From Bactericera cockerelli (taxonomy: Eukaryota; Arthropoda; Insecta; Hemiptera; Triozidae): a stretch of DNA of 64,000 nucleotides. This document shows positions 1-64,000 of this stretch, piece by piece (position 1 is the stretch's first letter; every line of letters starts with the position of its first letter). The stretch is from positions 21,368,202 through 21,432,201 of the forward strand of contig CM044964.1 of assembly GCA_024516035.1 (NCBI GenBank), read 5' to 3'. The notes beneath the pieces were generated by a model that made no database searches, was not told where the DNA came from, and saw nothing but the letters and a program-made list of their open reading frames with translations. Position numbers and translations under genes: made by a program.

Positions 1-90
1 AGGTTTGAATATGCAGGGTAGTGTGCATGTTGGTGGTTTCTCTTTACAAAGCATCCAAATTGAAAATATTAATTACTGTTCTAAATAAAA

Positions 91-294
91 TAATAATAAC
101 AACACTCTTTAGATGAAGGTCAAAGCATTTTCTACCCCCTAACCGTCAGAGTCTTATCTTTATGTTGTCACAAACTCAAATTAATAAGGAAAAATTAACT
201 GGGTGAAAAAAAAATATGCACTGGGTGAGATTCGAACCAACGCGCAACGGATCCCTACGCTATCTGGATCACCAGACTGGCGCGTTGACCACTT
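91..294 (-). mobile_element. SINE-A, near full length
   Basis: Reads on the minus strand as a tRNA-derived SINE: a tRNA-like head with B box GGTTCGAA, a unique body, and a (TTATTATT) 3' tail. On the plus strand it begins TAATAATAACAACACTCTTTAG and ends with the A-box side GCGCGTTGACCACTT. About a dozen other copies in the window define the family. This copy has a small A-run insertion before the head. Confidence 0.8.
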
Positions 295-677
295 AAATAT
301 AAATATTCCTAATAAATAAATTACAAAAAACACTCCAAGTTATCATTTGACCAAAATGAAGTATCTCATGTTTTCTTAGCTTCATTATCAATAAATATTG
401 GCTTAAAATGTGTTAACTAAACTTATTTAGGTATAGATTAAAATTTACTTTAAAGAAAGATATGAGCTAGTTCATTCATAGATTATATCAACCAATATTA
501 TTATTACTTATTTCACATTAAATGTAATAATATTACAACTGTTTGGTTCAGACGGCAGACAACGGATCTGCAGTTTTTCTTTCGATAGCTATAGTGAAAA
601 AAAATCCAGAACTTAAAAAGACAAAACTAAAATATCATTTGAATGATTTGAGATTTTTTTTGTCTACAAATGTCTAA

Positions 678-813
678 GAGCCGTATTATGAAACAAGATT
701 AGATTTAATTTTACTGGTACCTATCCCTTAACTTTGCCTGTGATTGGTTGAAACTCCGACCATAGGGGGTGTCTGTCCTACCTTAACTTTAATCCTGTTT
801 CGTTATACGGCTC
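678..813. mobile_element. MITE-M, full-length copy
   Basis: The ends are inverted repeats: GAGCCGTATTATGAAACAAG at the left and, on the complementary strand, GAGCCGTATAACGAAACAGG at the right. The interior holds the family hallmark GTGATTGGTTGAAACTC. There is no coding capacity. Degenerate relatives lie near 23.3, 41.4, 42.6, 45.4, 51.2, 58.0 and 60.2 kb. A non-autonomous DNA transposon is the simplest reading; the superfamily is not clear. Confidence 0.65.
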
Positions 814-1020
814 GGGGACAGTCCGGCTTATCTTTGATGTCCTTATCTTCAGCCCTTAGTCTGCATAAACCTAATAATTCATGAGCTTGCATTGTAACAT
901 GGATTGAAAGATTTGAACTCAATCAGATGAAAGTACTCCAATTTCAATTGACCACTTCATTGCAAAGCTCAATCGACAGAACTCACAGAAAATAAAATGA
1001 TTTCTGTAAAAGGTCAGATA

Positions 1021-1049
1021 TATAAAAGAGCACGCCAAGAGTTCAGACC
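1021..1049 (+). promoter_or_regulatory. Possible TATA box plus initiator
   Basis: TATAAAAG at 1021 is followed about 24 nt later by TCAGACC at 1043, resembling an insect core promoter (TATA plus TCAG-type Inr). The spacing is a little short. Downstream, ATG GGA CTA CTG at 1158-1169 runs straight into GTGAGA, a possible splice donor. A tiny first coding exon of this kind is common in insect secreted or cuticle-type genes. No transcript evidence, and chance occurrence in AT-rich DNA is possible. Confidence 0.3.
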
Positions 1050-1502
1050 AAAGAAATTATCAAAACCACATTCCTCTTCGCCATACCAACATTTCCAACC
1101 ATTTTTGAACCTCACCTCTAAAACCATTCAATAGGTTACCAGTGCCAATGTAAAAATAATGGGACTACTGGTGAGATACGATGGGAATTCTGTATCAGTA
1201 GCCAATCAACGGGCAGGTTTCTCTAGATTAGTCTAGATTATACCTCAATTACGTGGAGAATTCCGCCTCTATGGTTCATGGTTGAGGCAAAAACTATGAA
1301 AATAATGCCAATAATAATGTTGATAATAATGAACATAATGATACCACAACGAAGATATTGATTACGATTATAATACCTAATGATGGTACTATCAATGATA
1401 GTCATGCTTATAATGTACATAAAAATAACAAAGTATTTCGCCTGTGAGAAGGTACACATGGTTTATGTGGAGCAATGAACCTCGGGTTCTGGTAAGACGT
1501 AA

Positions 1503-1844
1503 ATAAAGGAGAAAGTGGTCTTCATGGATCTCTTTGCTGCACTTGATGATGGTGTTGATAATGCTATTGGTTCCACCGTTGATACTACTCATGTTGCCAT
1601 TGTAGATGATGTTTATACCAAGAATCACAACGTTGATGTAGATGATATTGGTTCCACTGTGAATGTTAGTAACGTTGTTGGTAATATACACAATGTAGAT
1701 GATATTGGTTCCACTGTGAATGTTGGTAATGCTTTTGGTAATATACCCGATGTTGGTCCGAATGATAATGTTGTTGCTAAGCCAGAAGAAGAGAAAGTTT
1801 CACTTGTTGTTGTTGGAACGACGAAGGCAATGTTGTGTTCATGA
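1503..1844 (+). CDS. Asp/Asn/Val-rich repetitive ORF, unknown, possibly a second exon
   Basis: I do not recognise this protein. The frame is open from 1503 after a TAA and closes with TGA at 1842; the first ATG is at 1524 (MDLFAALDDGVDNAIGS). It contains two diverged copies of a block with DDIGSTVNV followed by a Gly-Asn-Ile turn, encoded by two roughly 60-bp DNA repeats at about 1630-1750. Asp, Asn, Val and Gly dominate; there is no Cys-rich or catalytic motif. An upstream stretch near 1296-1445 also reads as Asn-rich peptide before a stop, so this could be a decayed repetitive structural gene. A possible promoter and mini-exon lie at 1021-1169. It may equally be a chance ORF made by the repeats. 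Confidence 0.25.
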   Translation: MKEKVVFMDLFAALDDGVDNAIGSTVDTTHVAIVDDVYTKNHNVDVDDIGSTVNVSNVVGNIHNVDDIGSTVNVGNAFGNIPDVGPNDNVVAKPEEEKVSLVVVGTTKAMLCS

Positions 1845-2169
1845 GATGAGGGGGATTTCTGGTCCAACGTAGATGGTAGATACCATTGAGTCATTCACCA
1901 AAGTGAGACACAAGGTCTGGAATATTCCTCGGAGCCTTAGAGAAAATATGCCTTGAAGATGGAGTGGAAAATATGAGAAATAAAATGGAATGGAACACGT
2001 GGAAATAAGTTTATAAAAGACTTGAGCTGTATTTTTCTTTTGGCTTATTTTTTACCAGATTCGGTATTTCCAAATATTTCCATTTTCTTCAATGTTTAGC
2101 TTCCCCACTATTCGTGAAAGAAAAAAGCGTTTCGGTACTTTTAAAGATAAACAAGGGACTTAACCTCTA

Positions 2170-2325
2170 AATGGAAGCAATAATTTTATAAATCCATTTT
2201 TGTTAACCGAACTGGAAGAAGATTTTTCCTCTTACAAAAGAAAAATGACTTTCTTCCTGTTCGTCCATTTCATTCCATTTGAATCCGCTTTGGTTGGAAA
2301 GAAAAATACGGCTTTGGATGGGTGA
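2170..2325. repeat. Dispersed repeat U
   Basis: The block with TTTCCTCTTACAAAAGAAAA, a CATTTCATTCCATTTG-like stretch and GGAAAGAAAAATACGGCT recurs in similar order at 17167-17270 and, in part, at 56855-56888. The trailing GGATGGGTGACCA resembles the 5S rRNA box C, so it may be the edge of a 5S-derived element. Function unknown. Confidence 0.4.
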
Positions 2326-2799
2326 CCACTCAAATTCGGACCATGCGTTGGCGAGTATTCCTGGTCCATGAATTTGCGGAGTTTTTCGTTAAAGACTTTT
2401 ATTCCAAAGGTACTAAATTGCCTTCAACACAAACATCTCAATTTGACCATTCAGAGGGGGAATGCAGCCAGCATTGTAAGCTCATTCCCTTTCACAAATT
2501 CTCTGAATGAAGTGTGTGTCCTATAGTTGATGTTAAAATCAAAATATTATATTTATTTATGGGGGAAAAAATTTGAGAGAAAATCTGAAGAAGAATATTC
2601 GATCATGTCTTTACCTATAGTGAACAACAGAAAGACTGAAGAACCTTAAAGAATCGCGAACTTGAAGAATATCCTTTAAATATCCTTAGTTCCTTACCCC
2701 AATATAGGTAAAGTGAGAATTTATTATTAATGACCGCTCAGAAATAAGAAAGAAAATGAGGGGGAAAATAGTTTTATTATTTATATTATTTTTTCTTAT

Positions 2800-2925
2800 C
2801 CGACCTCAGTAGCTTGATCGACAAGGCGGCGGACTTGTAACCTGGAGCCGGTATCAGAGTAGATTTAGTAAAGCAAAATTGAGTAGTGCGAGATATCACG
2901 TAAGTCCCAAATATGATATTTTTTA
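2800..2925 (+). mobile_element. SINE-B copy, degenerate
   Basis: Starts CGACCTCAGTAGCTTGATCG (tRNA-like head with A box), then a damaged B-box region (CGGTATCAGAG instead of GGTTCAAGTC). It continues with the family body GATTTAGTAAAGC and GAGATATCACG and ends in ATATGATATTTT. About 15 copies in the window define the family. Confidence 0.75.
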
Positions 2926-3271
2926 AATTAATTTTCTTTTGTTCTATAGTTCAGTTATTTTCCATTTTGATTTTGACGTCTTTCAGTAAAAAAAAAGTGG
3001 CTACTCAAGACGTCTTTATGGTGTTTAGCAACTATACAAAAGAAAGTCAGTCGGTGAGCAACAAGTGAATATTTTTTTTTAATTTTTTCCTTATGTTGAA
3101 TTGTTTTTACCCAATGTTGAACCTACTAAGTCCTTACCTTTAACGTAGGTACCACCATTTATTATTTTAAATGTTTCAAGTTTATTTCTTGCAGAGATCA
3201 ATGAACGGCTCTGAAGAAATGTTTGATTAACTTTCACCTTCCTTACTGCGTCTACCATATTCATCCACAAG

Positions 3272-3584
3272 GATGTTGGTTGTCAAGTGGTTAACGCGCT
3301 AGTCTGGTAATCCAGGTACCGTAGGGGTCCGCTGGTTCGAATCCCACCAAGTGCATGCAGTTTTCCTCTGTAATTTGAGTTTGTGACCACATAATAATAA
3401 GTCAATGCATAATTTTTTCCTCCTTAATTACTTCTGAGAAATTTCTATTATTTGAAATCGGAAGTATTGTGTTTTTGAATTTGTGACCACATAATAATAA
3501 GACTCTGAGGTTAGGCGGTAGAAAATGCTTTAAGCATGAACCTGGCCTAGTGGTTACCATCCACTAAAGAGTAATATTATTATT
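3272..3584 (+). mobile_element. SINE-A with internal duplication and palindrome Q insert
   Basis: The head GTTGTCAAGTGGTTAACGCG and B box GGTTCGAATCC are intact and the 3' end is CCACTAAAGAGTAATATTATT. The middle is expanded: the segment with TTTGTGACCACATAATAATA occurs twice, separated by a Q palindrome (3431-3464). A Q-bearing element inserted and part of the SINE was then duplicated, or template switching occurred. Confidence 0.75.
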
Positions 3585-3739
3585 GGTCTTTTACTTGATT
3601 TTTTTTTCAGTTCCAATGTTTTATTTTTTTATATTAATATTATTTAACTTTATTTAGTAACTTTTGTTTTTTTGTTAGGTAGGTATGGAATCGCCCTTAA
3701 GGTTCAAAAAATAAATAATAGTAGATATACCTATTTCAT

Positions 3740-3905
3740 TTTTACGTCTCAACAAAAAAATGTTGTCAAATAAAAGTTGCTCAGGAGGTTATGTCCAGAA
3801 ATATAAAAAAAATTGAAATCTGAGCAAAAAAATATTTCCTTTACATAAACGAACACAATGTTCATTTATTTCTAATAAAGTGTTGAACAATAATAATAAT
3901 TGTTT
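3740..3905. repeat. Fragment of the 46.5-47.0 kb dispersed element
   Basis: The string GCTCAGGAGGTTATG, then CCAGAAATAT and GAGCAAAAAAATATTT, matches the 3' part of the element at 46470-47026 in the same orientation. No coding potential. Confidence 0.5.
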
Positions 3906-3952
3906 TTTTTCATATTTTCATTCTATGTCAAATTAATATAATACATAAATAT

Positions 3953-4015
3953 CAAGCTGTAGGTACCAAGGGCTGATGAAGCCTAGGGTGTAGGGTATTG
4001 GCCCAGGGTCCTCGA
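3953..4015 (+). repeat. Element K 3' fragment
   Basis: ATCAAGCTGTAGGTACCAAG followed by CTAGGGTGTAGGGTAT matches the end of element K copies at 26514 (minus), 34880 and 59540 (plus). Confidence 0.5.
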
Positions 4016-4069
4016 TGTGGCAACTTACCTAGAAATGACAAGAGTTTTCTTCCTGTGCCACTGAGTTAC

Positions 4070-4313
4070 GGCCCGAAACTAAGTTAGGCCATGCCTCATT
4101 GAGTAGAGTAGGGTTAGGAATAAATATAAGGCCATGCCTCGAGCCGTAACTCACGTGCAGGTGGATTTTCAAATTTTGAAATATCCTACACCGTTCAGCA
4201 ATAAAAATGGGAGTTTTGTCATCTCCACCAAAAATAAGAGGTTCTTAGTAGTATCTACGTTCCACGACAATTTAGTTTACTTTTAAACATTGTAGGCTCT
4301 ACTTAACACTTTG
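4070..4313 (-). repeat. Repeat D, left arm of an inverted pair
   Basis: Contains GGCCATGCCTC, AGGTGGATTTTCAAATTTTG, ATCCTACACCGTTCAGC, GGAGTTTTGTCATCTCCACC and ends CATTGTAGGCTCTACTTAA. The same text occurs in reverse complement at 5436-5650 at roughly 90% identity by eye, and again at 14617-14765. Confidence 0.75.
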
Positions 4314-4314
4314 A

Positions 4315-4470
4315 GCCCATGAATACCATATATTATATGACCCTCAGCTGACATTTCACAAAAGACATGAGTACCATATATGACCCTCACCCAAAATTTC
4401 ACTGTAGACTTGTGTACTCTATATGGTATTCACGACCTTCCTTTACTTGGAAGACATGAGTACTCCCTAT
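4315..4470. repeat. Degenerate short tandem repeat
   Basis: Three or four diverged iterations of a unit with GACATGAGTACCATATATGA and a following CCTCACCC. Non-coding. Confidence 0.35.
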
Positions 4471-4737
4471 GGTATTCGTTTCTATGTGTATCTCATAGGG
4501 AACAGGTTCTAGTGGTCCTTGGAAGCAATGTATGAGTGTTGGGTTCTGAAATTTGTGGTCCCTCGTGCTCACTCGCCGATCCCAGCTCTGGGGCTAAATG
4601 TGTTAAGATACCTTCGCTAACTTTGCTCTGCACTGGAATCATCAAGGTAAAGTACCTTGATGATTCCAGAGAAAGACAGACATGTTCGTGAGAGAAAGAC
4701 AGACATGATTTGTGGACAAGACCCAAGGTAGAAAGGT

Positions 4738-4857
4738 AGGTTTAGGTAGAAGAAAGCGGAAAATGCCGAAAAATTCCGTCCCAACCGGGATTCGAACCCA
4801 GGTCACCTGGAGTGCATGCCGAGCATGCTACCGCTAAGCCAAGGTGACTATTATTAG
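4738..4857 (-). mobile_element. SINE-E copy (tRNA-like head)
   Basis: On the minus strand: GTCACCTTGGCTTAGCGGTA (A box), then GACCTGGGTTCGAATCCCGG (B box), then a body with GGAATTTTTCGGC. The acceptor arms do not pair well, so it is a SINE head and not a working tRNA gene. A relative lies at 36976 on the plus strand. Confidence 0.55.
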
Positions 4858-5014
4858 TGGGACTAACGTGAGTTGAACACCTCATGCCAGCGGCCTACAC
4901 ACGAAGATCAGCGACAACAGGTGGCTATAACAGGCGCGGCCGGTAGATAAATGTTTTGGGTGCTGCCACACAAAAACTGGACTAAAAAAGGGTTTATAGA
5001 GACACTCTTTTAAT

Positions 5015-5121
5015 TAGTCAGTGGTTAAGCACTCGCTTGCCATGCGGAAGGTCCCGGGTTCGAACCGCCGAGTCGACAAAAAATTGTATTCAAAGTTTGG
5101 TTACAGTTGTTTGTAAGGGAT
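5015..5121 (+). mobile_element. SINE-C 5' fragment
   Basis: Begins in TCAGTGGTTAAGCACTCGCT (A box), passes CCCGGGTTCGAACCGCCG (B box), and stops inside the body at GTTTGTAAGGGATA. It is truncated at the 3' side. Confidence 0.75.
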
Positions 5122-5204
5122 AGTAAATCAAGGATATGTCGGAAATACATTTTTAAATTTGGAAAAATAAGTATGAAATGGAATGCCGCCCAAACACAAA
5201 CACA

Positions 5205-5420
5205 ATAGCTCAGTGGTTAAGCACTCGCTTGGCATGCGAAAGGTTCCAGGTTCGAACGCCCGAGTCGACAAAAAATTGTATTCAAAGTTTGGTTACAACT
5301 GTTTGTAAGGGATACCTTCCGGTGCGCTCGTGTTGACCCAGCACCCAAGTGTGAAGTATAGTGTCACTTCTCGCCCATCAGAGAGGAGGCATACTATGGG
5401 ATGGGCAGGCTGCAACACTC
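5205..5420 (+). mobile_element. SINE-C copy, 3' truncated
   Basis: Head TAGCTCAGTGGTTAAGCACT, B box GGTTCGAACGCC, body with GATACCTTCCGGTGCGCTCG and CGCCCATCAGAGAGGAGGC, cut at GCAGGCTGCAACACTC where it meets repeat D. Confidence 0.8.
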
Positions 5421-5435
5421 TAAAGAGTGTCTCTT

Positions 5436-5645
5436 AAGTAGAGCCTACAATGTTTAAAAGAAAACTAAATTGTCGTAGAACGTAGATAATTCTAAGAACC
5501 TCTTGCATTTATTTTTGGTGGAGATGACCAAACTCCCATTCTTTATTGCTGGACGGTGTAGGGGTATTTCAAATTTTGAAAATCCACCTGCACCTGAGTT
5601 ACGGCCCAAGGCATGGCCTTATCTTTATTCCTAACCATACTCTAC
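5436..5645 (+). repeat. Repeat D, right arm of an inverted pair
   Basis: Reverse complement of 4085-4313 with about 1.1 kb between the arms. It shares GTAGAGCCTACAATG, TGGTGGAGATGACCAAACTC, GACGGTGTAGG and CAAGGCATGGCC. The pair can form a long stem. Confidence 0.75.
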
Positions 5646-5812
5646 TTACAAACAACTGTAACCAAACTATGAATACAATTTTTTGTCGGCTCGGGGTTTC
5701 GAACCTGCGACCTTCCTTACAGAAAATTGTAACCAAATTAAGAATACAAATTTTCGTCGGCACCGGGGATCGAATCCGGGATCTTCCGCATGTTCCGCAA
5801 CTTCTCAGTGGT
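5645..5812 (-). mobile_element. Two SINE-C head fragments in tandem
   Basis: ACAAACAACTGTAACCAAAC leading to CGGCTCGGGGTTTCGAACC, then a second partial head with GGATCGAATCCGGGATCTTC and CTCAGTGG. Both are minus-strand 5' ends of SINE-C. Confidence 0.65.
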
Positions 5813-6261
5813 AGTCGTAGAAGTAAATTCTTTATTGCACTTTATTTACATAAATCACAAGGGGCGGTATTATTGCCGAAGGCAGTCTCTACCATCCAAC
5901 CCCATGGCAGTCTGTACCATCCAACCCATGATCTTACACCACTTAGAAAACGTCTTAGCACCGGCCGCGCCTGGTCGACAGACATACCTCAGTGTGTCGT
6001 AATTCTTAACAAATCCTTTTAATCACAACTCTTCTCAGTGGATCAATTAGTGATAGGAAATTAGGAACTCTTGTGAATGAAAAATCCGACGAGAGAACAG
6101 TATGGTGTCATCCGTATGACGTCACACCCAAGACTTGTGTGACGTCACACGTACGTTATGTTACGTTTGAGACTGCCTGGTGAGTCGGAACTGAGATGAG
6201 ACGACCACTTTGAGACATCCGGAAGGTAATGAAGGTAATAGTTACAAGAAGTTGTCCTGTT

Positions 6262-6325
6262 ATTATGAAGAGTTGGGTGGAAGAGATTGCCATAGGGAAT
6301 AACCCTGCCCTTTAGTTTTTTTTTT
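6262..6325 (+). mobile_element. Element H 3' fragment
   Basis: GGGTGGAAGAGATTGCCATA then GGAATAACCCTGCCCTTTAG followed by a T-run. The same block starts the H copies at 15950 (minus), 31750 (minus), 35984 (plus) and 47489 (minus). It is probably the 3' untranslated end of a 5'-truncated LINE. Confidence 0.5.
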
Positions 6326-6670
6326 TTTGGCATTGGTTATTCTCCTTATCATGGGAATTTGCCATACAGCCAGAGTGATCGTGTTTACCTATAATTATAT
6401 GATGTAGATTGATATTGTATTAAAGACAGTTCGTTAATTATTATTAAATGAGAATATTGTTTGTGGTTAAAAAATATTATATTGTCCTTTAGGTAGATCT
6501 GTAAACCTATATTATTCTATCCATGTTGTTATTTTTTTGTTTATATTGTCAATTTTGTATTTTAATTTTACCATTATTTCTTTTCACATAATTATGTCCT
6601 TTTAAAAAAAGAATTTAATAATAATATCCCGCTCATGATCAGCTTTGACTTTTCCTCCAGATTTGCAGCA

Positions 6671-6852
6671 TATTTTTTTTGTGCATTTAACGTCCCTCCA
6701 TTCGCAGGAAACTCACATACCTGCTACCCACATTAATCTCACCTAGCCTGGGTTGGGCCGGAGTGCCACCATCACGAAGTCTTCATCTGGCGGAACGTTG
6801 CTTTTCGGTGATCCTACGAGAACCGGTGGGATCAAGGCGCAATCAACGCTCA
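6671..6852 (-). mobile_element. SINE-5S copy (5S rRNA-derived head)
   Basis: On the minus strand the 5' part reads CACCGGTTCTCGTAGGATCA then CCGAAAAGCAACGTTCC. This parallels the 5S rRNA box A region (CGGTTCTCGTCCGATCACCG in typical animals). The body has CCCAGGCTAGGTGAGATTAA and GGGTAGCAGGTATGTGAG; the 3' end is GGAGGGACGTTAAATGCAC plus an A-rich run. The body is shared with tRNA-headed SINE-G. Confidence 0.7.
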
Positions 6853-6959
6853 TGAATTCATTCTCTTCTTTTATCCATAACCCCCAAAAATGTGGATTTT
6901 GTCGATTTTTACTGAATGCACATCTACATATTATTATATATAATCATTCTAAAATATAA

Positions 6960-7378
6960 TACATAAGATCATAATGATTTCTTAAGTAAGGAATACTGAG
7001 AGTAATAACGTCAATGGTCTGTCAATTCGGGGATTCCCAGTTAGCAATGAAGTAGGTAAAGTACTAGAGGTAAATGTCAACATTCTCAAGGTCGAAGAGA
7101 AGTGGGTTAAAGTCGAAATATGTAAAATAGTTTATTTGATTTTTTTTTCTGGTAAATTTGGTATAGACATGTTGAAAAAACGGAAAAATTAATATCGATA
7201 ATCATAGACAATTTATTTGCTTTAACAATAATGAATGTGTATCTCGAAAAACGATCTACATACGAGTAATATGTTACAAATTCTGGAAATCGGTTTTAAT
7301 TGAACATAATTATTATCTGAGGTTTTATAAGCATACATGACATGACTTCAATTTTTTTTATTTATAAAAATGTTTATT
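6960..7378. other. No supported feature
   Basis: AT-rich DNA with short homopolymer runs. I see no long ORF, RNA gene or recognisable repeat here. Confidence 0.5.
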
Positions 7379-7381
7379 ATA

Positions 7382-7546
7382 GCCAGCTTCCATGGCGTGA
7401 CGGTTGTGACTACTGCCCATAGTCCAGAGATCCCGAGTTCGATCCCCGGTTGGGGCAAACTTTTAGAAAAAAATTCTGTTACCTCCAAATACATGAGGCT
7501 GGTATTTCCGGTCCTACCCAGGCTAATTGAGGTTAATTTGGGTCAC
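7382..7546 (+). mobile_element. SINE-G copy (tRNA head), 3' truncated
   Basis: GCCAGCTTCCATGGCGTGAC (A box), GAGTTCGATCCCCGG (B box), then TGAGGCTGGTATTTCCGG and CCTACCCAGGCTAATTGAGG. It breaks off inside the shared body at GGGTCACTG. Confidence 0.8.
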
Positions 7547-7576
7547 TGAAAACCCTGCAACCAGGTCAGATAATGA

Positions 7577-7770
7577 TAATCTTCTTCTTTTAGTTTGTCT
7601 TTAATCCCGCTAAAGCGGGGTCGACATTTCTTACCAGCTGTCTCCAGGCGAAGGTCTTCATTTATATTATTTTTCCATCTCTTCTTTGGTCATCCCCTTC
7701 CTATTTGTCCCTCGACTGCAATTTTCTCAACTCTCTTACCAATGTAGTTTTCATTCCTTCTCATCACATG
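7577..7770 (-). pseudogene. Non-LTR retrotransposon RT C-terminal fragment, decayed
   Basis: Reading the minus strand from 7770 gives HVMRRNENYIGKRVEKIAV, then EGQIGRG, a TGA stop, and PKKRWKNNINEDLRLETAGK, ending in DKLKEED. The pattern GH-x-R-x6-GKR followed by GRPKKRW-x-ENI-x-EDLR is the familiar region after the reverse transcriptase domain of animal RTE/CR1-type ORF2 proteins, close to its C-terminus. The single in-frame stop sits where Arg is normal, consistent with CGA-to-TGA decay. Both ends are broken; the rest of the ORF is missing. It abuts the truncated 3' end of SINE-G. Not functional. Confidence 0.7.
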
Positions 7771-7899
7771 ATAATAAAAATAATATTAATTATCATACCC
7801 TTTATCAATAAGGACATATGGACAAAGAGACAATTACAAAACGTTGCTGAAAAACCCAACGTGTGTCCATTCCGTCAAGAATCAATGAATCACTAACAC

Positions 7900-8285
7900 T
7901 TCTCACTCCGTCCGTCAATCACCCGGAGTTGAGGTCAGACCATTCTCTACCCAAAAAAGACAACGGTATGTTTGAAATATTTCGGTATGTGTGCTGGTGA
8001 GGCGAGTATATCTAGGAAGACCTAATATTTCGGTATGTGTGGAGTGGAAAGACCTATCTATCTTATAGTATATAAATGAGAATCTCTCATATATGAGGAT
8101 CTAACGGTGTCGAACGCTTTGAATAGGCTAGCCCAGTGCAGGTGATGTAATGGTGTTTGAATAGTGTGGCCAGAGTAGACTCCGAGATGCCTTACCTGCC
8201 CATAGGTAACCTACTTGCTGAGATGATAGTGGCCTTGGTTATTGGTCCTGGGTTCGAAATCCGTACAAATAGAATATAATATTAA
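7900..8285. other. Unassigned intergenic stretch with a tRNA-like motif
   Basis: Contains a short internal repeat (ATTTCGGTATGTGTG twice near 7979 and 8027). A B-box-like GGGTTCGAAATCC near 8250 follows AGATGATAGTGGCCTTGG, possibly an eroded SINE head. Nothing else is supported. Confidence 0.3.
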
Positions 8286-8607
8286 AATTATATTCAAAAT
8301 TCAATTCAATTTTATTTTATTGTAATATGATTTTACAAAGGTTGGCATAACATAATGCGAAAATACAACTTTTTTTCTTAGAATTTTACAAACATAAATT
8401 ACAATTAATACATAATAGCTAAAAAAATAAATAGCAGTAGATATTATATAATAGTTCAAACAAAAATTATTTAACCTTCAAAAAGAGAGAGAAAAGAAAA
8501 TACAAGATTTACTTATAAAATAAATCCACATATACACATGTAAGCTTAATTAATTTTTTAAATATAGATAATTATTTTTCAACTAACCTTCGTTAGTAGG
8601 GCAAAGC

Positions 8608-11600
8608 TCAATGGCTGTTTAATGACAATAATGCTAAATTTACTTCACAAGCTGATTGGAAGAAAGAAGTATATTTTCTAAGTTCAGTAGGGCTAGGATG
8701 TGCGAGAAATTCCACAAAAATATCTAGACTTAAATGTGATCTGTTCCAATTTTTCTGCCTGAGGTTACCAAAGAAAGGACACTGACAGAAAAAATGAATC
8801 ATGGTGTCAGGGAGGTTTTCCTCGCACAAATTGCAGAACTGACCTCGGTAGAAAGCTAGCTCACTATCTCTAAACTTTAACTTCCCAAATCCCTCACAGG
8901 ATAAGCGCAGCCGGGCTAGGAATCTTATTTCGCTGCATGAAAATGACTCACTAAAATAGATAGCAGCAGATGGGTTTTGACTTATGTATGACTTATATAG
9001 AGGGTTATATTTGGAGTTATTTATCTTTGTCTGGTCTTCCTCCTTAAGGATGGAGCGGTAAGAAATCAAAATATTATCCATATTATCTTTTAGTGCTTGA
9101 GGATTTAGATCATCTAAGAGATGGCTAAAGCCCGTCATAGTGAGGTAATCCTTAAGTTGGAGGCACCAGTTATATTTTACAATGGAATTTGACGTACGTG
9201 ATAAAAAATAGTCATAGCAAACTCTAGGGAAACGATCGCTATTCATAGAGGCAAGTTTCAGCCACCAGTTTAGTGTTCCTTTTAACCATAATAACTTAAT
9301 GTTGACAGTAGTGAATTCTCGTCTAATGAAATGATTCGGAGTATTAGGAGGTAGAAAAAGGAGGGACTTATAATAGCGGACCTGGATTTTTTCCATCTCT
9401 GTAAGATAGCGGAAGCCCCATATTTCTGCTGCATATAGGGTGGTTGCTGACGCAACACTTTCAAATAGTTTTTCCCATGAAATCAGATTGAAAACTTTAG
9501 AATTTAAAATAATTTGCCTTATTCTATTATTTGCTAGAACCCCTTTTCTAATTGAATCTTCTGCAGCAGAGAGAAATAAACCAGATGAGGAAAAAGTGAT
9601 ACCTAAGTATTTAAATTTACTTACTATCTCTAGAGGAGTACCATTATAGTTAAATTTACAATCTTTACCGATCCGTCCTCCCCTTCGGCATACCATCATC
9701 TTAGATTTGGCAATGTTAACCTCCAGTTTGTTAACCGTGCTATATTGATGTAGAATATCAAGTTTTTTCTGCATATCCTGAATGGATTCCGACATTAAAA
9801 CCAAGTCATCTGCATAAAATAATACCTGTATGATTTTATTGCCAATTTTTATACCCTCTGTATTTTGAAGATGGGATTCAAAGTCTGCCACAAATATGTC
9901 GAAGAGGAGGGGGGATAAGGTATCCCCCTGCAAGATTCCGTTAGTTATATTAATTTCATCAGTTAGAAGATTATTTAATTTCACCCTAAAATGAGCCTGA
10001 AAGTAGAGGGAGGATATTATGTTTATGATTTTGTCACTAACTCCTATATGTTTTAGCTTGCAAAACAACAATGTATGATTAATTTGGTCAAAACAAAATT
10101 TAAAATCCACGAACCCTAGGTAGAGTTTCCCTCTTGGTTTTTCCAACATGTAATTTACACACGAACTCAGAGTAAATATATGATCAATGCAGCCCCTGCC
10201 TCTTCGAAAACCTGCCTGATTTTCAGGTAAAATATTATTATTCTCACAGAATCTCTCTAATCTTAAATAGATTACATATGTGAAAATTTTAACAATAGTA
10301 TTTATAAGAGATACCCCTCTGTAATTACTAATGCAGGATTTATCTCCTTTTTTAAATATTAAAAACATAATTATTTCAGGCCAAGAAGACGGGAGACCTC
10401 CCCTGAAATTGAAGATATCATTAAATAGGTCGACCGTGTTTTGACGCCAACAGTCGGGAAGATGTTTATATACTTCGTATGGGAGACCATCACTGCCCGC
10501 CGCTTTTCCGTTTGAGCATAATTTTAAAACCAGGTTTAACTCCGACATTACGATTGGATCATCTAGTGAAGGGACCGATGTATACTGAGACAGGTGATCA
10601 AACATCAAACTGGGAGGGTTGAAAGGTTCATTCATTGAGAAAAGTATTGAGAAATGCTGATATACTTGTTCGCTGCTTAGAGTGACTTTTTCATTTTGAT
10701 TTGACTTGAAGAACCCAACAGCTTTCCAGAAACCGCGCGGGTCTTTAACATTTGCCAATTTAGTTTGTAGATTTTGTATATATTTTTTCTTTTTCTCTTC
10801 CAGAAGAATTTTATAAATTTTTTTCTTTGCTAAAAACTGAGTGACATCCTCTGGAATGGAGAAAAGCTTTCTTTTACATTTGCGATATATATTTCTCATC
10901 TCGTATTTCGCGGATTTACAGGCTGCATCGAACCAAGGATTTTTTTTAGAAATGTAAATAACTTCTCGATCTTGACCAATTATATTTATTTCTTTTGCTG
11001 CTGAAATAACTGAATTTTTTAAATATTCAAATCTCTCTTCTGTTGAAGAACCGCTCAAGTTGTAGCATTTGTATATTTTAAGCATTTCATGTACGTAATT
11101 ATTTACTGTCTCTTTAGACCATTCTATTTTTCGGATTCTTTCTGATTCCTGCTCTTGAACTTTTTTTTTAGTTTTATTCATGTATGACAATTTTTGTAGT
11201 TGTACCTTAATAGGAAAATGATCTGATGTAAGGAACTCATTTGAAACGGAGAAATCCGAGATCTGATCAATGGCAGTTAGGTTAACCCAAACTGAATCTG
11301 GGGTACTCTTACCTGTGTGCGTGATACACGTGAACTGACCCAACATATCACTAGCCGATCTACCGTTTAAAACTACGAAGCCTGTGTTTTCCATCATTTT
11401 TAAAAGCGTCTTGCCCTGTGTGTTTTCTTGTAGATCCAAACTTGATCGGGAGTGAGAAAGGTGAGTGCCAGTACCGGCGAATTCCTCCCAGTCACATTGG
11501 TTTTTCAGGCCAATTCTGCCATTAAAGTCTCCTCCTATTATTATGGTGAAATTGTAATAAGATTGATTAATGTCTTGTATGTCAGCTTCAAGTTCTTGAA

Positions 11601-12035
11601 ATAGAGATATATTGTTCTTTTCTTCTCTCTCTGGTCTCTTTTTTTCACCATCGGGTTTTATATACACGCAGCCAATAATTAAATTTAACTTAGTTAAACA
11701 GATAAATATCCAGTTATGGCTTTTCTTAATAACGCTTGCCTCATAACAGTTTCTATAAGCTATAATTATGCCCCCACTGAAGCGACCTCTTTTGTTAAAC
11801 CTTATCGCTTCTGATTGAGTTATTAAATAATCTGGGAATGTTTTTGTAAAAGAGCGAAGCCAGGTCTCACACATGCATATAAAGTCAGTTTCTAATGACA
11901 TGAATTTGTCTAAAGCTGAATAAAAATTATTAGGGCCGTTACAGTTTAGCCATACAATGCTCAGATGTGAATTAGAAATGGCACCAGGCTCTCTTAACCT
12001 AGAGCCACCTCCTGTAGGAAGTGGCTCATTTAATC
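8608..12035 (-). CDS. LINE ORF2: EEP endonuclease-reverse transcriptase-CCHC (frameshift-fused)
   Basis: This is the retrotransposon polymerase; it nicks target DNA and primes reverse transcription of its own RNA. The first AUG is at 11901 and gives 1097 residues. Numbered from it: EEP endonuclease residues 1-235 with CETWL (E12), GGDFN (123-127) and SDHFPI (226-231, catalytic His). RT spans about 440-800 with motif A VDFKFCFDQ (D599), motif B GILQGDTLSP (655-664) and motif C YADD (696-699). A zinc knuckle CNLC-x9-H-x4-C lies at 1023-1041. The frame is open upstream of that AUG to the ORF1 slippery site, with no other AUG. The upstream codons read SIVWLNCNGPNN, EEP motif I with its catalytic-type Asn. 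An AUG-11901 start would therefore delete part of the nuclease, which argues for a -1 frameshift fusion to ORF1. No stops or frameshifts occur within the domains. Confidence 0.9.
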
Positions 12036-12042
12036 GTTTTTT
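12002..12042 (-). promoter_or_regulatory. Predicted -1 ribosomal frameshift signal between ORF1 and ORF2
   Basis: On the minus strand the ORF1 frame reads CCA AAA AAC GAT TAA. A AAA AAC (12036-12042) is a canonical X XXY YYZ slippery heptamer. After an 8-nt spacer (12028-12035, containing the ORF1 UAA) comes a stem: GAGCCACTTCCT pairs with AGGAGGTGGCTC (12002-12027), 12 complementary positions with one G-U wobble, realistically 11 bp with a UACA loop. Slipping back one base gives CGA TTA AAT GAG and an open frame into ORF2. The parts and spacing match known viral and retroelement signals; activity is inferred. Confidence 0.75.
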
Positions 12043-12812
12043 GGAGTAGTATTACTAATTATTGGTGGTGTGGTAGTGATACTATCCATGGAATCAAATT
12101 CCTCTGAGTCCGTGTGGAATACATTTTCATTTGTTTCCATACTAGCTACTCGCTTTCTATCAGCAATAGGAGTGGAAGGAGATATAGAGAGAGCTCTTTT
12201 ATTTGACAATGTATTAGCTGTTTTAAGAGGTGTTTGATTTTCTCTTACGATTAATTTGCCGGATCTGATGACTGCATATTTTCCTTGTTTCCGGTATTCG
12301 TGCATTTGAGGGAGCAGCTCCTTTTCTCTTTGTTGAACTTCAGGTGAAGAGTCCTCGCGAATGAAAATCTTTTCTTTCTTCAACTTGCTTCCATTTTTCA
12401 ATAAATCATATTTACGTCTTTCAGTCGTTAAACCAATTAGAATAGGTCTGGGAGACTTTTTGCTTTTTAAACGCCTAATAATGTCCAGCTCTGTTAATGA
12501 GAATGAGGGCACCTCCAATTTTTGTGTTATGAGATATAAAATTTTGACTTCTAGATCGGAAAACTTTTCGCTTGGATCTTCTTTGAGGCCAAAAATTAAG
12601 AGATTCTTCCTCCTTCTGTTAGCATCCAAGTAACTAAGTTCTGTGGAATGTTTATTCACGTCAAGTTGAATGGATTGAAGAGAATTATGAATGGAATCTA
12701 GCTTAGCATTAATTTTTCCATCACTTTCAAGAGAGTCTTTTTGTAATTTTTTGATGCCAGAAATTTCTTGGAAAAGCTTTTCCATTGTAAATTCCTCTGA
12801 TTTATTTGCCAT
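12030..12812 (-). CDS. LINE ORF1: coiled-coil/RRM-like RNA-binding protein
   Basis: The likely start is ATG at 12812 (MANKSEEFTM, context ATCATGG), giving 260 residues. The frame stays open to 12857, but only with a TTG and a hydrophobic leader, so I reject that start. Residues 10-65 have heptad-like spacing (a coiled coil for oligomerisation). Residues 67-150 (RRRKNLLIFGLKEDP through IIRRLKSK to KKEKIFIRED) resemble the RRM-like core of L1-type ORF1 proteins. Residues 160-192 (QREKELLPQMHEYRKQGKYA then IRSGKLIVRE) resemble the C-terminal RNA-binding domain. The last 60 residues are Ser/Thr-rich and probably disordered. The family binds its own RNA and acts as a nucleic-acid chaperone; that role is inferred. 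The ORF ends within 4 codons of the frameshift heptamer. Confidence 0.8.
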   Translation of the reverse strand: MANKSEEFTMEKLFQEISGIKKLQKDSLESDGKINAKLDSIHNSLQSIQLDVNKHSTELSYLDANRRRKNLLIFGLKEDPSEKFSDLEVKILYLITQKLEVPSFSLTELDIIRRLKSKKSPRPILIGLTTERRKYDLLKNGSKLKKEKIFIREDSSPEVQQREKELLPQMHEYRKQGKYAVIRSGKLIVRENQTPLKTANTLSNKRALSISPSTPIADRKRVASMETNENVFHTDSEEFDSMDSITTTPPIISNTTPKND

Positions 12813-12871
12813 GATCAAAAATAATAATAGGTAAATAGTTATAATAAAAAACCTCAAGATGTGGTTACGAG

Positions 12872-14262
12872 AGAGAATTTTTAATTTATATAGGTAATTT
12901 AAATTCCCTTTATTTCCAAAAATTGATGTGGCAACAATGAAATGACGACGTTAGGACTGGTTTATGATCTAATTCTTATCTCTGATTGGTTCCATGATTA
13001 GCTTGACCAAGCGCTGCTTCCTGATTGGTGCTCAACTACACGTGAAAGTTTTGAGGTTATAATATATTAGTAGTTGCTATGGAAACAATCACAGGTTTAA
13101 ACGTAATTTGATAAAGATGGAGTCCAAAACCACTGACTGTTAAAAGTTCAATAAATTGGTTTCTGAGAAGCTTTGTTCTTTATAATTATAAATTTTATTT
13201 TAGGATGAACATGAGCTTAAATTGGAAAAAATGTAGTTCAAAATTAAGCAAAATTTTAGCGAAATTAACTGAGTTTAGTTATAGGTAAGCTTTTAAATGA
13301 AATTTATATGACTTTGTAAATACACATAAAATATTTGATTCGTGAGGTTTCTTAGGCTTACTTTCAACAGGCACTATGATCACAATATGCGTTTAGTGAA
13401 AAAATATTAAATAAAACGATAAAATACAACTTTTCTTTGATCCATGGTTATTTTCGATACATTAATATACACTTAAAACATAAAAACACACACTGAAAAA
13501 CGATTTTTAATTAGAATTATCAAATTAAAGAGGAGCTATCTTAAAGTCTTTCTTTACTTAACAAAGCGACGTTGCCAACCATTATAATCAATCAATTAAA
13601 ATTATATTTAACCCGGGGTTTTTTAATGTTAAATTTACTGTTAGTTTATTTAAAATACAAATTCGTTTAACTCATAATAATAAAACACCTCCCGCATATC
13701 CGCTGTCCTCTTCATTGTTCCCAACATACTCGCCACATTTCCGACCTGAACAGCCAAACTTATTCTTTGCATTAGGTATGATTTTAATATTATGTCTACG
13801 GAGTGATACACTCTTACAATAAATTATATTCTTAAATAGATATTCATGTACATCTAATACAACTTCTCAATTTTCTGTTTTTACTGATTAAAATAGAAAG
13901 GTCAGTTGATGGATTAAAATAGAAACCGGCTCTCTTTACTTTTTCTAATTTTATAGGATAGGCAAAAAACATATTGAACGATAACCTTTTAATTAATGTA
14001 TGTGAATGTGGAGAGAGAACAGTTTGAAAATGAACGCATATTTTACTACAGAATTACTATGGGAGAGAGTAGGTTTTGAGAAGTAATGTTTTTTTCAGTC
14101 TATGCGACTTTAAAAAGAGATTCCAGGGGTACCACAACCTAATTTTCAATTTTTTTGGAGAGAGCCGGTTTTGATAATAGGGCCCTCATATCTTTCTTTG
14201 TATAATAAATATAGTTGAAATGGGTTTTCGTAGAGATAATACTAATTGCCCCTTTAAAAGAA
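12872..14262. other. Non-coding stretch upstream of the LINE
   Basis: AT-rich with no ORF I can support. It may hold the LINE 5' UTR/promoter near its left edge; GATTGGTT occurs at 12984 and GATTGGTG at 13022. No repeat copy elsewhere in the window marks the boundary. Confidence 0.4.
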
Positions 14263-14265
14263 AAA

Positions 14266-14547
14266 GATGTGTGTTTCACAGCCTTTTTTATTTCGTAGCC
14301 ATGAAACAGGAGCTACTGTAGACGCTTGTGGTCTGTGTTGTAGCCTGCCCATCCCGTATTATGCCTCCCCTCTGATGGGCGAGAAATCACACATTACTTC
14401 CCAGTTAGGTGCTGGGTCAGCACGAGCGCACCGGAAGGTATCCCTTACAAACAATTGTAACCAAATTAAGATACAATTTTTTTTCGGCACGGGGGATTGA
14501 ACCCAGGACCTTCCGCATGGCAAGCGAGTGCTGAACCACTGACCTAA
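14266..14547 (-). mobile_element. SINE-C, full length
   Basis: The best complete copy. Minus strand: GGTCAGTGGTTCAGCACTCG (A box), CCTGGGTTCAATCCCCCG (B box), GATACCTTCCGGTGCGCTCG, CGCCCATCAGAGGGGAGGC, and the 3' end AGGCTGTGAAACACACATC. About 280 bp, with no tandem 3' tail in this copy. Confidence 0.85.
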
Positions 14548-14566
14548 TCCATTAAAAAACACAATA

Positions 14567-14600
14567 CTTCCAATTCCTAATATTAGAAATTTCTTGGAAG
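14567..14600. repeat. Palindrome Q copy
   Basis: CTTCCAATTCCTAATATTAG then AAATTTCTTGGAAG. It is one of six copies of a 34-40 bp palindrome scattered through the window (3431, 14567, 27571, 46993, 48319, 58672). Confidence 0.7.
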
Positions 14601-14616
14601 TAATACCTAAATGTAC

Positions 14617-14765
14617 GTATGTAATTTTTAGTGGAGATGACAAAACTCCCATTTTAACTATTGGACGGTGTAGGATATTTCAAAATTTACAAATCCGCCC
14701 GCACCCGAGTTTTGGCCCAAGGCATGGCCGAATATTTATTTTCCAACCCTACTCTCCTCTACTAT
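14617..14765 (+). repeat. Repeat D copy
   Basis: TTTAGTGGAGATGACAAAAC, GGACGGTGTAGGATATTTCA, CCAAGGCATGGCC and CCCTACTCTCCTCTAC match 5509-5645 in the same orientation. Confidence 0.7.
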
Positions 14766-14946
14766 GAGGTATTGCCATAGATTTATTCGGCACGGAACTC
14801 AACGCCAAAGAATATTTATTTTAATTTACCTTTTCTAAATTTACGTAAATTTTTAATGTTTTACGTAAATATTGATGCACAATTGTACATGTTAGGCAAA
14901 ACTATCAACTAACTCTTACACCAATTATCTTCAGATAAGTGAAAAC

Positions 14947-15404
14947 TTAAAAAAGTAATCATATTTGTGTTAATACTAAAATAAAACAATCTTTAGTGAA
15001 GATAATGAATCACCAGACGAGGTTAATGCTCAAAGCAATTTCTACCACCTTACCCACAGGTCACATTTTAATTAATCAAGAAAATTTCATGCACTGGATG
15101 GGATTCGAACCAACGGATCCCTACACTACCTGGATTATGAAACTTGCGCGTTAACCACTTGACAACAGAGCACGATTTACTTTCGTGATATCACAACTTT
15201 TCAAACTCGCTTTACTAAGGGCCAAATTAATAGATGTTTTTCTAAAGCCTCTGTGGCGCCAAGTCACGGATTGCGTACTCTGCAAGATAGGGAAAACTGA
15301 CGCTTAGCAATGACTTGAGTTATAGAATTTGTTATTAATGTCCACCTTAATCTACGCTGACACCGGGACTCGAACTGAGTATCGATGAAGCTACTGAGGT
15401 CGGT
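14947..15404 (-). mobile_element. SINE-B split by a nested SINE-A
   Basis: The SINE-B 3' part AACTTAAAAAAGTAATCATA and TTTGTGTTAATA (14944-14976) is cut off and resumes at 15176 with TTTCGTGATATCACAAC. It then continues to GCTACTGAGGTCGGT at 15404. A further insertion (about 15225-15340) separates body and head. The SINE-A at 14990-15173 fills the first gap. Confidence 0.7.
14990..15173 (-). mobile_element. SINE-A nested inside SINE-B
   Basis: TCTTTAGTGAAGATAATGAA through GGGATTCGAACCAACGGATC to CGCGTTAACCACTTGACAAC. The copy is internally shortened around the TTATTATTATGTGGTCACAA region. It is younger than the SINE-B it interrupts. Confidence 0.75.
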
Positions 15405-15949
15405 TTCGTAGAATATACATATTTATAAATCAGAATATATGATTTTATACAACATCAACACTTGCCAGCTTTTTAGGGCTAGACAAGCAATTACAGAGCT
15501 TTTTAGGGCTAGACCTGGTTCCCCAGGTACCTTAGTGTGATATTATAAGTGTATACTCATAAGTATTTTATTTGATTCATTTTAATTACTTATATATTTA
15601 TTATGTTATTCAAAATATTGTAATGAAATGATGTACAAAAATAAAGCACAAATCTTGTTTAAAAAAAATATAGGTATACAATACAATTCGTAGAATATAT
15701 AATTTTGTAGAGTATATAAACTTAAAAAAATCAGGACCTGATTCCCACACCTCAGTGTGGATTTGGATATCCTAAACTCCTGTACAAACAGATCTGAAGA
15801 GCTTCCTGTATTAACCATCAGGTATGTTTACCCAGAAAGAAACTATGTAAATAAACATCTCGAGTTGTGTTCGTTCAAGCACTTTTCTCAAAAGTGGGTC
15901 AAATGGTCCCTTTTTGAACAGCTTGGGTTCAATTTTCGATTATTTCTTT

Positions 15950-16150
15950 ATTATTAGATATTAAACACTTTATTAGATACAAACAGATATAAACAGACAT
16001 ATGTCCAGTAAAAATAACTATTATAACAATCAAACAATGGAAACAATATATGCAATAAAAAAGGGGAAAAAATGGAAAAATATGTATAAACCTAATGTCC
16101 TAACTAATGGCGGGATTATTGCTTGTGGCAATCTCTTCCACCCAACCCTT
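15950..16150 (-). mobile_element. Element H copy
   Basis: Minus strand: GGGTTGGGTGGAAGAGATTG, CCACAAGCAATAATCCC, a TTTGTCCT-like block, then an AT-rich tail ending ATAAAGTGTTTAATATC. The layout is parallel to the copy at 47489-47694. Probably a 5'-truncated LINE 3' end. Confidence 0.6.
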
Positions 16151-16179
16151 ATTGTATATATTTTTATATTTCTTTAATT

Positions 16180-16350
16180 TTATAGAAAGTTTAACGTCGC
16201 TTTCAACTGAATGTTGCTGTCACGACAGGGGTTTTCCCTTTTTTCGCTAGAAACCCACATACCAGCTACTCAAATTAACCTCACCCAGCTTGAGTGGGAC
16301 GGGAATTTGCTAGCATCACGAGGGTTCGAATTTGAATCCAAGTCCTAGCC
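16180..16350 (-). mobile_element. SINE-G/5S body copy, head unclear
   Basis: TTTAACGTCGCTTTCAACTG, CACGACAGGGGTTTTCCC, CCAGCTACTCAAATTAACCT and CACCCAGCTTGAGTGGG mark the shared body in reverse. The head region (16310-16350) is too eroded to say tRNA or 5S. Confidence 0.65.
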
Positions 16351-16417
16351 TTTTTTTTTAATCAGTCCCTACGGACACGGAATTATTATTATAATTATAA
16401 GAATGAGATAAATCTAG

Positions 16418-16563
16418 AGTTATCACATCTGTGTCAAACAATTTCGTGGTATCACAACTATACTCATACTCGTTTTACAAAATCTACGCTTAGTCCGGGA
16501 CTCGAACCACCGACCTTCAGGTTACAAGTCTGCCGCATTATCGATCTAGCTACAGAGGACGGT
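16418..16563 (-). mobile_element. SINE-B copy
   Basis: TTATCACATCTGTGTCAAAC, TTTCGTGGTATCACAACTAT, GGGACTCGAACCACCGACCT (B box), GCCGCATTATCGATCTAGCT. Full length and moderately diverged. Confidence 0.8.
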
Positions 16564-17100
16564 ATATTGAGTCAAGGAGCTACATTTTTAACACTTTTCG
16601 TAATGCGTCCAATCAACCAATCACAGAGCCCGCCGAGGAATGTAAACCACCTAACGGAAGAACGGTACCAAGGTCACCCAGGGTTGTTCTGGGTTAAAAT
16701 TAGGCAACATCCTGAGCCAGGTAGGTGAAGTAATTACAAGGTTATTGACCTTCCTGAAGATATTCTTATAATCTCCAAAGCTAAACTAGAAGACATAAAA
16801 TACATTTTGTTTTCAATTATGTGAACATCTATTTTTATACCTGTCTACCTACAATTGGTATGTCGTCTTGAGTAACATTTTAAATGAGATATGGGTATGA
16901 GTATACAAATATAAGTAAAAGAATATTTACATCTATTTGTGTTGATACTGTTGATGTATTATTTTTACATACCTGAATTTAGAATGACTGCAAATTATTT
17001 CAAATATACAATACATATAAATAATAAATTCCATTTATACATACGTAGAGTCGTAGACAATTCATGGGTGCCATTTTTATACACTTCAGAGCGTGTAAAC

Positions 17101-17165
17101 TAATAATAATAACACTCTTTAGTGGAAGGTAACCACCAAGCGAGGTTAATGCTCAAAGCATTTTC
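17101..17165 (-). mobile_element. SINE-A 3' fragment
   Basis: TAATAATAATAACACTCTTT through AACCACCAAGCGAGGTTAAT to CAAAGCATTTTC; it then joins repeat U. The head is missing. Confidence 0.75.
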
Positions 17166-17350
17166 AAAATTTCCTCTTCCAAAAGAAAAATGACTTGCTT
17201 CCAGTTTAGTTCATTTTATTCCCGTTTGGTTAACTTCGGTTAGAAAAAAAAAACGGCTAAAGCAAATCTATCTTATTTTTACTATAAATCTAATTAGCTC
17301 AATTTTATTTTCATCTTAACAATAAAATTATATATGCGATATTCAACCCC

Positions 17351-18051
17351 GGACACATGTAAATTCCCCCGGTTTTTTGAAAGGTTCGTATTTCCGGTTG
17401 TAAATTCCCCCGGTAAAATATTTGATTACCTGAGGGTTACATGGTAAACTCCCCCGATTCTGTACGTACAGGTATAAAATTGTATATTGTAGGTATGTAT
17501 TAGGCAATCTTTTTTTCCTTATAGGCATAGTTTTCAATTAATGAACTGAGGCATGGCCTACATAGTATTTTACCTAACCCTACTATAAACCGAAGGCATG
17601 GCCTTCATTGTATTTTACCTAACCCTGCTATAAACCCAAGGCATGGCCTTCATTGTATTTTACCTAACCCTACTATAAACCCAAGGCATGGCCTTCATTG
17701 TATTTTACCTAACCCTGCTATAAACCCAAGGCATGGTCTTCATTGTATTTTACCTAACCCTACTATAAACCCAAGGCATGGCCTTCATTGTATTTTACCT
17801 AACCCTACTATAAACCCAAGGCATGGCCTTCATTGTATTTTACCTAACCCTACTATACACCCAAGGCATATCGAAACTTGATTACAAATATTCAATAAAC
17901 TGACATTTTTGTTATTTTTTTTAGGTTGACCATCGGGGGAATTTACATTATACCTTTTTTTTGCAATCGGGGGAATTTTCATGTACCTTTTTAAGTCCCA
18001 AATTTGCAATCGGGGGAGTTTGTATGAAAGCGGGGGAATTTACAATCGCCC
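17351..18051. mobile_element. Foldback element S with 8-bp target-site duplication
   Basis: Flanked on both sides by TCAACCCC (17343-17350 and 18052-18059). Ends: GGACACATGTAAATTCCCCC and, in complement, GGGCGATTGTAAATTCCCCC. The motif GTAAATTCCCCCG or close variants is repeated three times inward from the left and four times from the right, in inverted orientation. Such subterminal repeats usually bind transposase. The 8-bp duplication suggests a hAT-type mechanism. The interior is a 45-bp minisatellite. No transposase. Confidence 0.75.
17545..17872 (+). repeat. 45-bp minisatellite inside element S
   Basis: Units begin GCATGGCC at 17551, 17596, 17641, 17686, 17731, 17776 and 17821, with a partial at 17866. 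Spacing is exactly 45 bp; the unit holds TTCATTGTATTTTACCTAAC and CCTACTATAAACCCAAG. The units are nearly identical. The GGCATGGCC core also occurs in repeat D. Confidence 0.95.
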
Positions 18052-18732
18052 TCAACCCCAAAGCAACCTGAAACGATCGTATTGTACTCATTTGAACTCA
18101 TCACCTATGCCTAACTGATGAGTTCAAACAAGAACGAAACGCTCGTCTTTGGCTTCTTGGGGGTTGAAAATATTTATTTTATTTACTTTTTGAACACTTT
18201 TCCAAAATTCAACTTGCGGTTAGTAAGCACAGCAAAGTAGTTTGTGATTAACATTAGGTATTTCAAAGAAAAATAATCTTTAGTAAAAATATCAATCAAC
18301 AAAAATACTTACGTAGAACGGGAATTTATAATCCAATAATTGGTTTCGATGTAATCCTGTTTCTTTAAAGTAACTGATTCTCTCCGATGCTTTTTCCGTT
18401 ACTTTTCAAAAACACACCACACACTTCACCGAACTGTAAAACAAATCAAAACTCGAATTCAAAACTTCACCAACGGTCAAATTAATTATAATTTAAGAGT
18501 ATGTATGTCAAACTAAAGAAAATGTATCCAAAAACAATGTTGTATCATGGAACATGGATAAAAATCGTATTTTGTGTATCAATGCTTTACAAAAAAAATG
18601 GAAATAAGAGTTATATTTAATTGTAAAACAAAGAAATACAAAAAATAAATAACTAAAATATCCAAAAATGTCAAGTCAATGTTTAAAAGGTTCTGGAAGA
18701 CATCCACAAAGGTCTGCAGAACTATCAATTAG

Positions 18733-18951
18733 TCAGTTAAACATATAAATCAGTCAGTCACGAGAGATTTTCACAGCCACCAGTTGTGTGGTGTTCCAAT
18801 TCCACAGATCAGAGAAATTGACAAAGTTTGGAATAACACTCCAGAAAAAGAAATTGATGAGAATGATACAAAGATTGACGAAGATCTCACGAAGCACATC
18901 AATATCAAAAATGTCCATTGGATAGTTATTCGAAACACTACGTTTAAATAA
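18733..18951 (+). CDS. Coding-like segment, unknown, no ATG start
   Basis: I do not recognise it. The frame opens after TAG at 18730 and ends TAA at 18949. It reads through VTRDFHSHQLCGVPIPQIRE, then DKVWNNTPEKEIDENDTKID, and finishes VHWIVIRNTTFK. The mix of charged, aromatic and hydrophobic residues looks more protein-like than typical noise in this window, and it lacks an ATG, as a terminal exon or 5'-broken pseudogene would. No polypyrimidine tract precedes it. A chance ORF remains possible. Confidence 0.2.
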   Translation, partial: SVKHINQSVTRDFHSHQLCGVPIPQIREIDKVWNNTPEKEIDENDTKIDEDLTKHINIKNVHWIVIRNTTFK

Positions 18952-19503
18952 TTCATTTACAATTATTTACAAAACCATTTTGTCAGTCAAATGATTTACA
19001 AATATTTGTTTTGCTTAGTGGTAACTTTGAAAACTTGCGTCCTAAAGTGTCGTATGAAATGTTAAAATAAATTCATTGGTTGTGCGAAAATTGTTTTTTT
19101 TATATATTAAAAGTCTTAAATGAACTTTTTCTTAACAACAACCGGTGCGGCAATTATAAAATGTTTCAAATGATAGGTAGATATTTTTAACCATTTAATT
19201 ATTTTAAATAACTCTGCAACCATTAATTTTATTGAAGCACTCAAAAAAATGTAAAAGCAAGTCAAACTTTTCCAACACAAATTAAAAATTCAAAACACAT
19301 TTATTAAAGTCGTTATGAAATTAGAAATTAAAATGCCGCAAATTATAAATTTTCTTTTGAAATAACTCATGTAAGAAAGATCAACTTTTTATCTTATTAA
19401 GAAAATTTTTACCGATCGCAAAAATTAAGAAAAAGTTCATTTATTCGATCAAAAATAAATAAATAAATTATTAACATTAAAAATATAATTAAAAAGAAAA
19501 TAA

Positions 19504-19752
19504 TTACATGAAAAAATGTTTTATCTGGCAAAAAGAAAATACTGAAAACACGGGCACACGTAAAAGACGGGTCTCAGAATTCTGGTACGGTTGAATGATA
19601 GCTCGGAGAGTGGTGGGGAGATCTTGTACCACTTCTTCATATTCTGGTTTGAAGAGTTTTTTGGTACTTGTTTCTGGTAGAGTATTTGGTTTGGTAGCGG
19701 TCTTGGTGGGAGTTTGAATATCTAGGTCAGTGGTACAACGGGAATACGGCAT
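19504..19752 (-). CDS. Coding-like ORF with ATG, unknown
   Basis: I do not recognise it. Starts MPYSRCTTDLDIQTPTKTAT (ATG at 19752, TGA three codons upstream of the preceding spacer) and continues with Thr/Pro/Lys-rich sequence to LFKPEYEEVVQDLPTTLRAI. It then becomes hydrophobic before a stop. Thr-Lys-Pro richness followed by an acidic amphipathic stretch could be the first exon of a real gene, with the 3' hydrophobic tail being intron. No domain, no supporting neighbour. Confidence 0.22.
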   Translation of the reverse strand: MPYSRCTTDLDIQTPTKTATKPNTLPETSTKKLFKPEYEEVVQDLPTTLRAIIQPYQNSETRLLRVPVFSVFSFCQIKHFFM

Positions 19753-20228
19753 GTTAGACTTGTATTGACTTGCTCACCAGATCTGGTACCTCGCTGTATC
19801 TCTGTCTTGCTCTTCGGATGTCTTGTGGTTCTGAGGAATCTTTTGCTTCTTTCTTTCAATGCTTCGTTAATTTTTTTTTCTGTCTTGTATTATTTTTGTA
19901 TCTTTTCCTTCTTATAACTACGATTAGGTAGGTATGTATGGTAATCTTTCTTTCAAGCTTCGTTCATTCTTTTCTATCTCGTCTTTTATTTCATTTTTAC
20001 CGTCTTATAATAGGTAGTATGTTTTCTATATCTAAATCTAAATTAGATCCTTTTTTATTGAGATTTTCTTTCTATTCCTGATTTTCTGTCGTTTTTTTTA
20101 TATTGTATTCAATATTTCATATCTACTCTCTTTTCTTGTCTCTTTCCACATTTTTTCCATTAGATTTTTGTTAAATTGCTTTGTTATTTTTGAAATTCCC
20201 TATTACAATAATATGTATTTTTATTTAA

Positions 20229-20472
20229 TACTAGCGGGCTGTCGCCCACTTTGCGGGCCGAGGCATGGCCGTGAAAGCAAAAAATCCTTTTTCGCCAATG
20301 GCAGGTGTTGTAGTGGGAATTTCGAAAAATCCCGTCTTATTGCACATCTAGACTATAAGACAAAGCTACCTACCAAATTTCAGCTTCCTAGGACTTACGG
20401 TTTGGGCTGTAGAGCGATGATCAGTCAGTGAGTGGTCAGTCAGTGACTTTGACATTTATATATTAAGATTTT
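20229..20472 (+). mobile_element. Element P, dispersed arthropod-type repeat
   Basis: Starts AATACTAGCGGGCTGTCGCC, then CACTTTGCGGGCCGAGGCAT, CTTCCTAGGACTTACGGTTT and GGGCTGTAGAGCGATGATCA. It then has CAGTCAGTGAGTGGTCAGTC and ends TTTATATATTAAGATTTTTT. I recognise this arrangement as a common non-autonomous element of invertebrate genomes, but I cannot assign a superfamily from memory. Only one copy is in the window. Confidence 0.55.
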
Positions 20473-21069
20473 TTCATACCGTTGACACTCTTTGGAGAGA
20501 GTTTTATCATTTCCTTCATTTTCCTTTCCCACTTTCATCTTATTGGTTTCGTTTCCCAAATTTACTTGGTTTTTACACTAAGTTCTTCTAATACTTAACA
20601 ATATCATGAATCTCAGCTTTAATTCTCTTTTTTTTTCTTATTTTCTTCGTTAAATAAATCTTTTACAATTGGCCTCTGTGTTACATGTATTCCCCTGATA
20701 ATCATCTCTTTTCCATTCTAATTTTATTTCATATTCTTACTGTATCACCCCAAAAAGCATGTATTAACACACATCAATAGAAAACACAACAGCTGTATAA
20801 TGGTGTTGCATTTCTATGAAGATAAATATGAAGATTTCTAGAACTCCCATACTGTCCATCTATACGCAAGTGTTTAAACAATAAAACGAAGTTCTGTTAA
20901 AGAACAATATGAAAAAAAGTTTATACTTAAGTGACTCTTCAGCTGAGACCTGAGTACCATGTGAGCAACGTCACGACCCATTTCTACATACCATGGATAA
21001 TTGAAAGTAATGGACTACTGTTCTACTCTGCTGTCATTCATTGTATTTAGTATGGTCTCCGTAAGTATC

Positions 21070-21446
21070 TGTATGTATGGTATTTATAAGTTACTATAGG
21101 TATGCTATCTATAAGTTACTATAAGTATGTTATCTATAAGTATATATGTTCTTTTCTTGTAGTTATTTATGTATTTTTCCATCTCTTTACTATGGGTATG
21201 GTCTCTATAAGTATCTAGGTATGGTATCTATGAGTTACTGTAGGTATGTTATCTATAAGGTATATTATGTTCTTTCCTTGTGGTTATTTATGTATTTTTT
21301 CTATCTCTTTACTATAGACTATAGGTATGGTCTCTATAAGTATCTAGGTATGGTATCTATGAGTTACTGTAGGTATGTTATCTATAAGGTATATTATGTT
21401 CTTTCCTTGTGGTTATTTATGTATTTTTTCCATCTCTTTGTTCTTC
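21070..21446 (+). repeat. About 129-bp tandem repeat, 2.7 copies
   Basis: GGTATGGTCTCTATAAGTAT occurs at 21195 and 21324; each unit also carries TTCCTTGTGGTTATTTATGT and CATCTCTTT. A degenerate first unit precedes. Within each unit a roughly 20-bp subrepeat (GTATGTTATCTATAAG) recurs. Confidence 0.8.
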
Positions 21447-21481
21447 TCATTACCTTTTGTAATATGTAGTATATTTCTCTT

Positions 21482-21637
21482 ACCTACCTTAGTAGCTTGA
21501 TGATAAGGCGGCAGACTTGTAACCCGGAGGTTGGCAGTTCAAGTCCCGGTTTCAGCGTTGATTTAGTTAAGCGAGTTAGAGTAGTTGTGATATCACGGAA
21601 GTGATTAACACAAAGATTATAACTTAAAAAAAAAAAA
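21482..21637 (+). mobile_element. SINE-B, near full length
   Basis: ACCTTAGTAGCTTGATGATA, GCAGTTCAAGTCCCGGTTTC (B box), GTTGTGATATCACGGAAGTG, then ATAACTT plus an A-run. Good reference copy. Confidence 0.85.
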
Positions 21638-22204
21638 TTTTGGTTTTTTTCTCTTCTTTCGTTATCTTACTTCTCATTCTTTCTATTTATCTTTCCTTAT
21701 CCTGTAGTATTAAAAGTATTGTATTTTATTAAATATTTCAATTACCCAGAAGGTACAGAAACTGTGTCATTGCTTAGCATCAGTTTTACCTATCTTGACA
21801 GTACGCAATCGGAGACTAAGCGCCAGAGAGGTACTACAAAAACGTCTCTCAATTATTAATTATACCAATTAATTATATTAAAACGTATATTAATTCCGCC
21901 CTTAAACAAACAAAAAGCTCTCCTGAATGCAAAAAAAAATGCTCTTAAGGTTTCATGTGTGGCTGCACCCAAATTGAGGTATTATTGAGGTCCAAACTTT
22001 TCTGTTTTATCAAATATTGAGTTGCCTCCAGTGTGGCAACATTGCTTATCTGTTCAAGTCCCCCTATCTTGGCCCGTCTCCTAACTTGACGTAGGTTGTT
22101 AACGGGAGTCCACGGAGCATATGTAGAGGCAGTGGGCTAGGTGGACTCACGAAATAAAGATAATTGCCATGAGAGATACACCTTACCATAATTATTATTT
22201 TGGT

Positions 22205-22518
22205 GAGCTCTTTCTCGCTCTCTGTCTCTTCTTTTTTATTCTCTCTCTACTTCACTCTTCTCTTTCTCTCACTCTCTCCAAACCTCTCTATCTCTCTCCT
22301 TCTCTCTCTCTCTCCCTCTCTATCTCTCTCCTTCTCTCTCTCTCTCCCTTTCTTTCTCTCTCTTTCTCTCTCTCTCTCTCCAAACCTCTCTATCTCCCTC
22401 CTTCTCTCTCTCTCTCCCTTTATTTCTCTCTTCTTCTCTCACTCTCTCCCTTTCTTTCTCTATCTTTCTCTCTCTCTCTCTTTCTCTCTCTTTCTCTCCC
22501 TTTCTTTCTCTCTCTCAG
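22205..22518. repeat. CT-rich microsatellite
   Basis: About 310 bp of (CT)n broken by CC, AAAC and TAT interruptions. The Ser/Leu-rich ORFs that cross it are by-products. Confidence 0.95.
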
Positions 22519-22612
22519 GTTAATGCTCAAGACATTTTCAACCACCTAATCGTCGGAGTCTTATTATTATGTGGTCACAAACTCAAATGAACTAGGAAAA
22601 ATTCCTGCAATA
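22517..22612 (-). mobile_element. SINE-A internal fragment
   Basis: AGGTTAATGCTCAAGACATT, CACCTAATCGTCGGAGTCTT, TTATGTGGTCACAAACTCAA. Both ends are missing; the left end lies exactly at the CT microsatellite. Confidence 0.75.
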
Positions 22613-23304
22613 AAGAAACAATTCTACAAATGTACTTCTCCTAAGCTTTGAAGGGCTTCTAAGAGATATCTGATATAACATATCTGATATAACTATAGAG
22701 TAGGTACATTTGGCAGTTTAGTACAGTCCGATGTTACTTCAGTCTCCAGGTCTTATCCCGCCGCGGGCTACAGAAGATTGCCGGTTCTTGCCAATTCGGT
22801 TCTTGGTGATTTAGAGTTCCGAGAAACTGTTTAAGAGTCCGAAATTGGTACCGGGTCTTTCGTTTGTCCAGTTACAAAATATAATGGCTCCAAACAACCT
22901 CTCCGGGTATGTCCAAAATTGAAGGGAAAAAAAAAATGTCCAGACAAAAATTCAATAGCTGACAAGTGTCGACAACATTATTTTAAATTTGGACTTGATG
23001 TAACTTCTCTTAAAAATGTAATTTTATCGATTTAAAAAGTATGTAATCGAAATATATTCCACTAACTGTGATATAATTTCCAATATACGTATATTCCATA
23101 GACTGTGGAATAATAAAAAAAAGGCAATGCTGCAAGCGTTTTGGGTTGTCATCGCAATGATGATGTTTTTAATATTGTTTTTTTTTATGTTGTTTATGTT
23201 GATGAATGATATTTGTAATAATGTTTTTTTTATGTATTTTGTGAATGAAGCTGTAATCCCTAGCCGAGCCACAAATTACAAAAGGTTCCAAGAATTCCGC
23301 TACA

Positions 23305-23360
23305 TTATAAAACAGGATTAAAGTTCAGATAAGCCTGACACGCCATCAAGTCAAAATTTT
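23305..23360. mobile_element. MITE-M end fragment
   Basis: TTATAAAACAGGATTAAAG followed by AGATAAGCCTGACACGCCAT and CAAGTCAAAATTTTC matches the 42.6-kb copy. Confidence 0.45.
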
Positions 23361-24028
23361 CAAAGTGAAGCAGCGACTCAGTGGCAGAATCATAGGCAAA
23401 AAGATAATACAAGACAATGTATAAGTGTAATACTTTAATATACGAGTATACACACACACTATTCCATCTCCGACATTCGAAAACCTAACCGTCTAGTAAA
23501 TATCTTGCACCGAAAACATTCTAGCCAGGAAAAAACCAGTTTTTTACAGACAACTCTCAACATCTTCACACACATTCAAAATCTGATCGCCGAAAATTTC
23601 ACAGCTGTCTCATTTTGATAGAATTCCTCATTATAGGCGAAATATGACTCGGCAAAAATCTCCGAGTAAGATTCACTGAAGATTGAATGGGATTCTTGAA
23701 TTCAGAGGATTCTTGAGATTCATGAGGATTCTTGGAGATTCATGAGGATTCTGACATCGCCCGATGTGTAGAACGCGGCATCTCTGGGCCTGCAGAATTG
23801 GTGTAGCCCTGACATACATACATAAATGAATCGTATTACACCAGGAGATAAACTACTGGTAATATATACAATAAATTTATGCGATATTATTTATATTATT
23901 ATTATAGACTGGTTGTTAGTTCAACAAGAAAAGACCTAATTATCACACCGACCTCTATTAGATCTATTGTGACCAGTTAATTCTATTTGATTTTAAAGGC
24001 CTGGATTAGAGATAGTCAGACAGGAGTT
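23361..24028. other. No supported feature apart from short GATTCTTGAG repeats
   Basis: Near 23690-23755 the phrase GAGGATTCTTGAGATTCATG is repeated with variation. Otherwise nothing recognisable. Confidence 0.35.
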
Positions 24029-24162
24029 TGACCCTCCGTTAGCTGTGAATCAACCAGTGACTCACTTTAACCTCACCAGCCTGGGTAGGGCCGAAAATGT
24101 CAGCCTCACGTGTCCGGAGGGAACAGAAAAATTTCTGTTCTAAAAATCTGGTCCAACGGGGG
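24029..24162 (-). mobile_element. SINE-G body copy
   Basis: GACCCTCCGTTAGCTGTGAA, TTTAACCTCACCAGCCTGGG, CGGAGGGAACAGAAAAATTT: the SINE-G body in reverse with the junction to the tRNA head at GGGG near 24160. Head lost. Confidence 0.65.
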
Positions 24163-24416
24163 ATCTTAAAACTAGGAATAAATTTTTAATCATCACTTTA
24201 AAACTTGGGAAAAAAACACAGCACTCAATAGTCCTAAAATCTTGTAGCATAATCAGAGGTTTGTAGATAATTATAACTCAACGTCGAGAATTTAATCACC
24301 TTATCTGATGAATTCGCGCGCACACTATACCCAGGCAGGTTACAGAAAAAAAATGTATAAATGTATATATAGGACCACACTATATCTGTATACTATTATA
24401 CTATAATTATTTATAC

Positions 24417-24630
24417 GCCAGCCTCCGTGGCGCTAATAGTTCTGACTACTGCCCGTAGTCCAAGATTCTGAGTTCAATCCGCGGTCGGAGCAGACTTTTC
24501 GAAACAGAAAATCTCTGTACATGTGAGGCTGGCGATTTCCGGACCGTTCCAGGCTGGGTGAGGTTAATAGGGTAGCTGGTCGATTCCCATCGCAATGGAG
24601 GGTAAAAAACCCCCGATCTAACCGACAGAT
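24417..24630 (+). mobile_element. SINE-G (tRNA head), nearly full length
   Basis: GCCAGCCTCCGTGGCGCTAA, GAGTTCAATCCGCGGTCGG (B box), TGAGGCTGGCGATTTCCGG, GGCTGGGTGAGGTTAATAGG, TGGAGGGTAAAAAACCCCCG. The very 3' end is diverged. Confidence 0.8.
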
Positions 24631-25089
24631 TTAGATCTAAAAGGAATCTGTACTTTAAGAAGGGCACCAGTGACGTTAAAAATAATGTGCGGAAACCTTT
24701 TCACACCTTACCATGTAAGGTGAACGAACGTATGTCTGATCACTGGATATCAGAAGTAATAAGAAGACAAACTGATTTATAATTTACATGTAACCGGGAT
24801 TAAAGCGTCCCAGAAAATCAGGCGATCCAGTTCGAAAAACTTGAATAAAATTATACACTAAGAATAATTTGGCATGTGTATCCCACAATAATTATGCATC
24901 ACCAGTCCAAAACTGAGAAATACTTTTCATCCACTGTATAGCCTATTCCTAGGTGCAACCATGTTCGAAGTCCCAACATGTGCATAATTTCTCTCATAAT
25001 TAAGTGTTTTATAATATCTGAGGTAAGTGGTGGAATGGTTAATCAGCGATTAACCTGTGGTCGGTTATCTTCCACTAAACGGTGTATAT

Positions 25090-25347
25090 AGCCCTCTTGA
25101 TTGATGTTTGAATACGATTCACTCTGAACGCTAAGTTAGCGAAATTCAGCGATTAACTCGGATGGTGACTCCATTCAAATTCTAACTCTTACCTTATGAG
25201 TTTTCCCGCCTCTCTCATGTGGTTGAGGTCAATGTGTATACGGTTTGTCAGTTTCTGCGAATGGAGGGTTAAATCCCCGTCGTGATATACCATGGCTTGC
25301 TTGAAAGCGCTCGTTTACCGCTTTAAAAAAAAAAAAAAAAAAAAAAA
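25090..25347 (+). mobile_element. SINE-5S copy, diverged head
   Basis: The head keeps GCGAAATTCAGCGATTAACT and CGGATGGTGACTCC, which resembles 5S rRNA from box A to box C. The body has GGTTGAGGTCAATGTG and TTTCTGCGAATGGAGGGTTA; the 3' end GAAAGCGCTCGTTTACCGC runs into a long A stretch (25325-25347). Confidence 0.5.
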
Positions 25348-25984
25348 GGGGGTTATATATTATTGTTATTGATTTATTTATAATGTTTATTCTATATCTT
25401 GCAGGACAATTCAGTCTATATCTTAATTTGAAATCCATGTACTACAAGTTAGGTCATTGATTATGTGTGAGGAATTCTGACTAGTTGACAAGTTTGAACA
25501 TCATGATTTTGGATGAGAACTTCTTGAATGATGACATGTCTTTGAGATATTCAAGAAGTTTTTGTATACATACCTTTTATTGGGATATAATTAATTACAA
25601 TTTCTATTATAATATTTATTGTTTATCTATCCGGGTTGGACTTGTCTGTTATGCAATCATGCAATCAGATTCCAGCAGGTCTACTACCTTCGACCTTTCG
25701 GGCTATATTAGCAAGGCCTAAACCCAGCCATTTGTGGTGTGTGTGTGTGTTGTTCCCGGCGGAACAATAACCACTCCCCTTGTAGTGCCGGTCGCCAATG
25801 TATGGTGTACTCTGTTGTACAGTTCAAGCAGTGTCATATATTCTCGGCCCGTATACTGTCACTCTCGGATTGAATGGCCAGTACTGTTATAGTCACCCAT
25901 GAGAGTTGATTATTGTTTCGTCGAGGCAGGCCGTTCTGCTATTTCACTGTGTAATAACCCAGGCTTAAAATTTAATATAAGTCA

Positions 25985-26325
25985 CCTTATCATCAGCATT
26001 AATCATCAAGGGTGCGTCATCGTGAACGACCTAGAGTACTATATGGAATGACTCAAACATTCTACCACTGTCTTTACAAGTTTTTTTTTAATTGTCCAGA
26101 CCTAGTCCTGTGGTTTACTGGCCGTGTTATAGGTCCCTCGAGCCAACTGCTGGCCTCTGTTCTTGTCCCCCACCAGATGCTGGTTCTCTCGTTATAGCCC
26201 CCAGCCAGACCGTGGTCTGCTCCCTGTTTATAGTCCCCCAGCCACACTACTGGTCTACTCCCTGTATATAGTCCCCCAGCCAGACTACTGGTCTACTCCC
26301 TGTTTATAGTCCCACCAGCCAGACA
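25985..26325 (-). repeat. Element L with 38-bp tandem repeats, minus copy
   Basis: The minus-strand tail ACGATGACGCACCCTTGATG and GACAGTGGTAGAA are preceded (in plus coordinates followed) by about four to five units of CTACTCCCTGTTTATAGTCC plus CCCAGCCAGACTACTGGT. It shares all parts with 33086-33490, in the opposite orientation. Confidence 0.75.
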
Positions 26326-26440
26326 AAACACCTTTAGTGTTAAGGTAACCAATCCAGGCGAGGTCTAATGATCAAGAATTTCTAAACCACCACCAACCCT
26401 CAGAGCTTATTATTATTTGTGGTCAACAAAAAGCATGACA
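26326..26440 (-). mobile_element. SINE-A fragment
   Basis: AACACCTTTAGTGTTAAGGT, CCAGGCGAGGTCTAATGATC and TTATTATTATTTGTGGTCAA: diverged 3' half only. Confidence 0.65.
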
Positions 26441-26446
26441 TTAGTT

Positions 26447-26513
26447 TCAACAGCTTTTTTTTTTATTTCGTAGCCATGACTTGTGGTCTGTGTTGAAGCC
26501 TGGCGAGAAGCCT
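26447..26513 (-). mobile_element. SINE-C 3' fragment
   Basis: TTTTATTTCGTAGCCATGAC, then TTGTGGTCTGTGTTGAAGCC. Truncated where element K begins. Confidence 0.6.
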
Positions 26514-26672
26514 GGGTCTAGACCCTATACATTGGACCCTAGTTCCTTCCCCTAGACCCTAGATGTAGACGATTTTCCGGACTCCATTGAGGCCGCTTAC
26601 ATTTAATAACTTGGTTAGATTATTTTACGGGTACCGGCGCTATCCTAGGGTCTAGGGTCTAGGTATCCTTTG
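26514..26672 (-). mobile_element. Element K with CCTAGACCCTAG-type inverted ends
   Basis: The left edge has GGGTCTAGACCC and CCTAGACCCTAG; the right edge has CCTAGGGTCTAGGGTCTAGG, its complement. The interior in complement carries GTAAAATAATCTAACCAAGT and GAAAATCGTCTACATC. Relatives at 34880-35046 and 59540-59690 share the interior. Likely a MITE. Confidence 0.6.
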
Positions 26673-27142
26673 TGTAGATGCGTGCCTGTCCCGAGCTTTA
26701 TGTACATAAATAGAACTTTATGTACATAGATACAGCTCTATGTACATAGATAGACCTCTATATCCGACGCTCCCAGATCTTGTCTTGACTAAATATGTTC
26801 CGGAGTTTATGATTAATAATAATTTAATTGTAATCGGAGAGACTCTGTTAATTATTGTAATTACGCGGTGAGAGACTCTGGTACATACAGATGTATGGAG
26901 TGTAAGTGTACAGAGTGTTTGGAGTTAAGTGTAGGAGTGTAAAGTTTACAGCATGTATGAGTTCATTATGAAGTTAGCATACTTCTTTATGATCTTTTTT
27001 TCGGTTTAAACGAACCGGGTTTGATTAACATTAGGTCAGGAAATTTTCAATTTTCAAAATAATTGTCTCCGGGGAAAAACGAGTAGCTAATTTTATGGAA
27101 AGTGACCAGTTGAGCTTTAATTACGAGTACAAAGAGCGCACG

Positions 27143-27418
27143 AATAGCCCTGAGTGGTTAAGCACTCGCTTGCCATGCGGAATGTCCCGGGTTCGAACCC
27201 CCCCGCCGAAAAAAAATCGTATTCAAAATTTGGTTACAGTTGTTTGTAAAGCATACCTTCCGGTACGCTCTTGTTGACCCAGCACCTAAATAGTATTGTG
27301 TCACTTTTCGCCCATCAGAGGGGAGGCATACTCGCATACTACGGGATGGGCAATGTACAACACAGACTATAAGCGTTTCATATGGCTACGAAAGAAAAAA
27401 GGATGTGAAAAATTCATG
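27143..27418 (+). mobile_element. SINE-C, full length
   Basis: CTGAGTGGTTAAGCACTCGC, CCCGGGTTCGAACCCCCC (B box), GGTACGCTCTTGTTGACCC, CGCCCATCAGAGGGGAGGC with a small internal duplication (CATACTCGCATACTACG), and ATGGCTACGAAAG near the 3' end. Confidence 0.85.
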
Positions 27419-27570
27419 TTTTTCATTCAAAAGATGGTTGGTTTTCAATAGAAACAAGGAAACTGTCGGGTGTGACAACAAAGAATGGGATGGACCGTCA
27501 AATGTGGAGGAAAAAGTTTGCAGGCTAATGAGTCTGTTCCGGCTTGAAATGCTAGGGAAGTAATTTAATA

Positions 27571-27604
27571 CTTCCGAGAAATTTCTAATATTAGAAATGG
27601 GAAG
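27571..27604. repeat. Palindrome Q copy
   Basis: CTTCCGAGAAATTTCTAATA then TTAGAAATGGGAAG. The core ATTTCTAATATTAGAAAT is a perfect 18-bp palindrome. Confidence 0.8.
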
Positions 27605-27676
27605 TATTTTTTCTTTATAATTTCATTGTATTTTACTGTATATGTTCTACTTTGTCTTACCTAATAAACCTAATTC

Positions 27677-27750
27677 AGGACGAGCCAACTTTGAAATAAA
27701 GTTGGCTGGAGACCATCACTCATTCCTCCAGCTGTAGCCAAGCTGGAGCT
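27677..27750 (+). repeat. Repeat T with hairpin
   Basis: AGGACGAGCCAACTTTGAAA and AAAGTTGGCTGGAGACCATC form a stem (GCCAACTTT/AAAGTTGGC), followed by CTCCAGCTGTAGCCAAGC. A second copy is at 35572-35645. Both are in plus orientation. Confidence 0.6.
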
Positions 27751-28030
27751 GGAGTGGTACCACAACTAAAACACTCAACAGACACTCTGTATGCGATTTA
27801 CCCTCTAAGTTATGGAATGACAATAGCGTGCCAATGGTTCACAAAGTACAAGTCCAGAGTACAAGTTGCTCACAATTGGCAATGAATTCAGCCCATTTCT
27901 CATTTCTTTGGCCTCAGGACTTCCCAGGCCTAAGACCGGGGAGTGTTGGCTTCCCTTGCGTGTTGTTCTGAGAGATGTCCGTGTGTAGAAAACCAACCAG
28001 TGGCTCTGTGGACTGTAGTCCTCACACAGA

Positions 28031-28112
28031 TTTTTTTTTTTTTTTTTACGTCGCTTTCAACTTCATGGTCGTATCACGACGGGAGTGTTACCCTCCATTC
28101 GTAGGAAACTTT
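28031..28112 (-). mobile_element. SINE-G/5S 3' end fragment
   Basis: A T-run, then ACGTCGCTTTCAACTTCATG and GTATCACGACGGGAGTGTTA to CTCCATTCGTAGGAAAC: the shared 3' end in reverse, 5' truncated. Confidence 0.75.
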
Positions 28113-28119
28113 TTTTTAA

Positions 28120-29240
28120 ATACAAATTCAATCAAGTATTATTTTTACAATAATAATATTATTATGTATACATATATTACGTCTTACATATCATTATGTA
28201 GGACGTCTTAAATAAACATAATTATAATAATTTTGGCGATCAAACAATCACTGCATCAGATTTCCTGATCAAGTTTATTACATACGTCTTCTCACTTTGA
28301 GATCTGTAATAAAGTCAGTCATAAAGAAATATTATTAATATTATTAAAAAATAAAAAAAAATTGCTGTGATAATTTTGACTTTTGAATTTTTCAATTACT
28401 TGTAACTTGTAAGCTTTTATTTTACTGTTTATACTTGTCTATTAATTGTAACTATGTATAAAGGCCTGACCCGTAATTATACGTCCGTTCTGCGGATTAT
28501 TATTATTATATTATAATTTTTTTTTTTAATACAATCAATTTTTTATTATAATTTTTATTACAGATAATAGATTTCTATCATTGTAATCCAGAAGGAAAAT
28601 TAACTCAGAATACTTGAGCAATTTCCTCTAAAGGATTACAAGTGACATTATTTTGGAATAAGTAGGTATGATAACGCTTTCTGTCCTCCAATTCCGCCAC
28701 TGGTGACTCAACGGTAAAGACAGTTGTATCTGGACCCCTCAGCCCTCACTCAGTCTTTGGTTACAGCTCAAATGGTGGCAAAGCTGAATTTTTGTAAGAC
28801 CCTTCATTCAATACCTCATACTTTTAGGTATTTGTCCTGCAATACCTATTATTTCATCTACGAAATCAATGATATTACGGTTCAGAAAAATATTGATTCA
28901 CGATATTTTACACGAAAAATAATATATCTTACACTGTGCAAAGTGCAATTATTTACCAACTCGAACGAAAAGTGTGAGCAATTATTATATCCGTGGATAA
29001 GAATCATGAGACCGCAGGCAAAGTGTCACCAGAATTACCGGTAGGTGTCAACAGAATTAACGGTAATGTTCACGCAATTTCTGATGCTATCATTTCCTCA
29101 CGCAATTTCTGATATCCATTCTTAAGGCGTTACCTAGAGGTCCGCTTAGTCCAATCCTCTGAACAGTATCTAGTCTCTGGGTTGCTAGATTAGGATCCTT
29201 TGGACACAGAAGTTCAAAATATCCTTCGGAAGTCGTGGTG
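28120..29240. other. No supported feature
   Basis: AT-rich unique-looking DNA. Short ORFs such as one at 28724-29044 have no recognisable domain and odd composition. A small imperfect repeat (CACGCAATTTCTGAT) occurs twice at 29072 and 29099. Confidence 0.4.
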
Positions 29241-29245
29241 ATGTA

Positions 29246-29515
29246 TGCAGCTACGTGAAGTTGGCTGACCACCAGAACAGAATCGGTCGCAACTTAAGTC
29301 AATCTTGTTTTGTAATGTTTTGTACCACCTATCTTATCTTTCTGCGACCTTTCGTTCCGGAAATATTGACGGTTAAAAAAAGTAATAACTCAAAAAAATT
29401 CAATTTTTTGGGTCGGAATCGTTTTGTACCAGTTTTGTACCAAAATTCGTTTTTCTATACGACCTTTCGTTCCCGAAATATAGATCCCCTCTTGGTGGTC
29501 AGCCAAATTTACGTG
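29246..29515. mobile_element. TIR element (MITE)
   Basis: Left end AGCTACGTGAAGTTGGCTGA, CCACCAG; right end in complement ACTACACGTAAATTTGGCTG, ACCACCA. Inside, two diverged direct repeats each carry CGACCTTTCGTTCC and GAAATAT. Non-coding, about 270 bp. Confidence 0.55.
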
Positions 29516-29744
29516 TAGTTTGCTTCACTCGATCTGAAAGTTGGTTTTTTTCTGTCCATGCAGCATACAGCACCACATTTTTTCTTTTCTTTTTGTTGGA
29601 AATCCATAGAAGTACCTTCTCACTATCCTGTAAACAATGTCTTCATCTGTAATGCACATCTTTTCTATTTATCATTAATATAACCTATGTATCTACCTTT
29701 CTTGTCTTGTTATAAAGGGTTTAAATCCATCAATTGATATCAAA

Positions 29745-29845
29745 CCATAAGTATAAGTATAAGTAGTGCTTTATTTAGACTGTCAGCGCAAGACAAGTAG
29801 TCCCATTATGCCAACAGTTTATGCCAAACCATTATGCCAAACCAT
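29745..29845 (-). mobile_element. Element I 3' end (retroposon tail)
   Basis: Minus strand: GTTGGCATAATGGGACTACT, TGTCTTGCGCTGACAGTCTA, AATAAAGCACTACTTATACT, then ACTTATACTTATGG. The AATAAA plus short tandem tail (ACTTAT)n suggests a LINE 3' end. Copies are at 43490 (plus) and 44955 (minus). Confidence 0.6.
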
Positions 29846-29952
29846 ATCGTCAAAGAAAATAGTAAATAAAAAATAAAATGAAACTTCGATCAAAAATCGA
29901 CCTGAAACAGCGTCTCAGCCTGACGGTGCAGAGGGGGAATGCAGCAAGTATA

Positions 29953-30817
29953 CAGGGTGGGGCAAAAGTCTGGAAACCCCTGAATAACTTTCGAATGGCT
30001 TCTTCGGTAAAATTAAAATTTTGTACGGTAAACCGGGCTAATAAGACCTCCTTTTAGAGTCGGGTCGATTTTTGTTACTGGCCCCCATGTCGGGGCCAGG
30101 GGGGCCAACTTCATTTTTTTAAATACGAACCCCCACCTTGCGATACATTTTTAAAAAGGTCTTTAAATAACAAATACATTAGTGCAAATTTTATTTTTTT
30201 AATATTAACTGTTTGCAAATGGCGTCCAACTTTCTGTATGCAGTAAAGTCTGGAAACCCCTGAATATCTTTCGAAATGGCTTTCTCAGTAAATTTAAAAT
30301 TGTGTACGGTAATCCTCGGTAATTAGACCTTATATTAGAATGGGACCGATTTTTTTTTACCGGCCCCCATGTCGGGGCCAGGGAGGCCAACATCATTTTT
30401 TTTAAATACAAAACCCCACCTTGCGATACATTTTTGGAAAGGTCTAATTACCCCGACTTACCGTGCACAATTTTAAATTTACTAAGTAAGCCCTTTCAAA
30501 AGATATTCAGGGGTTTCCAGACTTTACTGCATATACAAAGTTGGACGCCATTTGCAAACAGTTAATATTAAAAAAATAAAATTTGCACCAATGTATTTCT
30601 TATTTAAAGACATTTCCAAAAATGTATCGCAAGGTGGGGGTTCGTATTTAAAAAAATGAAGTTGGCCCCCCTGGCCCCGACATGGGGACCGGTAACAAAA
30701 ATCGACCCCACTCTAGAAGAAGGTCTTATTAGCCCGGTTTACCTTACAAAATTTTAATTTTACCGAAGAAGCCATTCGAAAGTTATTCAGGGGTTTCCAG
30801 ACTTTTGCCCCACCCTG
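29953..30817. mobile_element. 865-bp nested palindromic TIR element
   Basis: TA-flanked. The ends are CAGGGTGGGGCAAAAGTCTG and its complement. The two outer arms (29953-30240, 30530-30817) are 288 bp each and near-identical inverted copies. The centre (30241-30529) is another element of the same family, with ends CAGTAAAGTCTGGAAACCCC and about 90-bp terminal inverted repeats. Arms and centre share a core with GGCCCCCATGTCGGGGCCAG. No coding capacity. TA flanks and a CAGGGTG end suggest a Tc1/mariner-type MITE. Confidence 0.85.
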
Positions 30818-30819
30818 TA

Positions 30820-30900
30820 TATGCTTTCGGCTCTTACCTTAGCTGAGTTTGTAGAGGTCTACAATCTATAATTTTATTATTTTTTTATGTACTTTTTAAT
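30820..30900 (-). mobile_element. Retroposon 3' end fragment
   Basis: ATATGCTTTCGGCTCTTACC, TTAGCTGAGTTTGTAGA and CTACAATCTATAATTTTATT are repeated in reverse complement at 36548-36640 (CTACAACCTCAGCTGAGGGA, GCCGAAAGCATATTATATTT). The copy is cut by the palindrome to its left. Confidence 0.5.
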
Positions 30901-31261
30901 AAATATGAATAATATTCTAAATTTAAATGAAGTTTAGATTCTTTTAGGACTGATGTCAGTAACTTCTTTAATCTTTCGTTGTTAGAAGCAGCCTTGGGGT
31001 TGGTAACAACGACAGCAAAATCTATAACAACAACAACAACAGCCTTGACATCAATATCACCACCCACACCCAATATTTCACATTTCATTGAATCCTGTTA
31101 CCTCCAGAAGTTCATTTCACGTACTCAGTACTAAGTGGGTCAGGAGATGTCATTTATCCTGGTTTATCCATGAGTATCACCCGGTTGAGCGGTTTCAACC
31201 TGAGTAGACCTTAAACCCAATCCGTCAGTTAGTAAGACCTTAATCCCAACCCGTCAGTAAG

Positions 31262-31474
31262 TAATAATAACACACTTTAGTGGAAGGTAACCACGAGGCG
31301 AGGTTAATGCTCAAAACAATTTCTACCACCTAACCCTCAGTTTCTTATTATTATGTGGTCACATGCTCAAATATATGAGGAAAAAATTCATGGGTGGGAT
31401 TCGAACCAACGCAACGGTTCCCTAAGCTACCTGGATTACCAGACTAGCGCGTTAACCACTTGACTACTAGTGCA
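31262..31474 (-). mobile_element. SINE-A, full length
   Basis: AGTAATAATAACACACTTTA, GTTAATGCTCAAAACAATTT, GGGTGGGATTCGAACCAACG, GACTAGCGCGTTAACCACTT, GACTACTAGTGCA. A good reference copy with a 4-base insertion (CGCAACGG) near the B box. Confidence 0.9.
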
Positions 31475-31749
31475 GTAAGACCTTAAACCCTGACATAACC
31501 TGACAACAAGCCTGTTTTATTTATCGTTTACCAGTTGATAGATTTCAACTAAGTGGTATTTAATTTGGAATCGTTGAGAAGATCTTAAACTTTCAGATAA
31601 CATGTCAACTATAATGGTTTCTCTATGAATATTACGCGGTTGACCGGAGGCTCCCAGGGAGCAGCCTTCCTTGTTCTAAGGATCTTGCAGTTAAGTCCAA
31701 AGAGGAAACGCTGCCTACATAGATAAGTTATATACAGGTTTCCTCACTA

Positions 31750-31802
31750 ATAGTCCGGTTTTTTGCCTATGTCAATCTCTTCCACCCAACCCTTATTTGC
31801 CA
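31750..31802 (-). mobile_element. Element H 5'-side fragment
   Basis: TTTTGCCTATGTCAATCTCT then TCCACCCAACCCTTATTTG, the H block in reverse. Confidence 0.45.
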
Positions 31803-32177
31803 ACAGCTCAGCGGATCCAACCAATGTTTTCTTCAAAGATGTTGCTTTGATCTGGGGTGCTGGGCTGGCCTTCAACTCTGAATGGTTTGCAAAATGTTTT
31901 TCAGTGACACCCAATCGAATAGGTTTCTTTGCTTCACATCTCTTTAGGTGATTCGAGACAGGTCATGTTCAGTCATAGGTTTAAGATCGGCAATTGGCAT
32001 TGTAGTATGATTCCCGCGTTCAGTATTTTCCATTTATCAGTCAGGAATCTGTCGGCATACCAGTTTGACATGCAGGGATACCCAAATGTTTTTCACTTCA
32101 GTTGGTTCAATACAGGACACTTAGAGTTAAGACATTAGAAACTTGAGTTACAATAAATAAGATTCAATAAAAACGAG

Positions 32178-32212
32178 GATTATTTTTTTTCTTCGTAGCC
32201 ATGAAACTGGAG
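32178..32212 (-). mobile_element. SINE-C 3' fragment
   Basis: TTTTTTTCTTCGTAGCCATG then AAACTGGAGCAAC, the reverse of the SINE-C 3' end. Confidence 0.5.
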
Positions 32213-32353
32213 CAACGTCCAGGGTCTCATTCCAGAAAAAGGACTCAAAGTCCCCAAATCTCCCTTTCAATCGTCAAATTTCGTTCAAATAATCTACTCA
32301 GCAGTGTTGTTCACCCAAACAGCCCAATCAGGGAGCAGTTGAGAAAAAGATTT

Positions 32354-32388
32354 GCCAGCGTCGATGGCGTGTTGAACGCACCATTGAG
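32354..32388 (+). mobile_element. 5S-head fragment
   Basis: GCCAGCGTCGATGGCGTGTT then GAACGCACCATTG parallels the first 30 or so bases of 5S rRNA and matches the head of the SINE-5S copy at 35472. Confidence 0.45.
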
Positions 32389-32439
32389 GTTTCAATTTTC
32401 AGGCTCCTGGCACGACCAATTTTTCTATTTTGGTACAAA

Positions 32440-32587
32440 CCAACTTCAGTAGCTTCATCGATAAGGGGGCGGACTTGTAATCTGGAAGTCGGTCGTTAAA
32501 GTGCCAAGTTCAGAAAACATTACTTAAGTCAGTTTGAGTAGTTCTGACATCACAAAAGTGATTGAAACAAATATTACATTTTTTTCT
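32440..32587 (+). mobile_element. SINE-B, diverged
   Basis: CAACTTCAGTAGCTTCATCG, GGACTTGTAATCTGGAAGTC, GTTTGAGTAGTTCTGACATC, GTGATTGAAACAAATATTAC. The B box is degraded. Confidence 0.75.
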
Positions 32588-32599
32588 ATTATGTTCTTA

Positions 32600-32720
32600 G
32601 GGAATACAATCCTGGGATCCTGAGATACCGGGATCCCGAAACAAAATGGCCCATATTCTAATCCCGGGATTGAAGGTTCAATTCTGGAATTTTCGGGATT
32701 ACAAATTTGCTTATTTTCCT
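32600..32720. repeat. Possible imperfect hairpin repeat
   Basis: CCTGGGATCCTGAGATACCG, GGATCCCGAAAC and AATCCCGGGATTGAAGG are multiple inverted GGGATCCC/AATCCCGGGATT words. Could be an eroded MITE; single copy here. Confidence 0.3.
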
Positions 32721-33085
32721 TTGTTTATTCCTACTCCAAAGGTTTATTTCCTAAAATGAAGAGCATTTTAGCAGTGTGCCTATATTGTAAAATATTTTGG
32801 ATGAAGGACTTGGTGCTATGAAACCGAATTGGAGACCTTTTTTAATCTAATTATAAAAATTTACAATGTTAAGATGTATTTTTTGTTCTGTGTACATACT
32901 GTACATACTTAAGACTTTTTTGACAGCCAGGCAGCTCGATTTGGTCAAATATCGAATGTAAGCGGTCCCCTCGTTTGGGAAGCCCTGTGCTACTGGCACA
33001 GTTGGCCTCCTTAGAACATTTGCATCAACACGAGTCTGATGTGGTTTTCCGCTAAATAGGATGCAGTTGATGATTATCTGTGTCA

Positions 33086-33490
33086 ATACCTCAGGTCTGG
33101 CTGGGGGACTATAAACAGGGAGTAGACCAGCAGTCTGGCTGGAGGACTATAAATAGGGAGTTGACTAGCAGTCTGGCTGTTGGACTATAAATAGGGAGTT
33201 GACTAGCAGTCTGGCTGGATGACTCTAAACAGGGAGTAGACCAGCAGTCTGGCTTGGGGACTATAAACAGGGAGTAGACCAGCAGTCTAGCTGGGGGACT
33301 ATAAACAGGGAGTAGACCAGCAGTCTGGCTGGGGGACTATAAACAGGGAGTAGACCAGCATTGGCTTGGTTCTGGGGGCTCTTGTCAATTATTAGGCTCC
33401 TTGTAAAGACAGTGGTAGAAGTGCTGATTCATTCCTCCACTGTCTGGCTACCATCGTAAACGATGACGCCACCTATGATGATGAATACCT
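33086..33490 (+). repeat. Element L with seven 38-bp units
   Basis: GTCTGGCTGGGGGACTATAA then ACAGGGAGTAGACCAGCA, 38 bp, repeated about seven times (33095-33362). Then come GGCTTGGTTCTGGGGG, TCTTGTCAATTATTAG, GACAGTGGTAGAAGTGCTGA, ACTGTCTGGCTACCATCGTA, AACGATGACG and a (GAT)n end. Confidence 0.85.
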
Positions 33491-33514
33491 CAGGACGAAA
33501 TTTATAGAATGATG

Positions 33515-33613
33515 GACCGACCTCAGTAGCTTGATTGTCAATACGGCGAAGTCGTAACCAGAGGTCGGTGGTTCGAATCCCAAGTTTAGCAAAGATTTAG
33601 AAAAGCGTAATTG
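33515..33613 (+). mobile_element. SINE-B, 3' truncated
   Basis: ACCGACCTCAGTAGCTTGAT, GGTCGGTGGTTCGAATCCCA (B box), GATTTAGAAAAGCG. Stops where a SINE-C begins. Confidence 0.75.
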
Positions 33614-33895
33614 GCTGTTTCACAGACTTTTTTATTTCTTAGCCATGAAACAGGAGATACTGTAGACGCTTGTGGTCTGTGTTGCAGCTTGCCAATCCCA
33701 TAATACGCCTCCCCTATGATGAGCGAGATGTGATACAATACTTCCCATTTAGGTGCTGTGTCAACACGAGCGCACCGGAAGGTATCCCTTACAAACAACT
33801 AGAACCCAAATTAGAATACAATATTTTGTCGGCTCAGGGTATCGAATACAGGACTTTCCACATGGCAAACTCGCGCTTAACCACTGAGCTAATTT
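33614..33895 (-). mobile_element. SINE-C, full length, inserted in SINE-B
   Basis: CTGTTTCACAGACTTTTTTA, TAGCCATGAAACAGGAGATA, GAGCGCACCGGAAGGTATCC, GGTATCGAATACAGGAC, CTTAACCACTGAGCTA. The SINE-B body does not resume after it. Confidence 0.8.
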
Positions 33896-34435
33896 ATAGC
33901 TATAAATATTCTAGTAGACCCATTTTCTTGTATATTAATAAAGAATCAAAACCCTGGTTCTTAATTAAATGAAAAAGCAAAAACGCTAACTTAAAAAAAA
34001 TACTAAAAATATTACATGATAATTGAAATTAAGAGACAGTAAAAAAAAACAGGCACAGACATCCACAGAGAAAAAAATGCAAGTGTACCACTTGAAGAAA
34101 AACGTACAAGAGAAACGAAAAACACACAGAGAAAATCTTTCATCGATGGTTTTCCTTAACATACTTCACAGATTCATGTCAAGTGTTCGATATCCAATCA
34201 TGTGTACTCATCCGTCAAGTCCCAAGTCCTTGGTTCGATGCTCGACTATTGACCTAAATTATTTTGCCTCTGTTTCATGGAAACTCGTGATGATAATCGA
34301 ATGTCTCCGATCAATTGAAACGAATGGTAAGGTCTTCTTGTGTGTATTGTGAGGTCTTTGTGAGATATGATATTCTGGTATGTTTATTTTTTAAGCTAAT
34401 TGTATCACAGAATCGCTATAAGCCGTCAAAATCCC

Positions 34436-34525
34436 AAAGGGGAGGACACCTTGTCATGTTCCGGCTGGGTATTGAACCTGCGACCTCTAGATTACTAATC
34501 AGACGCCTTGACCAGTGAGCTAATT
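34436..34525 (-). mobile_element. SINE-F head fragment
   Basis: GTTCCGGCTGGGTATTGAAC, CTGCGACCTCTAGATTACTA and GCCTTGACCAGTGAGCTA: the minus-strand tRNA-like head of family F (B box GGTTCGAA eroded to GTTCAATA). Confidence 0.65.
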
Positions 34526-34879
34526 AACTTAATTAATATCACACCTCAGAACCTGCTCAATCAAAACGATAGCTGCGAAGTTTAAAACCCTCGATTCTCC
34601 AATGACCAATTCGTGCGTCTTTTATTCCAGCTCTGCATCGATTTCTCTGACCTCCGAACCTCGTGTTCTCGTGCCAATGGAGCGTGACCCATTGGCAGAA
34701 TTCTGACCCGTGGGTCCGATCACTCCGGGTTCGACCTCTCGAATGGCCAAAGGACCTTACAAAGGTCAGTCGAGAAGGATGAGCTCTGGACGAAGGACAT
34801 AAATCCTGTGAGTTCCGGATCGGATGGATATCGAACTCTGATGGATTTATAGGAATTTTTTCAAGATAGTTCCTGCTTG

Positions 34880-35046
34880 TTAGGTGCGCGATCACAACGT
34901 CGGCATATACCCTGGACCTTGGTATCACGTAAAATAATCTAACCAAGTTAATTGATCCAAGCGGACACACGGAGTCCCGAAAATCCTCTATATCAAGCTG
35001 TAGGTACAAGGGTATGTGGTTGAGGGTGTAGGGTATATGCCCAGAT
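34880..35046 (+). mobile_element. Element K copy
   Basis: GTATCACGTAAAATAATCTA, ACCAAGTTAATTGATCCAAG, GAAAATCCTCTATATCAAGC, GTGTAGGGTATATGCCC. It lacks the crisp inverted ends of the 26.5-kb copy. Confidence 0.5.
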
Positions 35047-35252
35047 CTGTGAGAGTAAAGGGATTTAGACTGTGAGAGTAAAGGGATTCTTTAGTCTCAT
35101 TCTTGTAGGATACAGAGTACTGTATTGTATAGGCCATTGATTTGGAATAGCTAAAGTATTAACCCTGATAACGCGGTGAATTTTTCCTTCCAGAATACAA
35201 TCGTCTTTCTGGAATTAAAATTTGTTGGATGACTGGGTGGATAAAGGAAATT

Positions 35253-35472
35253 GGTTTTTATTTTGCGTTCAACAATGCTTTCAACCACATGGTCATATGA
35301 CGTCGTGGTTGTTACCCTCCATACGCAAGAAACTCACAAATCTGCTACCCACAGTAACCTCACTCGGCCTGGGTTGGGACCTGGCACCACGAAGTCTTCA
35401 ACCCGATGGATGTTGCTCAACTTCGTTGATCCTACGAGAATCGGTGCATTCAACGCGCCATCGACTCTGGCC
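35253..35472 (-). mobile_element. SINE-5S, full length, best 5S head
   Basis: Minus strand from 35472: GGCCAGAGTCGATGGCGCGT, TGAATGCACCGATTCTCGTA, GGATCAACGAAGTTGAGCAA. This lines up with the 5' half of animal 5S rRNA (GCC...AC...CGCTGAATACATCGGTTCTCG). The shared body then follows: CCCAGGCCGAGTGAGGTTAC, GTATGGAGGGTAACAACCAC, ATGACCATGTGGTTGAAAGC, and an A-rich end. Confidence 0.8.
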
Positions 35473-35571
35473 GAATTAGCATCCGTTGGATAGAGAAAGC
35501 AAATGCTTCGCCGGGAAATAAAGAAAAGTCCAAGTCCTCATGATGGTTGGATCGCAAATAAAAATATGTGG

Positions 35572-35645
35572 TTCAGGACAAGCCAACATTAAAATAAAGT
35601 TGGCTGGAGACCATCACTCACCCCTCCAGCTGTAGCCAAGCTAGC
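35572..35645 (+). repeat. Repeat T, second copy
   Basis: CAGGACAAGCCAACATTAAA, ATAAAGTTGGCTGGAGACCA and CTCCAGCTGTAGCCAAGCTA match 27677-27750 in the same orientation. Confidence 0.6.
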
Positions 35646-35960
35646 TACAACAACAGCAACATGGGAAATGTTTATGGCCGGTTTGATTTCAGTCTCTTGA
35701 TTTGAGCGCCAGGCTTGATTGTTGTTTATGAGTGGTGCGAAGGACCTAATAGACGTTGTTGGACCTGGTCAGGAGTTGTAATGAATGAGGTCTGTAGGTC
35801 CCAATCAGAATGGACTAACGGAATGCCTGCGCCGGAACTTATCTTTGGAGTGAAGCTTACCAAGTGACCAGTGTAATCTTGTTCCGTTCGAGATTATTAT
35901 TGTTTACTTTTGATTTTAATTAGGTATTTTTGAAGTTTCTTTTCTCACATAGATAGATTA

Positions 35961-36335
35961 TAATAATAATAACACTCTTTAGTTTAAGGGTTGGGCGGAA
36001 GAGATTGCCACAGGCAATAACCCCACCTTTTAGGTAGGACATTATTGTTATTTTCTTTTTTACTTATTTATTTTGTCATTTGTTTGTTTTTTCTTAATTA
36101 TATACTGTTACCATTGTACTTTGTCCTCCTAATAAATCATAAAAAAAGGTAACCACCAGGCGAGGTTAATTCTCAAAGCATTTTCTAACACCTAACTCTC
36201 AGAGACTTATTATTATGTGGTCACAAACTTAAATTAATGAGGAAAACTTCATGCACTTGGTGAGATTCGAACCAACGGATCCCTACGCTACTTGGCTTAC
36301 CAGACTAGCGCGTTAACCACTTGACTACCAGTGCA
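35961..36335 (-). mobile_element. SINE-A interrupted by element H
   Basis: 35961-35983 (TAATAATAATAACACTCTTT, AGT) is separated from the rest (36148-36335, GGTAACCACCAGGCGAGGTT to GACTACCAGTGCA) by element H. Apart from that gap it is close to the family consensus. Confidence 0.85.
35984..36147 (+). mobile_element. Element H, inserted in SINE-A
   Basis: GGGTTGGGCGGAAGAGATTG, CCACAGGCAATAACCCCACC, TTTTAGGTAGGACATT, a T-rich middle, then TTGTCCTCCTAATAAATCAT and an A-run. The AATAAA plus poly-A ending marks an RNA-derived insertion on the plus strand. Confidence 0.75.
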
Positions 36336-36547
36336 CTTATGCAGTAGTTGTAGTAGCCACACAGACCATATTAATACTCATGTAGCCAGAATAATAATCA
36401 ATGCTGATGGCAAAAGTTTAAACGGTTCAGTTTGGTATGTCTGAGGCGGCATTGAGAAGGCTGCCTTGCCCCTGATCTCAGCGGTAGTGACTTCTCCAGT
36501 CTGATGTACTGGGTTCGACTGAGTACATACATAAATATGTAAAATTT

Positions 36548-36660
36548 ATTTTAAAAGTACATAAAATAATAATAAAATAGATTGTAGTCTTCTACAACCT
36601 CAGCTGAGGGAAGTGCCGAAAGCATATTATATTTATTTTAATAAATTTTTAATGTATTAT
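36548..36660 (+). mobile_element. Retroposon 3' end fragment
   Basis: Inverse copy of 30820-30900: GATTGTAGTCTTCTACAACC, TCAGCTGAGGGAAGTGCCGA, AAGCATATTATATTTATTTT. Confidence 0.5.
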
Positions 36661-36975
36661 TTAATGCTTAACCACTGAGCTAATCGCGAGAGACTTATCG
36701 ATTTCATTGACCTCACAGACTTTGCGCGGATCCTGTATACAATCTCGTAAAACACAGGTAGGATACTTCCATGTATACATAGGTATTTCATATAGAGATA
36801 TTCATAGTTTTATCAGACATACATAGCTATGTAGTCATACTAAAGACTCGTACGTCTGCTTTCATTTATGTGCCACAATGACTACGATGTACCCTGGAGA
36901 AATGGGTACCATATTAGATGGGTACCATTTTAGATGGGAGAAATGGGTACCATGAGTGGTAGATAATGTGATAGA

Positions 36976-37075
36976 CTAGTCACCGTGGCCAAGTGGGTAG
37001 CGCACTAGGCTTGCACGCAAGATGACCTGGGTTCGATCCCCAGCAGAATTTTTCTGCTTTGTACTTGACGTATGT
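36976..37075 (+). mobile_element. SINE-E copy (tRNA-like head)
   Basis: GTCACCGTGGCCAAGTGGGT (good A box), GACCTGGGTTCGATCCCCAG (good B box), then GAATTTTTCTGC. The 5' and 3' ends do not form an acceptor stem, so not a real tRNA gene. Confidence 0.6.
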
Positions 37076-37077
37076 GG

Positions 37078-37195
37078 TCAAAATGCAAAATGAGAGTATA
37101 ATTTTCTCAAACTCTTATGTCCCGGGTGAGTTTCAAACCCGCGACCTCTGGATAACCAGACCGCCGCCTTGACCACTGAGCTACCGAGACATGTC
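37078..37195 (-). mobile_element. SINE-F copy
   Basis: Minus strand: TGTCTCGGTAGCTCAGTGGT, CAAGGCGGCGGTCTGGTTAT, GGTCGCGGGTTTGAAACTCA, CCCGGGACATAAGAG, then the body toward GACCACATACG. Confidence 0.75.
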
Positions 37196-37742
37196 TCTTC
37201 GTCAGATTTGGCTAACACAACCGAAAATATCGCCCGTCATTCAACACGAATTCCTACTCGAAGCTCAGATCTAGGTCGGCATATAACTTGGGCACTGGGC
37301 ATATATTTAATGCCCATATATTTAATGTAGATATTTTTAATATAATTAAGTAAGACTATAAGTAACAGTGCATAACTCCATTGAATAAAATACGAAAAGC
37401 CTTGTTATAAGGGACGTCCTTATTTCTCCTCGTTGTGATTATATTTACCAGTGGCGGAATCATAGGCAAAAAGTCCCATGATTCTGCGCTACTCACTTGT
37501 TGTCACCGTGAAGGAGTGAGTTAGCGCGCTAGGCATTGCATGGGTTTTTTATTTTGCCCAATGTACATTTTGTAGTTTATTTTTATGTATGGCCAATTGA
37601 TGTAAAATGGGTTACAGAGCCATTTTACAAAAATAAATAAATAAATACAAAAAAAAAAAAAAAAAAAAAAAAAAATATTATATACCCGTATAGTTTAGTT
37701 ATGTTGATGGTAGCTATGTATGTATGTGCATGAGTAAATTAA

Positions 37743-37981
37743 CACATTCAGCGCCACCTGTACAGCATAGTGTACACGAGTGTTTTCTACAGTTGACCGC
37801 GTGTACACTATGCTGTACAAGTGCTGTACACCTCACCCTCTCACTTTCAGAAACCGATGTTCTTTATATTGTACACGCTACTGTGTATTTCTTATTTGAG
37901 TCTACCTACCTCTTTTTTCACACAAAATAAGTTGGTCCACTGAATCATATTACCAAAAAAAAACCCTTGGCGCTGAGTGTG
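37743..37981. mobile_element. TTAA-flanked MITE (piggyBac-like)
   Basis: Flanked by TTAA at 37739-37742 and 37982-37985. Ends: CACATTCAGCGCCA and, in complement, CACACTCAGCGCCA. An internal inverted pair CTGTACAGCATAGTGTACAC / CGTGTACACTATGCTGTACA adds a second stem. TTAA duplication is the piggyBac hallmark. The short ORF across it is not a gene. Confidence 0.75.
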
Positions 37982-38198
37982 TTAACGAAGAATAGCATCA
38001 ATAGCCACTCTGGCCAAATAGACTCGAATAATCTGCATACTGAAGAGTGATGAACCAGGACCCGCATACTAAACAGAAGAACCGGTGCTACCAGCTACCA
38101 GTTTGACACCAATTTTCGGTACACGCCGGTGGTATGGTCCGCTAAAATTAGAGCAATAGAGAGTGAATTTTCAGAATAGTTTTAATATAATAATAATA

Positions 38199-38240
38199 TA
38201 GCCTTGTTCGTACTGCCCGATTAAGACTAAGACTAATATA
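38199..38240 (-). mobile_element. SINE-F 3' tail fragment
   Basis: ATAGCCTTGTTCGTACTGCC and CGATTAAGACTAAGACT are the complement of the SINE-F 3' end at 61728-61765. Confidence 0.5.
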
Positions 38241-38300
38241 GCTCCTGTTTCATGGCTAAGAAATAAAAAAGGCTGTGAAACACTCATCTTTAAAAAAATA
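38241..38300 (+). mobile_element. SINE-C 3' fragment
   Basis: GCTCCTGTTTCATGGCTAAG, AAATAAAAAAGGCTGTGAAA, CACTCATCTTT. Confidence 0.7.
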
Positions 38301-38431
38301 AAATAATAATAACCCCGTCCTTTGATTAGCTCATTATTATGTATTGTAATACATTCTTATCTATTATTTTTCATCTTTGTTATGATTATATTGTATTAAA
38401 TTTTATATTTTCTTGTAGCCATTAAAAGTTA

Positions 38432-38575
38432 AAGTTATCATATTTGTGTTAATCATTTACGTGATATCACAACTACTCAAACTCGCTGTACTAAATCCAT
38501 GCTCAAACCGTGACTTGAACCACCGACCTCCAGGTTACAAGTTGATCGCCTTATCGTTCATGCTACTGAGGTCGG
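38432..38575 (-). mobile_element. SINE-B, full length
   Basis: AAGTTATCATATTTGTGTTA, CGTGATATCACAACTACTCA, GTGACTTGAACCACCGACCT, GCTACTGAGGTCGGT. Confidence 0.85.
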
Positions 38576-38639
38576 TAAGGTCGGTTATATAAAAACCATA
38601 AACGAAAAGTCAGGAGTATCGAGTGAGAGTTGTCCAACT

Positions 38640-38812
38640 AAATGGGAAGTATTGTGTTACTTCTCGCCCATTAGAGGGGAGGCAAACTACGGGATGGGCA
38701 ATTGGGCAGGCTACAACATAGACCACAAGCGTCTACAGTAGCTCCTGTTTCACTATTACGAAATAAAGAGACTGTGAAACACTCATCTTTAACAACAACA
38801 ACAACAAAAATA
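38640..38812 (+). mobile_element. SINE-C, 5' truncated
   Basis: AAATGGGAAGTATTGTGTTA, CTCGCCCATTAGAGGGGAGG, CGTCTACAGTAGCTCCTGTT, GACTGTGAAACACTCATCTT, then (AAC)n. The head is missing, as expected from incomplete reverse transcription. Confidence 0.8.
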
Positions 38813-38817
38813 TCAAA

Positions 38818-38878
38818 GTTCTTACTTTATTAATTGTATGCTGAACTTGGGACTTGAACCACTGACCTCCAGATCAAT
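38818..38878 (-). mobile_element. SINE-B fragment
   Basis: GAACTTGGGACTTGAACCAC then TGACCTCCAGATCAATAATA; only the B-box side remains. Confidence 0.5.
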
Positions 38879-39066
38879 AATAATAATGGTATCGCCTTAT
38901 TTATTCTACCCAACTAGGACTAATGAGTACTATCATTCCAGCAGTAAGCCCAAGACATATTAAAATCCCGAGTCAGAGGATAACTTGTTATCTAGCGGCT
39001 AGGTTTTGAACCCGCAACCTCTGGATTACCAGACCGCCCCCTTTACCACTGAGCTACCGGACAGAC
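38879..39066 (-). mobile_element. SINE-F, full length
   Basis: Tail TAATAATGGTATCGCCTTAT, then ATTCCAGCAGTAAGCCCAAG, GGTTTTGAACCCGCAACCTC (B box), ACCACTGAGCTACCGGACAG (A box). Confidence 0.75.
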
Positions 39067-39079
39067 ATTTACAATAGTT

Positions 39080-39765
39080 GTTATTATCAATTCACGTGTA
39101 TTCCTATTACTTCCTCAGAAACACGATGAATTGGAATACTTACTATTAATTATTGTTAATTTATTTTTTAATTGTAATTTTGTATCTAATTTATTCCAAA
39201 TAAAGGTTTATTTATTTATTAACACTTACATATATTTAGACTCCTCCATTACTAATAATAATTATAATAAGGTGAACCTGGTTTGAAGCCTGACTTGGTC
39301 GAAATAATTTCGGTTCTGTATTTTGAACGCCAGGGCCTCCCCTAGCCTCGTGAGGACAATTGGGGTATTTGTAGAGTGGGTAACAACCAGTGACGGCATT
39401 ACGAGAGAGATATTGGAATATGATGGTTGGTTGGAGTCTCTAACATCATATCTCCAACTTGGACATATTATGATGCATTAGCTCTCGTAATGCTGATACT
39501 ACCCACTAAAAAATACGATACAATAACTAGCTCTTTAACTTTATATAGGTAATTCTGATTTTCTGTGAGCTTAAAATAAATGAATAGTAGGCATCACTTA
39601 TCAATTTACACCTGTTTGACCAGCTATTGTTCGATTGATAAGCCGCCCTAATTTCTAACAGATAAGTCGTCTAATATGTAAGCGCTAACACCATCTGCTT
39701 CAAACATCTCTACCTACCATCAGTTAGTTCTGTGGTCAACTGCTCGATGGTCATTCCGAGGGTAC
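39080..39765. other. No supported feature
   Basis: AT-rich sequence without recognisable genes. A weak inverted pair of GATGTTAG/CATCATATC words near 39418-39480 (ATATTGGAATATGATGG vs TCATATCTCCAACTTGG) may be an eroded hairpin. Confidence 0.35.
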
Positions 39766-39767
39766 AA

Positions 39768-39812
39768 GTGATATGACCATGGAAAGCGATGTTAAACTAA
39801 AATAAAAAAACA
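39768..39812 (+). mobile_element. SINE-G/5S 3' end fragment
   Basis: GTGATATGACCATGGAAAGC, GATGTTAAACTAAAATAAAA: the shared 3' terminus with A-rich end. Confidence 0.6.
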
Positions 39813-40356
39813 TTCTCACCAACAAGAAAATTAAATAATAATCCATAAAAAAACAATATCATCTACTAAGAACAAAAAGTAAAAGACTCAATTAATGTCC
39901 GCACTACACATCATCAACATTCTCACCTTTTTCAGGAAACAATCTTGACAGTGTGAGAAAAAAATTCACGGAAAAACAAAACAATGCCAATTTTTTTCCA
40001 ACTTATTAGACACAATGATGAAAATATTGATGCCCACAATGACAAACAAACAGACTAACAATGGAGCGTCACTAAAGAAAGGTGAGCAAACAAAGAGGGA
40101 ATCAAAACTCGGAAATCAAAAAGCCACAATGCACAAACAGAGATGTTCAAATAGAAATTACAAAGGACAATACAAAGAGTAAAATACAAAGAGAATTAGA
40201 CAAGAATGGAACACAAAGAAAAGAGAAAGGAGGAAGAGATGAGGAACAAAAGCAAAGAGAAATCACCTGAGGAATCCACACGAAAAGAAAATATGCAAGT
40301 GCGTTGCACTTTTTTTTTACGAAAGAGCCTTTGAACTACCGGAGGCCCTGAGAGCT

Positions 40357-40496
40357 AATAAAAATAATAACACTTTTTAGTGGAAGGCGATCACCAAGTA
40401 GAAAATGCTCAATTTTCTACCACCTAAACTTCAGAGTCTTATTACTATGTGGTCACAAATTCAAATTCATGAGGAAAAATTCATGCACTGGGTTTA
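40357..40496 (-). mobile_element. SINE-A, head missing
   Basis: AAAATAATAACACTTTTTAG, ATTTTCTACCACCTAAACTT, GAGGAAAAATTCATGCACTG, then breaks at GGTTTAAC. Partial 3' two-thirds. Confidence 0.75.
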
Positions 40497-41114
40497 ACAT
40501 AGAGCAACATATTTAGGATATAAGTGACATTCTTCTCTTATCCTCTTCATAATCCTATTTAAGTTGTTGTACATTATAAGAAAGTAAATATCTTCATTTG
40601 ACTGCAGAAAACATTCTCAGAGTTAAAGGGCAAATCATTCAGAAGTGTTTTGGAAACAAGCTCTGACACTCACACAATCAAAGCAACCAATTTTCACCTG
40701 AATCTAATTCGACAATAATGCAAACAAAGATACAAAGGGGATCTTTTTAAAATTGTTTGGAAACAATGTCGACAATGGAAGAGAAATTTCCTGACGAAAT
40801 AATACACATTTTCTTACGGAACCAATGCTAAAAACCAAAATGTCGAAAAAAATCGAGAAAGGTGATATAAAAGAATAAAGTCAATGCCAAAAATGATGTC
40901 TTAAAAAAGAAAAATGATGTCATTGCACCTGAAGACAACCATTGTACTGGATCTCATACGTTGGGTTTAATCAACCCACACCTTTTGTACCGGTAGAAGC
41001 GGTGAGTATGGTTTGTGATATCAATTAATCAACGGTGCCATACTGGGTGGATTGGAAGAACCATTTCTGGACTCAGGGTGTCCTTATCAGTAGGGACAGG
41101 ATTAACTTTGAGAT

Positions 41115-41217
41115 AATAATAATAATACTCTTTAGGGAGATTTGTAGATTATGAGAGTGGAGTGTTTCTGGAACGGTCTACTGGTAACGCTACTCAACCA
41201 CAATATAAGCTCCCGAT
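41115..41217. repeat. SINE-A tail plus MITE-O fragment
   Basis: GATAATAATAATAATACTCT, TTAGGG is a SINE-A end. Then GATTATGAGAGTGGAGTGTT and TCTGGAACGG match the end of hairpin MITE-O at 48.75 kb. Confidence 0.45.
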
Positions 41218-41405
41218 GATAATAATAATACTCTTTAGTGGAAGGTAACCACCAGGCGAGGTTAATGTTCAAAGCGTTTTCTACCACCTAACCCTCAGAG
41301 TCTTATTATTATGTGGTCACAAACTCAAATTAATGAGGAAAAATCCATGCACTGGGTGGGATTCTCAACAACGGATCCTTACGCTACCACCTCACTACCA
41401 GTGCA
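41218..41405 (-). mobile_element. SINE-A with small head deletion
   Basis: GATAATAATAATACTCTTTA, CACCAGGCGAGGTTAATGTT, AAATCCATGCACTGGGTGGG, CGGATCCTTACGCTACCACC, CTACCAGTGCA. The anticodon-arm region is deleted and the B box altered (ATTCTCAACAA). Confidence 0.85.
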
Positions 41406-41512
41406 GATAAGTAAGATTCCCCTTCAAATCGGGCTATAGTGCTCTGTGATTGGTTGAACCTACGACTTGTGAAAGGGTCTGGGTTAATTTAAATTTAATC
41501 AGGTTTATAATT
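41405..41512. mobile_element. MITE-M copy, degenerate
   Basis: AGATAAGTAAGATTCCCCTT, CTATAGTGCTCTGTGATTGG, TTAAATTTAATCAGGTTTAT: the M interior and one end. Confidence 0.5.
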
Positions 41513-41690
41513 TGCCCAGCTAGGGGACTATGAACAAGGAGGAGATAATCATTGGCTTGGTTCTGGGGGCCCTTGTCAATTATTAGCCTCCTTGTAAAGA
41601 CAGTAGTAGAAGTGCTGAGTCACTCCTCCACTGTCTGGCTACCATCGTTCACGATGACGGACCCCTATGATGATGATGATTTAAGACTGT
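41513..41690 (+). repeat. Element L with a single 38-bp unit
   Basis: GCCCAGCTAGGGGACTATGA (one degenerate unit), GGCTTGGTTCTGGGGGCCCT, GACAGTAGTAGAAGTGCTGA, GTTCACGATGACGGACCCCT, ATGATGATGATGAT. It differs from the other copies in repeat number. Confidence 0.75.
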
Positions 41691-42038
41691 GTAGCAGTGG
41701 TTGAGTAGAAGAGCTCACATCTGAAAACCCTGCCACTTTAAAGAAAGCCAAAAAAAAAACCTAAAATAACGGTATGATCCAGGTAAACCATTTAACAATG
41801 ATGATCTCATTTACTACACCGTTCACGAGACATTCGCTTTTAACTGTCAATGGACACGGAAGTGACCGATTACCATAAAGGTTACCCAATATTAGATAAC
41901 GGTAATGAAAATGGTGTCTCATTTGAATACTTTTTTCTAAAACAGTAAAAAATTGTAAAAAAAACAATAAAATGATAATGATGATGATTGTTCCAATGCA
42001 AAAGTCACTCAGGGTTTTCTTTTAATGCAAAGGTTGCC

Positions 42039-42218
42039 GCCACTTAATTAACTTCTCAGGGGTTTTTTTTTATTGAGGGTGTTCATTTGAATAGTTCGAT
42101 CATTCTCGACCTTACCGTTATCTGTTAAGCCACTTAATTAACTTCTCAGGGGTTTTTTTTTATTGAGGGTGTTCATTTGAATAGTTCGATCATTCTCGTC
42201 CTTACCGTTATCTGTTAT
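42039..42218 (+). repeat. 90-bp tandem duplication, two copies
   Basis: 42039-42128 and 42129-42218 both read GCCACTTAATTAACTTCTCA through a T8 run to CCTTACCGTTATCTGTTA. They differ at about two bases (CTCGACC vs CTCGTCC and the last base). A recent event. Confidence 0.95.
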
Positions 42219-42470
42219 GTTGCATTGTGTTGCAATCTCTACTGGTGATCCAACGATTTAAATGCAATTCCGTCGTTGCAAATAAAAAAGAAAATGATTG
42301 CACAAACCTTGTCATAAAATCCGTGTAGGAATCCCTTCTGATCCTGTACGGTATGGGGGCCTTGAATGAACCGTTACTTCGGGATCATGTCCTGATGGTT
42401 TATGGTTATGGGGCTCAGGTATTTGAAGTTTAGTATACAGGGTGAGAGATTCTTTTGTCATCGATAGAGA

Positions 42471-42605
42471 GGTCACATTATGAGCTTATGTCTTAGAGTC
42501 ACATTATGAGATTATGTCTTAGGACCACATTATGAGAATATGTCTTAGGGCTACATCATGTCTGAGGGTCACATTATGATATTATGAATTAGGGCCACAT
42601 TATGA
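42471..42605 (+). repeat. 26-27 bp minisatellite, about five units
   Basis: Unit GTCACATTATGAGATTATGT plus CTTAGG, degenerating toward the right. It runs straight into a MITE-M copy. Confidence 0.8.
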
Positions 42606-42736
42606 GACAAGATTAAAGTCAATAAACAAAGCCAGACACGCCCTCAAGTCGGAGTTTCAACCAATCACAGCGCACTATAGCCCGAGTTAAGGGAGAGTGT
42701 CTACTTACATTAAATCTAATCCTGTTTTATAATTCC
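42600..42736. mobile_element. MITE-M copy
   Basis: TTATGAGACAAGATTAAAGT, GACACGCCCTCAAGTCGGAG, TTTCAACCAATCACAGCGCA, TAAATCTAATCCTGTTTTAT. Terminal inverted repeat partly preserved. Confidence 0.6.
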
Positions 42737-42857
42737 GACCTCAGTAGCTGGATCGATAGGCCGGCCGACTTGTTACCTCTAGGTTGGTGGTTTGAGTCTC
42801 AATATAAGCAGTAATCTAGTAAAGCTAGTTTTAGTAATTTATTGTGATTTGAGTAAG
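42737..42857 (+). mobile_element. SINE-B copy, diverged
   Basis: CCGACCTCAGTAGCTGGATC, GGTTGGTGGTTTGAGTCTCA, ATCTAGTAAAGCTAGTTTTA, TTGTGATTTGAG. Inserted at the MITE-M edge. Confidence 0.75.
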
Positions 42858-42974
42858 TAGACATTGTGTCACCCGTCCATATGATCCTTCCACCACCGAG
42901 AGATAAGTATCTGAACCAACCTAACTGAAACGGAATTATTATTGTTATGAAAATATGTGGTGCCGAATTCAAGC

Positions 42975-43075
42975 CCGAAACGATGTACGGCAACACCTCA
43001 TTGTGTAGAGTAGAGATAGGACAAATAGATATAGAGCCATGCCTCAGGCCGTGACTTGGGTGTAGCCTGCAATAT
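42975..43075 (-). repeat. Repeat D fragment
   Basis: ACCTCATTGTGTAGAGTAGA, TAGAGCCATGCCTCAGGCCG, TGACTTGGGTGTAG matches 4085-4170 in the same direction. Confidence 0.5.
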
Positions 43076-43489
43076 AATTATAATACTTACTGCGTAATTG
43101 CGTATTCTTCAACAATAATAACACAGTGCCCTAAGAGAGTAATCTTTAAGAAGAAAACACTCGACTGCGTATTTCTCAACAAAATTGGTAAGTACCAGAT
43201 TTCCGCTCATATTTCGGCAGTCCGCAAGGTACAATACTAGGTCCATCATTACTCTCGAGACTCACCTGTACCTAATCGGTTCGTTCGGTTACTCATTCAT
43301 AGATTAACGGTAGTTGTGGTGTCACTGGGTTTAATCTTTCACCGGTTTAAGTCTAATTTGTTGTTGAGCAGGAATGATCACCCTTTCATTGAATCTAGGA
43401 TCGGAGCTCAGTGCGGGATTGAGAGTGGTAAATATTCATTATTGTTATTTTTTATTTATTTGTTTATACTTTCCTTTTTTTAGTTTAAA

Positions 43490-43565
43490 GACAAAACTGT
43501 TGGCATAATGTAACAACCTGTCTTGCGCTGACAGTCTAAATAAAGCACTACTTATGCTTATCACA
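43490..43565 (+). mobile_element. Element I 3' end
   Basis: ACTGTTGGCATAATGTAACA, CCTGTCTTGCGCTGACAGTC, TAAATAAAGCACTACTTATG: the same retroposon tail as 29745 and 44955. Confidence 0.65.
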
Positions 43566-43593
43566 TGCATAGTAATACAAATTAATGGTAATA

Positions 43594-43745
43594 AGTAGCT
43601 TGATCGATAAGGCCTAGGTGGCGCACTTGTAACCTGGATGTCGATGGTTCAAGTCCCGGTTTCAGCGTAGATTTAGTAAAGCTAGTTTGAGTAGTTGTGA
43701 TATCACGAAAGTGATAAACACAAATATGATAACTTGAAATTTTAA
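43594..43745 (+). mobile_element. SINE-B, full length
   Basis: AATAAGTAGCTTGATCGATA, GATGGTTCAAGTCCCGGTTT (B box), GTAGTTGTGATATCACGAAA, AAATATGATAACTTG. A 3-bp insertion lies in the anticodon-arm region. Confidence 0.85.
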
Positions 43746-43873
43746 GGGTTACAAGAAATTGTTAAATTGAATACAATATAATCATAACAAAGATGAAAAA
43801 TAATAGATAAGAATGTATACATAATAATTAGCTAACCAAAGGACGGGGTTATTATTATTATTATTTTTTTTTA

Positions 43874-44088
43874 AAGATGAGTGTTTCATAGGTTTTTTTT
43901 TCGTAGCCATGAAACAGGAGCTATTGTAGTCTGTATTGTAGCCTGATCATCCAGTAGTATGCCTCCCCTGTGATGGGCGAGAAGTGACACAATACTTCCC
44001 ATTTAGGTGCTGGGTCAACACGAGCGCACCGGAAGGTATTCCTTACAAAAAACTATAACCAAATTTTGAAAACAAAATCTTTTACTTC
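43874..44088 (-). mobile_element. SINE-C, head missing
   Basis: AAAGATGAGTGTTTCATAGG, TAGCCATGAAACAGGAGCTA, GTGATGGGCGAGAAGTGACA, CGGAAGGTATTCCTTACAAA. It ends before the B box and joins SINE-B sequence. Confidence 0.8.
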
Positions 44089-44089
44089 T

Positions 44090-44165
44090 AAATTTAGTAA
44101 GGCAAGTTTGATAAAATAAATAGTGATATCTCCGTTGTGATTCACATAAATATGATACATTATAT
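44090..44165 (+). mobile_element. SINE-B 3' fragment
   Basis: AAATTTAGTAAGGCAAGTTT, ATAGTGATATCTCCGTTGTG, ACATAAATATGATACATTAT. Confidence 0.6.
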
Positions 44166-44184
44166 TCGCCACTGATCCTAGAGA

Positions 44185-44455
44185 CCAGGCGCGGCCGGTG
44201 CTAAGGAGCTGCGGAACTGCAGCACCCCCAGACGAAAAAGTAAAAGAGAGGATTTTCTCAAGTCCTAGCTCGTACACAACAAAAATAATCACACATTTCT
44301 AGAATAATTAATTCACAATTATTATGATTGGCATGGTACACAAACTCAAACACTTTAGATGCTGAAAGAGCGACTCTATAAATCCCATTCTAGTCCGGTT
44401 TATGTGGCAGCACCCCCAAAACATTTTCCCACCGACCGCTCCTGCTAGAGACCCG
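44185..44455 (-). mobile_element. MITE-N copy
   Basis: GACCAGGCGCGGCCGGTGCT, AAGGAGCTGCGGAACTGCAG at the left; ATGTGGCAGCACCCCCAAAA and CCACCGACCGCTCCTG at the right. Same element as 58494-58963, opposite orientation, with a shorter interior. Confidence 0.65.
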
Positions 44456-44583
44456 TTCAGTACTTTCAGCAGCTTGAATGTATGACGTCTTCATAGACTA
44501 TCGGATTATGGCACAGTCCTGATTGAAGAATTGGCACTGGTTATGACAATATTGTAGAACGAGGTGACAATGAGCGAACGAGT

Positions 44584-44909
44584 GCTTTACATAGCAAGGA
44601 GAGGTTACCATAGCAACGAAGGGTTACTATAGACTATAGCAACGAGAGGTTCCCATAGCAACGCGGGGTTACAATAGCAACGAGGGGTTACCAGAGCAAC
44701 GCGGGGTTACCATAGCAATGAGGGGTTACCATAGCAACGCGGGGTTACCAGAGCAACGCGGGGTTACCATAGCAACGACGGGTTACCATAGCAACGAGGG
44801 GTTACCATAGCAACGATTGGTTACCATAGCAACGAGGGGTTACCATATCAACGGGGGGTTACTATATCAACGAGGGGTTACCATAGCAACGAGTTGTTAC
44901 CAGAACAAC
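44584..44909 (+). repeat. 19-bp minisatellite of RFX X-box-like motifs
   Basis: About 16 units of GGTTACCATAGCAACGAGG, period 19 bp. At least seven contain GTTACCATAGCAAC exactly, an imperfect inverted repeat that fits the X-box consensus RYYNYYATRRNRAC bound by RFX transcription factors. Others differ at one base (CCAGAG, CATATC). One unit has a short insertion (TATAGACTATAG). The motif is the most conserved part of the unit by eye; the 5-base spacer varies more. Confidence 0.9.
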
Positions 44910-44939
44910 GTGCTAAGACTGTGGTAAACTAATCAAACC

Positions 44940-45025
44940 ATTGAAACAAGTATGTATAAGTTTAAAAACAAGTATGTATAAGTTTATTTAGACTGTCAGC
45001 GCAAGATAGGTAGTCCCAATATTCC
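44940..45025 (-). mobile_element. Element I 3' end
   Basis: AAGTATGTATAAGTTTAAAA duplicated, then TTTATTTAGACTGTCAGCGC and AAGATAGGTAGTCCCAATAT. Lies immediately beside the X-box array. Confidence 0.6.
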
Positions 45026-45223
45026 TAAAGATACTTATTTCGAACCTTATAATGGTACATATCGGTAATTTTGACCGACACGTAGGAAGAACAAAGTATA
45101 CATCAGATGTTCTACAATCGAAAACTGTTAAAATCTAACCCCATTTAGGCTCTTTGAGTTTCATGCGAGAAACCTGGAGCAGAATATATTATATTCCTAC
45201 TCAATAATCAAAGGAGAAGAATA

Positions 45224-45356
45224 ACATATTTGCGTTGATCACTTTCGTGACGCTACCAGTTTATTAAAACTAAATGTTTACTGAATTAGGGACTCGAACC
45301 ACTGACCTCCAGGTTAGAAGTCTGCCGCTCTGTCGATCAAGCAACTGAGGTCGGTG
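45224..45356 (-). mobile_element. SINE-B, diverged
   Basis: AACATATTTGCGTTGATCAC, GGGACTCGAACCACTGACCT, GTCGATCAAGCAACTGAGGT. Confidence 0.8.
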
Positions 45357-45399
45357 GGTATAGAACAAGAAACACATTTCAACTTCCACTGAGGGCCGA

Positions 45400-45485
45400 A
45401 TTATAAATCTGCATTTACTTAGATAAGCCAGAGTGGTTCAACCAATCATAGAGCACTATAGCCAGATTTGCAATTGAGGTTGGTG
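45400..45485. mobile_element. MITE-M fragment
   Basis: GGCCGAATTATAAATCTGCA, AGATAAGCCAGAGTGGTTCA, ACCAATCATAGAGCACTATA. Confidence 0.5.
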
Positions 45486-45499
45486 AAGAAAAAACAAAA

Positions 45500-45616
45500 C
45501 TAACTTATCATATTTTTGTTAATCACTTTCGTGATGTCACAACTACTCTGACTCGCTTTACTAAATCTACGCTGAAACCGGGACTTGAACCACCGATCAA
45601 GCTACTGAGGTCGGTG
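45500..45616 (-). mobile_element. SINE-B with head deletion
   Basis: AACTTATCATATTTTTGTTA, CGTGATGTCACAACTACTCT, GGGACTTGAACCACCGATCA, AGCTACTGAGGTCGGTG. About 36 bp of the tRNA-like head is missing. Confidence 0.8.
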
Positions 45617-45899
45617 AAAAAACAAAACTATCCACCGAATTCGAACCCGCAGCCTCTTGACCAGAAGACAACTTTGTGAACTCCTGGACACGTAGATCTT
45701 CTAGTCGGAGAGATATGACACTGCTGCGCCCATAAGAAACTGTTATACATTCGAATGCTAATCTCTTACTATTGTAATATTATTGCCCATACAGTTATTA
45801 TTATTTAAATGATCTTGCTCCATTCTGTCATAGCTCATTGTCATGCCCATAATATTATTAAAATCTTATCCAGGTCGATGACAATGACTCTGGGTTTGA

Positions 45900-46052
45900 G
45901 GGGAAATGGGTGTAGTGGGGGAAAATGGGTATAGTGGGGGAAAATGGGTACAGTGGGGTAAAATGAGTATAGTGGGAGAAAATGGGTACAGCGGGGGAAA
46001 ATGGGTAAAGTGGGGGAAAATGAGTATAGTGGGGGAAAGTGGGTATATTGTG
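45900..46052 (+). repeat. 19-bp G-rich minisatellite, about eight units
   Basis: Unit AAAATGGGTATAGTGGGGG with variants. The G-runs on the plus strand could form G-quadruplexes. Overlapping Gly/Trp-rich ORFs are by-products. Confidence 0.95.
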
Positions 46053-46469
46053 AATTTTTCAACGTTAAAAGAAACGTTAAAATATAAAACGAAGTAAATT
46101 TATAGCTCGCCCATTTGTAGTTTGATACTTTCCTTTCAAAAGTTTTAGTTCTGAAACTTAATAGTCATACCTCGAAAGTAGAAGCAAAGTATTTTTCACC
46201 ACAATCTTCTTATCCCACTCTTTCCTTTCCCTTCCCTCTTTCTATCCTAAAATATAATAAATAAACAAAATTTGGAGCATGACCATAAACCTATCATGTC
46301 CTCTCACAACATTGTTAAGTCTTCAAGATAGGAGAAATAAGCAAGTTTAAGTTTAATTGGTAAACTTTTGCATAATTCTATTGATTCTCCTGAGCTCCTT
46401 TGCAAAACTAAATCAGAGTCAACTGTAAAAACACTGCCAATTATGGACACAATACTTCCTCGTGATTGT

Positions 46470-47026
46470 TTCACATTGTGTACACGTGCGAATTTTGAGT
46501 TTTTATACTAAATTACTTGTATCTCCGAAACGGCTGAACCGATTTTCTTCAAATTTGTTTTATATGGTAGAAAACCGTTTTTTCTACATTCTAGATTCTA
46601 CAAGAAAATATAAAAAGCCTGTGTAAAACATTAATATGCATATACATACAAAATTTCATCAAAATCTGGTGTACCGTTCACGAGATATAAGCATTTAAGT
46701 AAAAAGTTAGTGATCAGGCGCATGGTCTCTTTCACCCAGAGCCGCTAGTACGAATTCGATGAATTTAAAATGGGACCATCTACAGTATGTCTCCTAGATG
46801 TGTACAAAATTTCATCAAAATCGGTCGAGTAGTTTCCGAGATTTGCGCGTTACAAGGAATCGTTTTAACAGACAGACCGACAGACGGACACGAAACCAAA
46901 TTTGCTCAGGAGGTTATGAAACGTCCAGAAATATGAAAAAAATTGAAATCGGAGCAAAAAAATATTTTTTTTTACAAAAAACGAACATAATACTTCCGAT
47001 TTCTAATATTAGAAATTTCTCGGAAG
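46470..47026 (+). mobile_element. Dispersed element with ACAGACAGACCGACAGACGG
   Basis: TACTTGTATCTCCGAAACGG, CAAAATTTCATCAAAATC (twice), GGTCGAGTAGTTTCCGAGAT, GCTCAGGAGGTTATGAAACG. I recognise this phrase set as widespread in arthropod genomes; I cannot assign a superfamily. It ends with palindrome Q at 46993-47026. The short ORF across it has no domain. Confidence 0.55.
46993..47026. repeat. Palindrome Q copy
   Basis: CTTCCGATTTCTAATATTAG then AAATTTCTCGGAAG, with the perfect 18-bp core. Confidence 0.8.
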
Positions 47027-47310
47027 TAAAAATACACGCTCTCACCTTATTTTTAAACTGAAATCAAACCGTTGTAATATAGGAGAATTTTCATCCTATG
47101 GCTACTGGCTACCAAATAAAGGCAATAGAGCCAGCGATGTAGAGATTGATATTTTCAATATAACTCCTGTCGAAATAGGTAGATAGGTTTATTTTTGGTT
47201 AAGTGATACTATAATTTATATTTAGTTTATAGTTTAAGTAGGTGTACGAATTACATATATGTAGGTCCGCGTGTTTTAAAAATGGATTCGCAATCCGTAA
47301 ATCAAAAAAT

Positions 47311-47717
47311 TAATACTCTTTAGTGGAAGGTTAAAACCAGGCGAGGTTAATGATCACGGCATTTTCTAATACCTAACCTTCAGAGTCTCATTCTTATGTA
47401 GTCACAAACTCAAATTAAAGAGGAAAAATTCATGCACTGGGTGGGATTCGAACTAACGGATCCCAACACTACCTGAATTACCAGACTATTTTTATTATTA
47501 TTATGAAACTCTTTATTAGAAGAATATAAAAATAATATTATTATATACAGACCAATAATGGTACAAATTAAAATACCGAATTGACAAATAATATAAACAG
47601 GAAAAAATAAACAAAATATACATATACATGTGTCCTAACTAAAGGGCGGAGTTATTGCCTATGGCAATCTCTTCCACCCAAACTTCCACCCAACGTTAAC
47701 CACTTGTCTACCAGTGA
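47311..47717 (-). mobile_element. SINE-A interrupted by element H
   Basis: 47311-47488 (ATACTCTTTAGTGGAAGGTT through GGGATTCGAACTAACGGATC to ACCAGACTA) and 47696-47717 (TTAACCACTTGTCTACCAGT) are one SINE-A, split in the A-box arm by element H. Confidence 0.8.
47489..47695 (-). mobile_element. Element H, inserted in SINE-A
   Basis: TTTATTATTATTATGAAACT (tail in reverse), CCTAACTAAAGGGCGGAGTT, ATTGCCTATGGCAATCTCTT, CCACCCAA. Opposite orientation to the H copy nested at 35984. Confidence 0.7.
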
Positions 47718-47924
47718 CTAACACTACAGTTGTTTTACTACTGCACCTTCGTCTTCTTCTTTTTCTTCTTCTTCATGTTCGTTACCAAGTACAGTTAGAT
47801 CTTTCTAATCGACCTTGAAGAGCGGCTGGACTTGAACTGATTCCTCCGGTGCTGGTATTTACTGGAACCATTGTTGTGATCCCAGGAGTCCTCTGGTCCT
47901 GAGGGTTTCAGCTGTTATATACTT

Positions 47925-48055
47925 GTAGGATATGTACATAGATGTATTATATGTTTTAGGGATAGCTATATGTTCTTGTATGATATGTACATTGTACATA
48001 GATGTTTTATATGTTTTAGGGATAGCTATATGTTCTTGTATGATATGTAGATATC
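47925..48055 (+). repeat. Tandem duplication, about 60-bp unit
   Basis: GATATGTACATAGATGTATT, ATATGTTTTAGGGATAGCTA, TATGTTCTTGTATGATATGT is repeated with a short CATTGTA insertion. Confidence 0.8.
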
Positions 48056-48318
48056 TTATCCTTCTTTTTCTTGATAGAGAAATTTAAACCAAATCGTGAA
48101 AGGGTTGAGTGAATTTGTTGCTATGATTAACATAATAATAACTCATGAGGGAAAAAGGCTTTTAAAATTCAGCCAATTCCAGAACCCAAAACTATCATCG
48201 ATAACGGTACCAGAAGGTAAACTTGTTAAGAGCAGGGGTTAACGAGATGGTTCGATTTATGTTTTGTTATGTAAATGAAGATGCTCCTTTTAACCCATTA
48301 GATCTAAAATGGACAGAA

Positions 48319-48350
48319 AATTTCTAATATTAGAAATTACTCGGTAGTAG
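48319..48350. repeat. Palindrome Q copy, shortened
   Basis: GAAAATTTCTAATATTAGAA then ATTACTCGGTAG; the left flank is lost. Confidence 0.6.
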
Positions 48351-48403
48351 ACGGAATAATATTATTTTGACTATTTTATTTTTGTTTTGCAAAGAAAATT
48401 GAC

Positions 48404-48489
48404 GGTTTTTTTTTTAATTTGGGTTTAACGTCGCTTTCAACTGCATGGTCATATCACGACGGGGTTGTTACCCTCCATTCGTAGGAAAT
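48404..48489 (-). mobile_element. SINE-G/5S 3' end fragment
   Basis: TTTTTTTTAATTTGGGTTTA, ACGTCGCTTTCAACTGCATG, GTCATATCACGACGGGGTTG, CTCCATTCGTAGGAAA. Close to consensus, 5' truncated. Confidence 0.8.
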
Positions 48490-48745
48490 TGTTATATCTT
48501 TTGAAGAGAGCGACAAATTATAGTTTAATAATTACAACTGGAGATGCGAGTCGTATTTTTTTTTTTTTTTTTTTTTTTTTCATGTTTCGATCACTGCGTT
48601 AAGCAACGTTGAGAGTTGTTTGGTTTTGACAAAAATAGACAACAACTGCCTTATCCGCTTACATTAGCAGGAAAACACTCTAGCCCTTTTTACAAAATAT
48701 TTGAGGAATTGAACTTTTGATGGACACCAATCCCGTTACCATGCC

Positions 48746-48915
48746 CCGTTCCAGAAACACTCTCCACTCTCCGAATCTCCTTTGCAACAACTGCAACCGT
48801 TACACAACGCACTCTGATTCGTTAATTTCAAACCAATAAGCAATCAGAGTGCGTTGTGTGACGGTTGAAAGAAGATATTTGGGGATTTTGAGAGCGGAGA
48901 GCGTTTCTGGAACGG
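48746..48915. mobile_element. Hairpin MITE-O
   Basis: Outer ends CCGTTCCAGAAACACTCTCC and its diverged complement GGAGAGCGTTTCTGGAACGG. Inner arms ACAACGCACTCTGATTCGTT and AATCAGAGTGCGTTGTGTGA. Almost the whole 170 bp folds back. Fragments are at 41140 and 50752. Confidence 0.75.
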
Positions 48916-49237
48916 ACAACTGCTATTCTCAAAGTTGCTCAACTAAGTAGCAGCAATCACTAAAGTGGTTTCGCAAGGGTTAATATGAAGATTTAATTTG
49001 ATTTACTGATATAAGTAAATATTGTATATGCTCTTCTTAGCCCGTTAGGTTCCAGACAGTTGCAAACATAACTGTATTGGTGACCTAATAAAAAAAGGTA
49101 GACAATAAAATAGGGGTTCAATCAATCAAAGGCGGTGAGTTAAAAAAGGGTTGAGTTGTGTTTTATTTTCTAGGGTGAAACACAAAATAGAACAAAATCC
49201 TCTGTTTTTCACACTTGATTTGCATACATTATATTTT

Positions 49238-49409
49238 GACCAGCCTCACTAGCTTGATCGATAAGGCGGCGGACTTGTAACCTGGAGGTCGGTGGTTCAA
49301 GTCCCGGTTTCAGCATAGAGATTTAGTAAAGCGAGTTTTAGTAGTTGTGATATCGCGATTGTGATTGACACACATAATATGATAACTTTAACTTTTTTTT
49401 TTTTTTTTT
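49238..49409 (+). mobile_element. SINE-B, full length, near consensus
   Basis: CAGCCTCACTAGCTTGATCG, GGTCGGTGGTTCAAGTCCCG (intact B box), TTTAGTAGTTGTGATATCGC, ACATAATATGATAACTTTAA, T-run. Young-looking. Confidence 0.85.
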
Positions 49410-49454
49410 AATATAAGATGACGGGAAATTAGAAATTAAGGGAGAAAGAGAGAC

Positions 49455-49458
49455 AGAA

Positions 49459-49508
<50 letters not shown>

Positions 49509-49650
49509 AGAGAGAGAGAGATAAAGAGAGAGAGAGATAAAGAGAGAGAGATAAAGAGAGAGAGAGATAAAGAGAGAGAGAGATAAAGAGAGAGAGATAA
49601 AGAGAGAGAGAGAGATAGAAAAAGAGAGAGGGAGAGAGAGAGAGATATTC
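49455..49650. repeat. GA microsatellite with GATAAAGA interruptions
   Basis: (GA)n with about seven GAGATAAAGAGA interruptions spaced roughly 18-22 bp apart. The Ser/Leu ORF on the minus strand is a by-product. Confidence 0.95.
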
Positions 49651-49669
49651 TAGTTATAAAACATGATGT

Positions 49670-49776
49670 CATAATTACTCAAACCCGCGTAGAAAGTCAC
49701 TCAACTTAAGAGTCAAACCACCGACCTCCAGATTACAAGTCCGCCGCCTTATCGATGAATACACTGAAATCGGGGA
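49670..49776 (-). mobile_element. SINE-B, 3' part diverged
   Basis: CATAATTACTCAAACCCGCG, GTCAAACCACCGACCTCCAG, GTCCGCCGCCTTATCGATGA. Confidence 0.7.
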
Positions 49777-49799
49777 AATAAATAATTTCAAGTCAACGT

Positions 49800-50092
49800 C
49801 GCGGACACGATTTATACACTTGTTCTCATTCTGTCACTAAAGTTAAGCAACGTCCTGCGAGGTTAGGATATGGATAGGTGACCATTCAATTAGGAATCCT
49901 CGTGATACTGACTATTTCCGGACCCTCCCAGGCTTGATGAGGTTAATTTGAGTAGCTGGTTTGTGAGTTTCCAGCGCATGTAGGGAGAAACCCCCGTCGT
50001 GATACGACCATGCAGTTGGAGGCGATGTTAAACCAGCAAAAAAATCATATCTAAAATACTTTATTGACTTTTTCCATAGCAATATTTGTCTG
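49800..50092 (+). mobile_element. SINE-5S, full length
   Basis: Head: TTCTCATTCTGTCACTAAAG, TTAAGCAACGTCCTGCGAGG (box A), ATATGGATAGGTGACC (box C): both 5S internal promoter boxes are legible. Body: CCCAGGCTTGATGAGGTTAA, GGGAGAAACCCCCGTCGTGA, ACCATGCAGTTGGAGGCGAT, AACCAGCAAAAAAATC. About 45 bp past the A-run (TCTAAAATACTTTATTGACT) are also shared with the 60.5-kb copy. Confidence 0.8.
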
Positions 50093-50099
50093 TCAGATA

Positions 50100-50510
50100 A
50101 CATAACAAAAGTCTTCCCTTTGAAATTTAAGTTCTAAAGAAATTCTCACAATCCTAATCCATATACTTATATGAGGACCAAAAAAATATTGATCCGAATA
50201 CTTAACATATTATTTACAAAAAAAACATATTATTAACATATTATTTACCTAACATACTATTTGTACCTACCTATATATTATGTACCCTACCACCCAATTT
50301 AGTCCTTGACCCAGGAATTTTAAAATCTATAGTAAAATAACTATCATGATTTAACACCTTTCTTTCATTTTATTTTTAAGGACAAAATCTCCACAAGATA
50401 AAAAAAAAACAAACCAAATCTTCTTCCACGTATTGTTTGGTGTTTGGTCATAAAGAGAACGGAAAACCAAAACCTCCTTATGTAATAAAACTCGGCCTAA
50501 CCAATATTTC
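50100..50510. other. No supported feature
   Basis: AT-rich, with a small repeated ACATATTATTTAC. No gene or known repeat recognised. Confidence 0.4.
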
Positions 50511-50523
50511 GGGCGAGGAAGGG

Positions 50524-50556
50524 CTATAAAACCGGGTCCCGTTATTTTTCAGATTT
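50524..50556 (+). promoter_or_regulatory. Possible TATA box plus initiator
   Basis: CTATAAAACCGGGTCCCG at 50524 is followed at 50549 by TCAGATT, about 26 nt from TATA to the Inr A. Plausible insect core promoter, but no coding exon is visible downstream before SINE sequence. Low confidence. Confidence 0.25.
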
Positions 50557-50716
50557 TAATAGCTTTGGAATCCCAAAAAAAAATCGGGGATTTTGGTTTG
50601 GTTTATTTCTTAGTTTGTGTGGTGTGGAGCAAGATGTTATGAAGCCCTATTAATAAATGTACAGACATAAATGAAATTACCTTATTGTTAAGGTAAGCTT
50701 GGATATAAAATTTACG

Positions 50717-50905
50717 TAAGACCTCAGTAGTTTGATCGATAAGTTGAAAGGGAGATTTGGGGATTGTGAGAGTGAGAAAGTTCTCCGTAATGAGGCTCCT
50801 GACAGTGGTTCTATATTGGTACAAACCGACCTCAGTAGCTTGATCGATAAGACGGCGGCCTTGTAACCTAGAGATCGGTGGTTCAAGTCCCGAGTTAAAA
50901 AAATA
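50717..50905 (+). mobile_element. Two SINE-B head fragments around a MITE-O fragment
   Basis: ACCTCAGTAGTTTGATCGAT at 50720, then GGGAGATTTGGGGATTGTGA (O-like), then a second head CGACCTCAGTAGCTTGATCG at 50829 with B box GTGGTTCAAGTCCCGAG. It looks like MITE-O inserted in a SINE-B, or target duplication. Confidence 0.55.
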
Positions 50906-51224
50906 AATCATATTTTAATAAAATTGGATAGTGTTGGAACTATGGGCAGTGCAGTAGATCACAGAAATGTAAGAAAAGATTTTTTGCGATCTGGTATGAG
51001 TAGGTATGACTGATTCTTTCGAACTGTTGCCAATGGCAAATGCAATTAGGCGGGGGTAATTAAATGTACATTAACTGGTCGTTAAGGAACCCATGTACTA
51101 TGTACACTTGTACCGTACATACATATAAAATACAAGTGAGCGCCGAGCGGGTAAAGTAACTAAGATCCTGATTTCGAAGCTAGAAGCTATACCGGGTATA
51201 TGGATGGAGCTTTTAGAAGGCTGT

Positions 51225-51318
51225 AAGAGCCGAATTGTAACACAGGACTGAGGTCTCTCCCTCCCTCACGTCAGACTATAGTGCGCTGTGATTGGTCGAA
51301 ACTCAGACTCTATGGAGG
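51225..51318. mobile_element. MITE-M copy
   Basis: AGAGCCGAATTGTAACACAG, GACTATAGTGCGCTGTGATT, GGTCGAAACTCAGACTCTAT. Confidence 0.55.
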
Positions 51319-51402
51319 GTCTGGTAATCCAGAGGTCGTGGGTTCGAAATCTGGTCGTGACGTAGTTATTCTCAATTATGAGATTGTCATACCGTCCATA
51401 CG
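51319..51402 (+). mobile_element. SINE-F fragment
   Basis: GGTCTGGTAATCCAGAGGTC, GTGGGTTCGAAATCTGGTCG, TTATTCTCAATTATGAG: B-box half and start of the body. Confidence 0.6.
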
Positions 51403-51409
51403 ATAGATA

Positions 51410-52145
51410 GAATTGGATGAATATATCATACGATAAAAATTAGTTAGGAACCAAAATGAGAAATTATTCCCATGAATAAAGTCAAGTGGAAAACAGAACA
51501 TGAATACAATGATCAGGGTATTTCTTCAAGCGAAACCTCAAATAAACTTCACATTTTAACACAGCTCATACACACATATTGGTTAAGAGCTACGTTAAAT
51601 CCTCAAAGTAATTGAACAAAATATACGAAAAATGGAGAAGGATTTTGACCAAGTGATCAAACTAAACAATCAAGATCCCTGAAATCCAACAATTAGATAT
51701 TTTCAAAAACAAATTGACCTCATTGTTTTTTTACAAATTTATTTCATTGTTAATTTTAAAAATATTTTTAAATCTCTGTATATGTTTCCACAACGATGAA
51801 AACATAATCGGGACTCGTCTCAAATCGGGGTCAAATTGTTTTTTAAGTGACCCAATTTCTCGGTGATTTGTTTAATGTTGTTTTGTTTCTTGGTTTAATT
51901 TGTTTTCATTGGATAAATAGGTTAGTTACTTCATTGAATGCATTGTTGATACTGTAACAATTCTCTATTTTTTAGTCAGATGTGATTAGAACAATTATTG
52001 AGGATTCAAGATTGGGTTCGATTAGAGGATCATTTCATGGTTATCTGTTTTATTGAGTGGATACCAATTTGTCAAGGACATCAATGGATAAAGGATTCCA
52101 AGGACTTTATTGATAAAATCAAGGTCTTCAAGAGGTCTAGTTTAA
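51410..52145. other. No supported feature
   Basis: AT-rich sequence; no repeat shared with the rest of the window and no coding signal. Confidence 0.4.
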
Positions 52146-52147
52146 TT

Positions 52148-52203
52148 CATTCGTGATATGACCATGCAGTTGAAAGCGACGTTAAACCCAAATAAAAAAA
52201 AGT
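52148..52203 (+). mobile_element. SINE-G/5S 3' end fragment
   Basis: TTCGTGATATGACCATGCAG, TTGAAAGCGACGTTAAACCC, AAATAAAAAAA: consensus-quality 3' end, strongly 5' truncated. Confidence 0.75.
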
Positions 52204-52429
52204 ACTCGGTTGGACTGTTCTTTTTCCTCATCATCCTCTCATTGATTAACCCAGATTCCTGTTCTTTCCAATAGCTATTTTTTTTTTAGATGAATGGAGG
52301 TATTTTTTCAAGTACCTATGTATATGTTATGTTGTCATGTTTAGCTTTTAGCTATCGAGTATTGGATAATATTATGTTTAGCTATATAAAATCCAAATTC
52401 TTAACTGCCCAAATGAAGCATAGATCTTT

Positions 52430-52520
52430 TTCCAAAACTCACAAACCAGCTACACAGCTTTAACTCATCCAGCCTGGTTGCCAGCTCAAAACCTCCAGAC
52501 CTGAAATTTTTTTCGAGTTG
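52430..52520 (-). mobile_element. SINE-G/5S body fragment
   Basis: AACTCACAAACCAGCTACAC, AGCTTTAACTCATCCAGCCT, GGTTGCCAGCTCAAAACC. Confidence 0.5.
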
Positions 52521-52956
52521 AGTGCATAGTTCTGTGGCTCCATTTTCATCTGCTATGCTCATGACTAGGTCATCCTCATAAGTTATTTTATATTAGCTTA
52601 GGAGATGTTATTTTTGTAAATTTAAAATTGTTATAAATAAAAATAAACCAAATCAAATCAAATCCATGTTAATGTCCCTAGAAACAGGTTTAACTCACCC
52701 AGCCTTTTTTGTGCCAAGATCAAAAGATATTACTTTGAAAATCATAAAAGACATCAGTGGACAGATGGAAGGGTTGCACGTCCAATGAAACGTGAACAGA
52801 AATGACAAAACAATATTTTAGAATATTGACAACAAAGAGCCGTTTCAAATGTTTCAATAGAAATTAGGTCAAAGTGAAAAATGAGAAAAATATATTATTA
52901 TATAAAAACAAATTAACAAAACAAACACTTAAAACAAAAGCTGGAACAATTGAGAT

Positions 52957-53393
52957 GTGATGAAAAGTATTGAGAAGAATACAATAGTCAAAGCTGTAGA
53001 TAGTGAAGATACAATAGAAAGAACAATGGAAGCCATCGAAATATTAACCAAATGTTTACATAACAATATACGGAACGAAAGATGGAAAGAAAAGAAAAAA
53101 AGCCTTTCTATGGTATTATTTCTAGTTCCAAAAACCCAGCACAATATGTTACAGTTGATACAGAGACCTTTCTCCAGGAATTTCTTCCCAAGGAGAGAAA
53201 CAATTCCTGGCTCACCAGACTTATCAGAACATTTACTCACTTATTCCAGATTGTAAATAAAACTGTTAAAAAACCAGACTTGGTTTTTAAGGACAATATT
53301 ATGAGGGGACTTTTTAAAAAGAGGTTGAAAATTTACAGTGTCATCCAAATACATGTTTTTTTTTTTATTCAAGGTATTCTGACCAATTTCTTG
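52957..53393 (+). pseudogene. Possible frameshifted coding remnant, unknown
   Basis: I do not recognise the protein. One frame (52957-about 53105) reads DSEDTIERTMEAIEILTKCL, then NNIRNERWKEKKK. From the A7 run at 53094-53101 a second frame reads FYGIISSSKNPAQYVTVDTE, TFLQEFLPKERNNSWLTRLI, KPDLVFKDNIMRGLFKKR. Both have protein-like amphipathic composition, and a 1-base change at the A-run would join them. No ATG opens the first frame (GTG at 52957). A decayed gene or retroelement piece is possible; so is chance. Confidence 0.25.
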
Positions 53394-53469
53394 TAACCTT
53401 ACCTATAAAGAATATTGTAATTGATCATTTACAAAATCAAGTGTTGAGATAACATATCTCCAACCAACC

Positions 53470-53640
53470 ATCATAGTCCAATGGCAGTGCTTTTGCCGAC
53501 CTCCGGGAGGTTGCGGGTTCGAATCCCGGCCGGAGTGGAAAATTCTGACCAAGTTTTCCGTTCCCGGAATGGCATGGATGTGAAGGTAAAGTGCCCTTGA
53601 AGTGATGCGAAAGCGGTTCCGGGGAACAATTGTCTCTAAA
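53470..53640 (+). mobile_element. tRNA-like SINE head, single copy
   Basis: AGTCCAATGGCAGTGCTTTT, GGTTGCGGGTTCGAATCCCG (excellent B box), GCCGGAGTGGAAAATTC, then a body with AAGGTAAAGTGCCCTTGAAG. The A box is weak and the arms do not close as a tRNA. Possibly related to SINE-E. Confidence 0.45.
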
Positions 53641-53649
53641 AAAGTCCAA

Positions 53650-54940
53650 TATCAAATTCGTAATGCCGCCACTGGTCGTTGGCCAAGGTGGATCTTATGA
53701 AAGAGACAAATACGAGTATTATCTATCCACTGTACACCACAAGACACTACTTTCTAACCACCCCCACACTCCCCACAGCACTGATGAACAAAACACCAAA
53801 GGAAGCACCCTAAAGAAAACACCATCTGGTGTTACCATAAGGCTCTTATTTCAGGTGTATATTGGTACCCTAGTGACCCAATTTTGATTTCACCCTTTTT
53901 ACCCGTGAGAAGAAAAGAAAGGAGTACAGTTACTTGGAAGTATTAGAACAGAGCTCAACATAATATTTTCCTTCGATGCATTATAATGGTAATGGTATTT
54001 CTTGTTATAGGTCTGACAGAAACGGGTTTCTTCTACAAAGGCAAATCAGTTAAGAATAATATTTATATTTGTTTATTTTATGGTGCGCCTTTAACATACA
54101 CAAACAGCTTTGTTTTTTTTTTTTACAAATTAACGGGGTTTACCCATGTTTATGGTATATAATATAAAAATACAATAAAATGTATGAAATTGAAAATTTA
54201 TAAAAGTATAAAATAGCAATATAATAAAGTTAGGTATAAATATAAAATATAAATAGAATAAATGATGATATTACATAAATAAATAGATATTATTCTTAAT
54301 TTACAGTACTGAGACATTGATTAAGCTTAATAACAATACGGTTGAATGGTTTAAAAAAAGCATAATTTTTGGTGCAAGATTTGTCTCTATGAGAAGACTC
54401 CTATTTCTTGTGTGTTTTGTCATTGGTTCTAAAAGATAGATCTTCTAAAAATTCTGGTAAAATAGTGAAGTGTGATACAGCTAACGGTAAAGTGTGAAAG
54501 ATTCCACAGGGTGCATCGTTTTGTCGCGCAACGTTGCTAAATGTTTCATTCTACAATCTTCTTCTACAATCCAAAGAGATGGAATCCTACTAATCTACAG
54601 AGATGGTAACATTGAATCCTACTAATATTATTTTCTGGACTTAGGGTGTTCAGTATTGGATAACCACTACCAACTAAGCCCAATTTAGCCGTCATAGGCA
54701 CAGAACTGGGAAATAGGATGAGAGATTTTCTTCCTGGTCACAATAGATCTTACTAGGTCGCAGTGTTAATTGTACTGTGTTTCATCTGAAACCCTGCAAC
54801 CAGGTTTTATAATAATAATAATATTTAAAATAATATAATAATTGTATGTCGATGTTTTCCTCTTATGTACTGTAAACTATCCTCAATCTGAGAATATTAT
54901 TATCTAATAAAAATATTTAAAACCTAAGTCTAGACTTTTC
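53650..54940. other. Mostly unassigned; one short retroposon motif
   Basis: AT-rich, including a long A/T stretch at 54050-54300. The phrase CTGAAACCCTGCAACCAGGT at 54787 recurs near 7549 (CTGAAAACCCTGCAACCAGG), followed by TAATAATAATAA; it may be a retroposon end. Confidence 0.35.
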
Positions 54941-54999
54941 AAATTTAGTTTTATTGATTTTATTATATTGTATATTTTATTAAACATAAAAAACATTAT

Positions 55000-55561
55000 T
55001 CAGGACATCATCATTTGGGTGACAACCTGACAACCCAAAACACTTGCAGCATTGCCTCGTTGAACTGCAAGGCTTATCTGTTGCAGCAAATAATTTCCCG
55101 ATCTTGGGTCTCCAGTCTTTTTTACAATGGATCTTTTCAGTTCTTCTAGCCATTGTTTAGCTTCTTTACAAATCGGCCCCATTGTTTCAATCGCAAAAGC
55201 TTTCAAAATGTAATTCTGTCGTTCTAGATGGAGATATTTTCTATGTTTATTTACACATGCTCTCTCTGCGGCTGCTCCAGCATTACATTTGGTAAGCGGA
55301 AGGTTTGAGGGTGCTAGGGTATCGCTGCATGTAGCATCCCATACCAAAATCTGCCCGTTGGACCATGGCACGATTGTAATTCCATCGGGTCTAGATATAT
55401 TTTCAGGACATAAACCCGGTGGTTCCAGCTGACAAGGAATATCGATCAGTGTGAGGGTTCTTTTAATTATGTCATTCAAGCTAGCATGGCGAGGAAATCT
55501 TCCTGTACTTTTTTGGCAACTCAAAGGATGGATGGCTCTTTCGTCAACAGTTTCACCGCAT
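55000..55561 (-). pseudogene. 5'-truncated retroelement C-terminus, endonuclease-like
   Basis: Minus-strand frame open from about 55561 (after TAA) to TGA at 55000. It has no ATG start; the upstream residues CGETVDERAIHPLSCQKSTG continue the frame. Numbering from Leu at 55524: Cys/His-rich start, RHASLNDII, then SRPDGITIVPW (P46-D47) and ILVWDATCSDTLAPS (D63). The end is AIETMGPICKEAKQWL, then LLQQISLAVQRGNAASVLG. This order is one I know from many metazoan RT-bearing or RT-associated ORFs, and RPD-x15-D resembles the PD-(D/E)xK restriction-like nuclease signature. The RT is absent, so it is a 5'-truncated insertion. The AT-rich 3' tail contains AATAAAA. Confidence 0.6.
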
Positions 55562-55904
55562 TGATTTTATATTACAATAAAAATGTTGTCTATTTTTTAT
55601 TACTTAACGAATTACTCAATTAAGGGACACCCTGAATAGTATTTATTATGTACTTATTATACACAGTATAACCACGCAACCTGAGGAAATAGAACATCCA
55701 GTATAGTCACAGACCGAGTTTTCTTTTCAGTTTTCCAGCAAATCATTTAGTTTTCTTTTTCTCCATTTCATTTCCACGATTCCGCTCTACTTAACGCCAT
55801 AATTTACCTCTATTTCTGGCAGTCATTTCATGATCATCTTTCCTTCTACGTCTACAATAGTCATCAACATCATCATTATCATCATCATAATTGCTCTCTG
55901 CTTT

Positions 55905-56463
55905 AATAATAATAACATTGTTTAGTGTACGGTAACCACTAGGCGAGGGTTAATGCTCAAAGCATTTTCTACCACCTAACCCTCAGAGTCTTATTATTTT
56001 GTGGTCACAAACTCAAATTATCGAGGAAAATTTCATGCACTGTGTGGGATTAGAACCAACGGAACTCTACGCTACCAGGAGGCAAAATTTGAGTTCGGTG
56101 CGAAGATTACCCGTACCTTTTTCGCATGTATGAATTCGGTGCCGCCGAAAAAAGGTGATGTATGAGTTCGGTGCGGTATTAATGACTTATAAATTGATTG
56201 TTTGTTTATAATGTACTAGTTGTTTGTTAACAGTCATCTTGCTGTTATTAAGTTAGTAGATTATTTTGTAGATAGTTACATTCAGCAAGGAAATAAATAC
56301 TGTAATTACCTGATCATCAGGGCAAGTACCAGGGCACCGAATTCATACATGACCTTTTTTAGGCGGCACCGAACTCATACATTTTTTTATTTTCCGCACC
56401 GAACTCATACATAGCCTACCAGGATTAGCAGACTAGCGCGTTAACCATTTGAATAAAAGTGCA
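55905..56463 (-). mobile_element. SINE-A interrupted by a foldback element
   Basis: 55905-56080 and 56425-56463 form one SINE-A (AATAATAACATTGTTTAGTG to CTACGCTACCAGGA, then TTAGCAGACTAGCGCGTTAA). The break lies in the anticodon-arm region. Confidence 0.85.
56081..56415. mobile_element. Foldback element with 9-bp target-site duplication
   Basis: CTACCAGGA is repeated at 56072-56080 and 56416-56424. The ends each carry three copies of TATGAGTTCGGTGC or variants in inverted orientation (left GAGTTCGGTGCG at 56091, right in complement GCTATGTATGAGTTCGGTGC). An inner pair also has GCCGCCGAAAAAAGGT. A 9-bp duplication with long inverted ends is typical of Mutator-like elements. 335 bp, non-coding. 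Confidence 0.8.
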
Positions 56464-56499
56464 CTGTATATTCATGCGTATCGCTATTGACATCATTTC

Positions 56500-56610
56500 A
56501 GCCTCTATGGTGTAGCGGTTGTGACTACTGCCCGAGGTCCAGAAATCCTGAGTTCGATTCGCGGATTATGCTGAATTTTCTCACAAAAAAACTCTGTTCC
56601 CTCCGAGTTG
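56500..56610 (+). mobile_element. SINE-G 5' part
   Basis: CAGCCTCTATGGTGTAGCGG, GAGTTCGATTCGCGGATTAT (B box), AACTCTGTTCCCTCCGAGTT. Breaks where SINE-A sequence begins. Confidence 0.7.
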
Positions 56611-56758
56611 ATTTCTACCACCAAATCATTTTCTACCACCTAACCCTCAGAGTCTTATTATGGTCACAAACTCAAATTAATGAGGAAAAATTCATGCAGT
56701 GGGCGGGATTCGAACCAACGGATCCCTGCGCTATCGCAACCACTTGACTACCAGTGCA
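56611..56758 (-). mobile_element. SINE-A, tail missing
   Basis: ACCAAATCATTTTCTACCAC, AACCCTCAGAGTCTTATTAT, GGGCGGGATTCGAACCAACG, CAACCACTTGACTACCAGTG. It fuses directly to SINE-G. Confidence 0.8.
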
Positions 56759-56891
56759 TGTTCATTTGTATTACACTTAACAGTTTGTTTCCTAAAACTT
56801 TTTGCTGATAATGTTCTTTCTTTTGGTCTCATTTTTTTTTTTTTTTTTTTGCATCCACTTTGCTTGGAAAGAAAAATACGGCTTTATGATA

Positions 56892-57129
56892 GCCAGCCTC
56901 CGTGGCGTAACGGTTGTGACTACTGCCCGTAGTCCAGAGATCCTGAGTTCGATCCCCGGTCGGATCAGACTTTTCACACAGAAAATTCTGTTCCCTCCGT
57001 ATAATATGTGAGGCTGGCATTTCCGGCCCTACCCAGGCTGGCTGAGGTTATTGTGGGTAGCTGGTACGATTCCCAGCAAATGGAGGGTAAAACCCCCGTC
57101 CTAATCCAGGACGTTAAATCAAATAAAAA
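56892..57129 (+). mobile_element. SINE-G, full length, reference copy
   Basis: tRNA-like head GCCAGCCTCCGTGGCGTAAC (A box), GAGTTCGATCCCCGGTCGG (B box). Linker CACACAGAAAATTCTGTTCC. Body TGAGGCTGGCATTTCCGGCC, CTACCCAGGCTGGCTGAGGT, GGGTAGCTGGTACGATTCCC, TGGAGGGTAAAACCCCCGTC. 3' end ACGTTAAATCAAATAAAAAT. From CCCAGGCTGG onward it matches SINE-5S. Confidence 0.9.
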
Positions 57130-57191
57130 TGTGCCAAAACCAACCAATCACAACCATGAAGTGAACAACGTCGACTCTGCTTGAGCGGGAT

Positions 57192-57505
57192 AAGATAGAG
57201 TAATAGAAGAAGACAGATAAGACAGAGTAAAAGAAGAAGACAGATAAGACAGAGTAAAGGAAGAAGACAGATAAGACAGAGTAAAGGAAGAAGACAGATA
57301 AGACAGAGTAAAAGAATAAGACAGATAAGACAGAGTAAAGGAAGAAGACAGATAAGACAGAGTAAAGGAAGAAGACAGATAAGACAGAGTAAAGGAAGAA
57401 GACAGATAAGACAGAGTAAAAGAATAAGACAGATAAGACAGAGTAAAGGAAGAAGACAGATAAGACAGAGTAAAAGAAGAAGACAGATAAGACAGAGTAA
57501 AAGGT
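57192..57505 (-). repeat. 27-bp minisatellite, about eleven units
   Basis: Unit AAGACAGATAAGACAGAGTA plus AAGGAAG, period 27 bp, so every frame stays open. Minus-strand ORFs made of repeated CLICLLPLL or LSYLSSSFT are by-products with no start context or domain. Confidence 0.95.
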
Positions 57506-57509
57506 GATA

Positions 57510-57935
57510 TTCGCGAATCAAAACTTGAAAAAAAAAGAAGCCGACATTGCAGCACCGGAATCAAAGCATTGATACAACAATACCTGTCTATCCAAATAAA
57601 ACAAACATTGTAAAGATTCCTACCCAATTATAATAAAGGATTCAGAGTTCAAATACCTTTGCAAAACAGGTACCACACTCACTTCCTTTATTGGAAGAGG
57701 TTACACAACCTTTGCAAAAAGAAATCCATTAGCTACTCGTAACATACACAATTACACATGAAATTCCTAAACATATTATTTTGTGGCAGTCAAGCATTTT
57801 GCGGCCAAATCAGACAAAAAATATACTATCCTAAAATTTAATTGCTTACAAACCAATCTGAATGTTAGGATCATCAAATCATCCACATGAAATAATTGCA
57901 AAATTCATATATCTATTTATTTATAGTACAAAAGC
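57510..57935. other. No supported feature
   Basis: AT-rich, apparently unique sequence. Nothing recognised. Confidence 0.4.
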
Positions 57936-57944
57936 CTTATCAAG

Positions 57945-58085
57945 CCCTTGGTTGACAGGCAATGTGCCAAGTATGGCCGCCGCAAAGTATAAGACACGCC
58001 CTCAAGTCAGAGTTTCAACCAATCAAAGATCACTATAGTCCCAACTCGGAGGGACATTCTGGCTTATCTTAAATTTAATTGAATA
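57945..58085. mobile_element. MITE-M copy
   Basis: AAGACACGCCCTCAAGTCAG, AGTTTCAACCAATCAAAGAT, TTCTGGCTTATCTTAAATTT. One terminus is lost. Confidence 0.6.
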
Positions 58086-58113
58086 ATAATAATTATTCAA
58101 TTAAATAAATAAA

Positions 58114-58146
58114 TTGCTTAGGGTCGAATTATTCGACCCTAAGCAA
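58114..58146. repeat. Perfect 15-bp-arm hairpin
   Basis: TTGCTTAGGGTCGAA, a TTA loop, then TTCGACCCTAAGCAA. Isolated, no T-run, so not a Pol III or bacterial-type terminator. Its origin may be an eroded MITE end. Confidence 0.75.
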
Positions 58147-58493
58147 GTACTAATTTACGTACCGAGTACCTTAAGTATTGAGTACCTAAAGTACTCGGTA
58201 CATACTGATATTTGTGTAACCTGTACCTATTTATAAAGAAAGAATCGTGCCGATTAAAAAGGATTCCAGGGGTCAAACACCTTTGCAAAAGCGGTCCTAC
58301 ATCCTTTGGGATCCTTTGCGAAAGAGTGCCTCTTGCCTCGTCATGCACATCTAATTGCAAATTCATTAACATCGTTTTTATATAATATACTTTCATTCTT
58401 ATCATCACTATTATTATACCCATGATCGTCAGAGTTAATATCTTAACTATCATCATGATCTGTTTCAAAAGGTAAATCCTTATCAATGATACT

Positions 58494-58963
58494 ATCAGGC
58501 GCGGCCGGTGAGAAAATGATTTTGGGGTGCTGCCAAATAAAACGGACTAAAATGGGATTTGTAGAGCCGTTCTTTCAGTAATTAAGGAGTTTGAGTTTGT
58601 TCACCATGTTAACTATAAAAAATATGTATTAATTAAGCTAGAAATGTGTGATATTACTTGTGATAAATTTCTAACATTAGATGCCGGAAGTATACATTTA
58701 CATATTATGTTTTAATATTTATTAAATATAAAACATTGCATCGAAGAAATATAAGTTAAGCTTCACTAAATCAAAATTAAACTTTTATTCAAATTCAACA
58801 ATATTTAAATACATCCATCCCATTCTTAATCATCGATCATTTGAAGGGGATTTCCTGATGAAAAAGTCCCAAGAATTGCATCGAAGTACTGTTGGAAGTC
58901 TTGTTCTTCCATTTTGTTCATATTGTACGAGTTTCGCAGCTCCTTAGCACCGGCCGCACCTGG
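58494..58963 (+). mobile_element. MITE-N, longest copy
   Basis: Left CAGGCGCGGCCGGTGAGAAA, GGGTGCTGCCAAATAAAACG; right GCAGCTCCTTAGCACCGGCC, GCACCTGGTCATC. The inverted termini flank about 430 bp of non-coding DNA that includes a Q-like palindrome at 58672. Confidence 0.7.
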
Positions 58964-59204
58964 TCATCGCCAGATCATGATCTATTTCAAAAGGTAAATC
59001 CTTGTTGAAACAATTCGCAAACTAAAGGAAGAAACAAAATTGCCAATTCTTCACGGAGGTCAGTTACACCTGGGTTTGGCAGTTGGGTTGTTGACCTTGC
59101 AGAGGCATTTGGCAAAGCTGAAGGGTTTGATCTACCTGTTGGGAATAACGCAAGGTTCAACCCTGGGACCGGGGTTCATTAGCACGGACGTTACCGAGTT
59201 CTCT

Positions 59205-59360
59205 CCCGACCCAAATTTTGGTCAGGTTAGAGTACCACGAGTTCTCTCCCGCTCATGGTTTTATCAACACCGAATTATCTCCCATTGGGACGTCACCGAG
59301 TTCTCTCCCACTCATGGTTTTATCAACACCAGATTCTCTCCTGTCGCTTATTGGGAGAGA
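59205..59360 (+). repeat. Short tandem repeat with GAGTTCTCTCCC
   Basis: ACCGAGTTCTCTCCC and CTCATGGTTTTATCAACACC repeat two to three times with a roughly 66-bp period, and end in a hairpin GATTCTCTCC/GGGAGAGAATT. The ORF across it is repeat-derived. Confidence 0.7.
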
Positions 59361-59539
59361 ATTTTATACGTTTCCATTAGCACCTGGGTTTTCGAGACAG
59401 GGTTTGTATATGTGTCTTGAGATCCTCTTCAGAAAACTCTTTTCTTTTTGCTATCCAGATCAGCCGGATGACACTCAAATGCACACATTAACCCTTACGC
59501 ACGTATTCCCTACAGGTGCGTAAGTGCGCAAAACCACGG

Positions 59540-59690
59540 AGCCCTAGGGTAGCGTCGGTACCACGTAAAATAAAATAAACGAAGATTGTTATTAAATGCA
59601 AGCGACCTAAATGGAGCCCCAAAAATCGTCTATATCAAGCTATAGTTACCAAAGTCTAGGGTCTACACTTACGAAAAGTAGAGATTTTGC
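59540..59690 (+). mobile_element. Element K copy
   Basis: GGAGCCCTAGGGTAGCGTCG, GTACCACGTAAAATAAAATA, CAAAAATCGTCTATATCAAG, AAAGTCTAGGGTCTAC. Confidence 0.55.
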
Positions 59691-59789
59691 ACCTACGACA
59701 GTTATTATTATTCAACAATTTTGATCAAACTTTATTTGCAATTTTTCTATACAGGTACAGTGAAAGGGTATAATTAATTAAAGGTAAAC

Positions 59790-59845
59790 AAAGTCTGATC
59801 AAGGGTGGTGATAATGCCTTTGGCATTCTCTTCCGTACGACCACA
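59790..59845 (-). mobile_element. Element H-like fragment
   Basis: GTCTGATCAAGGGTGGTGAT, AATGCCTTTGGCATTCTCTT, CCGTACG; diverged from other H copies. Confidence 0.35.
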
Positions 59846-60169
59846 ACCACACCAGAATTCGCTTTGACAGCGTCAAATTTGTTGGCAGAGAAAATGATGA
59901 TAGCGAAATGGTCTAGCAATGTCGAGAAATGCACTAATTCATATTTCGCCCAGTTTTTTGACCCGGAACAAAGCTTAATGGGTAGGAAGGTATGAACCCA
60001 ACGAGTGACCCAATAATGTTACCCACTCAATCTATGAACAATAGAAGCTCTGGGTCGGTGTACTCAACTCATGGGTAGATGAATAATTTCGATGCCATAG
60101 AGTGAGAATGATGTGGAGATGTCGTGATACCATCCTTGAACGATGGGGAATATCAGTGCTAAGTCATGA

Positions 60170-60230
60170 CTTGAAAACTCGATTTTGTCTATTAAGTTTG
60201 CCCTAAATCTAATCCTGTTTCATAATTATT
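60170..60230. mobile_element. MITE-M end fragment
   Basis: TTGCCCTAAATCTAATCCTG, TTTCATAATTATT. Confidence 0.4.
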
Positions 60231-60296
60231 ATAACACTGTGCAATGAGCTAGAGATCCATGCTGATGATGCTCGATAAATTGTACCAAATTATGTC

Positions 60297-60427
60297 AGCC
60301 CAGGACGTATTATTATGTGGTGAAAATCCCAAGTAGGAGGATAAAATGTCATGTCGTGGCTGGGTTTCGAACTCCCGACCTCTGGATTACCAGAGTGACG
60401 CTTTGACCACTGAGCACCCGGGACAGA
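60297..60427 (-). mobile_element. SINE-F, near full length
   Basis: AGCCCAGGACGTATTATTAT, GGCTGGGTTTCGAACTCCCG (B box), ACCAGAGTGACGCTTTGACC, ACTGAGCACCCGGGACAG (A box). Confidence 0.8.
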
Positions 60428-60431
60428 TTAA

Positions 60432-60460
60432 TAGACCCTTTAGGTAACCACTAGACGAGG
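60432..60460 (-). mobile_element. SINE-A 3' fragment
   Basis: TAGACCCTTTAGGTAACCAC then TAGACGAGG; joined directly to the 5S head that follows. Confidence 0.45.
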
Positions 60461-60716
60461 TGCTGAATGCACCGGTTCTTGTAGGATCACCAAAGTTAAC
60501 CAACGTCCAGCGAGGTGAACACTCCGTGATGTTGACATTCCAGCTCAAACCAGGCTGGCTGAGGTTAATGTGGGTAGCAGGTTTGTGAGAATCCAGCGTA
60601 AGGAGGGTAAAAACCTTGTCGTGATATGACCATGCAGTTGAAAGTCACGTTATAACCAGCAAAAAAAAATCAAATCTAAAATACTTAATTGACCTTTTTC
60701 ATAGCCATATTTATCT
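60461..60716 (+). mobile_element. SINE-5S, full length
   Basis: TGCTGAATGCACCGGTTCTT, GTAGGATCACCAAAGTTAAC, CAACGTCCAGCGAGG is clearly the 5S rRNA-like head. Body: CCAGGCTGGCTGAGGTTAAT, GTGGGTAGCAGGTTTGTGAG. 3' end: TGATATGACCATGCAGTTGA, AACCAGCAAAAAAAAATC, plus the post-A segment AAATACTTAATTGACC shared with 49800-50092. Confidence 0.85.
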
Positions 60717-60721
60717 CAAAG

Positions 60722-60785
60722 AATCATTCCCGTCCTGATATGATCATGCAGTTATAAGCGAAATTAAAACCAAAAAAAAAATTGT
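60722..60785 (+). mobile_element. SINE-G/5S 3' end fragment
   Basis: ATTCCCGTCCTGATATGATC, ATGCAGTTATAAGCGAAATT, AAAACCAAAAAAA; a second 3' end directly behind the previous element. Confidence 0.6.
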
Positions 60786-61077
60786 TGCAGTTAGTGCAAC
60801 AAAATGGCTCTTCCTATTTTATTTTCATTCTATGGACGAAGCGTTGGAGATTAAAATTTCAATATTGGTACAGTGCAAAAATGATGTCAATAGACATGGA
60901 TAATAATATTCAAATTATTTAACGGTAAAATCACTTACACCCACCTAGGTCACACAAAGTTCTGAATCTTCAGACTGACACCAGAAATTCCTGATCCAAC
61001 ATAGGCTCACATACAGAGTAAGGTATGTTTTAAATAGATATTCAGCATACATAGGTAGGTACTAATTACATATCACC

Positions 61078-61327
61078 GTGGCTAAAGCAACACCGCCTAA
61101 GTCGCATTTTTTCAAAATTGAGATTTTTGTTCTAACGAATAGAAATGATTGTTTTGCACGTTGTGGCGAAGTTTTTTTCAAAAATTCCAAAAGAGAGCGC
61201 TATAGTTTCATTTTTAGTATCTCCGCAAATCTGATTTTGGCTACCAACACCGCCTATCATTTAGTCTGTTCTTATTGCCTCCTGTAAAATTGCAAAAAAT
61301 TAGATAGGCGGTGTTGCTTTAGCTGCG
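61078..61327. mobile_element. TIR element (MITE)
   Basis: Left GTGGCTAAAGCAACACCGCC; right in complement GCAGCTAAAGCAACACCGCC. About 40 bp of imperfect terminal inverted repeat (then TTTTTTCAAAATT vs TTTTTTGCAATTT). An internal CAACACCGCCTATCA repeats the terminus. The ORF across it has no domain. Confidence 0.7.
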
Positions 61328-61371
61328 ACGATATCATCATCATAGGGTGGCGTCATCGTATTTTTTAAATA

Positions 61372-61526
61372 TGAGTTTCACAGGCTCTTTTATTTCGTAC
61401 AAACAACCCAGCTACACAAATTAACCTCACCCAACCTGAGCGGGGCCCAGAAAATCAGGATCTCTGGACGACGCGACGTGCAGTACTTGCAGTAGTCACA
61501 ACCGTTACACCGCAAAGGCTGGCTAA
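61372..61526 (-). mobile_element. SINE-C end plus SINE-G fragment with internal deletion
   Basis: GAGTTTCACAGGCTCTTTTA (C end). Then CAGCTACACAAATTAACCTC and ACCCAACCTGAGCGGGG (G body), followed by GTAGTCACAACCGTTACACC, CAAAGGCTGGC (G head). The linker between body and head is missing. Confidence 0.65.
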
Positions 61527-61566
61527 AAAAAACTAACCCGGTCAGGATTCGAATCCAGGACTTCCT

Positions 61567-61765
61567 GTCCCGGTAGCTCAGAGGTAAAGGCGGCACTCTG
61601 TGAATCCAGAGATTCCAAAAGTCGCGGGTTCGTAACCCAGCCGGGACATGACAAGTTATTCTCCCATTTGGGATTTTTACCACAAAATAATACGTCTTGG
61701 GCTTACTGCTGGAATATACCTATGACTTAATAGTCTTAATCGGGCAGTATAAATAAGGCGATATT
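61567..61765 (+). mobile_element. SINE-F, full length, reference copy
   Basis: TGTCCCGGTAGCTCAGAGGT (A box), GTCGCGGGTTCGTAACCCAG (B box), CAGCCGGGACATGACAAGTT, ATACGTCTTGGGCTTACTGC, TTAATCGGGCAGTATAAATA, ending in ATTATT repeats. The head ends TGTCCCGG/CCGGGACA pair, so it is close to a tRNA acceptor stem. Confidence 0.8.
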
Positions 61766-61821
61766 ATTATATATTATATTATTATTATTATATTATTCCT
61801 TGATGAAAATAAACAAATCAA

Positions 61822-61896
61822 ACGGTTAAGTGGTAGAAAATGCTTTGCGCATTAACCTCGCCTGGTGGTTACCTTCCACTATAGAGTGATATTAAA
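61822..61896 (+). mobile_element. SINE-A 3' fragment
   Basis: AACGGTTAAGTGGTAGAAAA, TGCTTTGCGCATTAACCTCG, CCTGGTGGTTACCTTCCACT, ATAGAGTGATATT. Confidence 0.75.
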
Positions 61897-62049
61897 GTTT
61901 GGTCCACTCGCTTCGTGTGAGCTCATGAATATGTACATTACCTAAGATAATTGCTAGTACCGTTATTGACTCAGTCATCTGACTTTATCGGAATACAATG
62001 GGACCTATGGATCGCCTGTGATTTAATTTTTTAGAGCTATCATGATCAC

Positions 62050-62124
62050 ATTGATTACTCATTATATTAATTGATCACTCACATATTAATTGATCACTCA
62101 CATATGAATTGATCACTCACATGA
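62050..62124 (+). repeat. 19-bp minisatellite, about four units
   Basis: Unit AATTGATCACTCACATATT; TTGATCACTCAC recurs at 62071, 62090 and 62109, exactly 19 bp apart, with a degenerate unit to the left. Confidence 0.85.
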
Positions 62125-62149
62125 TAATAATTGGCAAGACGAAGGTATT

Positions 62150-62238
62150 AGTCAACTGGTTGAGGCCCTGGTCTGGTAATCCAGGTAGCTTTGGGATCCG
62201 TTGGTTCGAACCCCGCCCAGTGCATGAATTTTACTTAT
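62150..62238 (+). mobile_element. SINE-A 5' fragment
   Basis: TAGTCAACTGGTTGAGGCCC, TGGTCTGGTAATCCAGGTAG, GTTGGTTCGAACCCCGCCCA (B box), GTGCATGAATTTTA. 3' part lost. Confidence 0.75.
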
Positions 62239-62460
62239 ATAGGTAGCCCACATCACGAGACTTTAAACCTGAAGGGTCACCCATCAAATCTTCACCACGC
62301 TTCACGTGCCCTAACTTCAAGAATCATACGAGAACTAATGTATTCAACGTTCTTTAGTAACCGTCGCGTCGATGGACGGTTACTAAAGAGCCTCCATTAC
62401 CAGGGTAAAAATAATATAATATATTTTAAGGACTATAATTATTATCCACCCTTAAAAATA

Positions 62461-62829
62461 CAGGGTGTCTAATCTTTATAGAAAATTTCAGAATCAATTG
62501 TAGGGGACCATCTACGGACAAAAGAATCACACACCATTTTTTCGGGGAAAAAGTGCTATGAAGAAAATAATAATTCAGTTTTCAATGGCAATAGGCATGA
62601 AATATTAGTTGTTTTATTTCTTATATAATATAGTAATATAATATATACAGACATAAGAACTATTAGTACTTTAAAAAAAAAAAACTTAAGTTTTCTTGAA
62701 GTTTTCTTTTAAAAAAATTAAGTGATTTTTTCTTAATATTTTGAAAAATTGCCATACATAATTTTGGCCTTACAATGTCCCCTTAAATCGATACTGAAAT
62801 TTTCTATATAAAAAAAAGTGAACACCCTG
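62461..62829. mobile_element. TA-flanked MITE (Tc1/mariner-like)
   Basis: TA at 62459 and 62830. Ends CAGGGTGTCTAATCTTTATA and, in complement, CAGGGTGTTCACTTTTTTTT; then both carry TAGAAAATTTCAG and AGGGGAC. 369 bp, AT-rich, no ORF. The CAGGGTG start resembles the 30-kb palindrome. Confidence 0.8.
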
Positions 62830-62839
62830 TATTGTTTCA

Positions 62840-63630
62840 GGGTAAGTAGAAGAACACTTTATTGCGCTAACTCGCAATGTCATTAAACTACATTAGCGAA
62901 ATTGAATTAATGGTACATTCTAAAAATCCTCTCTTTGCAATAAACAAGAAAGAGTAGAACAAAAAAATCCAAGTCATAAAAGTAAAGTCGCCATTTATGG
63001 TCCTCAGTGGATCAATATTGTCAAACGCGCCGAATACTTTATAATCGGAGCGTCTCAAAGGATGAGGGACCATTTTAAGGACACAATCAAGGTTGTTGGA
63101 CGATTGAATTAGGAGGCAAAATTGGTTGCGAAATCGTTGAACCTTCGGACAACGTATTTTCGGAAAGGGTTCTATTGAAATCCTTTGAGTTCTTGGAAAA
63201 GGGTTTTGGCTTCTTTAGAATTTGGCAACTAATGAAGTGATAATAGTTCGGGTAGGTACAAAATAAAAAGTATTAGATTTATAGATTTACGAAATGCATA
63301 TAATAAAGTTGTTTGTTGTTAAGTTGGCAAGGGGCTTGACCTCGGTGTATTGGGCAATTTTCGGTGTGATTTATGTTTTTGCAAGGGTTTCTTCTGAAGG
63401 GTTTTGCTAGCCTCCTGAAGGGGTTTGCGATTTTATGATCCAATCCTGTCTTCAACAATTTTTTCGCTCCTCTTTTCGACAGTGTGACTTACCTCTTTGA
63501 ACTTTGTGCTCTTCTTCATTTTTTTTTTTTTTCTTTTTACTGGAGACATTCATAATATTGTTACAAAAACCCATCTGGTCTCCTCCAACATTTTGTTTGC
63601 TTCAACAAGAATTGGTCTATGGATATATCA
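62840..63630. other. No supported feature
   Basis: The sequence has a less AT-biased patch (62990-63430) with AAAAGGGTTTTGGCTTC and GAAGGGTTTTGCTAGC repeats, but no ORF or known repeat. Confidence 0.35.
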
Positions 63631-63631
63631 A

Positions 63632-63715
63632 TGTCTGTCCCGGTAGCTTCGTGGTTAAAGCGACACACTTGCTAGTGTAAATTAGGAGCTCTCAGTTTTG
63701 AACGAAACTAAGGTG
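63632..63715 (+). mobile_element. SINE-F head, diverged
   Basis: GTCTGTCCCGGTAGCTTCGT, GGTTAAAGCGACACACTTGC; the B-box region is degraded (CAGTTTTGAACGAAAC). Confidence 0.5.
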
Positions 63716-63916
63716 TGTTTCAAACCCCTCTAATGTTTTGTATAATCTAAAGGTCAAAATTACAAAAGAAAATACATACTAACTAGGTTTAGCGTAAGTA
63801 TAGCAGTATAGCACGCTCGTTTTGTTTTTCTTGACGTTGAAAAACCAATATTTTGCTTGATAAGCTACAATTCTACCATTTCTACCTCAATAGCCAACGT
63901 TCTTTTATTTCTTTTA

Positions 63917-63985
63917 GTGCACTGTGGTAGCCAACTAGTTCACGCGCTAGTCTGGTTATCAGTGTTCGGGTAACAGTTGGTCTAA
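63917..63985 (+). mobile_element. SINE-A head, diverged
   Basis: TAGTGCACTGTGGTAGCCAA, CTAGTTCACGCGCTAGTCTG, GTTATCAGTGTTCGGG; no body before the window nearly ends. Confidence 0.5.
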
Positions 63986-64000
63986 GGAGTAGATGTCGAG

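Follow-up and report, generated by a model that had tools for sequence, protein, structure and literature searches.

How two-ORF LINEs produce their ORF2 protein is an old question, and the answers given so far are mainly reinitiation models. Subscription papers or Repbase notes may describe individual elements for which a -1 shift has been suggested. The open PMC full-text literature offered, among the matches listed, no paper on -1 signals joining LINE ORF1 to ORF2, and a term search in the accessible text of PMC2881922, PMC4700185, PMC7175516 and PMC2861651 likewise found nothing on such signals. For the LINEs of Paramecium, the available part of PMC5405496 suggests +1 frameshifting or reinitiation for ORF2 of groups 1 and 2, and readthrough for group 3. 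Frameshifting is also discussed for HeT-A and TART, the telomeric non-LTR elements of Drosophila, in an excerpt of PMC5009743 (section 13), which for programmed -1 frameshifting (-1 PRF) gives spacers of 5–9 nt and heptamers of the kinds described below. Two viral readthrough contexts, type I UAG_CAR_YYA and type II UGA_CUA, are defined in the portion of PMC3542737 at hand.

The window analysed here is a stretch of 64,000 nt from Bactericera cockerelli, and it contains an apparently full-length LINE insertion on the minus strand. We set its span at 8295–13594 because the 14-bp direct repeat AATATAATTTTAAT flanks it as a target-site duplication, at 13595–13608 on the 5′ side and at 8281–8294 on the 3′ side; the two exact copies of this repeat are the only ones in the window, and 100 shuffles yielded none. 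A DNA search of the 565-Mb host assembly recovered eight copies of the junction region, window copy included, and the seven further copies match the window LINE at 96–99% over aligned stretches. Their ends agree with those of the window LINE to within about 20 nt in most cases: six start at 13580–13588 and one at 13070, while three of the four that reach the 3′ end stop at 8274–8301 and the fourth at 8383. The 14-bp duplication, and the pairing of a reverse transcriptase (RT) with an EEP endonuclease in ORF2, are the features of an EEP-type (APE) LINE.

ORF1 of this element encodes 260 aa, from the ATG at 12812 to the TAA at 12032–12030 (12030–12812, minus strand). Its N-terminal part weakly resembles coiled coils, as judged from weak PDB matches, and its central part is conserved between families; no Pfam family matched ORF1. 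ORF2 occupies the -1 frame at 8608–12051 on the same strand, where it reads as an extension of ORF1, with Pfam matches to RVT_1 (E = 1.2e-36) and Exo_endo_phos_2 (E = 4.4e-07); among proteins of solved structure, R2 and L1 ORF2p rank with its best matches. Upstream, a TAA with its last base at 12052 bounds the -1 frame three codons 5′ of the heptamer described below; past the shift the frame runs for 1142 codons through EEP and RT as far as a stop that ends at 8608. The first AUG of this frame, at 11901, lies 45 codons past the shift and downstream of EEP motif I (WLNCNG), which is held by the AUG-less start of the frame (11902–12051, minus strand). Further afield, seven stretches of viral contigs fitted a pattern from the ORF2 protein, and the RT alignment picked out 124 stretches in viral contigs and 79 in prokaryote genome contigs, none of which was confirmed by tblastn; phage records searched for relatives of the window LINE gave no match.

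Read on the minus strand, ORF1 ends CCA AAA AAC GAT TAA. The overlap thus contains a slippery heptamer of the form X_XXY_YYZ, A_AAA_AAC at 12036–12042, in phase with the zero frame and present in all eight copies. An 8-nt spacer, GATTAAAT (12028–12035), includes the ORF1 stop and leads into a putative stimulatory hairpin of 11 bp with one G-U pair and a TACA loop (12002–12027), which places a stable structure at a distance within the 5–9 nt of -1 PRF. A sequence-only reading of the window had described this heptamer and its phase, the 8-nt spacer with the stop codon inside, a stem of 11–12 bp with one wobble and a UACA loop, and a -1 frame open for some 45 codons with EEP motif I ahead of the AUG at 11901. 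All of these hold, the stem at 11 bp.

Within the window, such a combination is confined to this site. Strict heptamers, counted in any phase on both strands, number 1506 (777 and 729 per strand), and a GC-rich stem (10 bp or more, loop 3–8) follows 5–9 nt downstream in one case, the LINE junction. Twenty dinucleotide-shuffled versions of the 64 kb, each scored on one strand and poorer in heptamers (a mean of 417 per strand), did not contain the combination. The 43-nt junction has no second exact occurrence in the window. A 91-nt junction segment has a folding energy of -25.3 kcal/mol (z = -2.4), a value matched by 3 of 200 shuffles, and the 50 nt from the fifth nucleotide past the heptamer give z = -4.8.

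Other parts of the window carry repeats of different kinds. Arms of 383 nt at 29949–30331 and 30439–30821, 94% complementary and 107 nt apart, form an inverted repeat, a foldback-like element or inverted duplication. Dispersed repeats with the tRNA-like stretches GGTTCAAGTCCCG and GGTTCGAATCCC (7373–7464, 33516–33583, 49239–49306, 50825–50892 and others) are probably several SINE families. A tandem array of 27-nt units at 57108–57582 has two open frames on the minus strand, and two separate arrays, at 44595–44967 and 45878–46067, each show a 19-nt spacing.

Protein searches of the genome gave at least 147 ORF1 matches and at least 76 ORF2 matches, and junctions were read in 28 resolved families, which are part of the families among those ORF1 matches. 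The families are distinct, since blastn between their junction fragments aligns at most 87 nt; over about 400–480 aa of ORF2, the window family is 50–56% identical to families B, C and D and 29–32% identical to E, F, G, H and V. All eight copies of the window LINE have the heptamer in phase and ORF2 in -1. Among 24 other families with ORF2 in -1, an in-phase heptamer is present in 21 by the strict definition and in 23 by a lenient one: R and X have heptamers with a final G, which fall outside the strict set, and family Y is without a canonical heptamer. The tail probability for in-phase heptamers across families is 1.6e-26, a value that overstates the significance because the families share ancestry. 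At least five heptamer types occur across the lineage, and families such as G and P have two in-phase heptamers at once. The conservation of phase that the earlier reading proposed to check is therefore seen in both the genomic copies and the relatives, and these lend support to its proposal that the LINE would make its polymerase as an ORF1–ORF2 fusion via -1 frameshifting.

Counted by copy, the -1 arrangement is common to 57 of 63 copies in the 25 families. Small indels break the geometry in L052, L056, L102, L069 and L086; L020 and L072 count as geometrically intact, yet an upstream indel has already brought ORF1 into the frame of ORF2 in both. Family representatives were chosen for uninterrupted geometry (L087 rather than L069/L086 for R, L105 rather than L102 for Q), and the copy count covers all. 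Family 2 (L093/L094) and L067 were left out of the -1 count, L099 stops short of the junction, and L029 is interrupted there. In L067, each of the three frames has a stop ahead of the EEP–RT ORF. ORF1 matches at G000:C3:41624862, G000:C3:6642861 and G000:C5:18278655 lie in open frames of 1105–1444 codons and are possible naturally fused ORF1–ORF2 copies; the first of these is L072, in which a T run is one T longer than in L030/L031.

We folded the 50 nt from the fifth nucleotide past each heptamer in 23 families (25 sites), X being too short and Y having no heptamer. The fold scored z < -2 at 11 sites (A–F, J–M and R), compared with 5.4% of 93 control windows. In families A–F and J–P the stem starts 5–8 nt past the heptamer (at 10 in D, and at 4 with two outer pairs in J), and in many families the hairpin at this spacing differs in sequence. 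Family Q has an imperfect stem and family R a different one. Stems can be drawn for N, O, P and Q, yet their site scores of -1.2, -1.1, -0.4 and -0.4 stay above -2. The 50-nt folds gave no significant local stem in G, H, I, S, T, U, V and W, and stimulators sought over 110 nt in the stem-less G, H and V were not found; these eight families may rely on the heptamer without a stimulator, on a pseudoknot or on pairing over a longer distance.

Nine families with a GGGT-type stem (E, J–Q) formed the set for covariation, in which 98.6% of cells pair. Four of the eight pairs change on both sides, a number reached in 1 of 500 shuffles, and the covariation score of 0.392 exceeds those of all 500 shuffles (a mean of 0.272) and of all slid versions (at most 0.229). 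The hairpin had itself been derived by folding these sequences, which tilts the test somewhat in its favour. For additional pair types the result is less marked (30 of 500 shuffles). RNAalifold returned the same helix with one additional pair. Searched genome-wide, a pattern of heptamer, TAA/TAG and GGGT-type stem had six matches, with none in the reversed control. Three of the six follow closely on ORF1 matches and three have no counterpart among the listed ORF1 matches. Covariation of the stem, another check named by the sequence-only reading, is thus borne out in nine other families, while the window's own stem type stands outside the test and stems are not universal. The reading had also counted loss of heptamer or stem in intact copies against itself: the heptamer is kept in 8 of 8 copies of the window family, and eight other families have no significant stem.

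The signal is a mark of a lineage rather than of the single element described by the sequence-only reading, and some members of this lineage instead have ORF1 and ORF2 in frame across a stop. In all five copies of family Z (L079–L082, L085), ORF1, TGA CTA G and ORF2 follow in one frame, an arrangement that counts as one event because the copies are near-identical. Family 1 (L097/L101; one copy read) has ORF1, TAG CAA CCA and ORF2 in one frame. In both families a single stop in a putatively leaky context separates in-frame ORFs, and by the definitions quoted from PMC3542737 the context fits type II in Z and type I in family 1. No extended stem was detected downstream of the two stops (z between -0.45 and +0.5). 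A downstream stem-loop is usual in type II readthrough.

Could ribosomes instead reach ORF2 by termination–reinitiation or unconventional initiation, on the model of SART1 (UAAUG) and mammalian L1? The hairpin would then be the downstream structure required by SART1-type coupling. SART1 coupling likewise uses a structure past the stop, according to the accessible text of PMC5972666, and the window copy has TAAATG at its ORF1 stop. This ATG, however, is in frame 0, meets a stop after 11 codons and is missing from copy L012, so the window element has no stop/start overlap of the SART1 type with a start in the ORF2 frame. Relatives with an AUG-led ORF2 containing EEP motif I were named by the sequence-only reading as evidence against its proposal, and they are the exception; 21 of 25 representatives lack an AUG in the ORF2 frame ahead of motif I (in Q and U the open frame runs to the end of the fragment), whereas one is present in families B, C, H and K and in one copy of G. 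Family H may reinitiate, since its ATGA overlaps the ORF1 stop, and it has no clear hairpin. L093/L094 of family 2 could use reinitiation or readthrough because TAG CAA AGA ATG directly precedes EEP motif I. Reinitiation would nevertheless leave in-phase heptamers of several types unexplained, and we regard it as an unlikely account of the junction.

Slippage of the transcribing polymerase on the A run, giving a mixed mRNA pool with some frame-shifted transcripts, would fit the six A in a row found at the site in 18 of 25 families, and a neighbouring A run differs in length by one A between L069/L086 and L087/L088. This second run lies just past the heptamer, and within this one family its length decides whether ORF2 stands in -1 or, behind a UGA, in frame 0. 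Families with A_AAT_TTT, G_GGT_TTT or T_TTA_AAG, however, have no run of six at the site, and transcriptional slippage requires neither codon phase nor a hairpin, whereas the heptamers do keep phase and many of the hairpins lie at the distance expected for ribosomal frameshifting; we consider this origin very improbable. Least credible of all is decay or an assembly artefact in which a homopolymer indel split a once-fused ORF: a few copies do have indels near the site, and ORF1 of L020 and L072 is already in the ORF2 frame, but this is contradicted by the in-phase heptamers and by the arrangement itself, which recurs in all eight copies of the window family and in 57 of the 63 copies of 25 families, and heptamer and hairpin are kept where the protein linker is not.

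Frameshifting by the ribosome is the reading we prefer: the mRNA of this EEP-type LINE is very probably read like retroviral gag-pol, a -1 slip yielding an ORF1–ORF2 fusion, with the logic shared lineage-wide and the device replaced. The majority of ribosomes would terminate ORF1 at the TAA, and a fraction would pause at the hairpin with AAA in the P site and AAC in the A site, slip one base back on A_AAA_AAC, bypass the stop and read on through EEP and RT. Frameshifting at the window junction would in this way set a controlled ratio of ORF1 to fusion. The anatomy, the phase, the conservation across families and the covariation in GGGT-type stems are observed; the slippage, its rate and any later cleavage or other fate of the fusion are what we infer. 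Across the lineage, the heptamer type, the stimulator or a one-stop readthrough would be exchanged as recoding devices and the fusion product kept. With less confidence, we think it rather probable that a large LINE lineage took up the gag-pol strategy, making its polymerase as an ORF1 fusion by recoding with a repeatedly swapped device; the repeated swaps (heptamers, hairpins, UGA_CUAG, UAG_CAA_CCA) would therefore point to selection on the fusion and its ratio and not on any single signal. If true, the ORF1:ORF2 ratio of the lineage would be set by ribosomes, and an RNA-binding protein would be covalently joined to the polymerase, which may bear on particle assembly and cis preference. The lineage also provides a natural series of related elements, with one frameshift heptamer, hairpin or readthrough context taking the place of another.

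Compared with known systems, the junction resembles retroviral gag-pol and RNA-virus -1 PRF in its in-phase X_XXY_YYZ heptamer, a spacer of 5–9 nt and a downstream stem, and in a polymerase that lies in the -1 frame with no early AUG of its own. It differs from viral -1 PRF in that the host is an EEP-type LINE with a simple stem-loop as putative stimulator, and in that heptamers and stimulators vary among related LINE families; the readthrough contexts of families Z and 1 also sit in LINEs, unlike the viral type I and type II cases. SART1 and mammalian LINE-1 share with the window element two ORFs, the second reached past the ORF1 stop, and SART1 has a structure downstream of the stop, as at the window junction (PMC5972666, in part); unlike them, the window element is without a stop-start codon in the ORF2 frame, and its expected product is a fusion rather than a separate ORF2 protein. 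In Paramecium LINEs, a separate ciliate clade, the suggested shift is +1 instead of -1 and was inferred from consensus frames, and the available part of PMC5405496 reports no heptamer or stem. According to the excerpt of PMC5009743, the frameshifting discussed for HeT-A concerns gag itself, in an element without RT, and TART makes its polyprotein in a way given there as unknown, whereas the junction described here would join ORF1 to an EEP–RT polymerase.
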